From Rhizobium lentis (GTDB lineage Bacteria; Pseudomonadota; Alphaproteobacteria; Rhizobiales; Rhizobiaceae): a DNA stretch of 64,000 nt. Made by a program: the position numbers and the translations under genes. Under the pieces are notes generated by a model that searched no databases, had not been told where the DNA came from, and saw only the letters and a list, made by a program, of their open reading frames with translations. Positions 1-64,000 of the stretch are shown here, piece after piece; position 1 is the stretch's first letter, and each line of letters starts with the position of its first letter. The stretch is taken from NCBI RefSeq assembly GCF_017352135.1, contig NZ_CP071454.1:2567001-2631000 (forward strand). The letters run 5' to 3'.

Positions 1-95
1 ATTGACAATTTCGCGTGGTATAGCCAGGAAAAACCTTTGATTTTCGCCTGGGAAAGAGGTTAAGATGGCGAGGATTGACAGAGGGGCGCTGTGAA

Positions 96-139
96 TTTGT
101 AAAATTTTGTAAATAAAACGCTCATGGTCTTTGTCAAAG
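96..139 (+). promoter_or_regulatory. candidate ScfR-family operator upstream of the regulator gene
   Basis: Two copies of TTTGTAAA lie at 96-103 and 106-113, exactly 10 bp apart (one helical turn). A related inverted element, CTTTGTCAAAG, lies at 129-139, just before the start codon at 147. ScfR/RamB/PrpR-type regulators are known to bind TTTGCAAA-like sites, so these one-mismatch copies next to an ScfR-type gene suggest autoregulation or control of a divergent gene left of the window. The repeats are seen; the binding is inferred. Confidence 0.5.
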
Positions 140-146
140 GTGTGAC

Positions 147-1556
147 ATGGCGGAACGGAAGATATTCGCGGGTCCGAAATTGCGGCGCATCCGCAATGCG
201 CTGGCGCTGACGCAGACCGCCATGGCCGAGGCGCTGGAGATTTCGCCCTCCTACCTGAACCTGATCGAGCGCAACCAGCGGCCGTTGACGGTCCAGCTCC
301 TGTTGAAGCTCGCGGCGGTCTATCGGGTTGATCTGGAGGAGTTGCGGGGCCAGACCGGCGGCAGTCTCGGCCAGCTCAAGGAAGTCTTCGCAGATCCGCT
401 GCTTTCGGGCGAGCTGCCCGGCGATCAGGAACTGGTCGAGGTGGCGGAGGCGGCGCCGAATGCCGCCAGCGGCATGATCAAGCTCTATCGTGCCTATCGC
501 GAGCAGGCGGCACGGCTGTCGGATCTGACGGCGCTGATGGCTGCCGAGGGGCATGCGCCCGTCGCCGCCGGCCGGTTGCCGCTGGACGAACTGCGCGAGA
601 CGCTGGAGCGCAGACCGGGCTATTTCGGACGGATAGAGGCCGCGGCGGAAGCCTTCGCCGCAACGTTGCCCGGCGGCCTTGATCTTGCTGCGGGGCTGAA
701 GGACTGGCTGCGCGCCGAGCGCGGCATTGCGGTGCGCATCCTGCCCGTGCACGTCATGCCGGATTTGCGCCGCCGTTTTGATCGTCATTCGATGCGGCTT
801 TTCATTTCGGAACGGTTGTCCCCGGCCGATCGTGCGCACGAGATCGCTGTCGAAGCCGCCACCCTTGCATTGCGGCCGGCCATCGATGCCGAGCTCAACG
901 ATCTCTCGTTTTCCTCCGCCGAGGCGCACCGCATTGCCCGTTTCGAGCTTGCCCGCATTGCGGCTCTGGCGCTGGCAATGCCTTATGAGGCCTTTCTTTC
1001 GGCGGCCAAGGCGACGCGTTACGACATCGATATTCTTCGTTCGCGTTTCGGCGTCTCTTTCGGCCATGCCGCCATGCGTCTGACGATGCTGCAGCGCCCG
1101 GGGGCGGCAGCCATCCCCTTCTTTCTGGTCGAGATCGATGCCGCGGGCCACCGGTTGCGGCGAGCCGGCGCCCAGGGCTTTCCGCAGGCCCGTTTCGGTG
1201 GCGACTGTCCGAAGCTCAATATTCACGCCGCCTTCCTGCAGCCGGGCCAGATCCTCGCCGAGACGGTCGTCATGCCGGATGGCACATCCTTCTTGACGGT
1301 CGCCCGCACCCTGGAGGGGCCGAGCGTCGAATTCGGTGAAAGGATCCGGCGAACCGCGATTCTGATCGGCTGCGATGCCGCCCTGGCGGACGGACTGGTC
1401 TACGGGCAGGCGACAGCGCTCGATCCGGTTGCGATCGGTCCGGCCTGTCGGCTCTGCGAGCGGCGCGGCTGCCTTTCCCGCGCAGAGCCGCCGGTAACGC
1501 GGCCGCTCGGGCTCGACGAGATGGTGGCGGGCCTCAGCGCCTTCGACTTCCAGTGA
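147..1556 (+). CDS. XRE-family, ScfR-type short-chain fatty acyl regulator
   Basis: Cytoplasmic DNA-binding regulator of 469 residues. An XRE helix-turn-helix covers about residues 8-65, including the segment SYLNLIERNQRPLT. The middle resembles the IrrE/peptidase M78-like domain of this family. The C-terminus has the family's cysteine cluster (CRLCERRGC) followed by PVTRPLGLDEMV, typical of DUF2083 proteins. Relatives such as RamB and PrpR control glyoxylate and propionate/acetate genes in response to short acyl-CoA. The ATG at 147 follows AAGGTG and directly abuts the candidate operator at 96-139. The target here is not shown; a divergent gene left of the window is possible. Family assignment is firm, ligand inferred. 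Confidence 0.85.
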   Translation: MAERKIFAGPKLRRIRNALALTQTAMAEALEISPSYLNLIERNQRPLTVQLLLKLAAVYRVDLEELRGQTGGSLGQLKEVFADPLLSGELPGDQELVEVAEAAPNAASGMIKLYRAYREQAARLSDLTALMAAEGHAPVAAGRLPLDELRETLERRPGYFGRIEAAAEAFAATLPGGLDLAAGLKDWLRAERGIAVRILPVHVMPDLRRRFDRHSMRLFISERLSPADRAHEIAVEAATLALRPAIDAELNDLSFSSAEAHRIARFELARIAALALAMPYEAFLSAAKATRYDIDILRSRFGVSFGHAAMRLTMLQRPGAAAIPFFLVEIDAAGHRLRRAGAQGFPQARFGGDCPKLNIHAAFLQPGQILAETVVMPDGTSFLTVARTLEGPSVEFGERIRRTAILIGCDAALADGLVYGQATALDPVAIGPACRLCERRGCLSRAEPPVTRPLGLDEMVAGLSAFDFQ

Positions 1557-1680
1557 TTGTGAAATGATTGGGGACGCAGTTTTTGCGCTTGTGGGCTTAG
1601 AAATTCCTTCTTAGTCTGCGGACAAAACCAGAGGGAAAAGCTGTCCGGATTGCGGGCTCTTTGAACAAACAGGAGAAGTC

Positions 1681-2778
1681 ATGAGGTCAACCATCGCAAG
1701 CGTGACGGCGGTCGCCGTCGCCGCGCTCCTTTCCGCCGCGCCGGCCGTTGCGCAGGAGCGTGTCGTCAATGTCTACAACTGGTCGGATTATATCGACGAC
1801 AGCATCCTTGCCGATTTCACCAAGGAAACCGGCATCAAGGTCGTCTACGACACCTTCGATTCGAACGAGACCGTGGAAACCAAGCTGCTTGCCGGCGGCA
1901 CCGGTTATGACGTCGTCGTTCCCACGGCCGACTTCCTGCAGCGCCAGATCCAGGCCGGCGTCTTCCAGAAACTCGACAAGTCGAAGCTGCCGAACCTGAC
2001 CAACATGTGGGACGTGATCCAGCAGCGGACCGCTGCCTATGATCCGGGCAACGAATACGCGGTCGACTACATGTGGGGCACTGACGGCATCGGCTACAAC
2101 GTCAAGAAGGTTGCCGAAATCCTCGGGCCGGATGCGAAGCCGGGTCTCGAAGTGATCTTCGACCCGAAGGTCGCCGAAAAGTTCAAGGACTGCGGCATCT
2201 ACGTGCTCGACTCGCCGAAGGACGTCATGACCACGGCTCTCAGATATTTGGGCCTTGATCCCAACTCCACCAAGGCCGAGGATTTCAAGAAGGTCGAGGA
2301 ACTGCTGACGGCGGTCCGCCCCTATATCCGCAAGTTCCACTCCTCCGAATACATCAACGCCCTTGCCAATGGTGATATCTGCATCGCCTTCGGCTTTTCC
2401 GGCGATATGCTGCAGGCCCGCGACCGCGCCGCCGAAGCCAAGAACAATGTCGAGGTCAACTATTCGATCCCCGTGCAGGGCGCTCAGATGTGGTTCGACA
2501 TGATGGCGATCCCCGCTGATGCCAAGCACGTAGCCGAAGCGCATGAGTTCTTGAACTATATGATGAAACCCGAGGTCATCGCCAAGGCGAGCGACCACAC
2601 CTTCTATGCCAATGGCAACAAGGCCTCGCAGCAGTTCGTCAGCAAGGAAGTGCTGGAGGATCCGGCTGTCTATCCGACGGAGGAGGTGATGAAGAATCTC
2701 TTCACCGTCAAGCCGTGGGACCCGAAGACCCAGCGCACGGCGACGCGGATCTGGACGAAGGTCGTTACCGGCCAGTAA
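1681..2778 (+). CDS. potF: putrescine/polyamine ABC transporter, periplasmic binding protein
   Basis: Binding protein of 365 residues with a clear Sec signal peptide (basic start, hydrophobic core, cleavage after AVAQ near residue 24). The mature start resembles PotD/PotF proteins (VVNVYNWSDYIDDS, then GIKVVYDTFDSNET). It would capture putrescine or a related polyamine and hand it to the PotHI channel. The ATG follows AGGAGAAGTC. It leads a four-gene cluster with potG, potH and potI, from which it is separated by a strong hairpin at 2789-2812. Putrescine rather than spermidine is favoured by the PotF-like length and the PotG-like partner; the exact ligand is inferred. Confidence 0.88.
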   Translation: MRSTIASVTAVAVAALLSAAPAVAQERVVNVYNWSDYIDDSILADFTKETGIKVVYDTFDSNETVETKLLAGGTGYDVVVPTADFLQRQIQAGVFQKLDKSKLPNLTNMWDVIQQRTAAYDPGNEYAVDYMWGTDGIGYNVKKVAEILGPDAKPGLEVIFDPKVAEKFKDCGIYVLDSPKDVMTTALRYLGLDPNSTKAEDFKKVEELLTAVRPYIRKFHSSEYINALANGDICIAFGFSGDMLQARDRAAEAKNNVEVNYSIPVQGAQMWFDMMAIPADAKHVAEAHEFLNYMMKPEVIAKASDHTFYANGNKASQQFVSKEVLEDPAVYPTEEVMKNLFTVKPWDPKTQRTATRIWTKVVTGQ

Positions 2779-2788
2779 GTCGATGCCA

Positions 2789-2815
2789 GGCCCGGACGGA
2801 AACGTCCGGGCCTTT
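2789..2815 (+). terminator. intercistronic terminator/attenuator hairpin after potF
   Basis: A perfect 10-bp GC-rich stem (2789-2798 with 2803-2812) is closed by a GAAA tetraloop and followed by only three T. It sits 11 bases after the potF stop and 58 bases before potG. It probably stabilises or partly terminates potF mRNA, so the binding protein is made in excess over the membrane components. Confidence 0.7.
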
Positions 2816-2870
2816 CAATTACCGGCCCGGGGTGGAGGCCGGCTGAAAACTTATGTTCTCGGGGAATATT

Positions 2871-4013
2871 ATGAAATCTTTGGGCAATATCCGCCGCGCA
2901 TTCGCACCCTGGACCGATCCGTCCGCAAAACCTTTCATCGCCTTCAAGAATGTCACCAAGCGCTTCGGCAATTTTACCGCCGTCAATGACCTGTCGCTGA
3001 ATATCTATCACCGCGAGTTCTTCGCGCTGCTCGGGGCGTCCGGTTGCGGAAAGTCGACGCTGCTGCGCATGCTCGCTGGATTCGAGCAGCCGACGTCGGG
3101 AGAGATCGTTCTCGACGGCACCGATCTCGCCGGCACGCCGCCCTATCAGCGACCGGTCAACATGATGTTTCAGTCCTACGCGCTTTTCCCGCACATGACG
3201 GTCGAGAAGAACATCGCCTTCGGCCTGAAGCAGGATGGCATGCCGAAGGACGAAATGACCGAGCGCGTCGCCCAGATGCTGAAGCTGGTAAAGCTCGAGC
3301 AGTTTGCTTCGCGAAAACCGAACCAGCTCTCCGGCGGCCAGCGCCAGCGCGTCGCGCTCGCCCGTTCGCTCGCCAAGCGCCCGAAAGTGTTGCTGCTCGA
3401 CGAGCCGCTCGGTGCGCTCGACAAGAAGCTGCGCGAGGAAACCCAGTTCGAGCTGATGGATCTGCAGCAAAGTCTCGGCCTCACCTTCGTCGTGGTCACT
3501 CATGACCAGGAGGAGGCGATGACCATGGCCGACCGCATCGCAGTCATGAGCCACGGCAAGGTGGTGCAGGTGGCAACGCCCGCCGAAATCTACGAGGCGC
3601 CGAATAGCCGCTTCGTTGCGGACTTCATCGGCGACGTGAATATCTTCGACGGCAAGGTGACCGCGTCGGGAGACGGCGCAGTCGAGATATCAGTCGAAAG
3701 CGGCTTCACGATCCGCAGCGCCGCCACCGAGACGCCGGCCGTCGGCAATTCGGTCGGTTTTGCCATCCGCCCGGAAAAGATCCGTGTGACGCGCGCAGCA
3801 CCCGCGAACGCCTCGGTCAATACAGCCAAGGGGGAGATCTGGGATATCGGCTATCTCGGCGACATGACCGTCTTCCACATCAAGCTGCCGAGCGGCAAAT
3901 TCGTCAGAGCCTCTTCCCTCAACGCGCAGCGTTCCGTCGACGACCCTTTTACCTATGATCAGGACGTCTGGGTTTCGTTCGATGAGAATGGCGGCGTGCT
4001 GCTGAAGGATTGA
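2871..4013 (+). CDS. potG: putrescine ABC transporter ATPase
   Basis: ATP-binding subunit, 380 residues with this start. Walker A is GASGCGKST, the Q-loop lies in MMFQSYALFPHMTVE, the signature is LSGGQRQRVALARSLAKRP, Walker B is LLLDEPLGALDKK, and the switch His is in VTHDQEEAMTMADR. A C-terminal TOBE-type domain (VGFAIRPEKIRV, then YLGDMTVFHIKL) matches PotG. A longer reading from the ATG at 2853 is possible, but the GGGG run at 2861-2864 is properly spaced only for the ATG at 2871. Length is close to E. coli PotG. It couples ATP hydrolysis to transport through PotHI, which follow immediately. Confidence 0.92.
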   Translation: MKSLGNIRRAFAPWTDPSAKPFIAFKNVTKRFGNFTAVNDLSLNIYHREFFALLGASGCGKSTLLRMLAGFEQPTSGEIVLDGTDLAGTPPYQRPVNMMFQSYALFPHMTVEKNIAFGLKQDGMPKDEMTERVAQMLKLVKLEQFASRKPNQLSGGQRQRVALARSLAKRPKVLLLDEPLGALDKKLREETQFELMDLQQSLGLTFVVVTHDQEEAMTMADRIAVMSHGKVVQVATPAEIYEAPNSRFVADFIGDVNIFDGKVTASGDGAVEISVESGFTIRSAATETPAVGNSVGFAIRPEKIRVTRAAPANASVNTAKGEIWDIGYLGDMTVFHIKLPSGKFVRASSLNAQRSVDDPFTYDQDVWVSFDENGGVLLKD

Positions 4014-4016
4014 GCC

Positions 4017-4928
4017 ATGGAAACCTTCGCATCACGGTTCTATAGCCGCCTCGTCATTATCATTCCCTATGCCTGGCTGCTGCTTTTCTTTCTTGCCCCG
4101 TTCTTCATCGTTTTCCGCATCTCGCTGTCGACGACGGCGATCGCCATACCGCCTTACGAGCCGGTCTTCTCATTGGCCGATGGCTGGAGCGGTTTCTGGA
4201 GCAAGGTCGCAACCTTCTCCTGGGACAATTACGGCTATCTCATCGATGATCCGCTCTATTTCAACGCCTATCTGTCGAGCGTCGTCATCGCGGCGATTTC
4301 GACCTTCCTGATGTTGCTGATCGCCTATCCGATCGCCTATGGCATGGCGCAGGCTCCGCGGAGCATCCGCCCGACGCTGCTGATGCTCGTGATCCTGCCG
4401 TTCTGGACGAGCTTCCTGATCCGCGTCTATTCCTGGATCGCCATCCTGAAGCCGGAGGGGTTGCTGAACCAGCTTCTTCTGTCGCTGCATATCATCGACA
4501 GCCCATTGATCATCCTCAATACCACGACGGCCGTCTATATCGGCATCGTCTATTCCTACCTGCCCTTCATGGTGCTGCCGCTCTATTCGGCACTCGAAAA
4601 AATGGACGGCACGCTGATCGAGGCGGCCCAGGATCTCGGCTGCACGCCGATCCAGGCCTTCTGGCGCGTCACGTTCCCGCTGTCGATCCCCGGTGTGGTG
4701 GCCGGCTGCATGCTGGTCTTCATCCCTGCAGTCGGTGAATTCGTCATCCCCGATCTTCTCGGCGGTTCGCAGACGCTGATGATTGGCAAGACGCTCTGGA
4801 ACGAATTCAATGCCAACAGGGACTGGCCGGTGTCCTCGGCGGTCGCAACGATCCTGCTCATGATCCTGGTGATCCCGATCGTCTTCTTCCAGAATGCGCA
4901 GGCCAAAGCCGAAGAGCGGGGGAAATAA
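4017..4928 (+). CDS. potH: putrescine ABC transporter permease
   Basis: Inner-membrane permease of 303 residues with about six hydrophobic segments, the first at residues 12-36. The conserved EAA loop reads EAAQDLGCTPIQAFWRVTFPLSIPG, the site that contacts the ATPase. The N-terminal half has the PotH-style SWDNYGYLIDDPLY periplasmic stretch. The gene begins 3 bp after potG and ends 2 bp before potI, indicating one transcript and coupled translation. Paired with potI it forms the heterodimeric channel. Confidence 0.92.
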   Translation: METFASRFYSRLVIIIPYAWLLLFFLAPFFIVFRISLSTTAIAIPPYEPVFSLADGWSGFWSKVATFSWDNYGYLIDDPLYFNAYLSSVVIAAISTFLMLLIAYPIAYGMAQAPRSIRPTLLMLVILPFWTSFLIRVYSWIAILKPEGLLNQLLLSLHIIDSPLIILNTTTAVYIGIVYSYLPFMVLPLYSALEKMDGTLIEAAQDLGCTPIQAFWRVTFPLSIPGVVAGCMLVFIPAVGEFVIPDLLGGSQTLMIGKTLWNEFNANRDWPVSSAVATILLMILVIPIVFFQNAQAKAEERGK

Positions 4929-4930
4929 GC

Positions 4931-5749
4931 ATGCTGAGATGGACCCGTTTCAACATCATCTCCGTGATGCTCGGCTTTGCCTTCCTATACCTGCCAATCG
5001 TGCTGCTGGTGGTCTTTTCCTTCAACGAGTCGAAGCTGGTGACCGTCTGGGGCGGCTTTTCCACCAAGTGGTATGTCTCGCTGCTGTCGAACCAGGCGCT
5101 GCTCGATGCAGCCTGGGTGACGATCCGTGTCGGTCTGCTGTCGGCCACCTTCGCGACCATCCTCGGCACCATGGCGGCGCTGACGCTGGTGCGCTACACG
5201 CGCTTCCGCGGCCGCATGCTCTTTTCAGGCATGGTCTATGCACCGCTCGTCATGCCCGAAGTCATTACCGGCCTGTCGCTTCTGCTGCTCTTCGTGGCGA
5301 TCGGCTTCGATCGCGGCTTCTGGACGATCACGCTGGCCCATACCACGCTGACCATGTGTTTCGTTGCCGTCGTCGTGCAGTCGCGGCTGCTGAGCTTCGA
5401 TCAGTCGATCGAGGAGGCAGCCCAGGATCTGGGCGCGCCGCCGGTTCGGACCTTCTTCGAGATCACGCTGCCGATCATCTCGCCCGCGGTGTTTTCTGGC
5501 TGGATCCTGGCCTTTACCCTGTCGCTGGATGACCTCGTGATCGCAAGCTTCACCTCCGGCCCTGGCGCAACCACGCTGCCGATGAAGATCTATAGCCAGG
5601 TGCGCCTCGGCGTGACGCCTGAGATCAATGCGATCTGCACGATCCTGATCGCCATCGTCGCAGTCGGCGTCATTTGCGCCTCGATCATCACCAAGCGGCG
5701 CGAAGTGCAGCGCGAGCGCGATGAGCGGGCGGCGGCGGCGACCGCCTGA
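4931..5749 (+). CDS. potI: putrescine ABC transporter permease
   Basis: Second inner-membrane permease, 272 residues, with about six membrane segments and the EAA loop EEAAQDLGAPPVRTFFEITLP. The segment LSLDDLVIASFTSGPGATTLPMKIYSQVR is characteristic of PotI/PotC permeases. It is the last gene of the cluster, and its stop is one base from the stop of the convergent AsmA-like gene, so there is no room for a dedicated terminator between them. Confidence 0.92.
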   Translation: MLRWTRFNIISVMLGFAFLYLPIVLLVVFSFNESKLVTVWGGFSTKWYVSLLSNQALLDAAWVTIRVGLLSATFATILGTMAALTLVRYTRFRGRMLFSGMVYAPLVMPEVITGLSLLLLFVAIGFDRGFWTITLAHTTLTMCFVAVVVQSRLLSFDQSIEEAAQDLGAPPVRTFFEITLPIISPAVFSGWILAFTLSLDDLVIASFTSGPGATTLPMKIYSQVRLGVTPEINAICTILIAIVAVGVICASIITKRREVQRERDERAAAATA

Positions 5750-5750
5750 T

Positions 5751-7643
5751 CTACCGTGCGTGGGGCATCGCGCCAAAATGCGGAACCGGTGAGACGACCG
5801 GGTTCGGCCAGGAGCCGCCGATGAAGAACGGCAGAAGCGGCAGCTCTGCCGCCTTGGCCGGATCGGTTGCCTCCAGCGATCCGGACAGCGCCAGCCCGTT
5901 CGATTGATAGGTGATCATGCCGGACAGAGCCAGCGTCTGCGCCGGTCCGACGATAAGGGCGTCGTGGATTTCGGCGGAGCCGTTGGCGAAGTCGGCCTGA
6001 AGGTCCAGTCGGTTGAAGGTGAAGGCGCCGCTTGCCGCCGCGCTCAGCGGGAAGAACGGCTTTTCGGCCGCCTCGGTCCGGAGCGCCGCCACGTCGATAC
6101 CCGGGATCGTGCCTTCTCTCGTCCAGAAGCGGAGCCTGCCGGTGACGTCGGCAAGGCCGGTGGTCCAGATCGCTTTCGGCGACCGCAGGTCGAGATCGAG
6201 CGATCCCGTCGCGAGCGGCAGCGGCCCCTTGAGCTGCAGGCGCTCGGCAAGGCCGGCGAAGTCGGCGTCGCGGATCGACAGCTGCAACTTGCCGCCGCCG
6301 TCGAAATCGCGCCGCGTCGCTTCCAGATGCGCGGTCATTTCGCCGCCTTCGAACTGGCTGTCGCCGATATCGAACTTCGCCTCGCCGCCTGAAACAATCA
6401 TGCTGGCGCCGACATCGGAAAGCTCGAAGAGGCCCATCTGCGCGCGTCGCGCCGAAAGCCTGACGTCGACGTCGAGCAGCTGCAGCGGTTCGGCCGTGGC
6501 GGCGGAGATTTCCTCGGCCTCGCCGGCTGCAAGCCTCAGCGCGAAGGCGTCGAGGAACGGCTTGAGATTCATCTGGTCGAAGGCAAGCGTGCCGCCGATT
6601 TTCGGCCGTCTGCCGGGTTGGGTCGAAAGGTCCATTACGCCGGTGGCGCTCGCATCGTTCAGCGAGAGGCTGAGATCGTTGAAACGCAGCCCGCTGCCTG
6701 ACGACATGATGTCGGAGTCCAGCGAGGCGCTCTTCAGCGTCCCGACGCCGGGGATCGATCTGCCCGACCATGTCAGAAGCGCAGGCACATCGGGAATGCT
6801 GACGGCGATATTGCCGGAAAGGGCCGAAAGGCTGGCGATGCTGGCGACCCCTTGGAAACGGGCCGTCAGCAGGTTCGACGTCAGCGAGGTCCGCGTCTCG
6901 GCGCTCTTGCCGGCAAAGGCGAGCAGCGGCTGGCGCGAGGCGAAATCGACCTTCAGGTCCACGCCGTTGATGCGGGCGATGACGACGGCCGAGATCGCGC
7001 CCGACAGCCGAGGCCAGGCGATGTCGGCCGTGACGCTGTCGAAATGGTAGGTCCTGGCGCTCCTGATGTCGGTGACGACAAGCGTGCCGTCCTCGACGGT
7101 CACCGCACCGATCTCGGCATCGAGATCGCGATCGAGCACTTCGGCACCATTTTCATAACGCACGCCGCTGATCGCGCGGGCAAGCAGGCCGGCGTAACTC
7201 CAGTCGATCAGCCCTTTCTCGTCACGCGTCAGTGCAAGATTGGGACGCAGCAGGTGGAATTCGTGGAAGCTCGTCCGCCCCCTCAGTGCGTCGATGAGGC
7301 TGAAATCGGCCGACAGGCTTTCAATGCGGCCGAGCAGCTTGTCGCCGCTTTCGCGCGGCTGGCGAATGGTGATCTGGTTGATCGTAATGCGCGGCGTCGG
7401 CCAGAATTCGAGAACCGGGCTGCCCTTGATCTCGGCGTGATAACCGGTCCATTTCGACAGGGCGTCCTCAATGCCGGATCGCACGAAGCCGGTCGTGATG
7501 AGATAGGGCGCTGCGACCCTCAGAGCCACGAACAGCCCAAGCGCAATCAGCAGGAGCACAGTCGAGACACGGGCGAAGGCCGGAAGCCAGCGCGAAACGG
7601 ATCCGATCTTCCTGCGCCACCTGCGATGTCGAAACGTACCCAT
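5751..7643 (-). CDS. AsmA-family envelope protein
   Basis: Protein of 630 residues with one N-terminal membrane anchor (about residues 20-45, VSTVLLLIALGLFVALRVAAPYL) and a long periplasmic region. It shows the usual AsmA pattern: an early ALSKWTGYHAEIKG segment and, near the C-terminus, repeated beta-rich stretches such as ADVTGRLRFWTREGTIPGID. AsmA-like proteins are implicated in envelope lipid handling or outer-membrane assembly; the exact role is unknown. The reading frame stays open far upstream across aacS, but the ATG at 7641-7643, preceded by AGAGAT and followed directly by the basic, membrane-anchored N-terminus, is the credible start. It is convergent with potI. Confidence 0.78.
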   Translation of the reverse strand: MGTFRHRRWRRKIGSVSRWLPAFARVSTVLLLIALGLFVALRVAAPYLITTGFVRSGIEDALSKWTGYHAEIKGSPVLEFWPTPRITINQITIRQPRESGDKLLGRIESLSADFSLIDALRGRTSFHEFHLLRPNLALTRDEKGLIDWSYAGLLARAISGVRYENGAEVLDRDLDAEIGAVTVEDGTLVVTDIRSARTYHFDSVTADIAWPRLSGAISAVVIARINGVDLKVDFASRQPLLAFAGKSAETRTSLTSNLLTARFQGVASIASLSALSGNIAVSIPDVPALLTWSGRSIPGVGTLKSASLDSDIMSSGSGLRFNDLSLSLNDASATGVMDLSTQPGRRPKIGGTLAFDQMNLKPFLDAFALRLAAGEAEEISAATAEPLQLLDVDVRLSARRAQMGLFELSDVGASMIVSGGEAKFDIGDSQFEGGEMTAHLEATRRDFDGGGKLQLSIRDADFAGLAERLQLKGPLPLATGSLDLDLRSPKAIWTTGLADVTGRLRFWTREGTIPGIDVAALRTEAAEKPFFPLSAAASGAFTFNRLDLQADFANGSAEIHDALIVGPAQTLALSGMITYQSNGLALSGSLEATDPAKAAELPLLPFFIGGSWPNPVVSPVPHFGAMPHAR

Positions 7644-7810
7644 GATCTCTGCCGATTGTGCGCTGATTTCGCCCGATATATCAAATATCAGGCCTATGCA
7701 AACCCAATGCACGTTGACTGCAAGTGTGACGCGGTTTCGCCGCAACGACATCCGAAAAGTGAAGCGCTGAACCGCGTCGCATGAATCCGATTTATGCGAC
7801 GCGTTTAGGC

Positions 7811-7848
7811 TTGGGATCGGGCGGTCGCGCACTTTATAATGCAATGCA
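7811..7848 (+). promoter_or_regulatory. aacS promoter with PhaR-like site TGC-AAT-GCA
   Basis: A plausible promoter is TTGGGA at 7811-7816, an 18-base spacer, and TATAAT at 7835-7840. Directly at its downstream edge is TGCAATGCA (7840-7848), a TGC-N3-GCA palindrome. The identical nine bases occur in the phasin promoter at 14044-14052. PhaR (AniA) of polyhydroxybutyrate producers is known to bind TGC-N3-GCA type sites. A site overlapping the start of transcription would repress. The sequence match is seen; PhaR control is inferred. Confidence 0.5.
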
Positions 7849-7884
7849 GCATGATATAAAGGCGGCATTGGGGAGGAGGAATGA

Positions 7885-9837
<1,953 letters not shown>

Positions 9838-9885
9838 TAAGGAATCGTAAACTACAAGCTTTCACCATTCAGCAATCCCCTGTCA

Positions 9886-10050
9886 TGGAAACCTTTCGTT
9901 AAGAAAGGTTCGTCAAAGGTGAAACAACTTGGGGGCCGCACATGAACGAGGCGGCCTGAAGCCTCCGGGCTTACGAAACATGACGTTGATCGACTGAGCT
10001 CTTGTTGAACAGCACCCATTTGAAGGCAGCCTCTGGCTGCCTCTTTTTTT
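9886..10050 (+). ncRNA. candidate structured small RNA between aacS and cbrA
   Basis: Three successive hairpins are visible. The first is a perfect 8-bp stem (9890-9897 with 9903-9910). The second pairs GGCCGC (9934-9939) with GCGGCC (9951-9956). The third is a terminator stem (10024-10031 with 10035-10042) followed by a T-rich tail. No convincing open frame exists here. A terminator about 190 bp beyond the aacS stop is far for aacS alone and fits an independent transcript of about 160 nt. Rhizobia carry several conserved intergenic sRNA families; I cannot assign this one. The alternative is a structured aacS 3' UTR. Confidence 0.5.
10024..10050 (+). terminator. rho-independent terminator
   Basis: An 8-bp stem (AGGCAGCC at 10024-10031 with GGCTGCCT at 10035-10042), a TCT loop, and a run of seven T at 10044-10050. 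The T-run orientation serves plus-strand transcripts (aacS and/or the candidate sRNA), not the minus-strand kinase gene. Confidence 0.85.
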
Positions 10051-10094
10051 GCGTGCCGTGCAGCGTTTCAGGCGGCCGTCGCCTTTTGATGGGA

Positions 10095-13000
10095 TCAGCC
10101 GGCGAGCACGCGTTGCGACGGGAAGGTGATTTCGACGAGCGTGCCTTCATTCGGCGCCGAATTGATCGAGAATGTCGCCCGGTTGGCATCCACCATCGCC
10201 TTGGTCAGGGGCAGGCCGAGCCCGGTGCCGTCGCCGCGATGGCGTGACTGGGTCGATGAGACCTGGCGGAACGGCTTCATCGCGTGGTCGAGTTCGGCGC
10301 GCGTCATGCCGATGCCGGTGTCGCGCACCCTCAGCACGACGCTGCCATTTGCCTCGTAGGAGGTGGAAACGACGATCTGCCCGCCCGACGGGGTGAAGCG
10401 GATCGCGTTCGACAGGATGTTGAGCGCGATCTGCTTGATCGAGCGCAGATCGGCCACGACGTCGGGCACCGCATGCGAGAGCGCCGTGCGGATGATGACG
10501 CGCTGGCTGTTTGCCTGCGGCTGGACCAGCGCGACGGCCTCCGAGACAGCCTCATTGAGGCCGACGGCGGCAAAATCGAGATCCATCTCGCCCGCTTCGA
10601 TCTTCGAGATGTCGAGGAGATCGTTGACGATGTCGAGGACGTGCCGGCCGGAGCGGCCGATATCATTGGCATATTCGATGTAACGGGGATGGCCGATCGG
10701 CCCGAAGCGCTCGCCCGCCATCATGTCTGAAAAGCCGATGATGGCGTTGAGTGGCGTGCGGATTTCGTGGCTGACGCGGGCGAGGAAATCGGTCTTGTGG
10801 GCATTGGCGGTTTCGGCCGCGCCCTTGGCGTTGCGCAGTTCGTCCTCGGTGCGCTTCCACTGGGTGATATCGCGGATGACGGCGCAATAGCCGTTCGAGG
10901 AGGTCAGCCGGCCCATCGTCATGAACAGCGGCACGAAGCCGCCGGCGGCCTCGCGGCCGATCACTTCGCGCCCGTCGTTCAGCACGCTCGCGACACCGTG
11001 GCCGGAGAGGCCGTTGAGATAATCGAGGACCGCTTTTTGGCTCTCATGGGCAAACAGCATGACGAAGGGTTTGCCGCGCGTCTCCTGCTCGTCGTAATTG
11101 AACAGCGCGCTCGCCGACCTGTTCATCGAGCGAATGTCGCCCTCGGTGCCGATGACGACGACGCCGTCCGTCGCCGTTTCCAGGATCGATCGCAATTCCT
11201 CCACCTCGACCTGCAGCTTGGCGACCTTCTCGACCATCCGCTCGGGACGCGCTTCGGACCGGTTGTTTTCGCCGCGGCCATCCTCCTTGCCTTCTACCGG
11301 CATCAGAGCCAGCATCAGGGCATTGGCGTCTTCCCAGCGCACGGATTGCAGCCGCGCGGTCACCGGCACCAGCCTGTCGTCGGCCTTGACGAGCATCATC
11401 GTGCCGGAACCCGCAGCCTTTTCCTCGAGTTCGCGGCGCTGCAACAGCGCTTCGATGCCGCCCACCTCGCGCAAGGCGTCGAGCGAGCGGTAGCCCGTCA
11501 GCCGCATGAATTCCGGATTGGCATGGAGCAACGCATCGCCGACATGGATCAGCACCGCGACGGGTAATTGGTCGACCGTTCCGGCCGAAAGCCCGTCGGT
11601 CATCTTCACGCGCGGCGGGATGAAACTGGTGAGAACCTCGATCTGGCTAACCGTCTCCTCGAGCCCTTCCGTCGCCTCGTCCTCGGCGGTGGCGGCGGGC
11701 TCTTCAGCGGCGTCGCCTTCGCGCAGCGCCTCAGCCGCGTTCTCAAAAATTGCTTCCTGCGGCGCCACCTCCTCGACCGGAGCTGGATCGCCCGTGTCGG
11801 CAACGAACGTTTCGCTCGCCAAGGTTTCGGGTTCGGCGCTTTCCTCGAAGGCCGCCGTTTCGGTGGCGCTTCCCGTCGGTGCCGGGGCTTCGGCTTCTTC
11901 CTTGCCGGCGCCGAAGGCTTCCAGACGCTTGGCGATTTCGCGGAAATTCGCCTGTTCGGCGGCCGTCAATGCGGCGCCGGTGCTGTGCAACTGCACAACC
12001 TTGTCGGCAAAGCGGCGGTTGGGCGCCTCGACGATGCGAAGCGCCGGGGGCTCGTCTGCGCCATCGGCCGCCGGCGCTTCACCGGCATCGGCATCGGCGT
12101 CGGAGCTGTCGCGCGGTTCTTCAGCGGCGCTCACCAAGGCAGGCGGCTCGAAGCCGGCCTGTTCCTCGGTCGGGTCGGAGGTCGCTGGCGTCTGGTCCTT
12201 GATCTCCTCCGCTACGCTCGGTTCCGCCGAGGGCGCTTCGGGTGGGGCTTCAATGCCGCCTGACGGTTCGGTGACGGCTTCGGCCGCTGGGCCGAGGCTC
12301 GCCGCATCATGGCCGATGCCGTTCGGGCCGAGCGTCAGGCCCAGTGCCAGCGGATCTTCCTGCGCATCGGAAAGCCTGACGACGCCGAAGCCGCGGAAGC
12401 CGTCGAAATCGCGGTTGCGGGTATAGGTCGGCAGTGCCGCGAGATCGACGGGAACGACCAGGCTGGTGCCTTCGACCGGCCAGAGGATCGTCTTGCCCGA
12501 CCATGTGTCGCGGCGGGCGAGCGCCTCGGAAATCTTGCCGTCAGGGTCGAGGTTGAAGAGAGCGGCGATATCGCTGAAGGCAGAGCCGATGATGGCGGAT
12601 GCATGCGGACCAACGGCCTCGGCAAATTCGTGGCTGACCTCGTTGAACCGGCCTTCTGCATCGATCTTCCAGACGAAGCGCGTGGCGCGGCTGTTCGGCC
12701 TGAACACGAAACCAGGTTCCGGCGCAAGCACCGGGGCAGGGGGCGCGTCGGAAGCCGGGTTTGTTGCTATGGCCGGTTCTTCCTGAATGAGTTCCGACGC
12801 CTCATCGACGGGCGTGGGGCCGCCGGCTTCGGCAGGTGTTTCCGCCATCACCGTCACCGCCGCCGCCCCGTCGGCGGAATGGATCGTGCCGTCATCGACG
12901 GGTTCTGCGGGAGCGTCGGCCTCATCCGCGCTGCTCTGGCTCGCGTCGTCGTCGCTCTTCGGCCCCTCGTCTGCGGCCGGAGGCATCTCCGCAACCGCCG

Positions 13001-13913
13001 CCTCTGCGGATGTGGCAGCCGCCTCGGCCGGCTGTTCCCTCTCGTCGGCGATCGCCTCCAGCGTCTCCTCGACCTCTTCGATCCCCGCGACCGCTTCGAC
13101 GATCTCGCCGAAGCCGGTTGCTGCAGCCGCCGCTTCCGGGGGACGTTCGGACGGCCGCGCGCTCTCTTCCCCCGTGGGCGCGTCAGCCGCCTGCGGGGGT
13201 GCATCGACTGCGTCGTGCATGGGCGCATCGACCGGGTCGAGATGACCGATCGCGGTCTCCACGGCAAAGAGCAGATTGAGCGCCGGCTCGTCGCTGAGCT
13301 TGCCGACCGCGGCCGGGAGATAACCCCGGCCGGTAGCGACTGGGCGCTTCACCAGCCGATCGGGGTGCGCGCCGGCGAGGTTGATCAAGGTCTTTGCGGT
13401 CTCGCCGGAGATGGCGAGCGAGGCAAAACCGGGCGAGGCCGCGATGACCTCGCCATTGGCGCCGATCACCGCCATATGGGTGTCGGGATCGTCGAGCCCC
13501 TGCAGCATCTGGGCCGCCGAGGCGCCTGACGTGAGCGGCCTTGCCGACACCGGCACGGAAAACAGTATGGCCTTCTCGCCTGATGAAAGCCGGATCAGTT
13601 CGGCCGCCGCCTGCACCTGGACACGCTGGAATCCCTTGGCGACGCGGATCATCAGGCTGCGGTTGTCGCCGACGTCGGTGAGTTGACGCGCCGCCGTTTC
13701 CAGCTGGCGGAAGGTGATCTCGGTGCGATCGACACCCTGATCGAGCAGGTCATAGACCGCCGCATGACCGAAAAGCTCCGCACCTGCGCCGTTTGCCCAG
13801 AGCAGGCGGGCAAGATCGGCCGAAAACAGCACCATCGCCTCGCCGCGTGAAAAGCGTTCCCGCACCCGCGCATGCACGGCGATATCGATGAACGGATACT
13901 GGACTGCGGGCAT
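10095..13913 (-). CDS. cbrA: large PAS sensor histidine kinase, CbrA/PdhS type
   Basis: Protein of 1272 residues. The C-terminal quarter is the kinase: H-box FLARVSHEIRTPLNAIIGFS, the DivJ/PleC/PdhS-type ERFGPIGHPRYIEYANDI, N-box ILSNAIRFTPSGG, G1 DTGIGM and G2 GDGTGLGLPLTKAM. At least one PAS domain precedes it (ATDGVVVIGTEGDIRSMNRSA). Other PAS-like segments occur earlier, and a long Ala/Pro/Glu-rich low-complexity stretch occupies roughly residues 210-720. No clear membrane segment is seen. Kinases of this family phosphorylate DivK and feed into CtrA cell-cycle control. The symbol rests on family motifs plus the acsA2/phasin neighbourhood recalled for S. meliloti cbrA; PdhS-type kinase is the safer label. 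Confidence 0.75.
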   Translation of the reverse strand: MPAVQYPFIDIAVHARVRERFSRGEAMVLFSADLARLLWANGAGAELFGHAAVYDLLDQGVDRTEITFRQLETAARQLTDVGDNRSLMIRVAKGFQRVQVQAAAELIRLSSGEKAILFSVPVSARPLTSGASAAQMLQGLDDPDTHMAVIGANGEVIAASPGFASLAISGETAKTLINLAGAHPDRLVKRPVATGRGYLPAAVGKLSDEPALNLLFAVETAIGHLDPVDAPMHDAVDAPPQAADAPTGEESARPSERPPEAAAAATGFGEIVEAVAGIEEVEETLEAIADEREQPAEAAATSAEAAVAEMPPAADEGPKSDDDASQSSADEADAPAEPVDDGTIHSADGAAAVTVMAETPAEAGGPTPVDEASELIQEEPAIATNPASDAPPAPVLAPEPGFVFRPNSRATRFVWKIDAEGRFNEVSHEFAEAVGPHASAIIGSAFSDIAALFNLDPDGKISEALARRDTWSGKTILWPVEGTSLVVPVDLAALPTYTRNRDFDGFRGFGVVRLSDAQEDPLALGLTLGPNGIGHDAASLGPAAEAVTEPSGGIEAPPEAPSAEPSVAEEIKDQTPATSDPTEEQAGFEPPALVSAAEEPRDSSDADADAGEAPAADGADEPPALRIVEAPNRRFADKVVQLHSTGAALTAAEQANFREIAKRLEAFGAGKEEAEAPAPTGSATETAAFEESAEPETLASETFVADTGDPAPVEEVAPQEAIFENAAEALREGDAAEEPAATAEDEATEGLEETVSQIEVLTSFIPPRVKMTDGLSAGTVDQLPVAVLIHVGDALLHANPEFMRLTGYRSLDALREVGGIEALLQRRELEEKAAGSGTMMLVKADDRLVPVTARLQSVRWEDANALMLALMPVEGKEDGRGENNRSEARPERMVEKVAKLQVEVEELRSILETATDGVVVIGTEGDIRSMNRSASALFNYDEQETRGKPFVMLFAHESQKAVLDYLNGLSGHGVASVLNDGREVIGREAAGGFVPLFMTMGRLTSSNGYCAVIRDITQWKRTEDELRNAKGAAETANAHKTDFLARVSHEIRTPLNAIIGFSDMMAGERFGPIGHPRYIEYANDIGRSGRHVLDIVNDLLDISKIEAGEMDLDFAAVGLNEAVSEAVALVQPQANSQRVIIRTALSHAVPDVVADLRSIKQIALNILSNAIRFTPSGGQIVVSTSYEANGSVVLRVRDTGIGMTRAELDHAMKPFRQVSSTQSRHRGDGTGLGLPLTKAMVDANRATFSINSAPNEGTLVEITFPSQRVLAG

Positions 13914-14021
13914 GATCGAACCTTGTCGCTGTCGGCCTTCTAAATTAACGGCTTATTAATAACTGCAGGCGGCATGCCGGTCCAGAACGGTGGGGTGCTT
14001 TCGGCCCATAGGGTTAACGAC

Positions 14022-14070
14022 TTGTGCGCTGCACAATAAATGTTGCAATGCACAATGAAATGTCCTATAT
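14022..14070 (+). promoter_or_regulatory. phasin promoter with two PhaR-like palindromes
   Basis: TTGTGC-GCT-GCACAA is a perfect inverted repeat at 14022-14036 containing TGC-N3-GCA. A second TGC-AAT-GCA lies at 14044-14052, 19 bp further on. A promoter is visible: TTGCAA at 14043-14048, 16-base spacer, CTATAT at 14065-14070. The second palindrome therefore overlaps the -35 box, the expected position for a repressor. PhaR/AniA binding to phasin promoters at TGC-N3-GCA sites is established in other alphaproteobacteria; here it is inferred. Confidence 0.65.
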
Positions 14071-14126
14071 AGAGGTCATTCAATGATCACAGGCAGCGAC
14101 TGCCTCAGCCCAAAGGAATGCGACCC

Positions 14127-14576
14127 ATGGCTACCATAAAGACCGATGACGTTTTTTCAATCGCTTCTTTCGACCCGTCCAAGCTGGCTGAATCCTTCCG
14201 CGAATTCGCCGAAAAGGGCGCACAGCAGTCGAAGGAGGCCTATGCCAAGCTGAAGACCGCTGGCGAGGAAGCCGGCAAGACGCTCGAAGCCACCGTCCAG
14301 ACGGCACAGGCCGGCACCGTCGAGATCGGCCTGAAGGCGATCGACGTCCTGCGCGTCAACGCCGAAACCTCGCTTTCGCACATGGAAGCACTGCTCGGCG
14401 TCAAGTCCGTCGCCGAATTCGTCGAGTTGCAGACCGCCTTCATCCGCAAGCAGGCTGAACTCACCGTCGAGCAGGCGAAGTCGATCCAGGAAACCACCAA
14501 GCAGGTGGCCGAAAAGCTCGCAAAGCCTTCCAAGGAAGCCGCCGAAAAGGCCATGGCTTCCTTCAAGGTCGCGTAA
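14127..14576 (+). CDS. phaP: phasin (PHB granule-associated protein)
   Basis: Small phasin-2 family protein, 149 residues, almost entirely amphipathic helix and rich in Ala, Lys and Glu. Typical segments are FREFAEKGAQQSKEAYAKLK and FVELQTAFIRKQAELTVEQA. Phasins coat polyhydroxybutyrate granules and control their size. An ATG at 14118 is in frame, but AAAGGA at 14112-14117 touches it and is correctly spaced only for the ATG at 14127. A PhaR-like operator and promoter precede it and an intrinsic terminator follows, so it is monocistronic. The nearby aacS belongs to the same PHB/acetoacetate metabolism. Confidence 0.92.
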   Translation: MATIKTDDVFSIASFDPSKLAESFREFAEKGAQQSKEAYAKLKTAGEEAGKTLEATVQTAQAGTVEIGLKAIDVLRVNAETSLSHMEALLGVKSVAEFVELQTAFIRKQAELTVEQAKSIQETTKQVAEKLAKPSKEAAEKAMASFKVA

Positions 14577-14602
14577 TCGGTTTTTACCGATCGGAAACAA
14601 AG

Positions 14603-14628
14603 GGCTGGACCTCGCGTCCAGCCTTTTT
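14603..14628 (+). terminator. rho-independent terminator of the phasin gene
   Basis: GGCTGGAC (14603-14610) pairs with GTCCAGCC (14616-14623) across a CTCGC loop, followed by five T. It lies 26 bases after the phasin stop. Confidence 0.9.
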
Positions 14629-14714
14629 GTATATTGACGAGGAAATTGGACTTGAATTCATCGCCAAGTCCTCGTATGTGACCCCCGTCGCGCGGCGCCA
14701 AGCGTGATTTTTAT

Positions 14715-14791
14715 GCGGTTGTAGCTCAGTTGGTTAGAGCGCAGGTTTGTGGCACCTGAGGTCAGTGGTTCGACCCCACTCAACCGTACCA
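14715..14791 (+). tRNA. tRNA-His (GTG), lacking G-1
   Basis: A full cloverleaf can be drawn: acceptor GCGGTTG with CAACCGT (first pair G-U), D-arm GCTCAGTTGGTTAGAGC, anticodon arm CAGGT-TTGTGGC-ACCTG with anticodon GTG, T-arm GTGGTTCGACCCCAC, and an encoded CCA at 14789-14791. The discriminator base is A73 and the base before G1 is T, so there is no encoded G-1. Loss of G-1 with A73 is known for tRNA-His in a branch of alphaproteobacteria including Rhizobiales. Confidence 0.97.
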
Positions 14792-15200
14792 TCTCTCCAC
14801 ATCAGCTCGCTTTTTGAGCAAGTCGTTTAGCCAACGTCATTTCAAACGAAATTGTCGCTGCAGATGTGAGTTCCTGCGTTTTCGACGGCAAATTTGCTGT
14901 GTATTTGCCACAGTAAATCGCATATCTGGGAATTACAACCAGCCCGTATGGCGACCTGCCGCCAGGTAAGCTACATGTGCGGTACGTAGCAGCATGAGGT
15001 CCGCAATTGGGACAATCCCCACTTGGAACGATCCGCCCACTCAACCAGAGTTGCGGAGGATTCGAACGCGAGCCCCTCGCGGCAAAGAGAGGCGGATGCA
15101 ACGTTCGGCGGCGCCGAAACAATCGGGGCGTCGTTTTCGATGAACCTGGATTCTTTACTAAATTTCAGCAGATGACCGTAACTCCAATTTAAGTGCCGTT
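14792..15200. other. intergenic stretch without a convincing gene
   Basis: About 400 bp following tRNA-His. Open frames on both strands are short and lack ribosome-binding sites or recognisable motifs. Eleven bases of the tRNA-His 3' half (CCCACTCAACC, 14775-14785) recur at 15036-15046, which could be a trace of an old integration at the tRNA gene or chance. No integrase is nearby. Confidence 0.4.
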
Positions 15201-15401
15201 ATGCAAGCACTTGCGACGGGCGGAGCGCAGGATCCTAGAATATGTCTTCTAGCCTTTTTTAGAGATTGGGGAGAAAGCGCCTTCATAAGGGCTGGTCGCC
15301 AAGATCAAAAAACTTCTCGAATAGAAATGAAGCTTTTAGTTGAATTTCTCACTCAGGTGGAGCAGAGGGAATTCGGCAATAGGCTCGGCCGGATGGAATA
15401 G
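15201..15401 (+). CDS. possible small protein upstream of the RTX gene
   Basis: Open frame of 66 residues ending 15 bp before the RTX gene, with protein-like composition (AFIRAGRQDQKTSRIEMKLL). There is no good ribosome-binding site at the ATG, and it contains a hairpin followed by T6 (15235-15260). I do not recognise it. It may be a leader peptide, a remnant, or not expressed. Confidence 0.25.
   Translation: MQALATGGAQDPRICLLAFFRDWGESAFIRAGRQDQKTSRIEMKLLVEFLTQVEQREFGNRLGRME
15235..15260 (+). terminator. weak terminator-like hairpin upstream of the RTX gene
   Basis: CTAGAA (15235-15240) pairs with TTCTAG (15247-15252) around a 6-base loop, followed by CC and six T. It could attenuate transcripts entering the RTX gene from upstream. 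The stem is short and AT-rich, so function is uncertain. Confidence 0.35.
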
Positions 15402-15416
15402 GCAAACGGGGATTTT

Positions 15417-18400
15417 ATGACGGACTCTACGAATTGGCCGACCTACGTCAGCCCGACTGGGGATCAGAAGGTAGACGGGCTCTTGCACGACTTCGCCTGG
15501 AGCGGAGCGATCACCTATGCGTTCCCCACGACTTCGTCATCGTATGACTATAATGGCGAGAAAAACTATTCCTTTTCGCCGATCTCGTCCCAGCAGCAGT
15601 CTCTCGCCTTGTACTTTATGGAGCAGTCCTATGGGAGTGCGGCAAATGACGGCTTCTCCGTCGAGGGATTCACGAACGCCAACTTTGAGGCCGGAAGTGC
15701 CAGAACCGCAAAGGTCCGGTTCGCTCAATCGTCGCATCCCGATCTCGAGACAGCGTGGGCCTATTATCCAGGGAGCGGCGGGCCGGGTGGTGATGTCTGG
15801 TTCGGGACGGGATATGCCGGCACCGAAAATGATCTTCGCTTTCCGAGGTTCGGTAACTATGCAGGTCACACCTTGGCGCACGAACTGGGTCACGCTCTCG
15901 GACTGAAGCATGCTCACGAATACGGAATAGTCGTTCCGAGCGCGTACGATTCGCTCGAATACACGATCATGACCTACCGCTCATACATCGGCGACAATGG
16001 GAGTGGGTACACGTATGAGCACGATGGCGCGCCACAAACCTTCATGATGCTCGACATCGCCGCCCTACAGGAAATGTATGGCGCCGACTACACCACGAAC
16101 AGTGGCGATACGCTCTACAAGTGGAATCCGAACCAAGGCATCACCTATGTCAACGGGGTCGCGGCCATCACGCCCGCTGCCAACAGGATCTTCGCAACAA
16201 TCTGGGATGGCGGTGGTGTCGACACCTACGACCTGAGTGCCTACGCGACAGGCCTCAAAATCGATTTGCGAGCAGGGGGGCACTCTGTTTTTTCCCAGGG
16301 CCAGCTGGCCGACCTGGGAGGAGGCCCGAACAATGGCTATGCCCGCGGCAACATTTTCAACGCCCTTCTTTATCACGGCAATGTTGCATCATTGATCGAG
16401 AACGTTCAGGCCGGCTCCGGCAACGATTCTATTATAGGCAACGAGGCGGACAATACCCTCTGGGGCAATGCTGGAAATGATTCGCTTTCCGGCGGTGCCG
16501 GCAATGACACATTGATCGGCGGAGTAGGCAACGACACCTACATTGTCGATGATCTGGCGGACGTGGTCACTGAGGCGCTGAATCAAGGGGTCGATCTGAT
16601 CAGGACGGCGCTTTCTTCCTTTGCCTTGAGCAATATCGCCAATGTCGAAAATCTGACCTTCACCGGCACCGGCAATTTTAGCGGGACCGGAAACGGTCTC
16701 GCCAACACGATCACCGGCGGTGCCGGCAACGACACCCTTGACGGCGACGCCGGCAATGACAGGCTGATCGGCGGTGCCGGCAACGACACCTATATTGTCG
16801 ACGATAGCTTCGATTTTGTGTTGGAGAGTGCGAATAAGGGGACGGACACCGTCCGGACCGCGTTTTCAAGCTACACGCTCAGCAACAATGTCGAGAACCT
16901 GATTTACTTGGGATCCGCCAATTTCACCGGCACCGGCAGTGCGCAGGCCAACATGATCACCAGCGGTTCCGGCAATGATCTGCTGAATGGCGGAGCCGGC
17001 GCCGACACGTTGATCGGTGGGGCTGGCGATGACATCTACATCGTCGACAATGCCGGCGACCTTGTCACCGAAGCGGCCAACGCGGGGAGCGATACGGTTC
17101 GCGCGAACCTGGCGAGCTATACGCTTGGCAGCAATGCCGAGAACCTGGCCTTTGCCGGCACAGGAGATTTCGCTGGTACCGGTAACGATCTCGCCAACAC
17201 TATCACGGGTGGTGCAGGCGCCGACACGCTGGACGGCAAGGCCGGCGCGGACAGCTTGATCGGCGGAGCGGGCAACGACACCTACATCGTCGATGAATTG
17301 GCGGATTCCGTCATCGAAGCCGCCAATCAAGGCACCGATCTGATCAAGACGGCGCTTTACGTCTTTGAGTTGACCAATAACAATGTCGAAAACCTGACCT
17401 TTATCGGCACCGGCGACTTTAGCGGGACTGGAAACAGTCTCGCCAACATGATCACCAGCGGCGCAGGCAACGACACGCTGGACGGCTGGGCTGGCGCCGA
17501 CACGCTGATCGGTGGCGCCGGCAACGACGTCTATCTCGTCGACAACGTTTCCGACAGCGTCGTCGAGGCAGCCAGTGGCGGCACCGATGAGATCCGGACG
17601 TCCCTGACGACCTACTCAATCGCCGCATTGGTCAATGTGGAGAACCTCAGCTATACGGGATCTGTCAACTTCACTGGCACGGGCAATGCGCTGGCCAATA
17701 CGATCACCACCGGTGTCGGCAATGACACGCTGAATGGCGGGGCCGGTTTGGACAGCTTGATCGGTGGTGCGGGCGACGACACTTACATTGTCGACAATGC
17801 CGGCGACAGCGTCACCGAAGCTGCCGACGAGGGAACTGACGCGGTTCGCACGACGCTGGCAAGCTATACGCTTGGGGCCGATGTCGAGAACCTCACCTAT
17901 ATCGGAACGGCGACCTTTGTTGGAACAGGCAATGATCTCGACAACACCATTCTGGGCGGGGCAGGCGCCGATACCCTGGATGGAAAGGCCGGTGCGGACA
18001 GCTTGATCGGTGGTGCGGGCAACGACACCTATATTGTCGATGACGTTGGCGACATGGTCACCGAAGGGCTGAACGCAGGAACCGATCTGATCAAGACGGC
18101 GCTTGTCAGCTATACGCTCGGCAACAATGTCGAGAACCTGCAATATACGGGATCCGGCAGCTTCAGCGGCACCGGCAATGCGCTTGTCAACACGATCACC
18201 GGCGACGCCGGCAATGACACGCTTGACGGCGGCATCGGCAATGACACGCTTTCCGGCGGCGCCGGCAACGACACATTGATCGGCGGGGCCGGTTCCGACA
18301 CGCTGTCGGGCGGGATTGGCGACGACATCTATGTGGTCGATATTGCGACCGACCTGGTGATCGAGAATGTGAATGAAGGGACGGACACGGTCCAGACGGC

Positions 18401-21400
18401 GCTTGCCAGCTATACGCTTGGCAACAATGTCGAGAACCTGCTCTTTACAGGCTCCGCCAGCTTCAGCGGCACCGGCAATGCGCTCGCCAACACGATCACC
18501 GGCGGCGCCTTCAATGACACGCTGAATGGCGGGGCAGGTGCCGATACCCTGATCGGCGGTGAGGGCAACGACACCTATATCGTCGACCATGCCGGTGACC
18601 TCGTCACCGAAGCTGCCGACGAGGGAACCGATACGGTTCGCACGACATTGGCGAACTACACGCTTGGCAGCGATGTCGAGAACCTCACCTACATCAACAC
18701 GGTAGCCTTTGTCGGAACAGGCAATGATCTCGACAACGTGATCACGGGTGGCGCTGCCGCCGATACGCTTTCCGGCGGCGTCGGCAACGATACGCTGAAT
18801 GGCGGGGGTGGGGCCGACACGCTGATCGGCGGGACCGGCAACGACACCTACATCGTCGACAATGCCGGCGACGTCGTCACCGAAGCGGCCAATGCAGGGA
18901 CCGACACGGTTCGCACGACCTTGGCCGTCCACACACTGGCGGCCAATGTCGAGAACCTCACCTACATCGGAACGACAGCCTTTACCGGGGCAGGGAATCT
19001 GCTCGACAACGTCATCACAGGTGGTGTTGCCGCCGACAAGCTTATAGGCGCTGCGGGCGACGACACGCTGATCGGCGGGGCTGGTTCCGACACGATGCTG
19101 GGCGGGATTGGCGACGACATCTATGTGGTCGACATTGCGACTGATATCGTGATCGAGACTGCCAACGAGGGAACGGACACGGTCCAGACGGCGCTTGCCA
19201 GCTATACGCTCGGCAACAATGTCGAGAACCTGACCTATACCGGATCCGCCAACTTCAGCGGCACCGGCAACGCGCTGGCCAACACGATCACCGGCGGCGC
19301 CGGCAACGACACGCTGAATGGCGGGCTAGGTGCGGACACCTTGATCGGTGGTGCGGGCAACGACACCTACATCGTTGACGATGCCGGCGACATCGTCACC
19401 GAAGCCGCCGACGCCGGGACCGACACGGTTCGCACGACGCTGGCGATCTATACGCTTGCCGCCAATGTCGAGAACCTGAGCTTTATCGGAACTGGGACGT
19501 TTGCAGGCACGGGCAACAATCTCGACAACATGATCACGGGTGGCGCTGTCGCCGATACGCTTTCCGGCGACGCCGGCAATGACACGCTGAATGGCGGGGC
19601 TGGTTTGGACAGCTTGATCGGTGGTGCGGGCGACGACACTTACATTGTCGACAATGCCGGCGACAGCGTCACCGAAGCTGCCGACGAGGGAACTGACGCG
19701 GTTCGCACGACGCTGGCAAGCTATACGCTTGGGGCCGATGTCGAGAACCTCACCTATATCGGAACGGCGACCTTTGTTGGAACAGGCAATGATCTCGACA
19801 ACACCATTCTGGGCGGGGCAGGCGCCGATACCCTGGATGGAAAGGCCGGTGCGGACAGCTTGATCGGTGGTGCGGGCAACGACACCTATATTGTCGATGA
19901 CGTTGGCGACATGGTCACCGAAGGGCTGAACGCAGGAACCGATCTGATCAAGACGGCGCTTGTCAGCTATACGCTCGGCAACAATGTCGAGAACCTGCAA
20001 TATACGGGATCCGGCAGCTTCAGCGGCACCGGCAATGCGCTTGTCAACACGATCACCGGCGACGCCGGCAATGACACGCTTGACGGCGGCATCGGCAATG
20101 ACACGCTTTCCGGCGGCGCCGGCAACGACACATTGATCGGCGGGGCCGGTTCCGACACGCTGTCGGGCGGGATTGGCGACGACATCTATGTGGTCGATAT
20201 TGCGACCGACCTGGTGATCGAGAATGTGAATGAAGGGACGGACACGGTCCAGACGGCGCTTGCCAGCTATACGCTTGGCAACAATGTCGAGAACCTGCTC
20301 TTTACAGGCTCCGCCAGCTTCAGCGGCACCGGCAATGCGCTCGCCAACACGATCACCGGCGGCGCCTTCAATGACACGCTGAATGGCGGGGCAGGTGCCG
20401 ATACCCTGATCGGCGGTGAGGGCAACGACACCTATATCGTCGACCATGCCGGTGACCTCGTCACCGAAGCTGCCGACGAGGGAACCGATACGGTTCGCAC
20501 GACATTGGCGAACTACACGCTTGGCAGCGATGTCGAGAACCTCACCTACATCAACACGGTAGCCTTTGTCGGAACAGGCAATGATCTCGACAACGTGATC
20601 ACGGGTGGCGCTGCCGCCGATACGCTTTCCGGCGGCGTCGGCAACGATACGCTGAATGGCGGGGGTGGGGCCGACACGCTGATCGGCGGGACCGGCAACG
20701 ACACCTACATCGTCGACAATGCCGGCGACGTCGTCACCGAAGCGGCCAATGCAGGGACCGACACGGTTCGCACGACCTTGGCCGTCCACACACTGGCGGC
20801 CAATGTCGAGAACCTCACCTACATCGGAACGACAGCCTTTACCGGGGCAGGGAATCTGCTCGACAACGTCATCACAGGTGGTGTTGCCGCCGACAAGCTT
20901 ATAGGCGCTGCGGGCGACGACACGCTGATCGGCGGGGCTGGTTCCGACACGATGCTGGGCGGGATTGGCGACGACATCTATGTGGTCGACATTGCGACTG
21001 ATATCGTGATCGAGACTGCCAACGAGGGAACGGACACGGTCCAGACGGCGCTTGCCAGCTATACGCTCGGCAACAATGTCGAGAACCTGACCTATACCGG
21101 ATCCGCCAACTTCAGCGGCACCGGCAACGCGCTGGCCAACACGATCACCGGCGGCGCCGGCAACGACACGCTGAATGGCGGGCTAGGTGCGGACACCTTG
21201 ATCGGTGGTGCGGGCAACGACACCTACATCGTTGACGATGCCGGCGACATCGTCACCGAAGCCGCCGACGCCGGGACCGACACGGTTCGCACGACGCTGG
21301 CGATCTATACGCTTGCCGCCAATGTCGAGAACCTGAGCTTTATCGGAACTGGGACGTTTGTCGTCGGAACAGGGAACGCGCTGGACAACATTATCGTCGG

Positions 21401-21707
21401 CGGCAGTGGTACTAATTCGCTAACGGGTGGCGCCGGCAACGATACCCTTACTGGTGGAGCGGCAGCCGACGTCTTCATTTATTGGTCGAACTGGGGCCAC
21501 GATACGATCACAAACTTCGTGACAACCGGCTCCGCAAGTGACCTGATCTCGATCGATGACAGCATTTTCGACGACTGGGAATCGCTTTTTGCGGCAACTG
21601 AGCAGTCCGGGAATGATACAATCATCAGAGCCGATGCCGACAACAGCATAACGCTTACGAATGTTGCTCTTTCAAGCCTGCATTCGTGGGACTTCTTCTT
21701 TGCGTAA
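15417..21707 (+). CDS. serralysin-like RTX metalloprotease with giant calcium-binding repeat domain
   Basis: Predicted secreted protein of 2096 residues with no Sec signal. An N-terminal M10B protease domain carries the zinc motif HELGHALGLKH at residues 155-165 and a Met-turn TIMTYRSY near residue 185. A serralysin-type linker follows (DIAALQEMYGADY). From about residue 330 it holds some 19 repeats of roughly 88-100 residues. Each unit combines RTX nonapeptides (GGAGNDTL, GGAGADTLIGG), a TYIVD strand and a VENL strand. The C-terminus ends in aromatic residues (DFFFA), as in type I secretion substrates. Residues 777-1362 are duplicated as 1396-1981. ATG follows ACGGGGATTTT. No ABC exporter lies nearby; export by a distant PrsDE-type system is inferred. 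Confidence 0.85.
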   Translation: MTDSTNWPTYVSPTGDQKVDGLLHDFAWSGAITYAFPTTSSSYDYNGEKNYSFSPISSQQQSLALYFMEQSYGSAANDGFSVEGFTNANFEAGSARTAKVRFAQSSHPDLETAWAYYPGSGGPGGDVWFGTGYAGTENDLRFPRFGNYAGHTLAHELGHALGLKHAHEYGIVVPSAYDSLEYTIMTYRSYIGDNGSGYTYEHDGAPQTFMMLDIAALQEMYGADYTTNSGDTLYKWNPNQGITYVNGVAAITPAANRIFATIWDGGGVDTYDLSAYATGLKIDLRAGGHSVFSQGQLADLGGGPNNGYARGNIFNALLYHGNVASLIENVQAGSGNDSIIGNEADNTLWGNAGNDSLSGGAGNDTLIGGVGNDTYIVDDLADVVTEALNQGVDLIRTALSSFALSNIANVENLTFTGTGNFSGTGNGLANTITGGAGNDTLDGDAGNDRLIGGAGNDTYIVDDSFDFVLESANKGTDTVRTAFSSYTLSNNVENLIYLGSANFTGTGSAQANMITSGSGNDLLNGGAGADTLIGGAGDDIYIVDNAGDLVTEAANAGSDTVRANLASYTLGSNAENLAFAGTGDFAGTGNDLANTITGGAGADTLDGKAGADSLIGGAGNDTYIVDELADSVIEAANQGTDLIKTALYVFELTNNNVENLTFIGTGDFSGTGNSLANMITSGAGNDTLDGWAGADTLIGGAGNDVYLVDNVSDSVVEAASGGTDEIRTSLTTYSIAALVNVENLSYTGSVNFTGTGNALANTITTGVGNDTLNGGAGLDSLIGGAGDDTYIVDNAGDSVTEAADEGTDAVRTTLASYTLGADVENLTYIGTATFVGTGNDLDNTILGGAGADTLDGKAGADSLIGGAGNDTYIVDDVGDMVTEGLNAGTDLIKTALVSYTLGNNVENLQYTGSGSFSGTGNALVNTITGDAGNDTLDGGIGNDTLSGGAGNDTLIGGAGSDTLSGGIGDDIYVVDIATDLVIENVNEGTDTVQTALASYTLGNNVENLLFTGSASFSGTGNALANTITGGAFNDTLNGGAGADTLIGGEGNDTYIVDHAGDLVTEAADEGTDTVRTTLANYTLGSDVENLTYINTVAFVGTGNDLDNVITGGAAADTLSGGVGNDTLNGGGGADTLIGGTGNDTYIVDNAGDVVTEAANAGTDTVRTTLAVHTLAANVENLTYIGTTAFTGAGNLLDNVITGGVAADKLIGAAGDDTLIGGAGSDTMLGGIGDDIYVVDIATDIVIETANEGTDTVQTALASYTLGNNVENLTYTGSANFSGTGNALANTITGGAGNDTLNGGLGADTLIGGAGNDTYIVDDAGDIVTEAADAGTDTVRTTLAIYTLAANVENLSFIGTGTFAGTGNNLDNMITGGAVADTLSGDAGNDTLNGGAGLDSLIGGAGDDTYIVDNAGDSVTEAADEGTDAVRTTLASYTLGADVENLTYIGTATFVGTGNDLDNTILGGAGADTLDGKAGADSLIGGAGNDTYIVDDVGDMVTEGLNAGTDLIKTALVSYTLGNNVENLQYTGSGSFSGTGNALVNTITGDAGNDTLDGGIGNDTLSGGAGNDTLIGGAGSDTLSGGIGDDIYVVDIATDLVIENVNEGTDTVQTALASYTLGNNVENLLFTGSASFSGTGNALANTITGGAFNDTLNGGAGADTLIGGEGNDTYIVDHAGDLVTEAADEGTDTVRTTLANYTLGSDVENLTYINTVAFVGTGNDLDNVITGGAAADTLSGGVGNDTLNGGGGADTLIGGTGNDTYIVDNAGDVVTEAANAGTDTVRTTLAVHTLAANVENLTYIGTTAFTGAGNLLDNVITGGVAADKLIGAAGDDTLIGGAGSDTMLGGIGDDIYVVDIATDIVIETANEGTDTVQTALASYTLGNNVENLTYTGSANFSGTGNALANTITGGAGNDTLNGGLGADTLIGGAGNDTYIVDDAGDIVTEAADAGTDTVRTTLAIYTLAANVENLSFIGTGTFVVGTGNALDNIIVGGSGTNSLTGGAGNDTLTGGAAADVFIYWSNWGHDTITNFVTTGSASDLISIDDSIFDDWESLFAATEQSGNDTIIRADADNSITLTNVALSSLHSWDFFFA
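17745..19503 (+). repeat. tandem duplication, copy A (within RTX gene)
   Basis: This 1759-bp segment recurs at 19602-21360 with an offset of 1857 bp (619 codons). In all lines compared the two copies were identical at every base, including third codon positions. It covers seven RTX/VENL units. The left edge is at a single C/T difference (17744 versus 19601); the right edge falls after ACGTTTG. Confidence 0.92.
19602..21360 (+). repeat. tandem duplication, copy B (within RTX gene)
   Basis: Second copy of the segment at 17745-19503, in frame and directly repeated. Between the copies lie 98 bp of related but diverged repeat. The lack of observed synonymous change implies a very recent duplication or ongoing gene conversion. 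Confidence 0.92.
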
Positions 21708-21968
21708 TCTTTGCGTGGACCTCTCGGCATCTTGTTTGGCGGGAAGGCACTGACGGATAGCGGCGTGAAGCAATTCCGGCCGATATTGACGGACGTTGTT
21801 GCGGGCGCAGCTCTTTCGATCAACGGCAGGCACTGCAGCGAGGTTGGAGCATGTCGCGCAAAAGTGCGGCGTGCTATCTCCAAGTGCAGGAACGAAAACC
21901 AGTATACTGTCGATTAGATGGAACCCATGCCATCCCTCACCGTTCTTCAAGCTGACGGGAGAATACGC

Positions 21969-22406
21969 ATGTCGAAAACGCTTCTCTACGGCGCGACCAA
22001 GATCGATGAGACAAACAGTGCCTATGCGCCCATCGAAAGCCTGGCCGCTTTCCAGTGGAAGAGCCGTGTCTTCATTCTTTTCGCCGACAGGGACAGTGCC
22101 CGCGCGGCGCGCCAGGAAAACCAGCTGCTGGCCGACCGCAGTGCGCTCGATGAGCGCGGTATGGTGGTGCTGAAGGTCTCGGGCGGCAAGGTGCGGGCGC
22201 TTTTCGGCGCTGCCGATGGCCTCGACGGCGAAGTGATCCGCCGCGATCTCCACGCGCCAGAGACCGGTGAATTCGCGGCCTTCCTGCTCGGCAAGGACGG
22301 CACCGTCAAGCTCAAGGTCAGCGAGCCGATCACCAATGGCGAGCTCTTCGCCATCATCGACAGCATGCCGATGCGCGCTGCCGAGACGCTGAAGTCGGAC
22401 AAATAA
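21969..22406 (+). CDS. DUF4174-domain protein
   Basis: Protein of 145 residues resembling the DUF4174 family, which has a thioredoxin-like look: WKSRVFILFADRDSARAARQ early and FLLGKDGTVKLKVSEPITNGELFAIIDSMPMR at the end. The function is unknown. An upstream in-frame ATG at 21918 exists, but GGGAGAA at 21958-21964 is well placed for the ATG at 21969. It stands alone, followed after 36 bp by a small proline-rich protein gene that may be co-transcribed. Confidence 0.7.
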   Translation: MSKTLLYGATKIDETNSAYAPIESLAAFQWKSRVFILFADRDSARAARQENQLLADRSALDERGMVVLKVSGGKVRALFGAADGLDGEVIRRDLHAPETGEFAAFLLGKDGTVKLKVSEPITNGELFAIIDSMPMRAAETLKSDK

Positions 22407-22442
22407 CCCCGACGAACATCGCAACATGAAAGGGAGACGGTC

Positions 22443-22694
22443 ATGTCCGTGCCCAACGAACCCATTCCCGATCAGCCGCCGATGCCGGCGCCCGGCTGGA
22501 AGCCGGTGCCGCCGATCACCGAACCGGAACCGGACCGGCTTCCCGACGAAGCGCCGGTTCCCAATCCCGATGAGAATGACGAGCCGGCCAAGCACGTCCG
22601 AACTTATAGGAAGATCTGCCGCTCGGCGCTGACGAGTTCCTGCAGGAAGTCGACGACACTGCGCACGCGCACGAGGTCGCGCGCGGTTTCGTGA
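22443..22694 (+). CDS. small proline-rich hypothetical protein
   Basis: Predicted 83-residue protein with a strong ribosome-binding site (AAAGGGAGACGG before the ATG). The first 55 residues are Pro/Glu/Asp-rich and low in complexity (PDQPPMPAPGWKPVPP, then EPEPDRLPDEAPVPNPDEND). The last 30 or so residues change to Ser/Arg/Thr-rich composition. They are read antisense to the 3' end of the LysR gene (overlap 22604-22694), suggesting run-on past a lost stop. No function is known. Confidence 0.55.
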   Translation: MSVPNEPIPDQPPMPAPGWKPVPPITEPEPDRLPDEAPVPNPDENDEPAKHVRTYRKICRSALTSSCRKSTTLRTRTRSRAVS

Positions 22695-23485
22695 TAGGTC
22701 GTCCAGTAGGCGCGGCGGATCGAAATATCAGGCAGGATGCGCTGGAGCTCCGGATACTGCCGGGCGATGTAATCGTGCAGGATGCCAATGCCGGCGCCGG
22801 ATCGGACCGCCTCCGTCTGGCCGATCGCCGTCGAGATCTCGAAGCTCGCATCCCAACTTCGCATCACCTCGCCGGAGAAATTCAGCGATGCGGTGAAGAT
22901 CAGGTCCTCGACATAACCGATGCGCGGATGCGCCTTCAGCGCCTCGACATCGCGGGGTATGCCGTGGGAGGCGATATAGTCGCGCGAGGCATAAAGGCCG
23001 AGCGTATAGTCGGTGAGCTTCGACGAGACGAGTCGGCCCTGTCCGGGACGTTCCAGCGTAATCGCAATATCCGCCTCGCGCTGCGACAGCGAGAAGGAGC
23101 GCGGCACTGGCACCAGCTGGATCTTCAGCTCCGGGTGGCGTTCGATCAATCCGCCCATGCGCGGCGCCAGAAAGGAGACGCCGAATCCATCAGGCGCCCC
23201 GATGCGCACCGTCCCGGCAATGGCCGTGTCGGTGTGGCCGAGATTGGCCTGCGCGGCGAGCATTTCGGTTTCCATCCGCTCGGCGGCGTGCAGGAAGACC
23301 CCTCCTTCGGCCGTCAGTTCGCAGCCATTCGTGCGGCGGATGAAAAGCCGCGTCTTCAGTGCTTCTTCGAGCGATGTCAGCCGTCGTGAGAGTGTGGCGT
23401 GGTTGAGCCCCAATCGCTTCGAAGCGGCAAGGATCTGCCCGGTGCGGGCGACGGCGAGGAAAATGCGAACATCGTCCCAGTTCAT
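22604..23485 (-). CDS. LysR-family transcriptional regulator
   Basis: Regulator of 293 residues. A winged helix-turn-helix lies at residues 1-60 (DDVRIFLAVARTGQILAASKR, then NHATLSRRLTSLEEAL). A type 2 periplasmic-binding-like effector domain follows (GTVRIGAPDGFGVSFLAPRM, then YVEDLIFTASLNFSGEVMRSW). It is the second gene of a two-gene operon: its ATG overlaps the stop of the monooxygenase-like gene (ATGA). The pair is divergent from mmsA, so mmsA or the small partner is a plausible target. The effector is unknown. Confidence 0.88.
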   Translation of the reverse strand: MNWDDVRIFLAVARTGQILAASKRLGLNHATLSRRLTSLEEALKTRLFIRRTNGCELTAEGGVFLHAAERMETEMLAAQANLGHTDTAIAGTVRIGAPDGFGVSFLAPRMGGLIERHPELKIQLVPVPRSFSLSQREADIAITLERPGQGRLVSSKLTDYTLGLYASRDYIASHGIPRDVEALKAHPRIGYVEDLIFTASLNFSGEVMRSWDASFEISTAIGQTEAVRSGAGIGILHDYIARQYPELQRILPDISIRRAYWTTYHETARDLVRVRSVVDFLQELVSAERQIFL

Positions 23486-23796
23486 GACTTGGCACGCATG
23501 ATGATTGGGTCGACGTCGATAGGCGCGAGCGATCGCACCATGCCTTCTGTCGCGCTCTTGTATTTTAGAAAATGCGGCGTGCGCAGATGCGCTTCATAGG
23601 CCTTCTGGCTTGCGTAGACTTCGAGAATGCGGATCCGGTTTGGATTGTCCCTGAGGGAGACGGCGCTGAGCGAAAGAACGCCCTCTTCCAGCGCGACCGC
23701 GGCCTCGATTTCTTCGGTAAGCAGCGCGCAATAGCTTTCAAGCGTCTCCGGAGCGATCTCCAGTTCCGCCATTCGCACGACAGGTATCGGGCTCAT
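23482..23796 (-). CDS. antibiotic-biosynthesis monooxygenase (ABM) domain protein
   Basis: Small 104-residue protein of the dimeric alpha/beta-barrel ABM/YgiN superfamily. Features are an initial VRMAELEIAPETLESYCALL, a central EEGVLSLSAVSLRDNPNRIRILEVYASQKAYEAH and a C-terminal segment consistent with the fold. Members oxidise quinol-like or aromatic substrates without cofactor or act as heme-degrading enzymes; the substrate here is unknown. The gene overlaps the LysR gene by 4 bp and is transcribed divergently from mmsA. Confidence 0.8.
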   Translation of the reverse strand: MSPIPVVRMAELEIAPETLESYCALLTEEIEAAVALEEGVLSLSAVSLRDNPNRIRILEVYASQKAYEAHLRTPHFLKYKSATEGMVRSLAPIDVDPIIMRAKS

Positions 23797-23870
23797 CGGT
23801 GTACCTCACATTGGATTTGACTTGTTCGCATGTGGAGCCAATTTTTAAAGCAGCAGCACCTGCGACCGGA

Positions 23871-23922
23871 CTATAATATACGCACAACGGTTGCTTATCT
23901 CAGCGCATTGATTTGTGCAAAT
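23871..23922. promoter_or_regulatory. divergent control region between ABM/LysR and mmsA
   Basis: The 170-bp divergent spacer contains an AT-rich CTATAAT at 23871-23877 and an inverted repeat ATTTG-TG-CAAAT at 23911-23922, about 45 bp before the mmsA ATG. The inverted repeat is a candidate operator, perhaps for the adjacent LysR protein. No start site can be fixed from sequence. Confidence 0.35.
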
Positions 23923-23966
23923 TGAAGTGCGATTGTGGGTCATCCCAAAAACAGGAGGAGCATCCC

Positions 23967-25463
23967 ATGCGTGAGATCGGTCATTTCATCGGCGGCAAGC
24001 ATGTTGCCGGCACCAGCGGCCGCGTGAGCAATGTTTACAATCCGGCAACCGGCGAAGTGCAGGCGACGGTCGCGCTCGCAAGCGTCGAGGAACTGCGCGC
24101 CGCCGTCGAGAACGCCAAGGCCGCGCAGCCGAAATGGGGTGCCACCAATCCGCAGCGCCGCGCCCGCGTCTTCTTCAAGTTCGTCGAACTCCTGAACAAG
24201 CACATGGACGAGCTTGCCGAAATGCTCTCCAAGGAGCACGGCAAGACGATCGAGGACGCCAAGGGCGATGTCATTCGCGGCCTCGAAGTCTGCGAATTCG
24301 TCTGCGGCATCCCGCATCTCGCCAAGGGCGAATTCACCGAGGGTGCGGGTCCGGCAATCGACATGTATTCGCTCCGCCAGCCGGTCGGCATCGGCGCCGG
24401 CATCACGCCCTTCAACTTCCCCGGCATGATCCCGATGTGGATGTTCGCGCCGGCGATCGCCTGCGGCAACGCCTTTATCCTGAAGCCCTCCGAGCGTGAT
24501 CCCTCCCTGCCGATCCGCCTCGCCGAACTGATGATCGAGGCCGGACTGCCGGCCGGCATCCTCAACGTCGTCAACGGCGACAAGGGTGCGGTCGATGCCA
24601 TCCTCACCGATCCAGATATCGGCGCCGTCTCCTTCGTCGGCTCGACGCCGATCGCCCGCTACGTCTACGGCACTGCGGCGATGAACGGCAAGCGCGCCCA
24701 GTGCTTCGGCGGCGCCAAGAACCACATGATCATCATGCCCGATGCCGATATGGACCAGGCCGTCAACGCGCTGATGGGCGCAGGCTACGGTTCGGCCGGC
24801 GAACGCTGCATGGCGATTTCGGTTGCAGTTCCGGTCGGCGAGGAGACCGCCAACCGCCTCGTCGAGAAGCTGACGCCGAAGATCGAATCGCTGCGCATCG
24901 GCCCTTACACCGACGACAAGGCCGACATGGGTCCGCTCGTTACCAAGGACGCCTATAACCGTGTTCGCGGCCTGATCGACCGCGGCATCGAAGAGGGCGC
25001 CAAGCTCGTCGTCGACGGCCGCGACTTCAAGCTCCAGGGCTATGAAGACGGCTATTTTGTCGGCGGCTGCCTGTTCGATCATGTCACGCCCGAGATGGAC
25101 ATCTACAAGACCGAGATCTTCGGGCCTGTCCTTTCCGTCGTTCGCGCCCAGAACTACGAGGAAGCGCTGTCGCTGCCGATGAAGCACGAGTACGGCAATG
25201 GCGTCGCGATCTTCACCCGTGACGGCGACGCCGCCCGCGACTTCGCCTCGCGCGTCAATATCGGCATGATCGGCATCAACGTTCCGATCCCGGTTCCGCT
25301 TGCCTATCACTCCTTCGGCGGCTGGAAGGCATCGAGCTTCGGCGACCTCAACCAGCACGGCACGGATTCGATCAAGTTCTGGACGAAGACCAAGACCGTC
25401 ACCGCCCGCTGGCCCTCCGGCATCAAGAGCGGCGCCGAATTCGTCATGCCGACAATGAAATAA
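23967..25463 (+). CDS. mmsA: methylmalonate-semialdehyde dehydrogenase (CoA-acylating)
   Basis: Aldehyde dehydrogenase of 498 residues: (methyl)malonate semialdehyde + CoA + NAD gives propionyl- or acetyl-CoA + CO2 + NADH, in valine/thymine or inositol catabolism. Motifs include ITPFNFPGMIPMWMFAPAIA, FVGSTPIARYVY, the NHMIIMPDAD segment and the catalytic Cys in GSAGERCMAISVAVPVG. FGGWKASSFGDLNQHGTDSI near the end is typical of MmsA. A longer reading from 23913 exists, but AGGAGGAG at 23952-23959 fixes the ATG at 23967. No iol genes adjoin it, so mmsA is preferred over iolA. Confidence 0.93.
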   Translation: MREIGHFIGGKHVAGTSGRVSNVYNPATGEVQATVALASVEELRAAVENAKAAQPKWGATNPQRRARVFFKFVELLNKHMDELAEMLSKEHGKTIEDAKGDVIRGLEVCEFVCGIPHLAKGEFTEGAGPAIDMYSLRQPVGIGAGITPFNFPGMIPMWMFAPAIACGNAFILKPSERDPSLPIRLAELMIEAGLPAGILNVVNGDKGAVDAILTDPDIGAVSFVGSTPIARYVYGTAAMNGKRAQCFGGAKNHMIIMPDADMDQAVNALMGAGYGSAGERCMAISVAVPVGEETANRLVEKLTPKIESLRIGPYTDDKADMGPLVTKDAYNRVRGLIDRGIEEGAKLVVDGRDFKLQGYEDGYFVGGCLFDHVTPEMDIYKTEIFGPVLSVVRAQNYEEALSLPMKHEYGNGVAIFTRDGDAARDFASRVNIGMIGINVPIPVPLAYHSFGGWKASSFGDLNQHGTDSIKFWTKTKTVTARWPSGIKSGAEFVMPTMK

Positions 25464-25492
25464 TCTGCACGACAGATCGATCTGCAATTCGA

Positions 25493-25512
25493 GGGCCTTT
25501 CGGCCCCCGTTT
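25493..25512 (+). terminator. terminator after mmsA
   Basis: GGGCC (25493-25497), TTTC loop, GGCCC (25502-25506), then CCGTTT. The stem is short and the T tract modest, but it is placed 30 bases after the mmsA stop. Confidence 0.6.
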
Positions 25513-25596
25513 CATTTGAGCGTTGGAAGCGCATTTCGGACTACAAACACAAGATCGCACACCAGGATCGACGTCGCGGCAAATCGCCTCATAAGC

Positions 25597-25650
25597 TGAA
25601 TGCGAATTTCATATTTTGGAATTGTTCAAAACTACCAAACCGCCTATATA
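25597..25650 (+). promoter_or_regulatory. rirA promoter with iron-responsive operator (IRO) match
   Basis: TGA-N9-TCA occurs at 25597-25611, matching the palindromic core proposed for the RirA iron-responsive operator. A promoter follows: TTGTTC at 25622-25627, 16-base spacer, CTATAT at 25644-25649. The operator lies 10 bp upstream of the -35 box. Autoregulation by RirA is inferred. Confidence 0.55.
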
Positions 25651-25682
25651 GGTCTGAACAGGGCACGAGTCAGGAGATTGGC

Positions 25683-26165
25683 ATGCGGTTGACGAAGCAG
25701 ACCAACTATGCGGTTCGCATGTTGATGTATTGTGCTGCCAACGAAGGGCAGCTGAGCCGGATCCCGGAGATCGCCAAGGCCTATGGTGTTTCCGAACTCT
25801 TTCTTTTCAAGATTCTCCAGCCGCTGAACAAGGCGGGGCTGGTGGAGACAGTGCGCGGCCGCAATGGCGGTGTGCGCTTGGGCAAGCCGGCGGCCGAGAT
25901 CACGCTCTTCGACGTTGTTCGGGTTACGGAAGACAGTTTCGCCATGGCCGAATGTTTCGAGGATGACGGCATGGTCGAATGCCCGCTGGTCGACAGCTGC
26001 GGACTGAATTCGGCGCTGCGCAAGGCGCTCAACGCCTTCTTCGCCGTGCTGTCGGAATATACAATCGACGATCTCGTCAAGGCGCGTCCGCAGATCAATT
26101 TCCTTCTCGGAATTACTGGCGAGCACGAATACCGCAAGCCCGCGGTCGTCGCTCCCGCCGCCTGA
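25683..26165 (+). CDS. rirA: Rrf2-family iron-responsive regulator RirA
   Basis: Fe-S cluster transcriptional repressor of 160 residues. The N-terminal winged helix (RLTKQTNYAVRMLMYCAAN, then GVSELFLFKILQPLNKAG) is the Rrf2 DNA-binding domain. Three conserved cysteines occur in ECFEDDGMVECPLVDSCG (about residues 91, 99 and 105), the cluster ligands of RirA. In rhizobia RirA represses iron-uptake genes when iron is sufficient. The gene is monocistronic, with its own promoter, a candidate IRO and a terminator. Sequence similarity to rhizobial RirA is close to complete by memory. Confidence 0.95.
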   Translation: MRLTKQTNYAVRMLMYCAANEGQLSRIPEIAKAYGVSELFLFKILQPLNKAGLVETVRGRNGGVRLGKPAAEITLFDVVRVTEDSFAMAECFEDDGMVECPLVDSCGLNSALRKALNAFFAVLSEYTIDDLVKARPQINFLLGITGEHEYRKPAVVAPAA

Positions 26166-26188
26166 ATCAAAGAGCAGGACAGACCTGT

Positions 26189-26221
26189 AAAACCGCGGTT
26201 GCCTCGGCAGTCGCGGTTTTT
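26189..26221 (+). terminator. rho-independent terminator of rirA
   Basis: AAAACCGCG (26189-26197) pairs with CGCGGTTTT (26212-26220), giving a 9-bp stem with a 14-base loop that can itself form GCC/GGC. A T-run follows. Confidence 0.85.
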
Positions 26222-26312
26222 GTTTGTGCCGTCTCTGCGGGCTCGTGGATGTGCGGAATGGCCATTATGCGCAGCTAAAAGGGCGCAATAATCCAAAATG
26301 CGACGAAATCCC

Positions 26313-26371
26313 GCTGATTTTTGTCCGAATATTTCCAAATGAGGCTGATTTTTGACCAAAAATTTCTAAAA
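26313..26371 (+). repeat. 31-bp imperfect direct repeat upstream of dppA
   Basis: Two copies of GCTGATTTTTG-N-CC begin at 26313 and 26344, 31 bp apart (three helical turns). Each is followed by a similar AT-rich TTTC-N-AAA tail. The 336-bp spacer between rirA and dppA is otherwise empty and notably AT-rich. This may be a paired regulator site or UP-element-like DNA for the dpp promoter. Confidence 0.5.
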
Positions 26372-26501
26372 TTGTCCAGCTGGAAAAATTTTCTCCGTAG
26401 CCCGTTGCTTTCAGTAGATAAATGTCGTTCCATCGACCGTCGATCGGGATGCCTATCTGCGGTCTCCAGACATCAAAAAAGAACAACCGGGAAACAATAT
26501 T

Positions 26502-28097
26502 ATGAAAAAGATCTCTGTCATGCTGGCAGCGACGGCCCTGATTTCGGTCATGGCGACGTCGGCCTGGTCCAAGACCCTTGTTTATTGCTCCGAGGGTTCG
26601 CCGGAAGGTTTCGACCCGAGCCTCTATACGGCAGGCACGACTTTCGACGCCTCGTCGCGCACGGTCTATAGCCGTCTCGTCGAATTCAAGCATGGCGGCA
26701 CCGAGATCGAGCCCGGCCTGGCCGACAGCTGGAGCGTTTCGGCCGACGGCAAGGAATACACCTTCAAGCTTCATCCCGGCGTCAAGTTCCAGACCACCGA
26801 CTTCTTCACGCCGACGCGCGATTTCAACGCCGACGACGTCGTGTTCTCCTTCGAGCGCCAGCTGAAATCCGACAATCCCTGGAACAAGTATGTCGAGGGC
26901 GGCTCCTACGAATATGCGGCTGGCATGGGCTTCCCGGAACTGATCAAGTCAGTCGAGAAGGTCGATGACCTCACGGTCAAGTTCACGCTCAACCATCCCG
27001 AAGCGCCGTTCTTGGCCGACCTCGCCATGGATTTCGCCTCGATCGTCTCCAAGGAATATGCCGACAAGCTCGCGGCCGACGGCAAGATGGCGCAGCTGAA
27101 CCAGCAGCCGCTCGGCACCGGCCCCTTCACCTTCGTCGCCTATCAGCCGGATGCCGTCATCCGCTACAAGGCGAACGAAACCTATTTCAAGGGCAAGGAA
27201 AAGATCGACGATCTGGTTTTCGCCATCACCTCTGATGCCGCCGTCCGTGCCCAGAAGCTGAAGGCCGGCGAATGCCACCTGATCCCCTATCCGAATGCCG
27301 CCGACGTTGCCGAACTGAAGAAGGATGAAAATCTGACGGTTCTGGAGCAGCCTGGTCTCAACGTCAGCTACCTCGCCTACAACACGCAGATGGCGCCGTT
27401 CGACAAGCCGGAAGTGCGCCGCGCGCTCAATATGGCAATCAACAAGCAGGCGATCGTCGACGCCGTCTTCCAGGGGGCGGCCACCGTTGCCAAGAACCCG
27501 ATCCCGCCGACCATGTGGTCCTATAACGATGCTGTCGAGGACGACAAGTACGATCCGGATGCCGCCAAGAAGGCTCTTGCCGACGCCGGCGTCAAGGATC
27601 TCAGCATGAAGGTCTGGGCGATGCCGGTTTCGCGTCCCTACATGTTGAACGCGCGCCGTGCCGCCGAACTGATCCAGGCCGACTTCGCCAAGGTCGGGGT
27701 CAAGGTCGAGATCGTCACGCATGAATGGGCCGAGTACCTGAAGCTCTCCTCCGACGTGAAGCGCGACGGCGCCGTCATTCTCGGCTGGACCGGCGACAAC
27801 GGCGATCCCGATAACTTCATGGATACGCTGCTCGGCTGCGATGCCGTCGGCGGCAACAACCGCGCCCAGTGGTGCAACAAGGAATATGACGACCTGATGA
27901 CCAAGGCCAAGCTCACCGCCGATGTCGGCGAGCGCACCAAGGCCTATGAGCAGGCGCAGCTGATCTTCAAGAAGGAAGCTCCCTGGGCAACCCTCGACCA
28001 CTCGCTCGTCTTCGTTCCGATGAGCAAGAAGGTCTCTGGCTTCCATATGGACCCGCTCGGCATCCACCGTTTCGACGGCGTCGACGTATCCGAATAA
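26502..28097 (+). CDS. dppA: dipeptide ABC transporter, periplasmic binding protein
   Basis: Family 5 solute-binding protein, 531 residues, with a signal peptide cleaved near AWS-KT (residue 23). Typical features are the mature start TLVYCSEGSPEGFDPSLYTAG, GLADSWSVSADGKEYTFKLHPGVKFQ, and late GWTGDNGDPDNFMDTLLGCDAVGGNNRAQWCN, characteristic of DppA-type dipeptide and heme-binding proteins. The ATG follows GGGAAACAATATT. It leads dppBCDF, separated from dppB by an unusually stable hairpin. Dipeptide, or delta-aminolevulinate/heme, is a possible ligand; which one is not shown. Confidence 0.92.
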   Translation: MKKISVMLAATALISVMATSAWSKTLVYCSEGSPEGFDPSLYTAGTTFDASSRTVYSRLVEFKHGGTEIEPGLADSWSVSADGKEYTFKLHPGVKFQTTDFFTPTRDFNADDVVFSFERQLKSDNPWNKYVEGGSYEYAAGMGFPELIKSVEKVDDLTVKFTLNHPEAPFLADLAMDFASIVSKEYADKLAADGKMAQLNQQPLGTGPFTFVAYQPDAVIRYKANETYFKGKEKIDDLVFAITSDAAVRAQKLKAGECHLIPYPNAADVAELKKDENLTVLEQPGLNVSYLAYNTQMAPFDKPEVRRALNMAINKQAIVDAVFQGAATVAKNPIPPTMWSYNDAVEDDKYDPDAAKKALADAGVKDLSMKVWAMPVSRPYMLNARRAAELIQADFAKVGVKVEIVTHEWAEYLKLSSDVKRDGAVILGWTGDNGDPDNFMDTLLGCDAVGGNNRAQWCNKEYDDLMTKAKLTADVGERTKAYEQAQLIFKKEAPWATLDHSLVFVPMSKKVSGFHMDPLGIHRFDGVDVSE

Positions 28098-28136
28098 CAA
28101 GAATAATGTAAAAATGCCCGGCAGAGCTGGGCGCAG

Positions 28137-28165
28137 CCGGCGGTCAGGACCTTCCTGACCGCCGG
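28137..28165 (+). promoter_or_regulatory. 13-bp hairpin between dppA and dppB
   Basis: Perfect 13-bp stem (28137-28149 with 28153-28165) with a 3-base loop and no following T-run, 20 bp before the dppB ATG. It is probably an mRNA stabiliser or processing site that keeps dppA message abundant relative to dppBCDF. Its closeness to the start codon could also dampen dppB translation. Confidence 0.65.
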
Positions 28166-28184
28166 AAACTATTGGACATCTGCC

Positions 28185-29189
28185 ATGTTGCGTTTTTTCA
28201 TCGGCCGCCTTGCGGTGCTGATCCCGACATTTCTCGGCGTTTCCCTGATTGCCTTCTCGTTCATCCGCCTGCTGCCCGGAGATCCCGTCATGCTGCTCTC
28301 GGGCGAACGCGTCATGGCGCCGGAGCGGCACGCCCAAATTATGCACGATCTCGGTTTCGACCGGCCCATGTATGTGCAGTATTTCGACTATCTCGGAAAA
28401 GTCCTGCAGGGCGATCTCGGCACCTCGATCGTCACCAAGCGGCCCGTCCTCGGCGAATTCCTAACGCTGTTTCCGGCGACGTTGGAACTTTCCTTCTGCG
28501 CCATCATCCTCGCCGTCTGTCTTGGCGTGCCCGCCGGCGTCTTTGCCGCCGTCAAGCGAGGCACGTGGTTCGATCAGAGCGTAATGGGTGTTGCCCTAAT
28601 CGGCTATTCCATGCCGATTTTCTGGTGGGGCCTGCTGCTGATCATCTTCTTCTCCGGCTATCTCGGCTGGACACCGGTTTCCGGCCGCATCTCGCTGATG
28701 TATTTCTTCAAGCCGGTTACCGGTTTTATGCTGATCGACAGCTTGCTGTCCGGCCAGAAGGGCGCCTTCGCCTCGGCCGTCAGCTATCTCATTCTGCCGA
28801 CGATCGTACTGGCCACGATCCCGCTCGCCGTCATCGCCCGCCAAACGCGCTCGGCCATGCTCGAGGTTCTTGGTGAGGACTATGTCCGCACGGCGCGCTC
28901 CAAGGGCCTGAAGCCGCTGCGCGTCGTCGGCGTGCATGCGCTGCGCAACGCGATGATCCCCGTCATCACCACGATCGGCTTGCAGATCGGCGTTCTCCTT
29001 GCCGGCGCCATCCTCACCGAGACGATCTTCTCCTGGCCGGGCATCGGCAAGTGGATGGTCGATTCGGTGTTCAAGCGCGATTACGCGGTGGTGCAGGGCG
29101 GTCTTCTGCTGATCGCCGGCGTCATCATGCTGGTCAACCTGATTGTTGACGTCCTCTACGGCTTCATCAATCCGCGCATTCGTCACTAG
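28185..29189 (+). CDS. dppB: dipeptide ABC transporter permease
   Basis: Inner-membrane permease of 334 residues with six membrane segments. The N-terminal LRFFIGRLAVLIPTFLGVSLI and FIRLLPGDPVMLLSGER are hallmark DppB/OppB sequences, and the EAA-type loop is YVRTARSKGLKPLRVVGVHALRNAMIPV. It pairs with dppC, which starts 9 bp later. The start lacks a strong ribosome-binding site because the hairpin occupies the upstream DNA. Confidence 0.93.
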   Translation: MLRFFIGRLAVLIPTFLGVSLIAFSFIRLLPGDPVMLLSGERVMAPERHAQIMHDLGFDRPMYVQYFDYLGKVLQGDLGTSIVTKRPVLGEFLTLFPATLELSFCAIILAVCLGVPAGVFAAVKRGTWFDQSVMGVALIGYSMPIFWWGLLLIIFFSGYLGWTPVSGRISLMYFFKPVTGFMLIDSLLSGQKGAFASAVSYLILPTIVLATIPLAVIARQTRSAMLEVLGEDYVRTARSKGLKPLRVVGVHALRNAMIPVITTIGLQIGVLLAGAILTETIFSWPGIGKWMVDSVFKRDYAVVQGGLLLIAGVIMLVNLIVDVLYGFINPRIRH

Positions 29190-29198
29190 GAGCGGTCC

Positions 29199-30089
29199 AT
29201 GAGCACTGTCACCGTCAAAACCGGTCAGCCATCCGCTCTTGCGGAATTCTGGCATTATTTCTCCCGCAACAAGGGCGCCGTCATCGGCCTCGTTGTCTTC
29301 GTCGTGATCCTGGTCGTTGCGATCTTCGCACCGGTCTTTGCTCCGCATGCGCCGAACGAGCAGAATCGAGAGGTGCTGCTCGCCGTGCCGTCGTGGATGG
29401 AGGGAGGCCACGCCTCCTTTCCGCTCGGAACGGATGCCGTCGGCCGCGATATTCTCTCGCGGCTGATCTACGGCGCGCGATTCTCGCTCTTCATCGGCGT
29501 CGTCGTCGTGACGCTTTCGGTCATATGCGGTGTCCTGATCGGCCTCGTCGCCGGCTATTTCCGCGGCAAGATCGATACCGCCATCATGCGCCTGATGGAT
29601 ATCATCCTCGCCTTCCCGTCGCTGCTGCTCGCGCTCGTGCTGGTGGCGGTGCTCGGTCCTGGCCTTACTAATGCGATGATCGCGATTTCGCTGGTCAACC
29701 AGCCGCATTTCGTGCGGCTGACCCGCGCATCGGTCATCTCAGAGCGTGAGAAGGAATATGTGATCGCCTCGCGCGTCGCCGGTGCCGGCACGCTCCGCTT
29801 GATGTTCAAAACAATCCTGCCGAACTGTCTCGGGCCGTTGATCGTTCAGGCGACGCTCGCGTTCTCCGCAGCGATCCTAGACGCTGCCGCCCTAGGCTTT
29901 CTAGGCATGGGCGCCCAGCCGCCGACACCCGAATGGGGCACCATGCTCGCCGAGTCCCGTGAATTCATCTCGCGTGCGTGGTGGGTCGTGACTTTCCCGG
30001 GTCTTGCCATCCTCATCACCGTTCTTGCCATCAACCTGATGGGCGACGGCCTGCGCGATGCGCTTGACCCCAAACTGAAGAGGTCGTGA
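29199..30089 (+). CDS. dppC: dipeptide ABC transporter permease
   Basis: Second permease, 296 residues. It begins with a cytoplasmic tail, then FSRNKGAVIGLVVFVVILVVAIFAPVFAPHAP, the classical DppC/OppC start. FPLGTDAVGRDILSRLIYGARFSL and the EAA loop YVIASRVAGAGTLRLMFKTILPN are present. ATG follows AGGAGCGGTCC. Its stop overlaps the start of dppD by one base (TGATG), so translation is coupled. Confidence 0.93.
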   Translation: MSTVTVKTGQPSALAEFWHYFSRNKGAVIGLVVFVVILVVAIFAPVFAPHAPNEQNREVLLAVPSWMEGGHASFPLGTDAVGRDILSRLIYGARFSLFIGVVVVTLSVICGVLIGLVAGYFRGKIDTAIMRLMDIILAFPSLLLALVLVAVLGPGLTNAMIAISLVNQPHFVRLTRASVISEREKEYVIASRVAGAGTLRLMFKTILPNCLGPLIVQATLAFSAAILDAAALGFLGMGAQPPTPEWGTMLAESREFISRAWWVVTFPGLAILITVLAINLMGDGLRDALDPKLKRS

Positions 30090-31105
30090 TGCCGCTCCTC
30101 GAAATCGAAAACCTGACGGTCGAATTCCAGACGTCATCCGGACTTTTCCGCGCCGTCGACGGCGTATCGCTGACGTGCGACAAGGGCGAGATCCTCTCGG
30201 TCGTCGGCGAATCCGGTTCGGGAAAATCCGTTGCCATGCTGGCCCTGATGGGCCTGCTGCCCTGGACCGCCAGGATCACCGCCGACCGCATGCAGTTCGA
30301 CGGCCAGGATCTGCGCGGCATCTCAGGACGCCAGCGCCGCCGGATCGTCGGCAAGGACATGGCGATGATCTTCCAGGAGCCGATGTCGAGCCTGAATCCG
30401 TGCTTCACTGTCGGCTTCCAGCTGGGCGAGACGCTGCGCGTCCATATGGGTCTCAACCGCAAAGAGCGCCGCGAACGCTCGATCGAACTCTTGAGGCTCG
30501 TCGGCATTCCGGCGCCGGAAGACCGCCTTTCGAACTTCCCGCATCAGATGTCGGGCGGCATGAGCCAGCGTGTCATGATAGCCATGGCGCTCGCCTGCAA
30601 CCCGAAGCTTCTCATCGCTGACGAGCCGACGACCGCGCTCGACGTGACGATCCAGGCGCAGATCCTCGATCTGCTCGTGCGCCTGCAGAAGGAGCAGGGC
30701 ATGGCGCTGGTGCTGATCACTCACGACATGGGCGTCGTCGCCGAAACCGCCGAGCGCGTACAGGTGCAATATGCCGGCCAGAAGGTCGAGGAGCAGCCGG
30801 TCAAGGCGCTGTTCCGTGATCCGCACCATCCCTATACGGCGGCCCTGCTTGCCGCCTTGCCGGAACGCGCCCAAGTCGGCCAGCGGCTTCCCTCGATTGC
30901 CGGCGTCGTTCCCGGCCAGCACGGCCGTCCGACGGGCTGTCTGTTCGCGCCGCGCTGCGGCTATGCCACGGTCGAATGCGAGCGCGGCGTCGTACGTCAG
31001 GGGCCTGAACTCGGGCGGGCGCTGTGCAACTATCCATTGAAGGACGGCAAGCCGCTGGGCCATCCCGGTGTCATGCGCGTTGAAACTGCAGGAGACCTGG
31101 TGTGA
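30089..31105 (+). CDS. dppD: dipeptide ABC transporter ATPase, DppD
   Basis: ATPase of 338 residues. Walker A is GESGSGKSV, the Q-loop is in [11 protein letters not shown], the signature is [19 protein letters not shown], and Walker B is [18 protein letters not shown]. The C-terminal oligopeptide/dipeptide transporter domain contains the cysteine pattern [15 protein letters not shown], which in relatives binds an Fe-S cluster. A GTG three bases upstream is possible, but the ATG overlapping the dppC stop and preceded by GAAGAGG is preferred. It forms a heterodimer with DppF. Confidence 0.93.
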
Positions 31106-32055
31106 CCAGCGCTGTTCTCGAGGGCAGGGACCTCGCCCGTTTCTACACCGTCAACCGCGGTCTTTTCAAAGGCGACGCCACCGTCAAGGCGCTGAACGGC
31201 GTCAGCTTCAGCCTCCATTCCGGCAAGACGCTTGCCGTCGTCGGCGAATCCGGCTGTGGCAAGTCGACGCTCGCTCGTCTGGTCACCATGATCGAGGATC
31301 CGACGGCCGGCGAGTTGCTGATCGACGGCAAGCCCGCGCGTATCGGCGACCGCAGCCTGCGCAGCCAGGTGCAGATCGTCTTCCAGAATCCCTACGGCTC
31401 GCTCAACCCGCGCCAGAAGGTCGGTGCGATCCTGGAAGAGCCGCTGAAGATCAATACCGATCTCGATGCCAGTGCCCGCCGCCGCAAGGTGGAGGAGATG
31501 ATGGCCCGTGTCGGGCTGCGCCCGGAGCATCATGGCCGCTACCCCCATATGTTCTCCGGCGGCCAGCGCCAGCGTATCGCCATTGCCCGCGCGCTGATGC
31601 TGCGGCCGAAGGTGCTGGTGCTCGACGAACCGGTTTCGGCCCTCGACCTGTCGATCCAGGCGCAGGTGCTGAACCTGTTGATGGACCTGCAGAAGGAGAT
31701 GGGTCTTGCCTATCTCTTCATCTCGCACGGCCTCTCCGTCGTCCATCACATCGCCGACGAGGTGATGGTGATGTATCTCGGCCGCCCGATCGAAACCGGT
31801 CCCGCCGCCGAAGTATTCGCCCGCCCGCGCCATCCCTATACGGCAGCCCTGCTGTCGGCGACGCCCGTCGCCGACCCGGAACGCGCCAAGAACCGGATCC
31901 GCCTGCAAGGCGAACTGCCGTCGCCGCTGAAGCCGCCGTCCGGTTGCCACTTCAATCCGCGCTGCTGGAAGGCGCAGGACTATTGTCGTCAGGTTTCTCC
32001 CGAATTAAGTGGAGAAGGCGCACAGCAATATGCCTGTCATTTCCCGCTCGACTGA
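31102..32055 (+). CDS. dppF: dipeptide ABC transporter ATPase, DppF
   Basis: Second ATPase, 317 residues, starting at a GTG that overlaps the dppD stop (GTGA) and follows AGGAGACCTG. Walker A is GESGCGKST, the Q-loop is in IVFQNPYGSLNPRQK, the signature is FSGGQRQRIAIARALMLRP and Walker B is LVLDEPVSALDLSIQAQ. The C-terminus has the CHFNPRCWKAQDYC cysteine pattern. It is the last gene of the dpp operon; a palindromic repeat lies just beyond. Confidence 0.93.
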   Translation: MTSAVLEGRDLARFYTVNRGLFKGDATVKALNGVSFSLHSGKTLAVVGESGCGKSTLARLVTMIEDPTAGELLIDGKPARIGDRSLRSQVQIVFQNPYGSLNPRQKVGAILEEPLKINTDLDASARRRKVEEMMARVGLRPEHHGRYPHMFSGGQRQRIAIARALMLRPKVLVLDEPVSALDLSIQAQVLNLLMDLQKEMGLAYLFISHGLSVVHHIADEVMVMYLGRPIETGPAAEVFARPRHPYTAALLSATPVADPERAKNRIRLQGELPSPLKPPSGCHFNPRCWKAQDYCRQVSPELSGEGAQQYACHFPLD

Positions 32056-32066
32056 GCGGGAAACCT

Positions 32067-32128
32067 GAGCAATTCCAGGAAGCGGTTTTCCCAGGCAAAG
32101 CGCGAAGCGATTTTGTCGGGAATTGAGT
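32067..32128. repeat. rhizobial palindromic intergenic repeat
   Basis: The segment opens with GAGCAATTCCAGGAAGCGG and closes with GGGAATTGAG, giving inverted ends (AGCAATTCC / GGAATTG). It closely resembles the short mosaic palindromes scattered through Rhizobium and Sinorhizobium intergenic DNA. It starts 11 bp after dppF and could act as a 3' mRNA barrier. The resemblance is from memory. Confidence 0.6.
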
Positions 32129-32157
32129 AGACGAAAGCTTAGATGCTCGGAGGAAGC

Positions 32158-32694
32158 ATGCCGGATCAGCGGATGAACAGACCCCACGCGATCATCGTCA
32201 TGGGGGTCAGTGGCTGCGGCAAGTCGTCGGTCGGCGAGAAGCTCGCCAAGGCCTTGCGCCTTGACTTCGTCGAAGGCGATGCGCTTCATCCGGCTTCCAA
32301 TGTCGAGAAAATGTCGAAGGGCATTCCGCTGACCGATGAGGATCGGATGCCCTGGCTCGACCTTATCGGCGAACGGATGCAGGGATCGCTGGAAAAAGGC
32401 GAGGGCATCATCGTCTCCTGCTCGGCGCTGAAGCGCATCTATCGCGACCGGCTGAGGGCTGCTGCCGGCAATCTGTTCTTCGTCTACCTCGAAGGCTCCA
32501 AGGCGCTGCTGACCAAGCGCATGGGCGAGCGTAAGGGCCATTTCATGCCGGTCTCGCTGCTTGAAAGTCAGTTGGCGACGCTTGAGGTGCCGACCGGTGA
32601 GGCGGGCGTCGTCACCGTCGATATCGACGACACGATCGACGGCATCGCTGCAACGGCTCTCAGAGGTCTCTCGACCCTCGGCGTTACGGCTTGA
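32158..32694 (+). CDS. gntK: gluconokinase
   Basis: Small P-loop sugar kinase of 178 residues: gluconate + ATP gives 6-phosphogluconate, feeding Entner-Doudoroff or pentose-phosphate metabolism. Walker A is GVSGCGKSS. The family landmarks are FVEGDALHPASNVEKMSKGI, PLTDEDRMPWL, SCSALKRIYRDRLR and GHFMPVSLLESQLATLE. The ATG at 32158 has GGAGGA 3-4 bases upstream; an in-frame ATG at 32143 lacks a ribosome-binding site. It converges with dadA, overlapping by 11 bp at their 3' ends. No gnt transporter is adjacent. Confidence 0.9.
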   Translation: MPDQRMNRPHAIIVMGVSGCGKSSVGEKLAKALRLDFVEGDALHPASNVEKMSKGIPLTDEDRMPWLDLIGERMQGSLEKGEGIIVSCSALKRIYRDRLRAAAGNLFFVYLEGSKALLTKRMGERKGHFMPVSLLESQLATLEVPTGEAGVVTVDIDDTIDGIAATALRGLSTLGVTA

Positions 32695-33931
32695 ATCGCT
32701 GCGGCGAATAGGCCGAGATGTCGATGAACGGCGTCTCGCCGGTGATGAGTTCTGCAAGCACGCGGCCGGTCACCGGCCCGAGCGTCAGCCCGTGATGGGC
32801 GTGGCCGAAAGCAAACCATAGGCCCTGATGGCGCGGTGCTTTGCCGATGACAGGCATCATGTCGGGCGTGCACGGGCGCGCGCCCATCCAGGGTTCGGGA
32901 TCGAGCCTGCCTCCGAGGGGGAAGATCGTGCGCGCCACGGCTTCGGCCCGGTCGAGCTGCACCGGCGTCTTCGGGGCGTCGAGCGTTGCGAACTCCGCCC
33001 CCGTCGTCAGGCGAATGCCGCGGTTCATCGGCGCCAGCAAATAACCCCGTTCGGCATCGAGCACCCAGTTGTTGAGCACGGCATTGCCCTTGGCGGCATA
33101 ATGCATGTGATAGCCGCGCTTGACGCCGAGCGGAAAGGAATAGCCTAGCCGGCGCGTCGCGACGGCCGCCCACGGCCCGAGCGCGAGGACTGCATCGTCC
33201 GCTTCGAGTGGGCCTTCCCCGGTCATGATCTTCCAGCCGGCGCCGAACTGGCCGAGCGAAGCGGCGTCACCGGTGACGAACCGGCCGCCGAGGCTCTCGA
33301 AATAGCCGCGATAGGCCGCTGTCAGCGCATGCGGATCGAGCACCGACCAGGGATCGCGCCAGCGGATACCGCCGGCGAAACGGACGGTCATATCGGGTTC
33401 GATACGGGCGATATCGGCGGACGTCAGGCTGTCATAGGTCACGCCGAATTCGCTCTGCCAAAGGGCGGCCTCGGCGAGCGCCTCGTCGCGCGTCGCCTCG
33501 GTGCGGAAGATCTTAATCCAGCCGTCCTTGCGGATCAGCGCCTGCGCCTGCGAGGCCTCGATCAGGTCCTTGTGCTCGGCAACAGAGTTTTCGATCAGCG
33601 GCGCATAGGCCCGTGTGATGACCGCGTGGCGCCGGGCATTCGAGTTCCACCAGTAACGGGCAAGAAAGGCGAGCTGGCTTGGCAAGGCACTGAGATGATA
33701 ATGGGCATCGATTTCGTTGTTGAGTGCATAACGCAGCAACAGGCCGAGTTGCTGGGGAAAGCCGTAGGGCGCGACGCCTTCGCGCTGGATCAGGCCGGCA
33801 TTGCCGAAGGAGGTTTCGCTGCCCGGATCCTTCCGATCGATCAGCGTCACCTGCCGGCCGCGCCGCTGAAGATGAATTGCCGTTGACACCCCGACGATAC
33901 CGGCGCCGAGCACGATTGCGTTCTTGGTCAT
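32684..33931 (-). CDS. FAD-dependent D-amino-acid dehydrogenase (DadA-like)
   Basis: DAO-family flavoprotein of 415 residues. The N-terminal FAD dinucleotide fold is IVLGAGIVGVSTAIHLQRRGRQVTLIDRKDPGSE. The C-terminal substrate and flavin segment includes GARPCTPDMMPVIGKAPRHQGLWFAFGHAHHGLTLGPVTG. These suit DadA-type D-amino-acid dehydrogenases, which deaminate D-amino acids to keto acids and pass electrons to the respiratory chain. The ATG at 33929-33931 follows AGGGGA; the frame is open further upstream without support. Substrate is unproven; other DAO oxidases such as glycine oxidase are alternatives. Confidence 0.82.
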   Translation of the reverse strand: MTKNAIVLGAGIVGVSTAIHLQRRGRQVTLIDRKDPGSETSFGNAGLIQREGVAPYGFPQQLGLLLRYALNNEIDAHYHLSALPSQLAFLARYWWNSNARRHAVITRAYAPLIENSVAEHKDLIEASQAQALIRKDGWIKIFRTEATRDEALAEAALWQSEFGVTYDSLTSADIARIEPDMTVRFAGGIRWRDPWSVLDPHALTAAYRGYFESLGGRFVTGDAASLGQFGAGWKIMTGEGPLEADDAVLALGPWAAVATRRLGYSFPLGVKRGYHMHYAAKGNAVLNNWVLDAERGYLLAPMNRGIRLTTGAEFATLDAPKTPVQLDRAEAVARTIFPLGGRLDPEPWMGARPCTPDMMPVIGKAPRHQGLWFAFGHAHHGLTLGPVTGRVLAELITGETPFIDISAYSPQRFKP

Positions 33932-34003
33932 TCCCCTGCATTCCGCTTTGTCATCGGTTGAAAATGCCCCCGCCGATCCCGCGGCGCAAACGAAAAATCG
34001 CAT

Positions 34004-34507
34004 TCATTTCAAAATCATTGCGCTTTCCAGTGTGGCATTTTCGGCCTTGATGCGCACATGCAGGATTGCGGCGTTGAAAAGCGAAAAGACGACCGCGTAG
34101 ACCGGCAGACCGAAGGCGAGGGGAAGGGTGGCGACCTCGCCGATGACGATCGCATAGTTCGGATGCCGCAGGAAACGATAGGGGCCGGAGTTGACGAGCG
34201 GCGCTCCCCGCAGGATGACGATGCGTGTCGTCCAGCGGTCCTTCAGTGTCGCCAGCACCCAGAGCCGTAACGCCTGCAGTCCCATGAAAACCAGGAACCA
34301 GAAGAGCTGGACCGGCCTGCCCGGTGCCAGCAGCCAGAGGCCGATGATCCAGGCGGCATGCAACGCCACCATGACGGGATAGTGCTCCGGGGCGACTTCC
34401 CGGCCGCCTCGGGCGAGAAGGGCGGCGGTGTTGCGCCGGGCGATGACGAGCTCTCCCAGCCGCTGCAGCGTCACGAACGTCAGGAGCGCGATCGACGGCC
34501 ACATCAT
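34004..34507 (-). CDS. isoprenylcysteine carboxyl methyltransferase-family membrane protein
   Basis: Integral membrane methyltransferase of 167 residues with about four hydrophobic segments. The ICMT/BpsB signature is GPYRFLRHPNYAIVIGEV, where the RHPNY core binds S-adenosylmethionine. In bacteria such genes sit next to type III polyketide synthases (SrsB beside SrsA in Streptomyces griseus) and O-methylate phenolic lipids. Here it overlaps the polyketide synthase gene by 4 bp (ATGA), strongly implying it modifies that enzyme's product. Confidence 0.85.
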   Translation of the reverse strand: MMWPSIALLTFVTLQRLGELVIARRNTAALLARGGREVAPEHYPVMVALHAAWIIGLWLLAPGRPVQLFWFLVFMGLQALRLWVLATLKDRWTTRIVILRGAPLVNSGPYRFLRHPNYAIVIGEVATLPLAFGLPVYAVVFSLFNAAILHVRIKAENATLESAMILK

Positions 34508-35556
34508 GCCGCCCTCCGCAGCGTCACGCAGCTCGCGGAAAAACCCGGCCCCATGGCGATCATCGCCGCCCGCTCCGGCAGCCCGGCGCGGATTGCCCGC
34601 TCCAGCACGAACAGCACGGTCGGCGAGGACATGTTGCCATATTCGGCAAGCACGGCTCGTTCGTGATCGAGCGCACCCGGTGTCAATGAAAGCGCGCTTT
34701 CCATCGCAGCCAGCACCTTCATGCCGCCGGGATGGCAGATGAAGCGGTCGATATCTTCCGGTCTCAGCCCGTTTCGCGCCAGAATGGCCGTCACCGCCGG
34801 GGCGAGCTCCCGTTCGGCGAAGGGCGGCAACGATTGCGCCAGTACGATGCCAAAACCGCCATCGTCGATCTTCCATCCCATGATATCGAGTGTGTCGGGA
34901 AAGAGGTGTTCGCCGGTCGATTCCACCTTCGCCAGCCCCTCTCCACCGGTTCGCAGCACGCAGGCGGCGGCGCCATCGCCGAAAAGCGCCGTCGCAATGA
35001 TGTTCGGCCGCGTCAGCTCATCCAGTCGGAAGGCGAGAGTGCAAAGCTCGATCGAGACGAAAAGCACGACGGCGCCCGGCCGGCTGCGAGCCAACCCCGC
35101 GGCGATCGCAAAGCCGGAGACACCGGCGGCACAGCCGAGCCCGAAAACCGGAACGCGCTCGATATCTGTCCTGAAGCCCATCCTGCGGCTCAGCTGCGCA
35201 TCGAGGCTCGGCGTGGTAAAACCGGTGGAAGAGACGGTGACGATACAGTCGACATCGCCGGCGCTGAGACCTGCCCGGTGAAGTGCCGAGGTGGCCGTCT
35301 CGACAAAAAGGGCGCCCGCCACCTCTGCGTAGGCCTGCATGCGATCCTGCCAGCCATGCGTCTCGTCAAACCAGGCAAGCGGCCGCGCCGCATGGCGCTT
35401 GTTGATGCCGGCGCTGTCGAAGACGGGGGCAAGATGGCGGAAATCCTCGAACCGATCGCCAAACAGCCGCGCCGAGGCTTCGGCCGCCTCTTTCTGGAAG
35501 ATGACATGTTCGGGGGTGGCGACGGCGAGGCTGACGAGTTTGACGGTATCGGTCAC
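34504..35556 (-). CDS. type III polyketide synthase (chalcone/stilbene synthase family)
   Basis: Homodimeric ketosynthase of 350 residues. The catalytic triad is visible: Cys in VFGLGCAAGVSGFAIA (about residue 141), His in FICHPGGMKVL, and Asn in AEYGNMSSPTVLF. It would extend an acyl-CoA with malonyl-CoA to an alkylpyrone or alkylresorcinol-type product. Bacterial length is normal. It is transcribed with the membrane methyltransferase. No hydroxylase gene (SrsC type) adjoins. Starter and product are not deducible. Confidence 0.9.
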   Translation of the reverse strand: MTDTVKLVSLAVATPEHVIFQKEAAEASARLFGDRFEDFRHLAPVFDSAGINKRHAARPLAWFDETHGWQDRMQAYAEVAGALFVETATSALHRAGLSAGDVDCIVTVSSTGFTTPSLDAQLSRRMGFRTDIERVPVFGLGCAAGVSGFAIAAGLARSRPGAVVLFVSIELCTLAFRLDELTRPNIIATALFGDGAAACVLRTGGEGLAKVESTGEHLFPDTLDIMGWKIDDGGFGIVLAQSLPPFAERELAPAVTAILARNGLRPEDIDRFICHPGGMKVLAAMESALSLTPGALDHERAVLAEYGNMSSPTVLFVLERAIRAGLPERAAMIAMGPGFSASCVTLRRAA

Positions 35557-35726
35557 GGAATTCTCCTTGTCGTTCCCGGCGCAACGCTGAAAACACCCGA
35601 TCCCGATGAGTTATTCGGCCTCGGTGGCTTCACGAAGCCGTGATGAAGAAAATGCAGGAGGTCGGCGAATAAAGCCCGGCGTAGCGGTGTTCTCTCCTCG
35701 CAACGTTACCTCTGAGGAGTTTTCCC

Positions 35727-36263
35727 ATGACGATCACGACAGTCCGCATCGCTTCCATCCTTCTCGGCGGCTGCCTTGCCGCATCTGTCTTCTCCGGCCC
35801 GGTCTTTGCGGTCGGCGACAATGACAGCACGACGCCGACCTGCAAGAAGGGCGAGATCTACGACCAGAAGACCAAGAAATGCGTCAAGCAGCAGGGCGCC
35901 AATGTCTCGGACGAGAACCGCACCGATTATGCCTATTCGCTGGCCAAGGCCGGCCGTTATGAAGAGGCGCTTGCCATGCTCGACACGGTCAAGAACCAGA
36001 ACAGCGCCGAGGTGCTGAACTATCGCGGTTACGCCACCCGCAAGCTCGGACGTACCGACGAAGGCATCTCCTATTATCTGCAATCGGTGAAGATGGATCC
36101 GCAATACGCCAAGGTCCGCGAATATCTCGGCGAAGCCTATGTCATCAAGGGCCGGCTCGATCTGGCCAGAGAGCAGTTGAACACGATCAAAGCGATCTGC
36201 GGCACGAGTTGTGAGGAATATAAGGATCTGAGCGCGGTCATTCTCGACCCGTCGAAGATCTGA
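35727..36263 (+). CDS. exported TPR-repeat protein
   Basis: Protein of 178 residues with a signal peptide (cleavage after PVFA, about residue 28). A short Cys-containing linker (TPTCKKGEIYDQKTKKCVK) precedes tetratricopeptide-like helices: YAYSLAKAGRYEEALAMLD, YRGYATRKLGRTDEGISYYL and YLGEAYVIKGRLDLAREQL. TPR domains mediate protein contacts, probably in the periplasm here. ATG follows GAGGAGTTTTCCC. An ECF sigma factor gene begins 44 bp later, so it may share regulation with it. Confidence 0.82.
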   Translation: MTITTVRIASILLGGCLAASVFSGPVFAVGDNDSTTPTCKKGEIYDQKTKKCVKQQGANVSDENRTDYAYSLAKAGRYEEALAMLDTVKNQNSAEVLNYRGYATRKLGRTDEGISYYLQSVKMDPQYAKVREYLGEAYVIKGRLDLAREQLNTIKAICGTSCEEYKDLSAVILDPSKI

Positions 36264-36307
36264 GCGGCAGGCCACGGGCGGGAAATGGAGCCGGGAAGGA
36301 TATCCGA

Positions 36308-36913
36308 ATGTCGGTCGCGCGCACCCCGTTTGCTGCCTATAGTCGCGCGAGAATGGAATCGCCGGTTTACCAGGCGGTTCCAAGGGATGCAGGATCGGCG
36401 GAGGCGGCCATCGCGAGCGAAGCGGATATCAGGAGCGGCCTGACGGAGAACCTGGCCAGGCTCTGGCGTTACGGCCTCGTTCTCTCGCATCAGCGCGATG
36501 TCGCCGACGATCTGGTGCAGGCGACCTGCCTTCGCGCGCTCGAACGCGCCGGTCAGTTCGTCCCTGGCACCCGGCTCGACCGCTGGCTGTTTTCGATCCT
36601 GCATTCGATCTGGCTGAACGAGGTCCGCTCGCGCCGGGTGCGCCAGGGCCAGGGTTTCGTCGATGCCGGCGAGGCGCTGACCTTCGACGGCGTGCACGAT
36701 ACCGAAATGCATGTGATGGCAGGGCAGGTGCTGAAGCAGGTGAGTGCGTTGCCGGAGGCGCAGCGGATGGTGGTTTTCCTGGCCTATGTGGAAGGACTTT
36801 CCTATCGCGAGGTTGCAGGCATATTGGATATCCCGATCGGGACCGTGATGAGCCGGCTGGCGGCCGCCCGCGCCAGGCTCTCCGGTGCCGGACCAGAAGG
36901 GGGACGGCGATGA
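36308..36913 (+). CDS. ECF-family RNA polymerase sigma factor
   Basis: Sigma-70 family protein of 201 residues. The region 2 segment is LWRYGLVLSHQRDVADDLVQATCLRALERAGQF followed by DRWLFSILHSIWLNEVRSRR. Region 4 is LPEAQRMVVFLAYVEGLSYREVAGILDIPIGTVMSRLAAARARL. A 45-residue N-terminal extension precedes region 2. The ATG follows GGAAGGA. It overlaps the next gene, a membrane anti-sigma factor, by 4 bp (ATGA), the usual pairing. The inducing signal is unknown. Confidence 0.9.
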   Translation: MSVARTPFAAYSRARMESPVYQAVPRDAGSAEAAIASEADIRSGLTENLARLWRYGLVLSHQRDVADDLVQATCLRALERAGQFVPGTRLDRWLFSILHSIWLNEVRSRRVRQGQGFVDAGEALTFDGVHDTEMHVMAGQVLKQVSALPEAQRMVVFLAYVEGLSYREVAGILDIPIGTVMSRLAAARARLSGAGPEGGRR

Positions 36914-37710
36914 GCACGAAACACACCATTCCCTCCGACGAGGACTTGACCGCCTTCATCGACGGCGAACTGACGGCGGAAGAGGCAGCTCGCATCGAGG
37001 CGATCGTGCAGGAGGACGAGAGCGTCGCTGCACGGCTGGAGTTCCTGGCACGCGCCAACCTGCCATTCGAGCAAGCTTTCGCCCCGCTGCTCTCCGAAGC
37101 CCCGCGCGAAAAACTGCAGGCGATGCTCGCCGCCATTCCTGCGCATGAGGGCGCAAGGTTCGCCTCTGCGCCCGCTGCCACGCGTCGCCGCTTCCTCGGC
37201 GCTCTCGCCGCCTCGCTTGTGGCCGGCATCGCCATCGACCGCGCCGTCATCGGCATCGGCAGGGGCTTGTCCCCAAACGACGAAAACAGCGAATGGCGGG
37301 CCGTGGTCGCCGACTATATTTCGCTCTATACCGCCGAAACGCTAGCCGGCCCCGTCCCCGGCAGGCAGGACCAGGCCGCCCAGCTCGCCACTCTAGACGA
37401 AAAGCTCGGCCTGTCGCTCTCCCCCGAAGCCGTCGCGCTCCCAGGGATCGATTTCAAACGCGCCCTGCTGCTGCAATACGACGGCAAGGCGCTCGCCCAG
37501 GTCGCCTATCTCGACCCCGAGACCGGTCCGATGGCGCTCTGCATTGTCAAATCTGACGCGGGACCGAAGGCGCCGGACCTCGAAAACCGCAAAGGTATGA
37601 ATGTCGTCTACTGGTCGAACGGCACGCACGCCTTCATGCTGATCGGGCATGCGACGGCCGACAGGATGACGATGATTGCGGATAAGGTGCGAGAGAGGGT
37701 GGCGGCGTGA
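36910..37710 (+). CDS. transmembrane anti-sigma factor
   Basis: Protein of 266 residues. The cytoplasmic N-terminus (DEDLTAFIDGELTAEEAARIEAIV) is the common anti-sigma opening. A single hydrophobic segment follows at about residues 96-118 (FLGALAASLVAGIAIDRAVIGIG). An exported domain comes next (VALPGIDFKRALLLQYDGKALAQVAYLD). The HxxxCxxC zinc motif of ZAS anti-sigma factors is absent, so sensing is not likely to be redox-zinc based. It would hold the adjacent ECF sigma factor inactive at the membrane. Confidence 0.85.
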   Translation: MSTKHTIPSDEDLTAFIDGELTAEEAARIEAIVQEDESVAARLEFLARANLPFEQAFAPLLSEAPREKLQAMLAAIPAHEGARFASAPAATRRRFLGALAASLVAGIAIDRAVIGIGRGLSPNDENSEWRAVVADYISLYTAETLAGPVPGRQDQAAQLATLDEKLGLSLSPEAVALPGIDFKRALLLQYDGKALAQVAYLDPETGPMALCIVKSDAGPKAPDLENRKGMNVVYWSNGTHAFMLIGHATADRMTMIADKVRERVAA

Positions 37711-37735
37711 CCGGCTATGGGCGACCGCGACGGGT

Positions 37736-38563
37736 TTAAACAGATGAGTCCTGCGGTCGGTTGCGCATCAGGAACTGGCCTAGCCGGTTGGCGATCTTGA
37801 AGGCCCAGAACATCGATGTTGAAACCTTGAGACCGTGGTCGGCAAGGGCACGCAGCACCTCCTTGTTCTGACGCGATATATTTTGAACGTTCTTGTTCGT
37901 GGCGCCCCCTAAGCGCATTCTGACCAACACGCGTGGGATATAGATCGTTCTGATGCGCGCCACTTCCAGAAATCGCATCATCAGCTCGACGTCGGCTGCA
38001 AGTCGGTAGCGCAGATCAAACCGCCCGAACCGTTCATAGATGCTGCGTCGAACATAGAATGTCGGATGTGGCGGGCACCAGCCGCGTGCGAAGGAACCGG
38101 ATTTGAATGCACGCGATTTCCAGTAGCGGATCTTGCGATCGGTATGCCGGTTGGAAACATAGACGAGATCGCCGTAGCAGCCGTCATAGGCTTCATCGTC
38201 CAGCGCAGCCGCCACTGTTTCCAGGGAGTCATTGCCCTCGAAAGTGTCGTCCGCATTCAAGAAGCCTATGATGTCGCCGGTCGCGAGGCCAATCCCCTTG
38301 TTCATGGCCTCATAGATACCTCCATCTCTTCCCGACACTACGCGGCGGTTATCCGCCGGCGCCGAAGCGATGATGGCGAGCGTGGAATCGTTTGAGCCAC
38401 CGTCAATGATGATGTGCTCGAAATCGTGGTAGGTTTGCGTGTCGATGGAGCGCAGCGTATCGGCAATGGTTCGCTCGGCGTTCCAGCAAACAGTGATGAG
38501 GCTTATCCGGGGCGGGCTTTGATCGGCAGGGTCTGTGGCCATTTTGACGGGTGTCTTGCTCAC
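37736..38563 (-). CDS. family 2 glycosyltransferase
   Basis: GT-A fold glycosyltransferase of 275 residues (SLITVCWNAERTIADTLRSID, the HIIIDGGSNDSTL segment, GIYEAMNKGIGLATGDIIGFLNADD). The DGGS and NADD motifs bind the nucleotide sugar and metal. The WcaA-like central region (GWCPPHPTFYVRRS) resembles colanic-acid-type transferases. The listed start is GTG; ATG at 38542 is an alternative. It is the last gene of the 19.5-kb minus-strand polysaccharide block. Donor and acceptor are unknown. Confidence 0.87.
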   Translation of the reverse strand: MSKTPVKMATDPADQSPPRISLITVCWNAERTIADTLRSIDTQTYHDFEHIIIDGGSNDSTLAIIASAPADNRRVVSGRDGGIYEAMNKGIGLATGDIIGFLNADDTFEGNDSLETVAAALDDEAYDGCYGDLVYVSNRHTDRKIRYWKSRAFKSGSFARGWCPPHPTFYVRRSIYERFGRFDLRYRLAADVELMMRFLEVARIRTIYIPRVLVRMRLGGATNKNVQNISRQNKEVLRALADHGLKVSTSMFWAFKIANRLGQFLMRNRPQDSSV

Positions 38564-38729
38564 ATTCTAACGGGTAAAATCTAGCCGACCCGTAGCAGAC
38601 GGAGAGGCGGCGTCGCAATGCCGTCCGACAGATTTCCTTGATCGATATCCGCTCCTCTGCAGTCGGAGCGTTCCGTTGAATTTTCCTGCGTGCGATCGCC
38701 TGAGCTTCGGGGAGAGCGGGGTGGAATTT

Positions 38730-39755
38730 CTAAATCGGCCTCAGCACGAAGAGAAGGCTGTCGCCCTTGCCTGCGGCATCCAGAATTCGATTGCTCAATC
38801 CCATCACCATCCCGGCCCCCCGTGCGCCACGCGATAGTGCTACGTTCTTCAGCCGAGTGAGGAACGGTGGCCTGACCTGGATTGCATCAGCATTGTGCTT
38901 CCAGGTGGATGATGACTTGCCCTCCTGCTTCCGCTCTCGAGCGGTGCGTAATTGCAGGACCGACCAGAGATTAGGCGTAACCGTTCTGACGTTTTCGACC
39001 TTGTAACCAAACTTGCCGGCGAGTCTGGTAAACGACGCGCGGTTGAAATGATTTTGGTGATAGGGAATATGCCAATTGATCCAGCGGTCTTTCCAGATCT
39101 TGCGATGAAACGAGCCCGTATTGGGAAACGCCATGATCACGCGGCCTTGGGGGGTGAGACGTTCTCTTACCGCCTGCAGCATGGCCGAGGGATCCGGCAC
39201 ATGTTCGAGCACCTGGTTCAATACAATCAGGTCGAACTTCATATCGGGAAAAGGCAGATCGTAAATGTTGCCGATATGGACTTGCAAACCGAAGTGATCG
39301 GCAATCGTCCGTACATTCGGATCGGCCTCAATCCCCCAGCTTTCGATACCCTTGTTCCTCATTTCGAGCAGCGAAATGCATGAGCCGCAACCGACATCCA
39401 GCACCTTCTCGCCAGGCTTCGCCAGATAATGACCCTGGTGATCGGTGCCGTTTATCCAGCGCTTGAAGGCTGCGAAGGGCTTGTTTACCAACGCAGCTTC
39501 TTTGGCTATGGCCGTGAAATCAACCTCCCGGCGCGGATAATACGTGCTGTAGAGCCCAGGTAGATCTTCTTCCGTCAACGGCGGCGTCGTCGTCATATGA
39601 CCGCAAGAGACACACCTCTTGATCGAAAATACACCAGGGCAACCGTATCGGTCGTCGGATATGCGCTCAATGAATGTTTCCATGTTCGAGCCGCAGGCCA
39701 TGCACTGCATCTGATGATCGTTGTTCATCGCGTCGTTGCTGTCCGTTATTTTCAT
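38730..39755 (-). CDS. class I SAM methyltransferase with N-terminal zinc-ribbon-like segment
   Basis: Protein of 341 residues. Two CxxC-type pairs near the start (CMACG, then CVSCGH) suggest a zinc ribbon. The Rossmann methyltransferase core has GEKVLDVGCGSCISLLEMRNKG and FDLIVLNQVLEHVPDPSAMLQ. This architecture is common in polysaccharide loci, where such enzymes methylate sugars or chain ends. ATG overlaps the stop of the upstream glycosyltransferase gene (ATGA); frame extensions further upstream are not supported. Confidence 0.82.
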   Translation of the reverse strand: MKITDSNDAMNNDHQMQCMACGSNMETFIERISDDRYGCPGVFSIKRCVSCGHMTTTPPLTEEDLPGLYSTYYPRREVDFTAIAKEAALVNKPFAAFKRWINGTDHQGHYLAKPGEKVLDVGCGSCISLLEMRNKGIESWGIEADPNVRTIADHFGLQVHIGNIYDLPFPDMKFDLIVLNQVLEHVPDPSAMLQAVRERLTPQGRVIMAFPNTGSFHRKIWKDRWINWHIPYHQNHFNRASFTRLAGKFGYKVENVRTVTPNLWSVLQLRTARERKQEGKSSSTWKHNADAIQVRPPFLTRLKNVALSRGARGAGMVMGLSNRILDAAGKGDSLLFVLRPI

Positions 39756-40609
39756 TTCTTTGCCCGCAGAACGGATACCGTCCGGATAAGCATAAAAGCC
39801 GCCATGCGCAATGGCGCTGTGAGTCGTTGCAGAGGCGTGCCGATCAAAGAGTAGAACGCGATCCGCTGAAACACATTGTGGGGCGAGCGCCGGCCAAAAT
39901 GCTTCTTCCACCACGATATATTCGACACATGCGCGCCGTAGACAGACGGTGAATAAACGATAGCTTCGCTGGAAACAAGAAGCGGCGCACCTGCACGTGC
40001 AAAGCGCATTGAGACTTCGTAATCGGCCATATAATGGGGCAAGAGGTGCGGACGCATCGTCCCATGCCGCTTGAAGAGTTCAGCAGGGAACAGTGTTCCA
40101 CGGCCGCTCAGGGCATCGGCTTTATACAGAGGTTTGGGATTGCGGCGTTCCTCTTCGCTCAATTCGGCGAGAATGTCCCACACCGCTATGCGATTTATGT
40201 TCAAGCGCGGCCCCACGCCGGTCAGAGGAGGATTGCTCTCCTCCTCGTGAACGACACTGCCTACAATCGCATCACCATTTTCGCGCGAGCACCGTATCAA
40301 AGTTTCGACGTAGGTCGGGCCGAACCACGTGTCGTTGTTAACGAAAAGGATATAATCTTCTGGGCCGCAGTCGGGCAGAATCCGTTTCAGGCCGACATCC
40401 ATGGCCCCGCCCCACCACCGATTGCCGTCAGTTCTTATGCTTGTCACATCTGGCTGCGCTGCGAGGAATTCAGCCGTGCCGTCGGTGGAACCATCATCAA
40501 TGATGACAATTCGAATATTGCCGACAACGGTCTGGGCCCTCAAGGCCGTGATGACTGTGCGAGTGTGTTCAAGTCGGTTGAAGACCGGAATTAGGACGTT
40601 AACGCGCAT
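39752..40609 (-). CDS. family 2 glycosyltransferase
   Basis: Glycosyltransferase of 285 residues, RhlN/WcaA-like: VLIPVFNRLEHTRTVITAL, IIDDGSTDGTAEFL, GNRWWGGAMDVGLKRI, DYILFVNNDTWF. The NND motif is the metal/nucleotide site, and the GRGTLFPAELFKRHG region is usual for rhamnosyl- and related transferases. The ATG at 40607-40609 has no clear ribosome-binding site, so the start is uncertain. It overlaps the downstream methyltransferase. Confidence 0.85.
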   Translation of the reverse strand: MRVNVLIPVFNRLEHTRTVITALRAQTVVGNIRIVIIDDGSTDGTAEFLAAQPDVTSIRTDGNRWWGGAMDVGLKRILPDCGPEDYILFVNNDTWFGPTYVETLIRCSRENGDAIVGSVVHEEESNPPLTGVGPRLNINRIAVWDILAELSEEERRNPKPLYKADALSGRGTLFPAELFKRHGTMRPHLLPHYMADYEVSMRFARAGAPLLVSSEAIVYSPSVYGAHVSNISWWKKHFGRRSPHNVFQRIAFYSLIGTPLQRLTAPLRMAAFMLIRTVSVLRAKK

Positions 40610-40721
40610 CAAATTTCGTCGTCTTTCCCTACGAACCAACCGAAATCTGGCCGTTGCGCAAAAAGCACATTGGTGGCAGCGGACTGCGCGTTTGTTCTAT
40701 CAACCAATACTGACACACAGT

Positions 40722-41588
40722 TCATTCTTCGAACCAAGTCTGGAAAGGCCGTCGCTCAAATTCGTCCAGCGCGCCGCCAGGTGTGGAGTTAAAGACGCGG
40801 ATACCGTTCGCTTTGGCAATATTTGAGATTGCTCTATATTGCCGCCACAGTCGCGCCAGTTGTTGGAATTCATCGTGACGGCCCCTTGTCAAGACGCCGT
40901 CTGCATTTACGGTGAAATCCTTTCCTTTTTGAACTTTGAGATCGAACGCGTACTGGTAGGTCGACGAGAGGAAACGATCATGGTCGACGCCGAGCAGGAT
41001 AATCTCCTTGAAACCAAGATACATGGCTATCATCAACGCCATCACCGGCACCGATTCGACACGAGGGACCGGCTGCGAGATATCGACGATTTCATCTGAC
41101 GTTCTTTCGTCGAAGCTTTCACCGAGCACGAGATAGCGAACCGTCCGCCCAGCAAACAGATTGTTTTTTTGAACGAGCTCAGCTTCTGTGGAACTAAGAA
41201 ACAGTTCCTGTCCGCCCAGGTGCGAATGCATCTCATTAAACCAGCGGATCACATCCTCAGGAGTCATCAATCCGTAGGTGATTTGCGGAACGCAATGATA
41301 ACGAGACTGGAACTTGTCAAAATCGGAGTGCAGATAGCCGTTGGAAACGGTGATTACATTTTCGCCTTGAAGTCGCGACAAATCCAAGCCCTTGACGCTT
41401 GGACCATTGCCTAAAATAAAACAGCGCTCCCCCGCATGCAGCCCGGCAAGCTGTCTATTCTCTGCCAGCGATCTCGCGACATCCGCAGAGAATTTATGGC
41501 GATTATTTAGCCTGCGCTTCAGCTCATGCACACCATAGGGGAGCAGCATGGAGCCAAACGTCAAAATCTTTCTCAAGGCTGCAGCCAC
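40722..41588 (-). CDS. DUF115/GT42-like putative nonulosonyl (sialyl) transferase
   Basis: Protein of 288 residues with the nucleotide-binding start CFILGNGPSVKGLDLSRLQG. It later has PVMALMIAMYLGFKEIILLGVDHD, then SSTYQYAFDL, and a terminal GIRVFNSTPGGALDEF. The same order of motifs is seen in Campylobacter Cst-II sialyltransferase (GNGPSLKEID..., ALGYKEIYLSGIDF..., SSYAFD...) and in motility-accessory DUF115 proteins. In a locus with NeuB-, PseG- and CMP-transferase-like genes it is a reasonable candidate to transfer the nonulosonic acid. Start is GTG after GAGGTGGTGAA, overlapping the deacetylase gene by 16 bp. The activity is inferred. Confidence 0.6.
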   Translation of the reverse strand: MAAALRKILTFGSMLLPYGVHELKRRLNNRHKFSADVARSLAENRQLAGLHAGERCFILGNGPSVKGLDLSRLQGENVITVSNGYLHSDFDKFQSRYHCVPQITYGLMTPEDVIRWFNEMHSHLGGQELFLSSTEAELVQKNNLFAGRTVRYLVLGESFDERTSDEIVDISQPVPRVESVPVMALMIAMYLGFKEIILLGVDHDRFLSSTYQYAFDLKVQKGKDFTVNADGVLTRGRHDEFQQLARLWRQYRAISNIAKANGIRVFNSTPGGALDEFERRPFQTWFEE

Positions 41589-42205
41589 TTCACCACCTCG
41601 AAGACCTCTGCGTATTTGACACCGATGCGCTGGCCGGCGTTCTCGGCTTCATTGCGGAAGAAGCTCACCCATTTACGCCCCGTGCGCTCCATCTCGGATT
41701 CATGGGCAAGGATCGCTCTTTCCTTCTGATCCCAATGGGCGGTAATGTCGACGTAGAAATTCCCCCTGAAATCGACCGTCGAATGATACCAGTTGCTGCG
41801 GTACATCAACAGGCGCGGCACATGGCGGCAGCTGTGCAGCGATGCACGCGACAATGCCAGGTGGTCATGATGGATATCGCCGACCCAGTGGGTATAGACC
41901 ATGTCGATCTTCAGATCCTGCACGAGCTTGAGGATCTCGATATTCAGGGGATCGACGAATTCGATCTGGAGAGTTTTGAACTCGCCGCAAAACATCTTGT
42001 GGACGCCGAGAATTTCCATCGCCGCATCCGCTTCCGCTCTAGCAACCTGACTGCTGCGGACGGACTGGTCATACTGGTTGGAAAAGCCGGATACGGTCGC
42101 GACATAGACGTAGACCGTGTCGCCGTTTGCCGCATGGCGTGCCAATGCACCGCCACAGCCCAGTTCCACGTCGTCGAAATGGGCACCGATCGCGAGAATA
42201 TTCAT
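41573..42205 (-). CDS. PIG-L/LmbE-family deacetylase
   Basis: Zinc-dependent N-deacetylase family protein of 210 residues. The metal motif is AHFDDVELGCGG (His, Asp and Asp) with a later THWVGDIHHDHLALSRA supplying the HxxH ligand. Relatives remove N-acetyl groups from amino sugars. In this locus it may deacetylate a precursor so that another acyl group can be added. ATG overlaps the WbqC gene stop (ATGA). Confidence 0.85.
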   Translation of the reverse strand: MNILAIGAHFDDVELGCGGALARHAANGDTVYVYVATVSGFSNQYDQSVRSSQVARAEADAAMEILGVHKMFCGEFKTLQIEFVDPLNIEILKLVQDLKIDMVYTHWVGDIHHDHLALSRASLHSCRHVPRLLMYRSNWYHSTVDFRGNFYVDITAHWDQKERAILAHESEMERTGRKWVSFFRNEAENAGQRIGVKYAEVFEVVKWLQP

Positions 42206-42903
42206 TTGCAACTCCAGAGCAGGTCACGCGTGCCTGCAATACCACAATTCAGCAGTGTGTCGAGAATGCTGAGATAGGGCATGAACTCCCCGAAAGGCTG
42301 TGGATAGACCGGATGAACGAAATGCTGCCATTCGATTTCGATTCCGGCTGCCTCAAACACGTCCGGCCGCATATACTCGCGCGCGCCGAGGCCCGAGAGA
42401 TAACGTGTTGCCCCCACTTTGCGCAGCAGTTCGACAAGCAATTCGTTCTTGTGCCCCTCAGGGCTTAATGTGCTCGATCGCACCGTCGGCATCCTAATTT
42501 CAAGCATCTCCAGGATGCCTTCCAGGAAATGCATATTGAAATCGGCCAGCAGTTCGAACCGTTTGCCGTAGAGGCCCTCAATAAGGGGAAAGGCCTCACT
42601 CCAACCGGCAGACTTTCGATAGTTTTCGCGAAGCAGGGAAAGGTTCTGATCTATCCATCCGGTGCCGGGCGCCAGTTCCACCGCGTTGATCGGGGTGCCA
42701 AGACTCGGCTTTTTGATCCCGACGGTGAGCCAGCGATCACCTTGCGCCGTCTTTATCTTGTCACGGTGTGTCCAGCTTTTGCTCGTGCCATGAACAAACT
42801 GGACGTGGTCCAGAACGATGTAGAGGTCAGCGTTCAGAAAACGCTGAAAAAAGCCGAGATAGGAGGCAAAGTCCGGCTGATGGATCACCGCTGTCAGGGT
42901 CAT
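42202..42903 (-). CDS. WbqC-family protein
   Basis: Protein of 233 residues of the WbqC-like family: VIHQPDFASYLGFFQRFLNADLYIVLDHVQF, DKIKTAQGDRWLTVGIKK, then YLSGLGAREYM near the C-terminus. The family (named from O-antigen loci) is biochemically poorly defined; several members sit with amino-sugar acyl-modification genes and may act in acyl or amide bond formation. It overlaps its neighbours on both sides by 4 bp (ATGA). Confidence 0.8.
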   Translation of the reverse strand: MTLTAVIHQPDFASYLGFFQRFLNADLYIVLDHVQFVHGTSKSWTHRDKIKTAQGDRWLTVGIKKPSLGTPINAVELAPGTGWIDQNLSLLRENYRKSAGWSEAFPLIEGLYGKRFELLADFNMHFLEGILEMLEIRMPTVRSSTLSPEGHKNELLVELLRKVGATRYLSGLGAREYMRPDVFEAAGIEIEWQHFVHPVYPQPFGEFMPYLSILDTLLNCGIAGTRDLLWSCK

Positions 42904-43865
42904 GCAGCCAGTCCTTCCAGCAGATCGGCAACGCGGCCGACCCCGCCGAGGTCGACCTTGGTCATCGCAGTCTCGCTCATGCTCCTGATGGGGATTGCCT
43001 TTTCCAGGATGCCAAGGTCGAATTCTGAGTGATGTCCGGCAAAGAACGCCGCACCGAGGTTTTCAAGCGCGCACCCGACCGGGATTTCAAAAGGTTCGTT
43101 GGCAATCACCACGCACGGCAAGCCGGCCGCACAGGCTTCGAAGGGCGTAAGACCGCCACCGGTAATCGCCAGATCGTGCCCATACATCTCCGCCGCAAGC
43201 GACGGCACCTGGTTGAGCAGCTTGAATCGATCCGGCTCTGCGGCCGAGACGACCTCTTCAAGCTCGGCCATGTGCCGGAAGCTCGGGCCCGTGACGATCG
43301 TGACTGGGAAGGGTTTGTTGCGCAGCCATTGGGCGACGCGGACCGTTACCCCGTAGGTATCGGCGCCGCCGAGCGTGACGAGTATCGATGTGAGCTCTTC
43401 CCGAACTCGGCGATACCTAGCAATTTCCGGATTGAGTATCATATACTCCACCCCCAGCCGCACATCCCCGCCCTTCAGCTCCTCCGTCTTTTCAAACAAC
43501 AGAGCGCAGACATTGATGTCGGCAAGTTCTGCGCCATCGCCGCGATCATCAAAGGTAACAAGCTTGGCGCCCAAGCGCTTGACGGTCTCGCCGTGGGACC
43601 GCTGCGTATTGAGGCGGTCGTTAATCCAGATCGAGGACGGAGCTGCGTCTGCGAGGAAATCCTTCTCCCATCCCGTCACGGCGGCGAGATCATAAAGCGC
43701 AACGTCGAAGCCGCGCTCCCGGATGATGCTCAACGAATTCGGATGATCGTTCGCCAAAAATCGCACTGAACGACCACGGGTGCGCAGCTCGGCGGCGAGC
43801 GTCAGCGATCGAAACAGATGCCCCATGCCGCGTGCATGCGAACTTTCTATGCAGAAGACGAACAT
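42900..43865 (-). CDS. PseG-like UDP-sugar hydrolase (nonulosonate precursor)
   Basis: GT-B fold protein of 321 residues. The first lobe has VFCIESSHARGMGHLFRSLTLA (the GxGHxxR-type PseG motif) and LVTFDDRGDG. The second lobe has SILVTLGGADTYG and DLAITGGGLTPFEACAAGLPCVVI. PseG hydrolyses the UDP-linked 2,4-diacetamido-trideoxyhexose to the free sugar that the NeuB-type synthase condenses with pyruvate or phosphoenolpyruvate. ATG at 43863-43865 overlaps the cytidylyltransferase gene by 19 bp. The exact sugar is unknown. Confidence 0.8.
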   Translation of the reverse strand: MFVFCIESSHARGMGHLFRSLTLAAELRTRGRSVRFLANDHPNSLSIIRERGFDVALYDLAAVTGWEKDFLADAAPSSIWINDRLNTQRSHGETVKRLGAKLVTFDDRGDGAELADINVCALLFEKTEELKGGDVRLGVEYMILNPEIARYRRVREELTSILVTLGGADTYGVTVRVAQWLRNKPFPVTIVTGPSFRHMAELEEVVSAAEPDRFKLLNQVPSLAAEMYGHDLAITGGGLTPFEACAAGLPCVVIANEPFEIPVGCALENLGAAFFAGHHSEFDLGILEKAIPIRSMSETAMTKVDLGGVGRVADLLEGLAA

Positions 43866-44524
43866 AACTTGATCGCTTCTTCTGTCTCGAGCCAACGTCC
43901 GCCCGCCTGCGCTGCGAGCGCACAAGCACGTCTCCAGTCCTCCTCAGTATCCACCGTCAGGCGCAGATTCGGAGAGACTTTGGCCGGTGGTACATCGAGC
44001 TGACCGATCTTGAACAATTCGGGGCGATCGGTGAAGTATTCATTCACGTGTTCGCGATGGTGCGGCAGCTTCCCCTCGCGGTGGCTGCGCGACAGGGCTT
44101 CGAAGGTAAATATCTCGGCGCCGACACCAATTGGCAACTGGCCAAACGCATGCGTGTAGTCGAATCCCTGCTTTTGGTGCAGATCGATCAGTCTTTCGAG
44201 CTCTTCGATGTCAGTGAAGGGATTATCTGCGGTCAGCCGCACGACGTCCGACATGCCGAGTGATCTTGCACATTCGAAATAACGGTCGAGAACATCGGCT
44301 TCGTCGCCGCGAAAGCAGCTTGCACCGTGCTCCAGGCACCAGGCTTCGATAATATCGTTCTCGCTCGCCGACGATGTCGCAACCACAACCTTGGCCGGAC
44401 GCCTCAACATTTGAAGCCGACCAAGGACATGGCCGAGAAGAGGCTTGCCGGAAATGTCACGAAGCACTTTTCCCGGCAGCCGCGTCGATCCCATCCGCGC
44501 CTGGATGATAATCCCAAGCGTCAC
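43847..44524 (-). CDS. CMP-nonulosonate cytidylyltransferase (SpsF/PseF-like)
   Basis: Nucleotidyltransferase of 225 residues. The N-terminal GIIIQARMGSTRLPGKVLRDISGKPLLGHV is the SpsF/cytidylyltransferase signature with the RxGSxRLPGK nucleotide loop. VVRLTADNPFTDIEELERLIDLH carries the metal-binding Asp. It would activate the acid sugar with CTP. Start choice: GTG at 44522-44524 overlaps the synthase stop (GTGA) and has GGAG nine bases upstream; an ATG at 44539 lacks such support. Confidence 0.8.
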   Translation of the reverse strand: MTLGIIIQARMGSTRLPGKVLRDISGKPLLGHVLGRLQMLRRPAKVVVATSSASENDIIEAWCLEHGASCFRGDEADVLDRYFECARSLGMSDVVRLTADNPFTDIEELERLIDLHQKQGFDYTHAFGQLPIGVGAEIFTFEALSRSHREGKLPHHREHVNEYFTDRPELFKIGQLDVPPAKVSPNLRLTVDTEEDWRRACALAAQAGGRWLETEEAIKLCSSSA

Positions 44525-45537
44525 GCCAGATCGCTCCATTGGAGAACGGCGTCGGCATCGAGGTCGTTGACGACCCGTCGTCCTGCGAGAACTTCGAAAT
44601 GCTTCGGTTCAATTCCTGTTCCGGGCCGCTTGACGGCAATATCGCCGGCGGAGATGACATGACCGGCCTTGAGCGGTCGATTGACGACGACGCTCTTGCG
44701 ATTGTTCAATCTCGTCGTCGCTTCACTCGCGGCCGGTTCCTTGCGACCACTGCCCTTCATGATTTCGAACGCGCGTATCGCGTCGACAAGCCATTTCATT
44801 TCCGCCGGATCGGCCGAAAGCATGTGGTCCGGGCCGTCTGCGGCTTTGTCGTAGGTGAAATGACGCTCGATGACCCGGGCGCCCATCGCGACCGCACAGA
44901 GACTTGCGACCGGTGTCAGCGTGTGGTCGGAATAACCGACGTCGAGATCCGGAAACGCTTCCATCATCGTTTGCATCGCCCGCAGGTTCACATTTTCCGG
45001 ATGCGTCGGATAGCTAGTGATGGCATGCAGTAGAATGAGCTTGTCGTTGCCGGCGTCCTTGATTGCGGCGACGGACTCCCGAACTTCGTCGAGCGTCGAC
45101 ATCCCCGTCGACAGGATGATCGGCTTGCCGGTTTTTGCCAGATAACGGAGAAAGGGAATGTTGACTGCGTCGTCCGAACCCACCTTGTGGGCGCCCACTC
45201 CACACTTCTCCAGCAGATCGACATCCGTTTCATGCGACGGCGACGAGAACCAGTCCAGCCCGTGCTCTTCGGCATAGCGAAAAACCGCTTCGTGAAGCTC
45301 ATGACCGATTTCGTATTTACGAAATAGTTCGAACTGCGAGGTAACGCCGGTGTTCTCCATATCGAACATCGCGTTGCGGCTCGACAGGGTCTCCGCGCGA
45401 TAAGTCTGGAGCTTGACGGCATCCACCCCCGCCGCCTTTGCCTCGTCAATCAGGCGCCTTGCCTGATCAAATGTCGTGAAGTTTCCGCCGATCTCAGCGA
45501 TGATATAGCACCGGTCCGGCCGGTAATTGCGGAACAT
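44521..45537 (-). CDS. NeuB/PseI-family nonulosonic acid synthase with SAF domain
   Basis: Enzyme of 338 residues that would condense a six-carbon amino sugar with phosphoenolpyruvate into a nine-carbon acid. TIM-barrel motifs: CYIIAEIGGNF, GVDAVKLQTYRAETL, KVGSDDAVNIPFLRYLAKTGKPIILSTGMS, DVGYSDHTL and GARVIERHFTYDK. A C-terminal SAF (antifreeze-like) domain starts about residue 280 (RKSVVVNRPLKAGHVISAGD). Start has GGAGAAACAGG upstream. Whether the product is sialic, legionaminic, pseudaminic or another acid cannot be read from the sequence. Confidence 0.88.
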   Translation of the reverse strand: MFRNYRPDRCYIIAEIGGNFTTFDQARRLIDEAKAAGVDAVKLQTYRAETLSSRNAMFDMENTGVTSQFELFRKYEIGHELHEAVFRYAEEHGLDWFSSPSHETDVDLLEKCGVGAHKVGSDDAVNIPFLRYLAKTGKPIILSTGMSTLDEVRESVAAIKDAGNDKLILLHAITSYPTHPENVNLRAMQTMMEAFPDLDVGYSDHTLTPVASLCAVAMGARVIERHFTYDKAADGPDHMLSADPAEMKWLVDAIRAFEIMKGSGRKEPAASEATTRLNNRKSVVVNRPLKAGHVISAGDIAVKRPGTGIEPKHFEVLAGRRVVNDLDADAVLQWSDLA

Positions 45538-45649
45538 CCTGTTTCTCCCTGTAATTCACGACCGGCAAAGCCGCCTCACTCGCGCGGCGATCGCAGGCCC
45601 CTAAATTGCAGGCTTGGTGGCATCTGCGTAACGCGCGGATTTCGGCCGA

Positions 45650-46720
45650 CTACCGTCCGATTTCCTGGTTCCGGTCGACGTAATTCCGCACAATCACCTG
45701 CCGGCCGCAAATCTCAGCCGTCTCGTCATCGGTCTGTCTCGGCAGATAGCATCGGCGGCAGACCTCGCTCTTCAGAAAACCTTGCGGTTCCTTGTGCAGA
45801 GCGCGCACCGCGTTCATTTTTTCCCCGTGCCATATCTGGTGCACGGTTTCCGTGTTCGCGTCGCCGATAACCTCACGGTTCTCCTCATCGTTCGAGCACT
45901 TCATGACCAATCCGTCAGCACCGATCACCAGGCGTTGGTACTGCTGCGGACATGTGAAGTTGTCGAGATAGGCGATATCGGAATCGTTGCCGAGATAGTC
46001 GATCAGCGGATTGAAAGCGACCAGATCCACATGAGGCGCGAAGGTCTCGTAATAGAGATCCGGATTCTCCCGGATTGCCGGCCAGATGCCCTGCACCTTG
46101 ATGACAGGCCGGTGGAGACCGCGTTCCTCCTTGTACTTCTTGATATCCTTGATCTTGTCGAGCAGCGCCTCGAACTTGATCGGCTTGCGGATCCGCTCAT
46201 AGGTCTCACCGGTGCCATCGATCGAAACGGTGATCCAGTCAATGCCGGCATCGACGAGCTGGGCGAAATAGTCTCTGTTGAGCTTGAAGCCGTGCGTGAG
46301 GGTCGAGACCTCTTTGATCCCGTGATCCTTGGCATAACGCACGCAGTCGGCGAAACGCTTGTGCAGCGTGGCTTCGCCCCGCAGCGACAGGCGGATCGCC
46401 GGAACCTTGCCGCCGATCTCATCGATGATGCGGCAATAGAGATCCCAGTCCATCCGGGTCGTATTGACGTTTTTCTTGAACTCGTCGCTGATCGTATAAC
46501 ACATCGGGCAGCGCAGATTGCAGATCGACGCCAGTTCGAGATCGACCAGCAGCGGATAATCCGAAACCTGCTGGTTCAGGGCATATTCCGACCATTTGCG
46601 ACGATACTCCGCGTATTCGGCTTCCCAACCCTCGCCACGGTATTTCTCGAACGCGGCTTCGCGCTCGTCCGTGTCCATCGAGTAGTTGCCTTTGTTGATC
46701 GGAACGTAACGTTCGTTCAA
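45650..46720 (-). CDS. radical SAM/SPASM enzyme of the polysaccharide locus
   Basis: Protein of 356 residues. The radical SAM cluster motif is CNLRCPMCYT (CxxxCxxC, about residue 67). Additional C-terminal cysteines include CSNDEEN and CRRCYLPRQ, arranged as in SPASM/Twitch auxiliary Fe-S domains. These enzymes perform hydrogen-atom abstraction: dehydrogenation, epimerisation or C-C chemistry. Its position between sugar-nucleotide enzymes and the NeuB-like synthase suggests it acts on a sugar precursor. Start is TTG with AAGGAG upstream; an ATG at residue 15 is an alternative. Two bases separate it from the upstream epimerase gene. Confidence 0.85.
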   Translation of the reverse strand: MNERYVPINKGNYSMDTDEREAAFEKYRGEGWEAEYAEYRRKWSEYALNQQVSDYPLLVDLELASICNLRCPMCYTISDEFKKNVNTTRMDWDLYCRIIDEIGGKVPAIRLSLRGEATLHKRFADCVRYAKDHGIKEVSTLTHGFKLNRDYFAQLVDAGIDWITVSIDGTGETYERIRKPIKFEALLDKIKDIKKYKEERGLHRPVIKVQGIWPAIRENPDLYYETFAPHVDLVAFNPLIDYLGNDSDIAYLDNFTCPQQYQRLVIGADGLVMKCSNDEENREVIGDANTETVHQIWHGEKMNAVRALHKEPQGFLKSEVCRRCYLPRQTDDETAEICGRQVIVRNYVDRNQEIGR

Positions 46721-46721
46721 T

Positions 46722-47567
46722 TTACGACTCCTTCATCAGCTCGCGGATTCCGGCCGGCAGATCCCATTCCGGCCGCCATCCGAGAACGGCGCGAGCCCGC
46801 GTAATATCGGCCCGCACGTCAGGTATTTCATTCCGCCGAACAGCGCAAGATGACACTACGGGTAGATCAGTGCCGGCAGCTTCCTGCAAGATGTCGATGA
46901 TTTCCTGCACCGAATACGACGTTCCCGAGCCGATGTTCATGCAATGATAGCCTTCAGAGACGTTCATGGCTTTGGCGAGGGCGCTCAGGACATCGTCAAC
47001 GAAGACGTAATCCCGCCGCGGACTGAGGTCCATGACCTGTATTTCCTGCTTGGTTCTTACCTGGTTCAGAAGCGTCGGTATCAGAAATTCCGGGCGCTGC
47101 CCAACCCCATATATATTGAAAAGGCGCAATACCACCACTGGTACCTGCTCATGTGTGGCAGCAAACGCACAGAGTTGTTCGGCAAGATGTTTGGAGAGTG
47201 CGTAGGGATTGTTGGGTCTGACCGGATCAGTTTCGTGGATCGGCAGCCGCTCCGGCACCCCGTAGACATAGGCGCTGGCGAATATGAGCCTGGCCTTGTG
47301 CCGTTTGCACCAGTTCAATGCATGCTGCGTGCCGAGAACATTGGCGGCCGTGAAGCTCGGGCCTTGCGTCCAGCTGTCGGGAACAAATGTCCTGCCGGCT
47401 AAATGAAACAGCGTGCGCGCCGGGGGAAGTCGCTGCCACATCCCCTCCTCGCTGATGTCGCCGTGGGTCCGGTCCAGCGCAAGCACGTCAACGCCGGCCT
47501 GTTCAAGCCGCTCCACCAAGCGCTTCCCGAGGAAGCCGCCAGCACCGGTGACAATGGCATCAACCAT
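46722..47567 (-). CDS. NAD-dependent nucleotide-sugar epimerase/dehydratase
   Basis: Extended SDR of 281 residues. The dinucleotide motif is AIVTGAGGFLGKRLVERLEQAG. The active-site YALSK (Tyr and Lys, in PNNPYALSKHLAEQL) and RLFNIYGVGQRPEFLIP are as in GalE/RmlB relatives. It probably reduces, epimerises or dehydrates a nucleotide sugar of this locus. Specificity is not readable. It overlaps the nucleotidyltransferase gene by 8 bp. Confidence 0.85.
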   Translation of the reverse strand: MVDAIVTGAGGFLGKRLVERLEQAGVDVLALDRTHGDISEEGMWQRLPPARTLFHLAGRTFVPDSWTQGPSFTAANVLGTQHALNWCKRHKARLIFASAYVYGVPERLPIHETDPVRPNNPYALSKHLAEQLCAFAATHEQVPVVVLRLFNIYGVGQRPEFLIPTLLNQVRTKQEIQVMDLSPRRDYVFVDDVLSALAKAMNVSEGYHCMNIGSGTSYSVQEIIDILQEAAGTDLPVVSSCAVRRNEIPDVRADITRARAVLGWRPEWDLPAGIRELMKES

Positions 47568-48273
47568 TCAAGAACCTGGATTGCATGGTTTCGAACTGCT
47601 CGATCGCCAATGCATAATCGTCGGGGCGGCCGATATCGAGCCAATAGCCGGGAAAATCGCGAACCGTGGCCGGCTTTCCGGCGGCAAGAAGATCAAGCAT
47701 CAACTGGTCGAAGCCGTAGGCGCCGCGTTGCGGTATGTGTTCGACCGCCCGCGAGGACACCATGTAGACGCCCATGCTGACCTTATACTCGGCCGTCGGC
47801 TTTTCCCGAAAGCCAGTCAGACGCCCCGCCTCGTTGGTGTCGAGAACGCCGTAGTCGATGCGATGCTGCCGTGTCTTGGACGAAATTGTAAAGATATTGC
47901 CGTCACGGACATGGCTATCGTGAAAATCGGCATAATTCAGGTCCGTCAGAATGTCGCCGTTCATCACCAGGAAATTCTCCGGCAGATCCTTGATCAACCG
48001 CAGCGGCCCCATTGTCCCGAGCGGTTCATCCTCGAGCGAGTAATCAATGCGCACGCCCCATTTGTCGCCATCCTGGAAAAAGGCCTTGATCAATTCAGCC
48101 TGATGGTTGACGGCGAGTGTTATGTGCTGAAATCCGCCGGAGATCAGCTGGCGAATGATGACCTCGAGAATGGGATAATCGCCGATCGGCATCAAAGGTT
48201 TGGGAAGGACGACGGTATAGGGCCGCAACCGCGTTCCCATTCCTCCCGCCAGAATGACTGCGCGCCTAGACAT
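47560..48273 (-). CDS. sugar-1-phosphate nucleotidyltransferase
   Basis: RmlA/GlmU-type nucleotidyltransferase of 237 residues: AVILAGGMGTRLRPYTVVLPKPLMPIGDYPILE is the GXGTRXnPK nucleotide loop, and FLVMNGDILTDLNYADFHD and GYWLDIGRPDDYALAI complete the active site. It makes an NDP-sugar from a sugar-1-phosphate. In legionaminic acid pathways a GDP-GlcN pyrophosphorylase (PtmE) supplies LegB; adjacency to a LegB-like gene makes that role attractive, but this protein lacks CBS domains. Confidence 0.85.
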   Translation of the reverse strand: MSRRAVILAGGMGTRLRPYTVVLPKPLMPIGDYPILEVIIRQLISGGFQHITLAVNHQAELIKAFFQDGDKWGVRIDYSLEDEPLGTMGPLRLIKDLPENFLVMNGDILTDLNYADFHDSHVRDGNIFTISSKTRQHRIDYGVLDTNEAGRLTGFREKPTAEYKVSMGVYMVSSRAVEHIPQRGAYGFDQLMLDLLAAGKPATVRDFPGYWLDIGRPDDYALAIEQFETMQSRFLNG

Positions 48274-49246
48274 TGAAGATATCCGCCTTGTATCTCGCCA
48301 GATTCTGGGGCTGACGCAGCCACTCGACGGTCGCTCTCAGACCTTCCTCCAAGCTGTAACGGGGCGAAAATCCCGTCAGCGACTTGATCAGGCTATTGTC
48401 GCAGCACAAGCGTTCCACTTCGCTGTTTGCGGGGCGCAACCGCTGCTCGTCACATTCGATCTCCACATTGACGCCGATGATGTCGGCGATCAGCCGAACG
48501 GTATCGCCGATCGAGATCTCGCTGCCGGAGCCGATATTGACCGTCTGGCCGACGGCTTCGTCGCAGGCCGCAAGCGCCAGAAAGCCGTCGCATGTATCCT
48601 GCACGAAATTGAAGTCCCGCGTGGGCGAAAGCGCGCCGAGCTTCAGTGTCGTCCGCCCGCTCAGCAGTTGTGAGATCACTGTCGGAATAACCGCCCTTGC
48701 CGATTGTCTGGGGCCGAACGTGTTGAACGGTCGTGCGATCGTCACCGGCAGGTCAAAGCTCGAATAATAGCTGTAGGCGATTGCATCGGCGCCGATCTTG
48801 GAGGCCGAATAGGGCGACTGCGCCTGCAGCGGATGGCTTTCGCTGATCGGCACAAAACGCGCCGTGCCGTAGACTTCGCTGGTTGACGTCTGGATCACCC
48901 TCCCCACCCCAGCGTCAAGGGCTCCTTGAAGGACGTTCAGCGTGCCGTTCACATTGGTATCGATGTAGCTCGACGGCGCCTGATAGGAATAGGGAATGGC
49001 AATCAGGGCGGCAAGGTGGAAGATCGTGTCGACGCCCGTGGCGACGGAGCGCATCTGAGAGGGGTCGCGGACGTCTCCGAGGATGACTTCGAACTTGCCG
49101 CGATATTCAGACTGATCCAGCCAGCCCCAGCTGGAAAACGAGTTGTACTGGCAGAGGGCGCGAACTTCGACGCCCGACCTGACCAGCGTCTCGACAAGAT
49201 GGGAGCCGATAAATCCATCCGCCCCGGTGACAAGCGCTTTCTTCAT
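48266..49246 (-). CDS. LegB-like nucleotide-sugar 4,6-dehydratase
   Basis: Extended SDR of 326 residues. It starts KKALVTGADGFIGSHLVETLVRSG and includes LCQYNSFSSWGWLD, FHLAALIAIPYSYQAPSSYI and the catalytic SPYSASKIGADAIA. The NSFSSWGWLD and LAALIAIPYSY signatures are those of LegB, the GDP/UDP-GlcNAc 4,6-dehydratase that starts legionaminic acid synthesis. It overlaps its neighbours (wzt by 4 bp, nucleotidyltransferase by 8 bp). The usual aminotransferase partner LegC is not adjacent; the aminotransferase at 53500-54609 could fill that role. Confidence 0.85.
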   Translation of the reverse strand: MKKALVTGADGFIGSHLVETLVRSGVEVRALCQYNSFSSWGWLDQSEYRGKFEVILGDVRDPSQMRSVATGVDTIFHLAALIAIPYSYQAPSSYIDTNVNGTLNVLQGALDAGVGRVIQTSTSEVYGTARFVPISESHPLQAQSPYSASKIGADAIAYSYYSSFDLPVTIARPFNTFGPRQSARAVIPTVISQLLSGRTTLKLGALSPTRDFNFVQDTCDGFLALAACDEAVGQTVNIGSGSEISIGDTVRLIADIIGVNVEIECDEQRLRPANSEVERLCCDNSLIKSLTGFSPRYSLEEGLRATVEWLRQPQNLARYKADIFNV

Positions 49247-50562
49247 TTCAAAACACCCTCAGAATCGCGCTGGAAGAGCTTCTCCACCTCCCAGGGCAGT
49301 TGGATCGCCGAAATCGACGGCTTCCGCTGCTGGCCCAGCATCTGGATAATTCCTACATTGTCCTCCACGTCAAACCGAATACCCTCGGCGACGGAATAGA
49401 TCGAGAACCGGCTCGATATGCCGAGCCGCACGTAGAACGTGCCGGTGTTGAGAAGACATCCGGGAAATTTGACGCGGGTTCGATAATAGCCGGCTGGCCG
49501 GGCGTCGAGGCGCCCGACGTCGAGCTCGGGATCGGAAAGGCTGACGAGGGGGGTATAGCCATCCTCCATCATGATCTGCATTCCGACTGAGAGGCCGGAA
49601 AGAGGCTCCCTCAATTCGTACTCGACCTCGACGGAGAAGCCCTTAGACAGTTCCACCGTCCCCGAAACCTCGTCCTTCTCGTTCAGTACCGCAACACGGC
49701 AAATGACCGCCTTTCCATCGACGTCCTCGGGATTGACCGAGTAAATTGCCGTGCCGCCGAATTCCGGGCGGTCGAGGTAGGCTTTTATCACATCTGCGGT
49801 GTCGCCGATCGCAGCGACTTTGCCGTCGGCCATCAGGATCGATTTCGGGCAGATGCTGCTGATCGCAGTCATATTGTGGCTGACAAAGATAATCGTTCGA
49901 CCAGCCTTCGTGACTTCCTGCATGCGCCCCATGCATTTGTTCTGGAAGTTGACGTCACCAACGGCCAAGACCTCATCAATCAAAAGAATTTCCGGCTCGA
50001 GATGCGCCGCAACCGAGAAAGCCAGGCGCACGTACATTCCGGATGAATATCGCTTCACCGGGGTGTCAATGAACTCGCCGATTTCGGCAAACTCGACGAT
50101 CTCGTCGAACTTTGATCTGACCTCGGCACGACTCATACCAAGAATGGCGCCGTTGAGATAGACATTCTCTCGACCGGAAAGCTCCGGATGAAATCCGGTG
50201 CCAACCTCAAGAAGGCTCGCAATTCTACCCCGTATTCCTATGAAGCCGGAATTGGGCAGGGTGATACGCGACATCACCTTCAACAGCGTGGATTTTCCGG
50301 CACCGTTCCTGCCAATAATCCCGACAATCTCGCCGTGGCCGACCTCGAAGGAGACGTCATCAAGCGCATGAAAGATGTCTCCCCTCAGCCGCGACTCCTT
50401 GCCCTTGGCGGAGGCATAGTCGGATACCGAAATGTTCGGATCCGGAAGATTGCGCCACTTTGCCCACCAGCTCTGAAGGTCGCGATAGAGGGTGCCGTGA
50501 TTGATCACGCCGAGGCGGTACAGCTTGCTGATATGCTCCGCTCGAATAACGATATCACTCAT
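49243..50562 (-). CDS. wzt: O-polysaccharide ABC exporter ATPase with Wzt C-terminal domain
   Basis: ATPase of 439 residues. Walker A is GRNGAGKST, the signature is YSSGMYVRLAFSVAAHL, Walker B is LLIDEVLAVGD. The first 250 residues match polysaccharide exporters. A C-terminal beta-sandwich from about residue 300 (VSGTVELSKGFSVEVEYELREPLSG) is the Wzt-C carbohydrate-binding domain that recognises the capped end of the glycan before export. ATG overlaps the permease stop (TGATG). Its presence implies chain-terminating modification, for which the locus methyltransferases are candidates. Confidence 0.93.
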   Translation of the reverse strand: MSDIVIRAEHISKLYRLGVINHGTLYRDLQSWWAKWRNLPDPNISVSDYASAKGKESRLRGDIFHALDDVSFEVGHGEIVGIIGRNGAGKSTLLKVMSRITLPNSGFIGIRGRIASLLEVGTGFHPELSGRENVYLNGAILGMSRAEVRSKFDEIVEFAEIGEFIDTPVKRYSSGMYVRLAFSVAAHLEPEILLIDEVLAVGDVNFQNKCMGRMQEVTKAGRTIIFVSHNMTAISSICPKSILMADGKVAAIGDTADVIKAYLDRPEFGGTAIYSVNPEDVDGKAVICRVAVLNEKDEVSGTVELSKGFSVEVEYELREPLSGLSVGMQIMMEDGYTPLVSLSDPELDVGRLDARPAGYYRTRVKFPGCLLNTGTFYVRLGISSRFSIYSVAEGIRFDVEDNVGIIQMLGQQRKPSISAIQLPWEVEKLFQRDSEGVLK

Positions 50563-51437
50563 CAAACGGTATCCATTGCCGTTGCCTCGGCTCGCGCGAA
50601 AAGCATCAGGCCACCGATAAAAACAATCAGAGTGACAGCGATATTCGCGAGGCAAACGCTCAGTGGGAGTGACGACGAGTCGAACAGTGCCCAACGGAAT
50701 AGCTGAACCGGCGTCGTCATCGGATTGAGGTGGTAAAACCATTGATATCGTTCGGGAACTTGGCTGAAGGTGTAGACGACGGGTGTGGCATACATCCAAA
50801 GCTGAGCCACGAAGCCGACAGCATAAACCAGATCACGATATCGGACCGTCAGCGCAGAAACCGCGAGTCCTGCGCCCACGCCAAGTGTTGCGACATATGC
50901 CAAAATCAGCGGCGTCGCTAACACAAAACGCAGGCTCATCACCATGCCATCCTGGCTGAGCCAGAGAGCAAAGGAGATTGTAAGCAGAAGCATAAATTGG
51001 ATAACAAATGCTACCAGGCTGCTCATCGCGACCGCGAGCGGGACAACCAGTCGGGGGAAGTACACCTTTCCGAACAAATTTGAGTTCTTTGAAAATGTTT
51101 CCGCATTGTTGGTCAGACAAGCCGAGAAATAATTCCAGATGATGGTTCCGGACATATAAAAGACAAGCGGTGAAATTCCATCGGTGGAGAGATTGGCAAT
51201 CTTTCCGAAGACGACATAGTAGGTTATCGCCGTCAGTGTCGGTTGTATCAGATACCAAACCGGTCCGAGCACAGTTTGCTTGTAGAAGGTCGTGAAATCC
51301 CTTTTGAAGAACATCCAGACAAGTTCACGATATTTCCATGCGGCCGTCAGCCGGCCGCTTACATTGCCGGATGGCTTGATGACGATATCCCAGAATTCGG
51401 TTCCGCTTTCTCGCTTCTTCGTCACGTGACCTGTCAT
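50562..51437 (-). CDS. wzm: O-polysaccharide ABC exporter permease
   Basis: ABC-2 type permease of 291 residues with about six membrane segments. It begins YRELVWMFFKRDFTTFYKQTVLGPVWYLIQP, the typical Wzm/RfbA opening, and ends with LFRWALFDSSSLPLSVCLANIAVTLIVFIGGLMLF. It forms the inner-membrane channel with Wzt for undecaprenyl-linked glycan. ATG lacks a strong ribosome-binding site. An 80-bp gap separates it from the upstream glycosyltransferase. Confidence 0.92.
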   Translation of the reverse strand: MTGHVTKKRESGTEFWDIVIKPSGNVSGRLTAAWKYRELVWMFFKRDFTTFYKQTVLGPVWYLIQPTLTAITYYVVFGKIANLSTDGISPLVFYMSGTIIWNYFSACLTNNAETFSKNSNLFGKVYFPRLVVPLAVAMSSLVAFVIQFMLLLTISFALWLSQDGMVMSLRFVLATPLILAYVATLGVGAGLAVSALTVRYRDLVYAVGFVAQLWMYATPVVYTFSQVPERYQWFYHLNPMTTPVQLFRWALFDSSSLPLSVCLANIAVTLIVFIGGLMLFARAEATAMDTV

Positions 51438-51517
51438 ATTATAGGCTCAAACTCTCCGGTAGCCGCTGCTCGGGCCATATTTCGACGGCTCGGGAACTGC
51501 GCAGACAACGCCATGTA

Positions 51518-52717
51518 TCATGCGATTTGATCGAGGACACGCCCCAAAATAAGTTTCAGACGGCGGTCGAAATCCTCTTGCTTCCACAAGGAAGCTCTTT
51601 CAAGCCCTTTTTTGATCAAGGCGGAGCGCAGGTCTTCGTCTTCCCACAGGCGGTTCATTGCGCCTTGAATTTCCTCAATGGTTTGCGGCGCGAAATAGAG
51701 GGCTGCATCACCGCACTGTTCCCGCATACCATATTTGTCCGAGATCAGAACGGGGCAACCGCACGCCATTGCTTCAAGAGGCGGAATGTTGGTTGGACCG
51801 AAAAAAGTCGGCATAACCAGTCCTCGGGCACGATGATAAAATCCCGCAAGGTCCGAGTCCGGGACATAGCCGACGAAATGAATTGCGTCCGAGAGACCAA
51901 GCTCGCTCGCCAGGGTTTTGACAGTGTCATATTCGCGTGTTGTGCCGCCCGCCAACACCAATTCCATATCCGGGTGGATCGCGCGCGCTGATGCAAGTGC
52001 TGTTATGAGCCGCGCGTGGTTCTTGTGAGGCCAGAACTGTGCCGGATAAAAATAGAATTTTTGCGGAAGTCGATAGCGTTCGGCGAAGTCGGCGGTCTCG
52101 ATGGAGCCTGTCAGATAGCTCGGAGCAACATAAGGAAGCGGATGGATGCGGTCTTCCCTTGTCCCGTAACTTTCCATGACATGGCGTCGTCCCATGTCCG
52201 AATCGACAAGCACGGCCGCGCTCTGGTTTGCGAGGTTGCGGAAGCGGTTTTCTCTCAGTTGAAAACGCAGCCAGCTTCCAGCTTCTGGAAAGCTGCGCTC
52301 GTATCGGTGCATCAAATCGTGGATGGTTGCGACCGAGGGCTCGTTGATCTGCCAGGTGAGTGCGTCCTGAGCCGGGAAAATCCATAAGTCGCATTGCAAG
52401 GACGACAACTCGCGAACGAGCGGATTTATCCGTCCGGCGAGGGTACGCGCAACGGAGCCCGGCATAGCCATGAAGATCTTGGCAAGCAGTTCACCACGCT
52501 TCCAATGACGCAGCCGGACAGCCTTGAGGGCGTTGGCATCGAACTGGGGGCGCCATGCTTCATCGCCATAGGCGACGATGACGTCCGCTTCGGTGCCATC
52601 GATTGAGGACAAGGCGTGAACAACACTCTGCGCATATTGAAACATGCCGCCGGCGTGGCGACCTACTCCGAGATAGAAACCAATCCTTTTTCGACGCAAG
52701 ATATCTCGACCGCTCAA
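51518..52717 (-). CDS. family 4 glycosyltransferase
   Basis: GT-B retaining glycosyltransferase of 399 residues: GRHAGGMFQYAQSVVHAL near the start, VATIHDLMHRYERSFPEAG, FYFYPAQFWPHKNHARLITAL and the donor-site GPTNIPPLEAMACGCPVLIS with the E-x7-E pattern. It is clearly paralogous to the transferase at 56007-57200 (shared YPAQFWPHKNH and GPTN-PPLEA). The frame opens with TTG at 52717; no in-frame ATG lies near, so a non-ATG start is likely. Donor sugar is unknown. Confidence 0.87.
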   Translation of the reverse strand: MSGRDILRRKRIGFYLGVGRHAGGMFQYAQSVVHALSSIDGTEADVIVAYGDEAWRPQFDANALKAVRLRHWKRGELLAKIFMAMPGSVARTLAGRINPLVRELSSLQCDLWIFPAQDALTWQINEPSVATIHDLMHRYERSFPEAGSWLRFQLRENRFRNLANQSAAVLVDSDMGRRHVMESYGTREDRIHPLPYVAPSYLTGSIETADFAERYRLPQKFYFYPAQFWPHKNHARLITALASARAIHPDMELVLAGGTTREYDTVKTLASELGLSDAIHFVGYVPDSDLAGFYHRARGLVMPTFFGPTNIPPLEAMACGCPVLISDKYGMREQCGDAALYFAPQTIEEIQGAMNRLWEDEDLRSALIKKGLERASLWKQEDFDRRLKLILGRVLDQIA

Positions 52718-52732
52718 TTATGTCGCCAATGG

Positions 52733-53503
52733 TCAGATCGCATTCTTGCGGGCGACGACACAGACGCCCCAGGTGTCAGTCCCCGGGGACGCGCCGGACA
52801 TCCATTCCTCGGCAACGACACGACTCATCCCCGCATTTGCAAGCAGGCGATCGATCTCATTGAGGAAGAGGTAACGCATGCGGTGGGTTTCGCGAACCAT
52901 CTCGGTCTTGGCACTCAGCTTCTCCGTCGCGAAAATCGTGTAATTGACATCGACGACGCTCTCGGTGTCGTGCAGCACCGACTCCGCGACACGGACGATT
53001 GAAACTTCATCATTTTCCAGGCGTTTGGCCCGGGTGCTAGGGCGTTGCCACAGCACTGCAGGCCCGTACCAGAAGTCGAAGATGAAAATCCCACCATCTT
53101 CGAGGTGGTGGGAAACAGTCTCGATCATTGCTTCCAGATCGGCGTCCGAGATCTGATAGCTCAGAACGTGAAAGAGCGAAATCACCGCCTGAAATCGTCG
53201 ATCCGTCCGGAAGGTACGTGCGTCGCCCAGCGAGAAATCAAGTTTGCCGTTCGCCTGTGCCGCCTTCGGCATGGCTGCGGCAAGCATGGTTTCCGAAAGC
53301 TCAACCCCCAGCACCTCGTATCCGGCTTTGGCGATCATGCCGGCATGGATGCCGGTGCCGGATCCCAGCTCCAAAATTTGGGTTACGGGTCTGGTGGCGT
53401 GGCGCTCCAGCAGAGCTTTCACATAGGATGTTTCGCCCTCATAGTCCTTGTCCTTGTAGAGAAGGTCGTAATACTGGGAATATAATCCGAAACTGGTCGT
53501 CAA
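52733..53503 (-). CDS. class I SAM-dependent methyltransferase
   Basis: Methyltransferase of 256 residues: YYDLLYKDKDYEGETSYVKALL, motif I ILELGSGTGIHAGMIAKAGYEVLGVELS, then FQAVISLFHVLSYQISDADLEAM and GGIFIFDFWYGPAVLWQRP. This type occurs in sugar-modification clusters and may N- or O-methylate a nucleotide sugar or glycan. The start is a TTG overlapping the aminotransferase stop (TTGA), supported by GGAGG seven bases upstream. Confidence 0.87.
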   Translation of the reverse strand: MTTSFGLYSQYYDLLYKDKDYEGETSYVKALLERHATRPVTQILELGSGTGIHAGMIAKAGYEVLGVELSETMLAAAMPKAAQANGKLDFSLGDARTFRTDRRFQAVISLFHVLSYQISDADLEAMIETVSHHLEDGGIFIFDFWYGPAVLWQRPSTRAKRLENDEVSIVRVAESVLHDTESVVDVNYTIFATEKLSAKTEMVRETHRMRYLFLNEIDRLLANAGMSRVVAEEWMSGASPGTDTWGVCVVARKNAI

Positions 53504-54609
53504 CGAATGACCTCCGCGACGATACCCGCGACTTCGCGAATTTGCTCTTCCCTCAGCGCCATCCCGCTTGGAATATAGAAGCCGCGGCGCGCAAGCCTTG
53601 CGGCGATGGGAAGATCGGCGTCCTTGAAGAAGCCCATCTTCTGCAGAACCGGCTGCTCGTGCATCGGCCAGAAAAAAGGGCGGCAGCCTACGCCCTTCGC
53701 GGCCAGTCGCTTCATCGCTTCAGCTGCGTCGAAATCGATCTCGTCCTTCAGCACGATGCCGTAAACCCAATAGATATTTCGGGCGTAGGATGTCTCGGCC
53801 AACGGCAATTGAATACCCGGAAGATCCTGAAGCAGTTCGGTATAGAGGCTGCCCATCGCCCGCTTACGCTCGACGAATTCCGGCAGGCGCTCAAGCTGCG
53901 CGCAACCTAAAGCCGCCTGCATATTCGTCATGCGCATATTCCAGCCCAGCTCTTCATGGACAAAGCGGCGGGCAGGGAGGAAGCAAAGATTTCGCAGGCT
54001 CCGAGATCTGTCGGCAATCGCATCGGAATCGGTGACGATCATGCCACCTTCGCCTGTGGTAATATGCTTGTTGGGATAGAAGCTGAAAATGCTGACATCG
54101 CCGAAACTGCCGCAAGGCTGGCCGTTATAAGTCTGGCCATGCATTTCCGCGGCATCTTCAATGATCTTGAGGTTGTGGCGGCGGGCGATCTCGTTGATAG
54201 GTGCCATATCGCATGGCAAACCATAGATATGCACCACCATGATGGCGCGCGTCTTTGGAGTAATTGCTGCTTCAATTTTCGTCGGATCGATATTCCAGGT
54301 GAGGGGATCCGAGTCCACCGCAACCGGCACACAGCCCGCTCTTACGATGGCTGCGGCGCAGGAAATGATCGTGAAGGATGGCAAGATGACCTCGGAGCCT
54401 TCCTCCAGACCAAGCGCCATCATACCGGCATCGAGAGCCATTGAACCATTGGCGACAGCGATTGCGTGCCTGCGGCTGACGGATGCAGCAAATTCACGCT
54501 CAAACCGCGTGATGAAGGGACCTTCGGAGGAAATCCAGCCGGTCTCGATGCATTCCAGCAGATACTTGCTCTCGTTGCCATTCAGCAGCGGTTCATTGAC
54601 CGGAATCAT
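53500..54609 (-). CDS. PLP-dependent sugar aminotransferase, perosamine synthase-like
   Basis: DegT/DnrJ/EryC1 aminotransferase of 369 residues. The start IPVNEPLLNGNESKYLLECIETGWISSEGPFITRFE closely resembles RfbE/PerA, GDP-perosamine synthase. The PLP lysine lies in FSFYPNKHITTGEGGMIV and the Asp/Glu contacts in IIEDAAEMHG. The likely reaction is transamination of GDP-4-keto-6-deoxymannose (product of the gmd gene in this window) to GDP-perosamine. A LegC-type reaction on a LegB product is the alternative. Overlaps both neighbours. Confidence 0.85.
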   Translation of the reverse strand: MIPVNEPLLNGNESKYLLECIETGWISSEGPFITRFEREFAASVSRRHAIAVANGSMALDAGMMALGLEEGSEVILPSFTIISCAAAIVRAGCVPVAVDSDPLTWNIDPTKIEAAITPKTRAIMVVHIYGLPCDMAPINEIARRHNLKIIEDAAEMHGQTYNGQPCGSFGDVSIFSFYPNKHITTGEGGMIVTDSDAIADRSRSLRNLCFLPARRFVHEELGWNMRMTNMQAALGCAQLERLPEFVERKRAMGSLYTELLQDLPGIQLPLAETSYARNIYWVYGIVLKDEIDFDAAEAMKRLAAKGVGCRPFFWPMHEQPVLQKMGFFKDADLPIAARLARRGFYIPSGMALREEQIREVAGIVAEVIR

Positions 54610-55040
54610 ACGGTACCCTTTATCTTCAGTTCCCGCGCCGACGGTACAAATCGCGTTTTATCGGACTCCCCGGCGTAGGGGCCTTGTTTGACTTCGATGA
54701 TTTCGGCTTCTTCGATAATTTCGAAACCGTGCCCGCCGAAGGCAAGCAATATGACGTCGCCCGCGCGCAGGATCGCGCTTTCGTAATATTCCTGCGCGTC
54801 GGTATAGAAGTCCACACGAACAACGCCCGACTTTATCAGCAGGACTTCCTTCGTGTAGAGAACTTCGCGCGCAACGGCGTTATGGACGTGCGGCTGGATG
54901 ACATAGCCGGTCGGTCGCTTCATATAGGCGAGCTGCTGCGAAAACTCGTCCGGCGTGAAAAACTGGATGCCGTCGAACGTGTAGTTCGAGCGCAATATCA
55001 TGGCCTGCAATTCGCCGCCATGCACGATGTTTTCTATCAT
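54606..55040 (-). CDS. cupin-fold protein of the polysaccharide locus
   Basis: Small beta-barrel protein of 144 residues with cupin-like elements: YVIQPHVHNAVAREVLYTKEVLLIKSGVVRVDF and AILRAGDVILLAFGGHGFEII. The His-x-His and later His suit a metal or sugar site, as in sugar ketoisomerases and WxcM-type proteins, though specificity is unknown. The ATG at 55038-55040 follows GGGAAAGAG; a TTG 15 bases upstream is less likely. It overlaps the aminotransferase gene by 4 bp. Confidence 0.7.
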   Translation of the reverse strand: MIENIVHGGELQAMILRSNYTFDGIQFFTPDEFSQQLAYMKRPTGYVIQPHVHNAVAREVLYTKEVLLIKSGVVRVDFYTDAQEYYESAILRAGDVILLAFGGHGFEIIEEAEIIEVKQGPYAGESDKTRFVPSARELKIKGTV

Positions 55041-55068
55041 GTTTCTCTTTCCCAAGTAGAGCGATGCG

Positions 55069-56004
55069 TCAGGATGCCGCCAAACCGGCCGCTTTCCGTA
55101 TGCGCTTAACGCCGGCGGAGAATACGAGCTTATAGAAGTCTTTCATCCGCTGGCGGCGCATTTTCTCGAAAAAGCCCACCACTCGCAGCCGCATTTGTTC
55201 GTTAACTTCTACGCGGATCTTTTGCAATTTCTTTGGCGCATGGCCGAGGCTGCTCTCGTAGTAGTCGACGTCGCTGCAGTGGACGCCGCTATCGTCAAAC
55301 CCCGAGTTCACCACGAGGCTCTCGCGAGGGTAGAGGGTCAGCATATTGTCGAGATAAGCAGCGGCATGCCACCTGATCGCCCAGGATTGATTCTTGCCGT
55401 CGACCTGATTGCGCAGCATCCTGAGGAAGAAGGCGTTCCCACCGTGGTCGAAACCTTTGGCGAGGCCTTTGTCTTTCAGGGCCGCCAAAAGCTTCGCCCC
55501 ATCGGGTTCGAAGTGTTTCCAGGCCCGCGCCCAGGTGGCCCATCCCCAACAGTCCGCTCCTCGCAGGAAGTAGCTCTCAGGCGCATCGTCGTTGGCGACC
55601 GGATAGGCGTAGCCGTGAATGCTGGCAACGCGTTCCTCATCTGCATAAAGATCGAGGCCCTGGTTCATATAACGCAGGAAGTCGGGCGAGGTTATAAGAT
55701 CATCCTCGACGACGATCACGCGGCCATATTGCTCGCACAGACGTCCGACGCCATCGATGATGGAGCCTGCAAGGCCGTAGTTCCGTTCACGTTCGACGAC
55801 GGTGACCGACTTGAAACCCGTTACCGTTTTTGCCTGTTCACGGACCTGGCGGACGCGCTCCGCTTCTTTCTCATTGCGCGCACCGTCGCAGTAAATGAAC
55901 AAAGGCGTTTCTTCCGCCAATTCGTTTGCCTGCAATGCAGCGACGGTCCGTGCCATATGCAGGGGACGATTGAAGACAAAAAGTATGACTGGTGCGCATT
56001 CCAT
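55069..56004 (-). CDS. glycosyltransferase (GT2-like, sugar transferase)
   Basis: Glycosyltransferase of 311 residues: CAPVILFVFNRPLHMARTVAALQ, FIYCDGARNEKEAERV, VIVVEDDLITSPDFLRYMNQGL (metal-binding EDD) and GADCWGWATWARAWKHF. The WGWATWxR signature is common in a group of bacterial polysaccharide transferases. ATG at 56002-56004 follows GGGAATAATC; an earlier in-frame start would run into the upstream gene. Linkage formed is unknown. Confidence 0.82.
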   Translation of the reverse strand: MECAPVILFVFNRPLHMARTVAALQANELAEETPLFIYCDGARNEKEAERVRQVREQAKTVTGFKSVTVVERERNYGLAGSIIDGVGRLCEQYGRVIVVEDDLITSPDFLRYMNQGLDLYADEERVASIHGYAYPVANDDAPESYFLRGADCWGWATWARAWKHFEPDGAKLLAALKDKGLAKGFDHGGNAFFLRMLRNQVDGKNQSWAIRWHAAAYLDNMLTLYPRESLVVNSGFDDSGVHCSDVDYYESSLGHAPKKLQKIRVEVNEQMRLRVVGFFEKMRRQRMKDFYKLVFSAGVKRIRKAAGLAAS

Positions 56005-56006
56005 GA

Positions 56007-57200
56007 TTATTCCCAGCATTTCCTGCGTTGCGCAAATTGCTCGAGCCTATGTACGAATTGGGTCTCGGCTTCGAGCCGCTCCGTGTCGATCGCTTTTAGC
56101 TGCTTACGCCCTTTTTCGATCAGATCAACTGCCACCGCAGGATCTCGAATCCGCAACATTGCGTCGGCCCACTGCTCTGCGTCATCAGCGTCGGCAAACA
56201 ACGCCGCATCGCCGACCTGTTCATTGAGGTGCGCCGAATAAATCAACGGGCGGCCGACTGCCCAGGCTTCCAACGGCGGTAGATTGGTCGGACCAAAATA
56301 AGTCGACATCACGACGGCCAGAGCGCCTTCGTAAAGCGCGCGCATGTGATCAACCGGCACAAAGCCGAGAAACGTCACATTGTCAGAGACGCCTAACCGC
56401 TGCGCTTGCTGCTTGATCCAGGCCAAATTTCCGCTGTTCCCACCCGAAAAGACCACGCGTATGTCGGAATTAGCCGTCTTTTGCTTTAACGACGAGATCG
56501 CTTCAAGAATGCGTATATGGTTCTTATGAGGCCAGAATTGCGCCGGATAGAAATAATAGCCATCCCTCAGCCCGTATTTGGCGAGCACGGCTGTGCGATC
56601 GATCGAATGCGCTTCACTTAAGAACGGAGAGGGTTCGAACGGCATCGCAATCATGCGCTCTTCGTCAACTCCGTAGCGAACGACAATCCTCCTCAGTAGT
56701 TGATGTGATGCCACCAAGACGGCGACCGCACGTGGCAGGCATGTGGAAAAGTGCCGCTCTCGTTCTTCGAATCTGCCATCGGAGCTGACTTCCGGAAATT
56801 CGAGATCGTCGCGATGACAGAGATCAAGGACTGTTGTGACGTAATTGAGCTTGCGGAAATAGTTCGGAGTTGAGGAATGTGTAACGAAATACCCCAGATC
56901 CATGCCTGCTTTCAGCAGCGCATTTTCGATCTTGTTTGCCATCCACGCTTTACCAATTTCCTTGCGGATTGAGCGGCGCAACACGGCGAGTGCAATTCGG
57001 GATAGTCTTCCGGCGGCAGGCAGGTATTTTGCGGGAACTCCAAGTCGCTTGAGATGCTGGAGATTGGCTTTGATTGTCGTGAAAGCCACGACCTCATGCT
57101 GTTTTCCGATGATACGCTGGAGTTGTACGATCGCATTGATTGCTTGATTGAAACCGCCACCGACCTGAATCGGGTTTTCTAACAAGATGCCAATTTTCAT
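56007..57200 (-). CDS. family 4 glycosyltransferase
   Basis: GT-B glycosyltransferase of 397 residues, first gene of the minus-strand block: GILLENPIQVGGGFNQAINAIVQLQ, VTTVLDLCHRDDLEFPE, YYFYPAQFWPHKNHIRILEAI and YFGPTNLPPLEAWAVGRPLIYS. It is paralogous to the transferase at 51518-52717, so the two probably add similar sugars at different positions. The ATG lies behind GAGG about 11 bases upstream. The promoter of the block should be in the following 860-bp spacer. Confidence 0.87.
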   Translation of the reverse strand: MKIGILLENPIQVGGGFNQAINAIVQLQRIIGKQHEVVAFTTIKANLQHLKRLGVPAKYLPAAGRLSRIALAVLRRSIRKEIGKAWMANKIENALLKAGMDLGYFVTHSSTPNYFRKLNYVTTVLDLCHRDDLEFPEVSSDGRFEERERHFSTCLPRAVAVLVASHQLLRRIVVRYGVDEERMIAMPFEPSPFLSEAHSIDRTAVLAKYGLRDGYYFYPAQFWPHKNHIRILEAISSLKQKTANSDIRVVFSGGNSGNLAWIKQQAQRLGVSDNVTFLGFVPVDHMRALYEGALAVVMSTYFGPTNLPPLEAWAVGRPLIYSAHLNEQVGDAALFADADDAEQWADAMLRIRDPAVAVDLIEKGRKQLKAIDTERLEAETQFVHRLEQFAQRRKCWE

Positions 57201-58059
57201 GATTTGACTAACCTCAGCGTCCGCGCCAGCAGACGCCTACTTCACATTTCGATCAGGCCGGAGAACCGCGTCGTTTTTCACAGATAATCTGACACAGCGG
57301 ATCTCGTCCTCAATTTCTCTTTCCCTATGTAAAAGGGTCACAGCCAGCGGATGCTGTCACGAATTGATCGTCACGGAGATCCGCAAAAGGGCGCTCTCAC
57401 CAATTGGCGCGAGGAGGCATCCGCGTCATCCATTCAGTTGCATCTGATAATTTCTAGGTTTGCCTTAGCATATCCTACGATCACGACAACACCCACAACG
57501 GCCCGGTCACAACCAAAATTGGACGTGTTTGGGGGGTGTCGTTGCAATCTTGAGACAGTGACCGACAATTCCTTCTATGGTGCTTGAGTGGCCATCAAAA
57601 CCTGGAGCGGGAAAGCAAACTGAAGGGCAAAACGACCTCGTGTCCGTTGAGAACAGTCAAGGAAGAGCGCCCGAGGAAGCCGTTACGCTTTTGCAGGACG
57701 GGCGCCGGATAAGTTCCGAGGCCATGGGTCAATCGATCGACATGACTTTCGGCCGCGAATTTCAGATTTGCGTGGGGACGATGCGAACGGAGCACTTCTT
57801 CTACCAGCTTGTGGTCAGCGATGCTGCCTTTGACGAAAAGATGGCGCGGATGGTTCCAGACGACGTAAGGTTTTCAAGATTGCCGGCATAAGTGAGCGCG
57901 TTGAGGTTGACGACAGTCCCATTGTGCCAGTCTCACATCGACCGAAGAGATCGACGATGCGCATTTCGCCGGCCCGACCGCAGTTACATGGGGGTTGCAC
58001 TCGTTCGGCCGTTTCCATAAACACGACCCGAAGATTGTATCGAAAGACGATGTGAAAAA
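57201..58059. other. divergent 859-bp spacer between the polysaccharide block and gmd
   Basis: The longest gene-poor stretch here. It must contain the promoters for the minus-strand block and for gmd-fcl. A possible plus-strand promoter is TTGAGA near 57550 with TCTATG about 18 bases on. Composition is less GC-rich than the flanks. One open frame (57577-57891) is listed separately. No repeat, tRNA or insertion sequence end is visible. Confidence 0.4.
57577..57891 (+). CDS. doubtful hypothetical protein
   Basis: Open frame of 104 residues with a moderately protein-like sequence (SIDMTFGREFQICVGTMRTE, then FFYQLVVSDAAFDEKMARMV). There is no good ribosome-binding site and no recognised domain. 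It could be a small orphan gene or the remnant of a degraded gene. Confidence 0.25.
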   Translation: MVLEWPSKPGAGKQTEGQNDLVSVENSQGRAPEEAVTLLQDGRRISSEAMGQSIDMTFGREFQICVGTMRTEHFFYQLVVSDAAFDEKMARMVPDDVRFSRLPA

Positions 58060-59121
58060 ATGACAAAAACCGCGCTTATTACTGGGGTGACTGGTCAGGA
58101 TGGTGCCTATTTGGCCGAATTGCTTTTGAGCAAAGGTTATACGGTGCACGGTATCAAGCGGCGGTCCTCGTCTTTTAATACCGGCCGCATCGAACATATC
58201 TATCAGGATCCGCATGAGGCCCATCCACGCTTCGTCCTCCACTATGGCGATATGATCGACTCGACCAATCTCCTGCGGATCGTGCAGCAGACACAGCCTG
58301 ACGAAATTTACAACCTGGCCGCACAAAGCCATGTCGGCGTTAGTTTCGAAACGCCGGAATATACCGCCGATGCCGATGGTATCGGGACGTTGAGGTTGCT
58401 TGAGGCGATCCGCATCCTGGGTCTTGAGAAAAAAAGCCGGTTCTACCAGGCGTCGACATCGGAACTCTACGGTCTTGTGCAGCAAGTGCCGCAGAACGAG
58501 AAGACGCCATTCTATCCGCGCTCTCCCTATGCCGCAGCCAAGCTCTATGCCTACTGGATCGTCGTGAATTATCGCGAGGCCTACGGCATGCACGCGTCCA
58601 ACGGCATTCTGTTCAACCATGAAAGTCCGCTTCGCGGCGAGACCTTCGTCACGCGCAAGATCACGATGGCGGTGGCGGCCATCAGCCTCGGCCTTCAGGA
58701 CAAGCTTTACCTCGGGAACCTTGACGCCCAGCGTGACTGGGGCCATGCGCGCGAATACGTCGAAGGCATGTGGCGCATGCTGCAGCAGGACAAGCCGGAT
58801 GACTACGTATTGGCGACGGGTGAGACGACGCGTGTCCGCCAGTTTGTCGAGTGGGCTTTTGCCGACGTCGGCATCACCCTGGAGTGGAAGGGGTCCGGCG
58901 TCGACGAAAAGGGTTATGACTCCGCCTCCGGTGCGTGCCTTGTGGAAATCGATCCTCGATATTTCCGCCCGACGGAAGTCGATCTTCTGCTTGGCGACCC
59001 CTCCAAGGCACGCCAGAATCTCGGCTGGCACCACAAGACGCCGGTTCGCGAACTCGCCGCGGAGATGGTGCGCGAGGATATCAAGCACTGGAAGGCTCAA
59101 GGTAGCCGGAAAGAGGTCTGA
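58060..59121 (+). CDS. gmd: GDP-mannose 4,6-dehydratase
   Basis: Extended SDR of 353 residues converting GDP-D-mannose to GDP-4-keto-6-deoxy-D-mannose, the branch point for fucose, perosamine and rhamnose-type sugars. The N-terminal [43 protein letters not shown], the catalytic [11 protein letters not shown] and [19 protein letters not shown] are diagnostic. ATG follows a short AT-rich leader. fcl follows with no intervening base. Its product could feed both the adjacent fcl enzyme and the perosamine-synthase-like aminotransferase at 53500-54609. Confidence 0.96.
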
Positions 59122-60072
59122 GTGTACGACTTATCCAACAAGAAGATCTGGGTTGCCGGTCATCGCGGAATGGTCGGCAGTGCTCTTGTGCGCAGGCTTC
59201 AATCCGAAGCCTGCAACGTCGTCACGGCCACGCGCGCCGAGGTCGACTTGACGCGCCAGGACGAGGTCGAGAAATTTGTTGAAGCAACCCGGCCTGACGC
59301 GATCATTCTCGCCGCTGCCAAGGTTGGCGGTATCCTCGCGAATGACAGCTATCCCGCCGAATTCATCTACGACAATCTGATTATTGAAGCCAACCTCTTT
59401 GAGGCTGCCCATCGGGCGGGCGTGGACCGGTTTCTCTTCCTGGGGTCAAGCTGCATTTATCCCAAGCTCGCGCCACAGCCGATTCCCGAAGACGCTCTGT
59501 TGACCGGTCCGCTTGAGCCGACCAACGAATGGTACGCGATGGCCAAGATCGCCGGTATCAAGCTCGCGGAAGCCTATCGCAAGCAATATGGCCGGGATTA
59601 CATTTCGGCCATGCCGACCAATTTATACGGGCCAGGCGATAATTTCGACCTGAATACCAGTCATGTTCTGCCAGCGCTGATCCGCAAGGCTCATGCTGCG
59701 AAACTTCGCAAAGACCCGCATATGGTGGTCTGGGGCACAGGCACCCCGCGCCGCGAATTTCTTCACGTCGACGACTGCGCCGATGCGTTGGTGTTTCTCC
59801 TCAAATCATATTCGGGCGCGCAGCATGTCAATGTCGGCTCGGGCACGGATCTCGAAATTATCGAATTGACGCGTCTGGTATGCCGCGTTGTCGGTTATGA
59901 GGGGGAGATCATCCATGATCTTTCCAAGCCTGATGGCACGCCGCGAAAGCTGATGAGCAATCAGAAGCTGCAGGACATGGGCTGGAAACCGCGCATCTCG
60001 CTCGAGGACGGCATCCGAGCCACTTACGCCTGGTTCCTGGAATTCGAAAATAAATCGGATTCAGCGGTCTGA
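59122..60072 (+). CDS. fcl: GDP-L-fucose synthase
   Basis: SDR epimerase/reductase of 316 residues (also called WcaG), turning GDP-4-keto-6-deoxymannose into GDP-L-fucose. Signature segments are KKIWVAGHRGMVGSALVRRL, AAKVGGILANDSYPAEFIYDNL, FLGSSCIYPKLAPQPIPEDALL, the catalytic NEWYAMAKIAGIKLAEAYR and NLYGPGDNFD. The start is GTG, directly after the gmd TGA. Fucose is a known constituent of some Rhizobium O-antigens. Confidence 0.95.
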   Translation: MYDLSNKKIWVAGHRGMVGSALVRRLQSEACNVVTATRAEVDLTRQDEVEKFVEATRPDAIILAAAKVGGILANDSYPAEFIYDNLIIEANLFEAAHRAGVDRFLFLGSSCIYPKLAPQPIPEDALLTGPLEPTNEWYAMAKIAGIKLAEAYRKQYGRDYISAMPTNLYGPGDNFDLNTSHVLPALIRKAHAAKLRKDPHMVVWGTGTPRREFLHVDDCADALVFLLKSYSGAQHVNVGSGTDLEIIELTRLVCRVVGYEGEIIHDLSKPDGTPRKLMSNQKLQDMGWKPRISLEDGIRATYAWFLEFENKSDSAV

Positions 60073-60401
60073 TACCAGGTCCTTCGGATCGGCATTTCTC
60101 TTTTCACGTTGATTCGCCACACAGGGGTGTCGCGAGCCTCCTGCCTTATGGGCCACTGGCCGGCCGGTCCGGAACGCATTGTCGTCTGAACCTTCACCAC
60201 CGTCAGGATAAAGCCGAGAATGCGGTTCTGCAGTCTGCCGACGAGTAATAAGGTCGGCGGCGGGCGGCACGGCTCGGGGCTATTGCGGCTGGGGAACCCG
60301 ATAGGGTTAGCGCGGTGAGTATTGTAGGAAGGGCGAATATACGCATAATTTCTGCGGCTGGCGCTGCCAGGCAAGATCGGCCGAAACTCGTGGGGGATTC
60401 C
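60073..60401. other. 329-bp spacer between fcl and the methyltransferase gene
   Basis: GC-rich spacer with several self-complementary GGCC/CCGG runs near 60151-60175 but no hairpin with a T-run. Minus-strand open frames here lack start signals and recognisable motifs. The methyltransferase reading frame is open upstream to 60315, but GGGGGA supports the ATG at 60402, so I leave the stretch as non-coding. Confidence 0.4.
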
Positions 60402-61424
60402 ATGGAAACAATCGTCGAGGACGCCCATGCTGGCGCAGTGTCGCCCGAACTTGTGGTCGATGCACTGTTTGCATGCCGAAAGACGGCAGCGATCAGGGCC
60501 GCCATCGAGCTAGACCTCTTCACGCATATCGGCGAGGGCAAAACGGCAGCAATGTTGGCGCCGGCGATAAGCGCCTCGGAGCGTGGAGTGCGCATCCTGT
60601 GCGATTACCTCGTGGTCCATGGCTTCCTGAACAAGGAGGGCGGACAGTATCGGATGACGCCCTCGACCCGAATGTTCCTCGATCGCAATTCGCCGGCCTA
60701 TATGGGCTCTGCCGTCGAGTTTGCCGCCGCTCCCGAAATACTGGATAATTTTCTGCGTGATCCCGCCGCCGTCGTGCGAAACGGCGGTTCGTGTGGCCTT
60801 GCGAACATGTCGCCGGACAATCCCGTCTGGCTGAAGTTTGCCCGCGGCATGGGCTCCTTTACCGGGCTCAGCGCCAAGATACTGGCTGGCGAAATCTCCA
60901 GCTGGCCGAGGCCTCCTGAAAAGGTTTTGGACATCGCTGCGGGTCCAGGCGTTTTCGGCATCGAAATCGCCAAGGGCTTTCCATCGGCGCAGATCGTCGC
61001 CGTCGACTGGGCGGCCGTGTTGGAGCTGTCGAGGCAGAATGCGGAAAAAGCCGGCGTGGCCGACCGCTACCGGACGATCGCCGGCAGTGCCTTCGATGTG
61101 GATTGGGGCATGGGTTACGATCTCGTGCTGCTGCCGAATTTTCTGCACCACTTCGATTTGCCGACTTGTGCTCAGTTGTTACGGCGGATCATCGCAAGCC
61201 TGGCGGAGAACGGCCGGATCGTCGCGGTCGATTTCGTGCCGAACGAAGATGGCGTGTCGCCGCCTTTTCCCGCGGCCTTCTCCTGGGAGATGCTCGCCAG
61301 CACCCCGGCGGGCCAGGCTTATAGGCAAAGCGAGCTAACCGAGATGGCAAGACTGGCCGGCCTTGCCGGTGTCACGGTCAAACCGATGCCGCCAACGCCG
61401 GCAAGCCTCATCATTTTTGCATAG
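60402..61424 (+). CDS. O-methyltransferase family 2-like SAM enzyme
   Basis: Protein of 340 residues. An N-terminal helical dimerisation domain (LVVDALFACRKTAAIRAAIELDLFTHIGEGKT) is a winged helix as in plant- and antibiotic-type O-methyltransferases. The SAM-binding core is KVLDIAAGPGVFGIEIAKGFP, then VAVDWAAVLE and LVLLPNFLHHFDLPTCAQLL. Substrate is unknown; small phenolics or polyketides are usual. The ATG follows GGGGGATTCC. It stands apart from gmd-fcl and ends 66 bp before the tRNA-Gln gene on the other strand. Confidence 0.85.
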   Translation: METIVEDAHAGAVSPELVVDALFACRKTAAIRAAIELDLFTHIGEGKTAAMLAPAISASERGVRILCDYLVVHGFLNKEGGQYRMTPSTRMFLDRNSPAYMGSAVEFAAAPEILDNFLRDPAAVVRNGGSCGLANMSPDNPVWLKFARGMGSFTGLSAKILAGEISSWPRPPEKVLDIAAGPGVFGIEIAKGFPSAQIVAVDWAAVLELSRQNAEKAGVADRYRTIAGSAFDVDWGMGYDLVLLPNFLHHFDLPTCAQLLRRIIASLAENGRIVAVDFVPNEDGVSPPFPAAFSWEMLASTPAGQAYRQSELTEMARLAGLAGVTVKPMPPTPASLIIFA

Positions 61425-61490
61425 CCGCAGCAAAATCCGGTCGCCCTCTTTGTCGACAGAACCGAGCGCATCTGAGAATTTAAGAGGAAT

Positions 61491-61564
61491 TGGCTGGGGA
61501 ACCTGGATTCGAACCAAGATCGACGGAGTCAGAGTCCGCTGTTCTACCATTGAACTATTCCCCA
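61491..61564 (-). tRNA. tRNA-Gln (CTG)
   Basis: On the minus strand the acceptor stem TGGGGAA pairs with TTCCCCA, followed by G and an encoded CCA. The anticodon loop CTCTGAC gives anticodon CTG, and the T-arm contains GGTTCGAATCC. The 74-nt length and the U1-A72 pair are typical of tRNA-Gln. Confidence 0.95.
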
Positions 61565-61807
61565 GCAAGCGGACCGGCGGCCGGTTCGGCTGGTGTGCGG
61601 CGCTTATAAACAAAAGCCCGGCGATTGCAAATACCTGTTTTGAAAAAAATCGGCCCTCTCATCTCGAGTGAAACTCCTCCGCAAAGCCCTCTCCCAAAAA
61701 AGAATTTGGTGATTTTGGCGGGCGCTGATATTCTTGCGGCAACGCAAAAATCAAATGAGCGCCTGCTGCATATCTCAAGGACTTGCGCGGCGCAGTGGAA
61801 AAACAAA

Positions 61808-63364
61808 GTGGAAGACCCCGAAGGCGGCGCGAAGCCGCAATTTGACGGGGCGTCGGCGGCAGGGCGCAGGGACGGCAAGAAGTCCAGGCGTCGCAAGGGC
61901 AAGCGCGGCGGGCAAACCCGCAGTGCCGCTCATCCCGCTTCGCATGAGCTCTCCGGCAGCGCCGGGCAGCCTGCACGCCCGATTGAAGATGCCGCCGGCT
62001 CTCCGGCCCGCAAGCGGAAGCGCCGCCGTCGTGGCGGTCATCGCGCTCCGCAGGATGGCTCGATTCAAACCCAGGCGACGGAACAGACGGGCGCGGCGGC
62101 CAATGCCGCCCGGCTCGACGGCGAACCCGCATCGACCCGACGCAACCGCCGTAAGCATCGGGGCAAGCGCGGGCTGCAGGGCCGGCCGCTGACATCGGCA
62201 AAGCCTTCCCATGTGCCGCCGCAGGAAAGCCGCATGGAAGAGACGGCGCGTAGCGCCGTCCCGCGCGAAATGCAGAACGGCGCGGGCGTCGGCCGCAAGG
62301 GGCGCCAGGAGAGCAACGGTCACCAAGGGGATCGCCAGGCCAGCGAGCATGCATGGCCGGAAGAACTCTATGCCGCGCTCGATCTCGGCACCAACAATTG
62401 CCGCTTGCTCATCGCCCAGCCGACCCGACCCGGGCAGTTCCGCGTCGTCGATGCCTTTTCCCGCATCGTGCGCCTTGGCGAAGGCCTTGCGGCCAGCGGC
62501 CGGCTGTCCGACGAGGCAATGGAAAGGGCGATCGAGGCGCTGAGGATCTGCGCGTCCAAGCTCAGGAACCGGGAAATCCGCCGCATGCGGCTGATCGCCA
62601 CCGAAGCCTGCCGCCAGGCGGTCAATGGCGAGGAGTTCCTCGGCCGCGTCGTCGCTGAAACCGGCCTTGAGCTTGAGATCATCGACCGGGAGACCGAGGC
62701 ACGGCTTGCCGTCTCCGGCTGCTCTTCGTTGGTCGGGCGCGAGACGCGCTCCGTCGTCCTCTTCGATATCGGTGGCGGCTCATCGGAGATTGCCGTCATC
62801 CGCATCGGTGACAATCGTTTCAGTCGGCTGGCCAATCACATCACCCATTGGACCTCGCTGCCGGTCGGCGTCGTGACGCTGTCGGAGCGTCACGGCGGGC
62901 GCGATGTCACCCCGGAACTTTTCGAAGGCATGGTGCACGAGGTCGAAGGCATGCTCGGACGCTTCGATTGCCCTGAGATCGAGGTCGCCCAGACCGGCGA
63001 TTTCCATTTGATCGGCACGTCCGGCACGGTGACGACGCTTGCCGGCGTCCATCTCGACCTGCCGCGTTATGACCGGCGCAAGGTCGATGGCATTTGGCTG
63101 TCGGATGATGAGGTCTCCGCCATGCAGGCAAAGCTTCTCTCCTGGGATTTCGAAAGCCGCGCCGCCAATCCCTGCATCGGACCGGACCGCGCCGATCTGG
63201 TGCTGGCCGGCTGCGCCATTCTGGAGGCGATCCGCCGTCGCTGGCCGAGCCCGCGCATGCGCGTTGCCGATCGCGGCTTGAGGGAAGGCCTGCTCACCGA
63301 CATGATGGCCGATGACGGCGTGTGGCGGCGAAACCGCAACCGTCGTGGCCAGCGTGCGAAATAA
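61808..63364 (+). CDS. ppx: Ppx/GppA-family phosphatase with basic N-terminal extension
   Basis: ASKHA-fold phosphatase: the catalytic part (from about residue 185) starts YAALDLGTNNCRLLIAQPT, with the phosphate loop FDIGGGSSEIAVIRIGDN and LIGTSGTVTTLAGVHLDLPRYDRRK. The family hydrolyses polyphosphate or pppGpp. The N-terminal 140-180 residues are low-complexity and strongly basic (KKSRRRKGKRGG, RKRKRRRRGGHRAPQ), perhaps for binding polyphosphate or nucleic acid. The start is uncertain: GTG at 61808 is used here; the ATG at 62231 with AGGAAAG upstream would remove most of the extension. rlmE follows after 9 bp. Confidence 0.85.
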   Translation: MEDPEGGAKPQFDGASAAGRRDGKKSRRRKGKRGGQTRSAAHPASHELSGSAGQPARPIEDAAGSPARKRKRRRRGGHRAPQDGSIQTQATEQTGAAANAARLDGEPASTRRNRRKHRGKRGLQGRPLTSAKPSHVPPQESRMEETARSAVPREMQNGAGVGRKGRQESNGHQGDRQASEHAWPEELYAALDLGTNNCRLLIAQPTRPGQFRVVDAFSRIVRLGEGLAASGRLSDEAMERAIEALRICASKLRNREIRRMRLIATEACRQAVNGEEFLGRVVAETGLELEIIDRETEARLAVSGCSSLVGRETRSVVLFDIGGGSSEIAVIRIGDNRFSRLANHITHWTSLPVGVVTLSERHGGRDVTPELFEGMVHEVEGMLGRFDCPEIEVAQTGDFHLIGTSGTVTTLAGVHLDLPRYDRRKVDGIWLSDDEVSAMQAKLLSWDFESRAANPCIGPDRADLVLAGCAILEAIRRRWPSPRMRVADRGLREGLLTDMMADDGVWRRNRNRRGQRAK

Positions 63365-63373
63365 GGGGAAGGC

Positions 63374-64000
63374 ATGACAAAGGCACCGATCGCGGGAAAC
63401 CGCACCGGCCGCAAGCTCGGCCAGCGCGTCAAGAACAAGAAAATGAAGGCATCCTCGCGCCAATGGCTGCAGCGCCACATCAACGATCCCTATGTGCAGC
63501 GCGCCAAGCTTGAAGGCTATCGCGCCCGTGCTGCCTTCAAGCTCCTGGAGATCGACGAGAAGTACCACATTCTGCGCGGCGCCCGGCGTATTATCGATCT
63601 GGGCGCGGCTCCCGGCAGCTGGTCGCAAATTGCCGCCAAGGTCACCGGATCGACGGATGAGGATGTCCGTGTCGCCGCGATCGATTTCCTCGAAATGGCC
63701 CAGCTTCCCGGCGTGAAGATCCTGCAGCTCGACTTCCTCGATCCCAGTGCGCCGGAAAAGCTACTGGAGGCTGTCGGCGGCACGCCCGATCTCGTCATCT
63801 CCGATATGGCCGCGCCGACCACAGGCCACCACCGCACCGATCACCTGCGCACCATGCATCTGTGCGAGGTGGCGGCCCATTTCGCCATCGAGGTGCTGGG
63901 GGAGGGCGGGCATTTCCTCACCAAGACCTTCCAGGGCGGCACGGAGCGAGACCTGCTCGCCATGCTGAAGCAGAACTTCCGCCAGGTCGTCCACGTCAAG
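63374..64000 (+). CDS. rlmE: 23S rRNA Um2552 2'-O-methyltransferase (truncated by window end)
   Basis: FtsJ/RrmJ-family enzyme; 209 codons are visible before the window ends. A basic N-terminus ([22 protein letters not shown]) precedes [16 protein letters not shown] (catalytic Lys), the SAM motif [34 protein letters not shown] (catalytic Asp) and [18 protein letters not shown] (catalytic Lys). It methylates U2552 in 23S rRNA late in 50S assembly. ATG follows GGGGAAGGC. Co-transcribed with ppx. Confidence 0.95.

Follow-up and report, generated by a model that had tools for sequence, protein, structure and literature searches.

The nine genes on the minus strand between positions 41573 and 49246 of the window (the whole stretch of DNA analyzed, 64,000 nucleotides of the Rhizobium lentis contig NZ_CP071454.1) look like an undescribed radical-enzyme pathway to a putative sialic-acid-like sugar. 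There is strong reason to believe that they constitute a nonulosonic-type pathway in which a radical SAM enzyme (rSAM) is a regular member. The fuller reading, a dedicated pathway passed between lineages that would supply a surface polysaccharide with an unusual nonulosonic acid in CMP-activated form by the chemistry proposed below, stands at about even odds. Sugars resembling sialic acid influence bacterial encounters with plants, phages, and hosts, and the pathways that make them are recognized in genomes by a small number of enzymes. This list would grow if rSAM, WbqC, and LmbE are regular members of a conserved set, and WbqC would gain a testable function.

Organization of the gene run

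The original prediction had placed all nine genes in one tight minus-strand run, which the open reading frames and profile matches confirm. The run and its immediate neighbors are as follows:

48266..49246, minus strand: legB-like NDP-hexosamine 4,6-dehydratase (TIGR04180, 516.8 bits, cut-off 475)
47560..48273, minus strand: sugar-1-phosphate nucleotidyltransferase (NTP_transferase PF00483, 136.8 bits)
46722..47567, minus strand: SDR ("epim"), probable ketoreductase or epimerase (Epimerase PF01370, 154.2 bits)
45650..46720, minus strand: Twitch radical SAM enzyme with BtrN-like fold (Radical_SAM 54.9 bits, SPASM 40.2 bits)
44521..45537, minus strand: NeuB-family synthase of a separate clade (100/100) with EIGGNF motif (PF03102, 278.4 bits)
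43847..44539, minus strand: SpsF/KdsB-like cytidylyltransferase (CTP_transf_3 PF02348, 113.1 bits; PDB 6oew, 109.7 bits)
42900..43865, minus strand: PseG-like nucleotide-sugar hydrolase, start revised (TIGR03590, 108 bits, cut-off 153.55)
42202..42903, minus strand: WbqC protein, model possibly resembling BshC and class I aminoacyl-tRNA synthetases (PF08889, 212 bits)
41573..42211, minus strand: LmbE/PIG-L de-N-acetylase (PF02585, 69.5 bits; BshB1 TIGR04001, 81.7 bits, cut-off 182.5)
40722..41588, minus strand: Maf/MptE-like gene, possible transferase (PF01973, 24.5 bits, below the cut-off of 34.6)
49243..50562, minus strand: wzt, ABC exporter ATPase with Wzt_C domain (PF00005 and PF14524; start read by eye)
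50562..51437, minus strand: wzm, ABC-2 exporter permease (PF01061)

Read from 49246 down to 41573, the gene order is legB, nucleotidyltransferase, SDR, rSAM, neuB, cytidylyltransferase, pseG-like, wbqC, lmbE. Six of the eight internal boundaries are overlaps of 4–19 bp; the SDR and rSAM genes are separated by 1 bp, and rSAM and neuB by 112 bp. The start of the pseG-like gene is most likely ATG 43865, not TTG 43925. The run extends past lmbE, whose end is overlapped by the weakly matching MptE-like gene. Directly upstream the run is adjoined by wzm and wzt, with glycosyltransferases also nearby, and from these neighbors the putative product is likely destined for the O-polysaccharide. PF03102 has a single match in this genome.

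Conservation of the gene set

The set was compared across 36 loci, obtained from a scan with the rSAM alignment, one genome per species, via the exact peptides MKCSNDE and VPINKGNY; since the scan relied on two exact peptides, the loci are a biased sample, comprising 11 Rhizobium, 2 "Rhizobiales bacterium" and, among the rest, many metagenome-assembled genomes (MAGs). Gene presence was scored at thresholds of our own choice. The complete set was found in 29 of the 36 loci, and the run is therefore more than a chance assembly. Twenty-five loci have the order of the window, whereas all nine genes stand in other orders in four (L030, L031, L032, and L037). Eight genes were found in L025, L028, and L029, and six in L015, which is cut at a contig end. 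The 25 loci with the window's order include 11 from Rhizobium, 2 from "Rhizobiales bacterium", and 12 others, among them Herbaspirillum, Pseudothauera, Propionivibrio, Nitrospira, Nitrospina, and a Chlorobiaceae MAG. The nine-gene set is thus no rhizobial oddity and also occurs in unrelated bacteria. A relative of the MptE-like gene scoring at least 100 is present in 25 of the 36 loci, and in L030 the counterpart of the nucleotidyltransferase bears CBS domains.

The remaining three loci (L033, L034, and L036) lack the set and are NeuB clusters of other kinds. A NeuB-rSAM fusion of 706 residues is encoded in both L033 and L034 and in the former adjoins a PseF-PseG fusion; L072 and L086 resemble L033 in having NeuB, a DUF4910 protein, and rSAM. 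In L036, PseB, PseC, and PseI all exceed their cut-offs and are accompanied by two formyltransferases, LmbE, PseG, and rSAM. A contrary case is L087, a 5.8-kb contig with legB, the nucleotidyltransferase, rSAM, the cytidylyltransferase, pseG, and a partial wbqC, where neuB and the SDR gene are absent from their usual places. Of 398 genomes sampled from the phylum, 152 have NeuB and 4 have rSAM (E<=1e-40), all 4 being among those with NeuB; one of the 4 rSAM matches (in G113) is distant and has an internal stop. In samples taken around three other loci, rSAM (E<=1e-50) was found in 2/299, 6/198, and 7/148 genomes, several of these matches being distant, near 200 bits.

The radical SAM enzyme and its fusions

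The enzyme described in the original prediction as radical SAM/SPASM is indeed a radical SAM protein, its profile score exceeding the cut-off of 29.5 bits and the cysteines of its CxxxCxxC motif (C67, C71, and C74) being invariant; in the part matched by the Pfam SPASM profile, however, four cysteines (C257, C275, C321, and C324) are spaced as in the Twitch domain of BtrN. The fold agrees with these cysteines, the closest among the matches listed being BtrN, an amino-cyclitol dehydrogenase, followed by DesII. The protein does not fit a Twitch epimerase of the NeoN/HygY type, as the seven invariant cysteines are all cluster ligands and a conserved non-cluster cysteine is lacking: in the alignment (29 rows), no cysteine beyond these seven reaches 90%.

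That rSAM is part of the pathway is best supported by its occurrence in fusions with three of the other pathway enzymes. When the L033 fusion served as query and the best 8000 candidates by shared words were scored, at least 84 proteins were obtained at E<=1e-100, and these were mapped with the proteins of the window. The matches listed include at least 16 NeuB-rSAM fusions (2 of them N-terminally cut), at least 23 SDR-rSAM fusions (2 cut), and at least one PseG-rSAM fusion. The partner in the SDR-rSAM fusions is the SDR of the run, not LegB, since the former scores higher in 23/23 of those listed. Comparison of the window with L033, L086, and L036 gave identities of 50–61% for rSAM and 37–42% for NeuB, as if a single rSAM family, to judge from the sequences, served several kinds of synthase. 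The original prediction had singled out rSAM and LmbE as unusual for such a pathway; both prove to be regular members of the set, as seen in the gene order kept in distant bacteria and, for rSAM, in the fusions.

The synthase

The window synthase belongs to the NeuB family by its PF03102 match (cut-off 22.1) and a SAF domain (44.9 bits, cut-off 21). It falls short of the equivalog cut-offs for both the sialic/legionaminic synthase (TIGR03569, 335.7 of 399.65 bits) and the pseudaminic synthase PseI (TIGR03586, 279.2 of 340.25 bits). A maximum-likelihood tree of 70 rows was built with the solved SpsE, PseI, and NeuB as references and 31 controls, of which 30 come from a single phylum, where they are the PF03102 loci with the highest scores. 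The synthases of the set form a single clade (34 rows, 100/100, stem 0.78) apart from all references and controls, which FastTree also recovers (support 1.0). The placement suggested in the original prediction thus separates the synthase from SpsE, PseI, and NeuB, in a tree whose references include no LegI. The synthase of L036 groups with PseI, and in the FastTree tree synthases of the L033 kind branch as the sister group of the set's clade (0.93). All 34 clade synthases carry Asn-Phe, the NF of the window's EIGGNF motif, where 31/31 controls and 3/3 references have Asn-His; at the same site Asn-Tyr occurs in L033 and L034, and Asn-His in L036, L086, and L092.

Putative sugar-modifying enzymes and the search for LegC and NeuC

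The residues T, S, E, Y, and K are kept in 34/34 LegB proteins. In the SDR, S, Y, and K are kept in 33/33, and the dehydratase Glu is replaced by Tyr (32) or Cys (1); its best solved relatives are MoeE5 and GDP-6-deoxy-D-mannose reductase. The LegB-like protein scores far below the PseB cut-off (62.1 bits, cut-off 407.75), and a pseudaminic acid pathway does not fit the run, the PseB, PseI, and PseG profiles all being under their cut-offs.

Twelve genomes, two of them MAGs, were scanned for LegC and NeuC: 11 with all nine genes and that of L036. LegC exceeded its cut-off of 420 in none of the 12. A hydrolyzing 2-epimerase of the NeuC/LegG type (TIGR03568) exceeded its cut-off in only one, and the genome of the window had no match at E<=1e-20. 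LegC is missing from the run, as originally predicted, yet an aminotransferase resembling LegC (330.2 bits) is encoded some 4 kb upstream (53500..54609), outside the conserved set. With LegC above its cut-off missing from 12/12 genomes and NeuC from 11/12, it is simpler to assume a sugar with a 4-hydroxy group than one with a 4-amino group. The main caveat is aminotransferases just or well below the cut-off, at 416 bits in the genome of L032 and 328 bits in that of the window. The claim that the nine genes fit no standard pathway holds.

The predicted WbqC model appears to resemble BshC and class I tRNA synthetases, and the likeness is one of structure only: no sequence homology to BshC (PF10079) was found, only PF08889 being matched and the hhalign probability being 1%. 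The best NCBIfam profile of LmbE is that of BshB1. In bacillithiol synthesis, BshB deacetylates and BshC ligates an amino acid to the freed amine; the model and the profile together suggest that LmbE and WbqC may likewise act by deacetylation followed by amino acid ligation.

Proposed pathway and alternative readings

From the observed gene content and order, fusions, synthase clade, model folds, and motifs, we infer the substrates, the reaction order, and the product of the following scheme, whose detailed chemistry is tentative. The nucleotidyltransferase would form an NDP-HexNAc, which LegB would convert into a 4-keto-6-deoxy sugar. In place of amination by LegC, the SDR would reduce a ketone, leaving oxygen, not nitrogen, on carbon 7 of the final acid. 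The Twitch rSAM, acting together with the SDR and near NeuB, may dehydrogenate one carbinol; if the resulting ketone were then reduced from the opposite face, the center would be inverted. The PseG-like hydrolase would then free the sugar, NeuB would condense it with PEP, and the SpsF-like enzyme would produce the CMP form. LmbE would remove an N-acetyl group, and WbqC, as a ligase like BshC or a class I aminoacyl-tRNA synthetase, would add an amino acid to the freed amine, as in bacillithiol. Extended beyond this run, the idea of nonulosonic pathways dependent on radical chemistry, where a BtrN-like enzyme oxidizes the amino sugar entering or leaving NeuB, and LmbE and WbqC swap N-acetyl for an amino acid, is speculative and rather doubtful. 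If true, it would make WbqC (PF08889) an aminoacyl-amino-sugar ligase and provide a function for a family found in O-antigen clusters. An rSAM gene adjoining or fused to neuB, together with EIGGNF in the synthase, would serve as a genome signature for unrecognized acid sugars.

It is unlikely that the pathway is a nearly ordinary legionaminic one, with LegC and an acyltransferase supplied from outside the run (here 53500..54609) and rSAM, WbqC, and LmbE merely decorating the finished sugar. LegB above its cut-off is in line with it, as are the CBS domains in L030, which PtmE has as well, the upstream aminotransferase (about 330 bits against LegC, kept in L008), and the relative in the L032 genome just short of 420. 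Against these stand the lack of LegC above its cut-off in all 12 scanned genomes, the best score in that of L016 being 178 bits, and the lack of any DegT relative in the examined stretches of L016, L018, L019, L020, L024, L026, L027, and L035, as well as the separate synthase clade and motif and the fusion of rSAM to core enzymes.

By analogy with AprD4/AprD3, in which radical removal of a hydroxyl is followed by reduction, rSAM and the SDR might instead be a deoxygenating pair yielding a more deoxygenated acid. Their genes adjoin in most loci and form one protein in at least 23 fusions, and the second fold match among those listed, DesII, deaminates an NDP-amino sugar; the closest, BtrN, is a dehydrogenase with the same four Twitch cysteines, and rSAM also occurs in clusters without the SDR of the run, which makes such a pair improbable. 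An activated alpha-keto acid other than a nine-carbon nonulosonic acid, for example from a different aldose, would accord with NF in place of NH in the synthase clade and with the matches of the cytidylyltransferase to KdsB profiles and structures. This is very improbable, as the above-cut-off score of LegB points to a hexosamine and the same rSAM family is found in the pseudaminic cluster with PseB, PseC, and PseI.

Comparison with known systems

Searches of the open-licence PMC literature (subscription papers and bioRxiv lying outside its scope) gave nothing joining radical SAM with nonulosonic/NeuB, legionaminic, or O-antigen/N-acetylneuraminate synthase terms, or WbqC with legionaminic. 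No link between radical SAM and a pseudaminic pathway was found in the part of the matching open-licence literature that was covered, and the word "radical" is absent from the main text of PMC3438082, PMC7371886, and PMC13317340.

The rSAM of the run resembles BtrN, a radical SAM dehydrogenase with a Twitch domain from the butirosin pathway, in fold and cysteines, with about 21% identity over the aligned part; the pathways differ. BshB and BshC of the bacillithiol pathway find a parallel in an LmbE-family deacetylase adjoining a protein whose model may be BshC-like, whereas WbqC has no sequence link to BshC, LmbE is under the BshB1 cut-off, and the pathway is another. With the enzymes of the Campylobacter jejuni CMP-legionaminic pathway the run has in common LegB, the nucleotidyltransferase, a NeuB-family synthase, and the cytidylyltransferase. 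It differs in LegC (0/12 genomes) and NeuC (1/12), in the addition of the SDR, rSAM, WbqC, and LmbE, in a PseG-like hydrolase, and in a separate synthase clade.

The hydrolase is PseG-like and not LegG/NeuC-like, as had been claimed; it is less unusual than supposed, since the Bacillus subtilis sps legionaminic pathway likewise employs such a hydrolase (SpsG, PseG-like) alongside SpsF and SpsE, according to the portion of PMC7439481 at hand. There the diamino sugar is the product of the dehydratase SpsM together with SpsC and SpsD, and that portion of PMC7439481 names no rSAM, WbqC, or LmbE. The pairing of a PseG-like hydrolase with an SpsF-type cytidylyltransferase and a NeuB-family synthase, as far as that source goes, is common to both systems, and that part of the run is therefore not new; SpsE itself falls outside the clade formed by the synthases of the run.

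Additional sugar genes in the window

Outside the nine-gene nonulosonic-acid-like set, two further groups of sugar genes lie in the window:

53500-55055, minus strand, LegC-like aminotransferase gene and adjoining cupin-like gene (WbuC, 25.5 bits; cut-off, 42)
58060-60072, plus strand, genes whose translations resemble Gmd and GDP-fucose synthase (judged by eye)

Relatives of both the LegC-like aminotransferase and the cupin-like gene were found in L022 and L008, two of the loci in other genomes found with the radical SAM enzyme of the set. The Gmd-like and GDP-fucose-synthase-like genes suggest that GDP-fucose may be supplied for the same polysaccharide as the product of the nine-gene set.

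Related loci in other genomes

The NeuB synthases of L018, L019, L020, L025, and L026, which are records of Betaproteobacteria, Nitrospirota, and Chlorobiota, are placed close together in the NeuB tree (support 100/99). This proximity suggests either transfer between phyla or mis-binned metagenome-assembled genomes. Among the matches listed by the search with the NeuB-radical SAM fusion of L033, six proteins (P0194, P0196, P0200, P0201, P0202, and P0203) are NeuB-cytidylyltransferase fusions.

Two loci continue beyond the set (L028:14899-17920 and L029:15211-18258). Each adds a DegT relative, a gene that by eye resembles an oxidoreductase gene, and a second cytidylyltransferase relative; these additional genes perhaps constitute a second sugar module.

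Distant relatives of the radical SAM enzyme were observed in several gene contexts. In L092 (17 kb, a genome from the sample around L033), such a relative (219.8 bits) adjoins LegB, a nucleotidyltransferase, and LmbE and NeuB relatives; NeuC-like and flagellin-like genes are also present (judged by eye), and DegT is absent among the matches listed for the whole 17-kb stretch. A cluster in L089 (3000-17000) contains two distant relatives together with LegB, lmbE, and wbqC; it also includes several NeuB relatives and an aminotransferase. In L090 (7809-9559) and L091 (8238-9992), the distant relatives adjoin a protein weakly matching the PseF-PseG fusion, and NeuB is absent among the matches listed for either stretch. 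In Campylobacter fetus, a published table includes two phase-variable radical SAM genes, which may or may not belong to this family, that are close, by locus number, to an SDR gene (PMC6321876).
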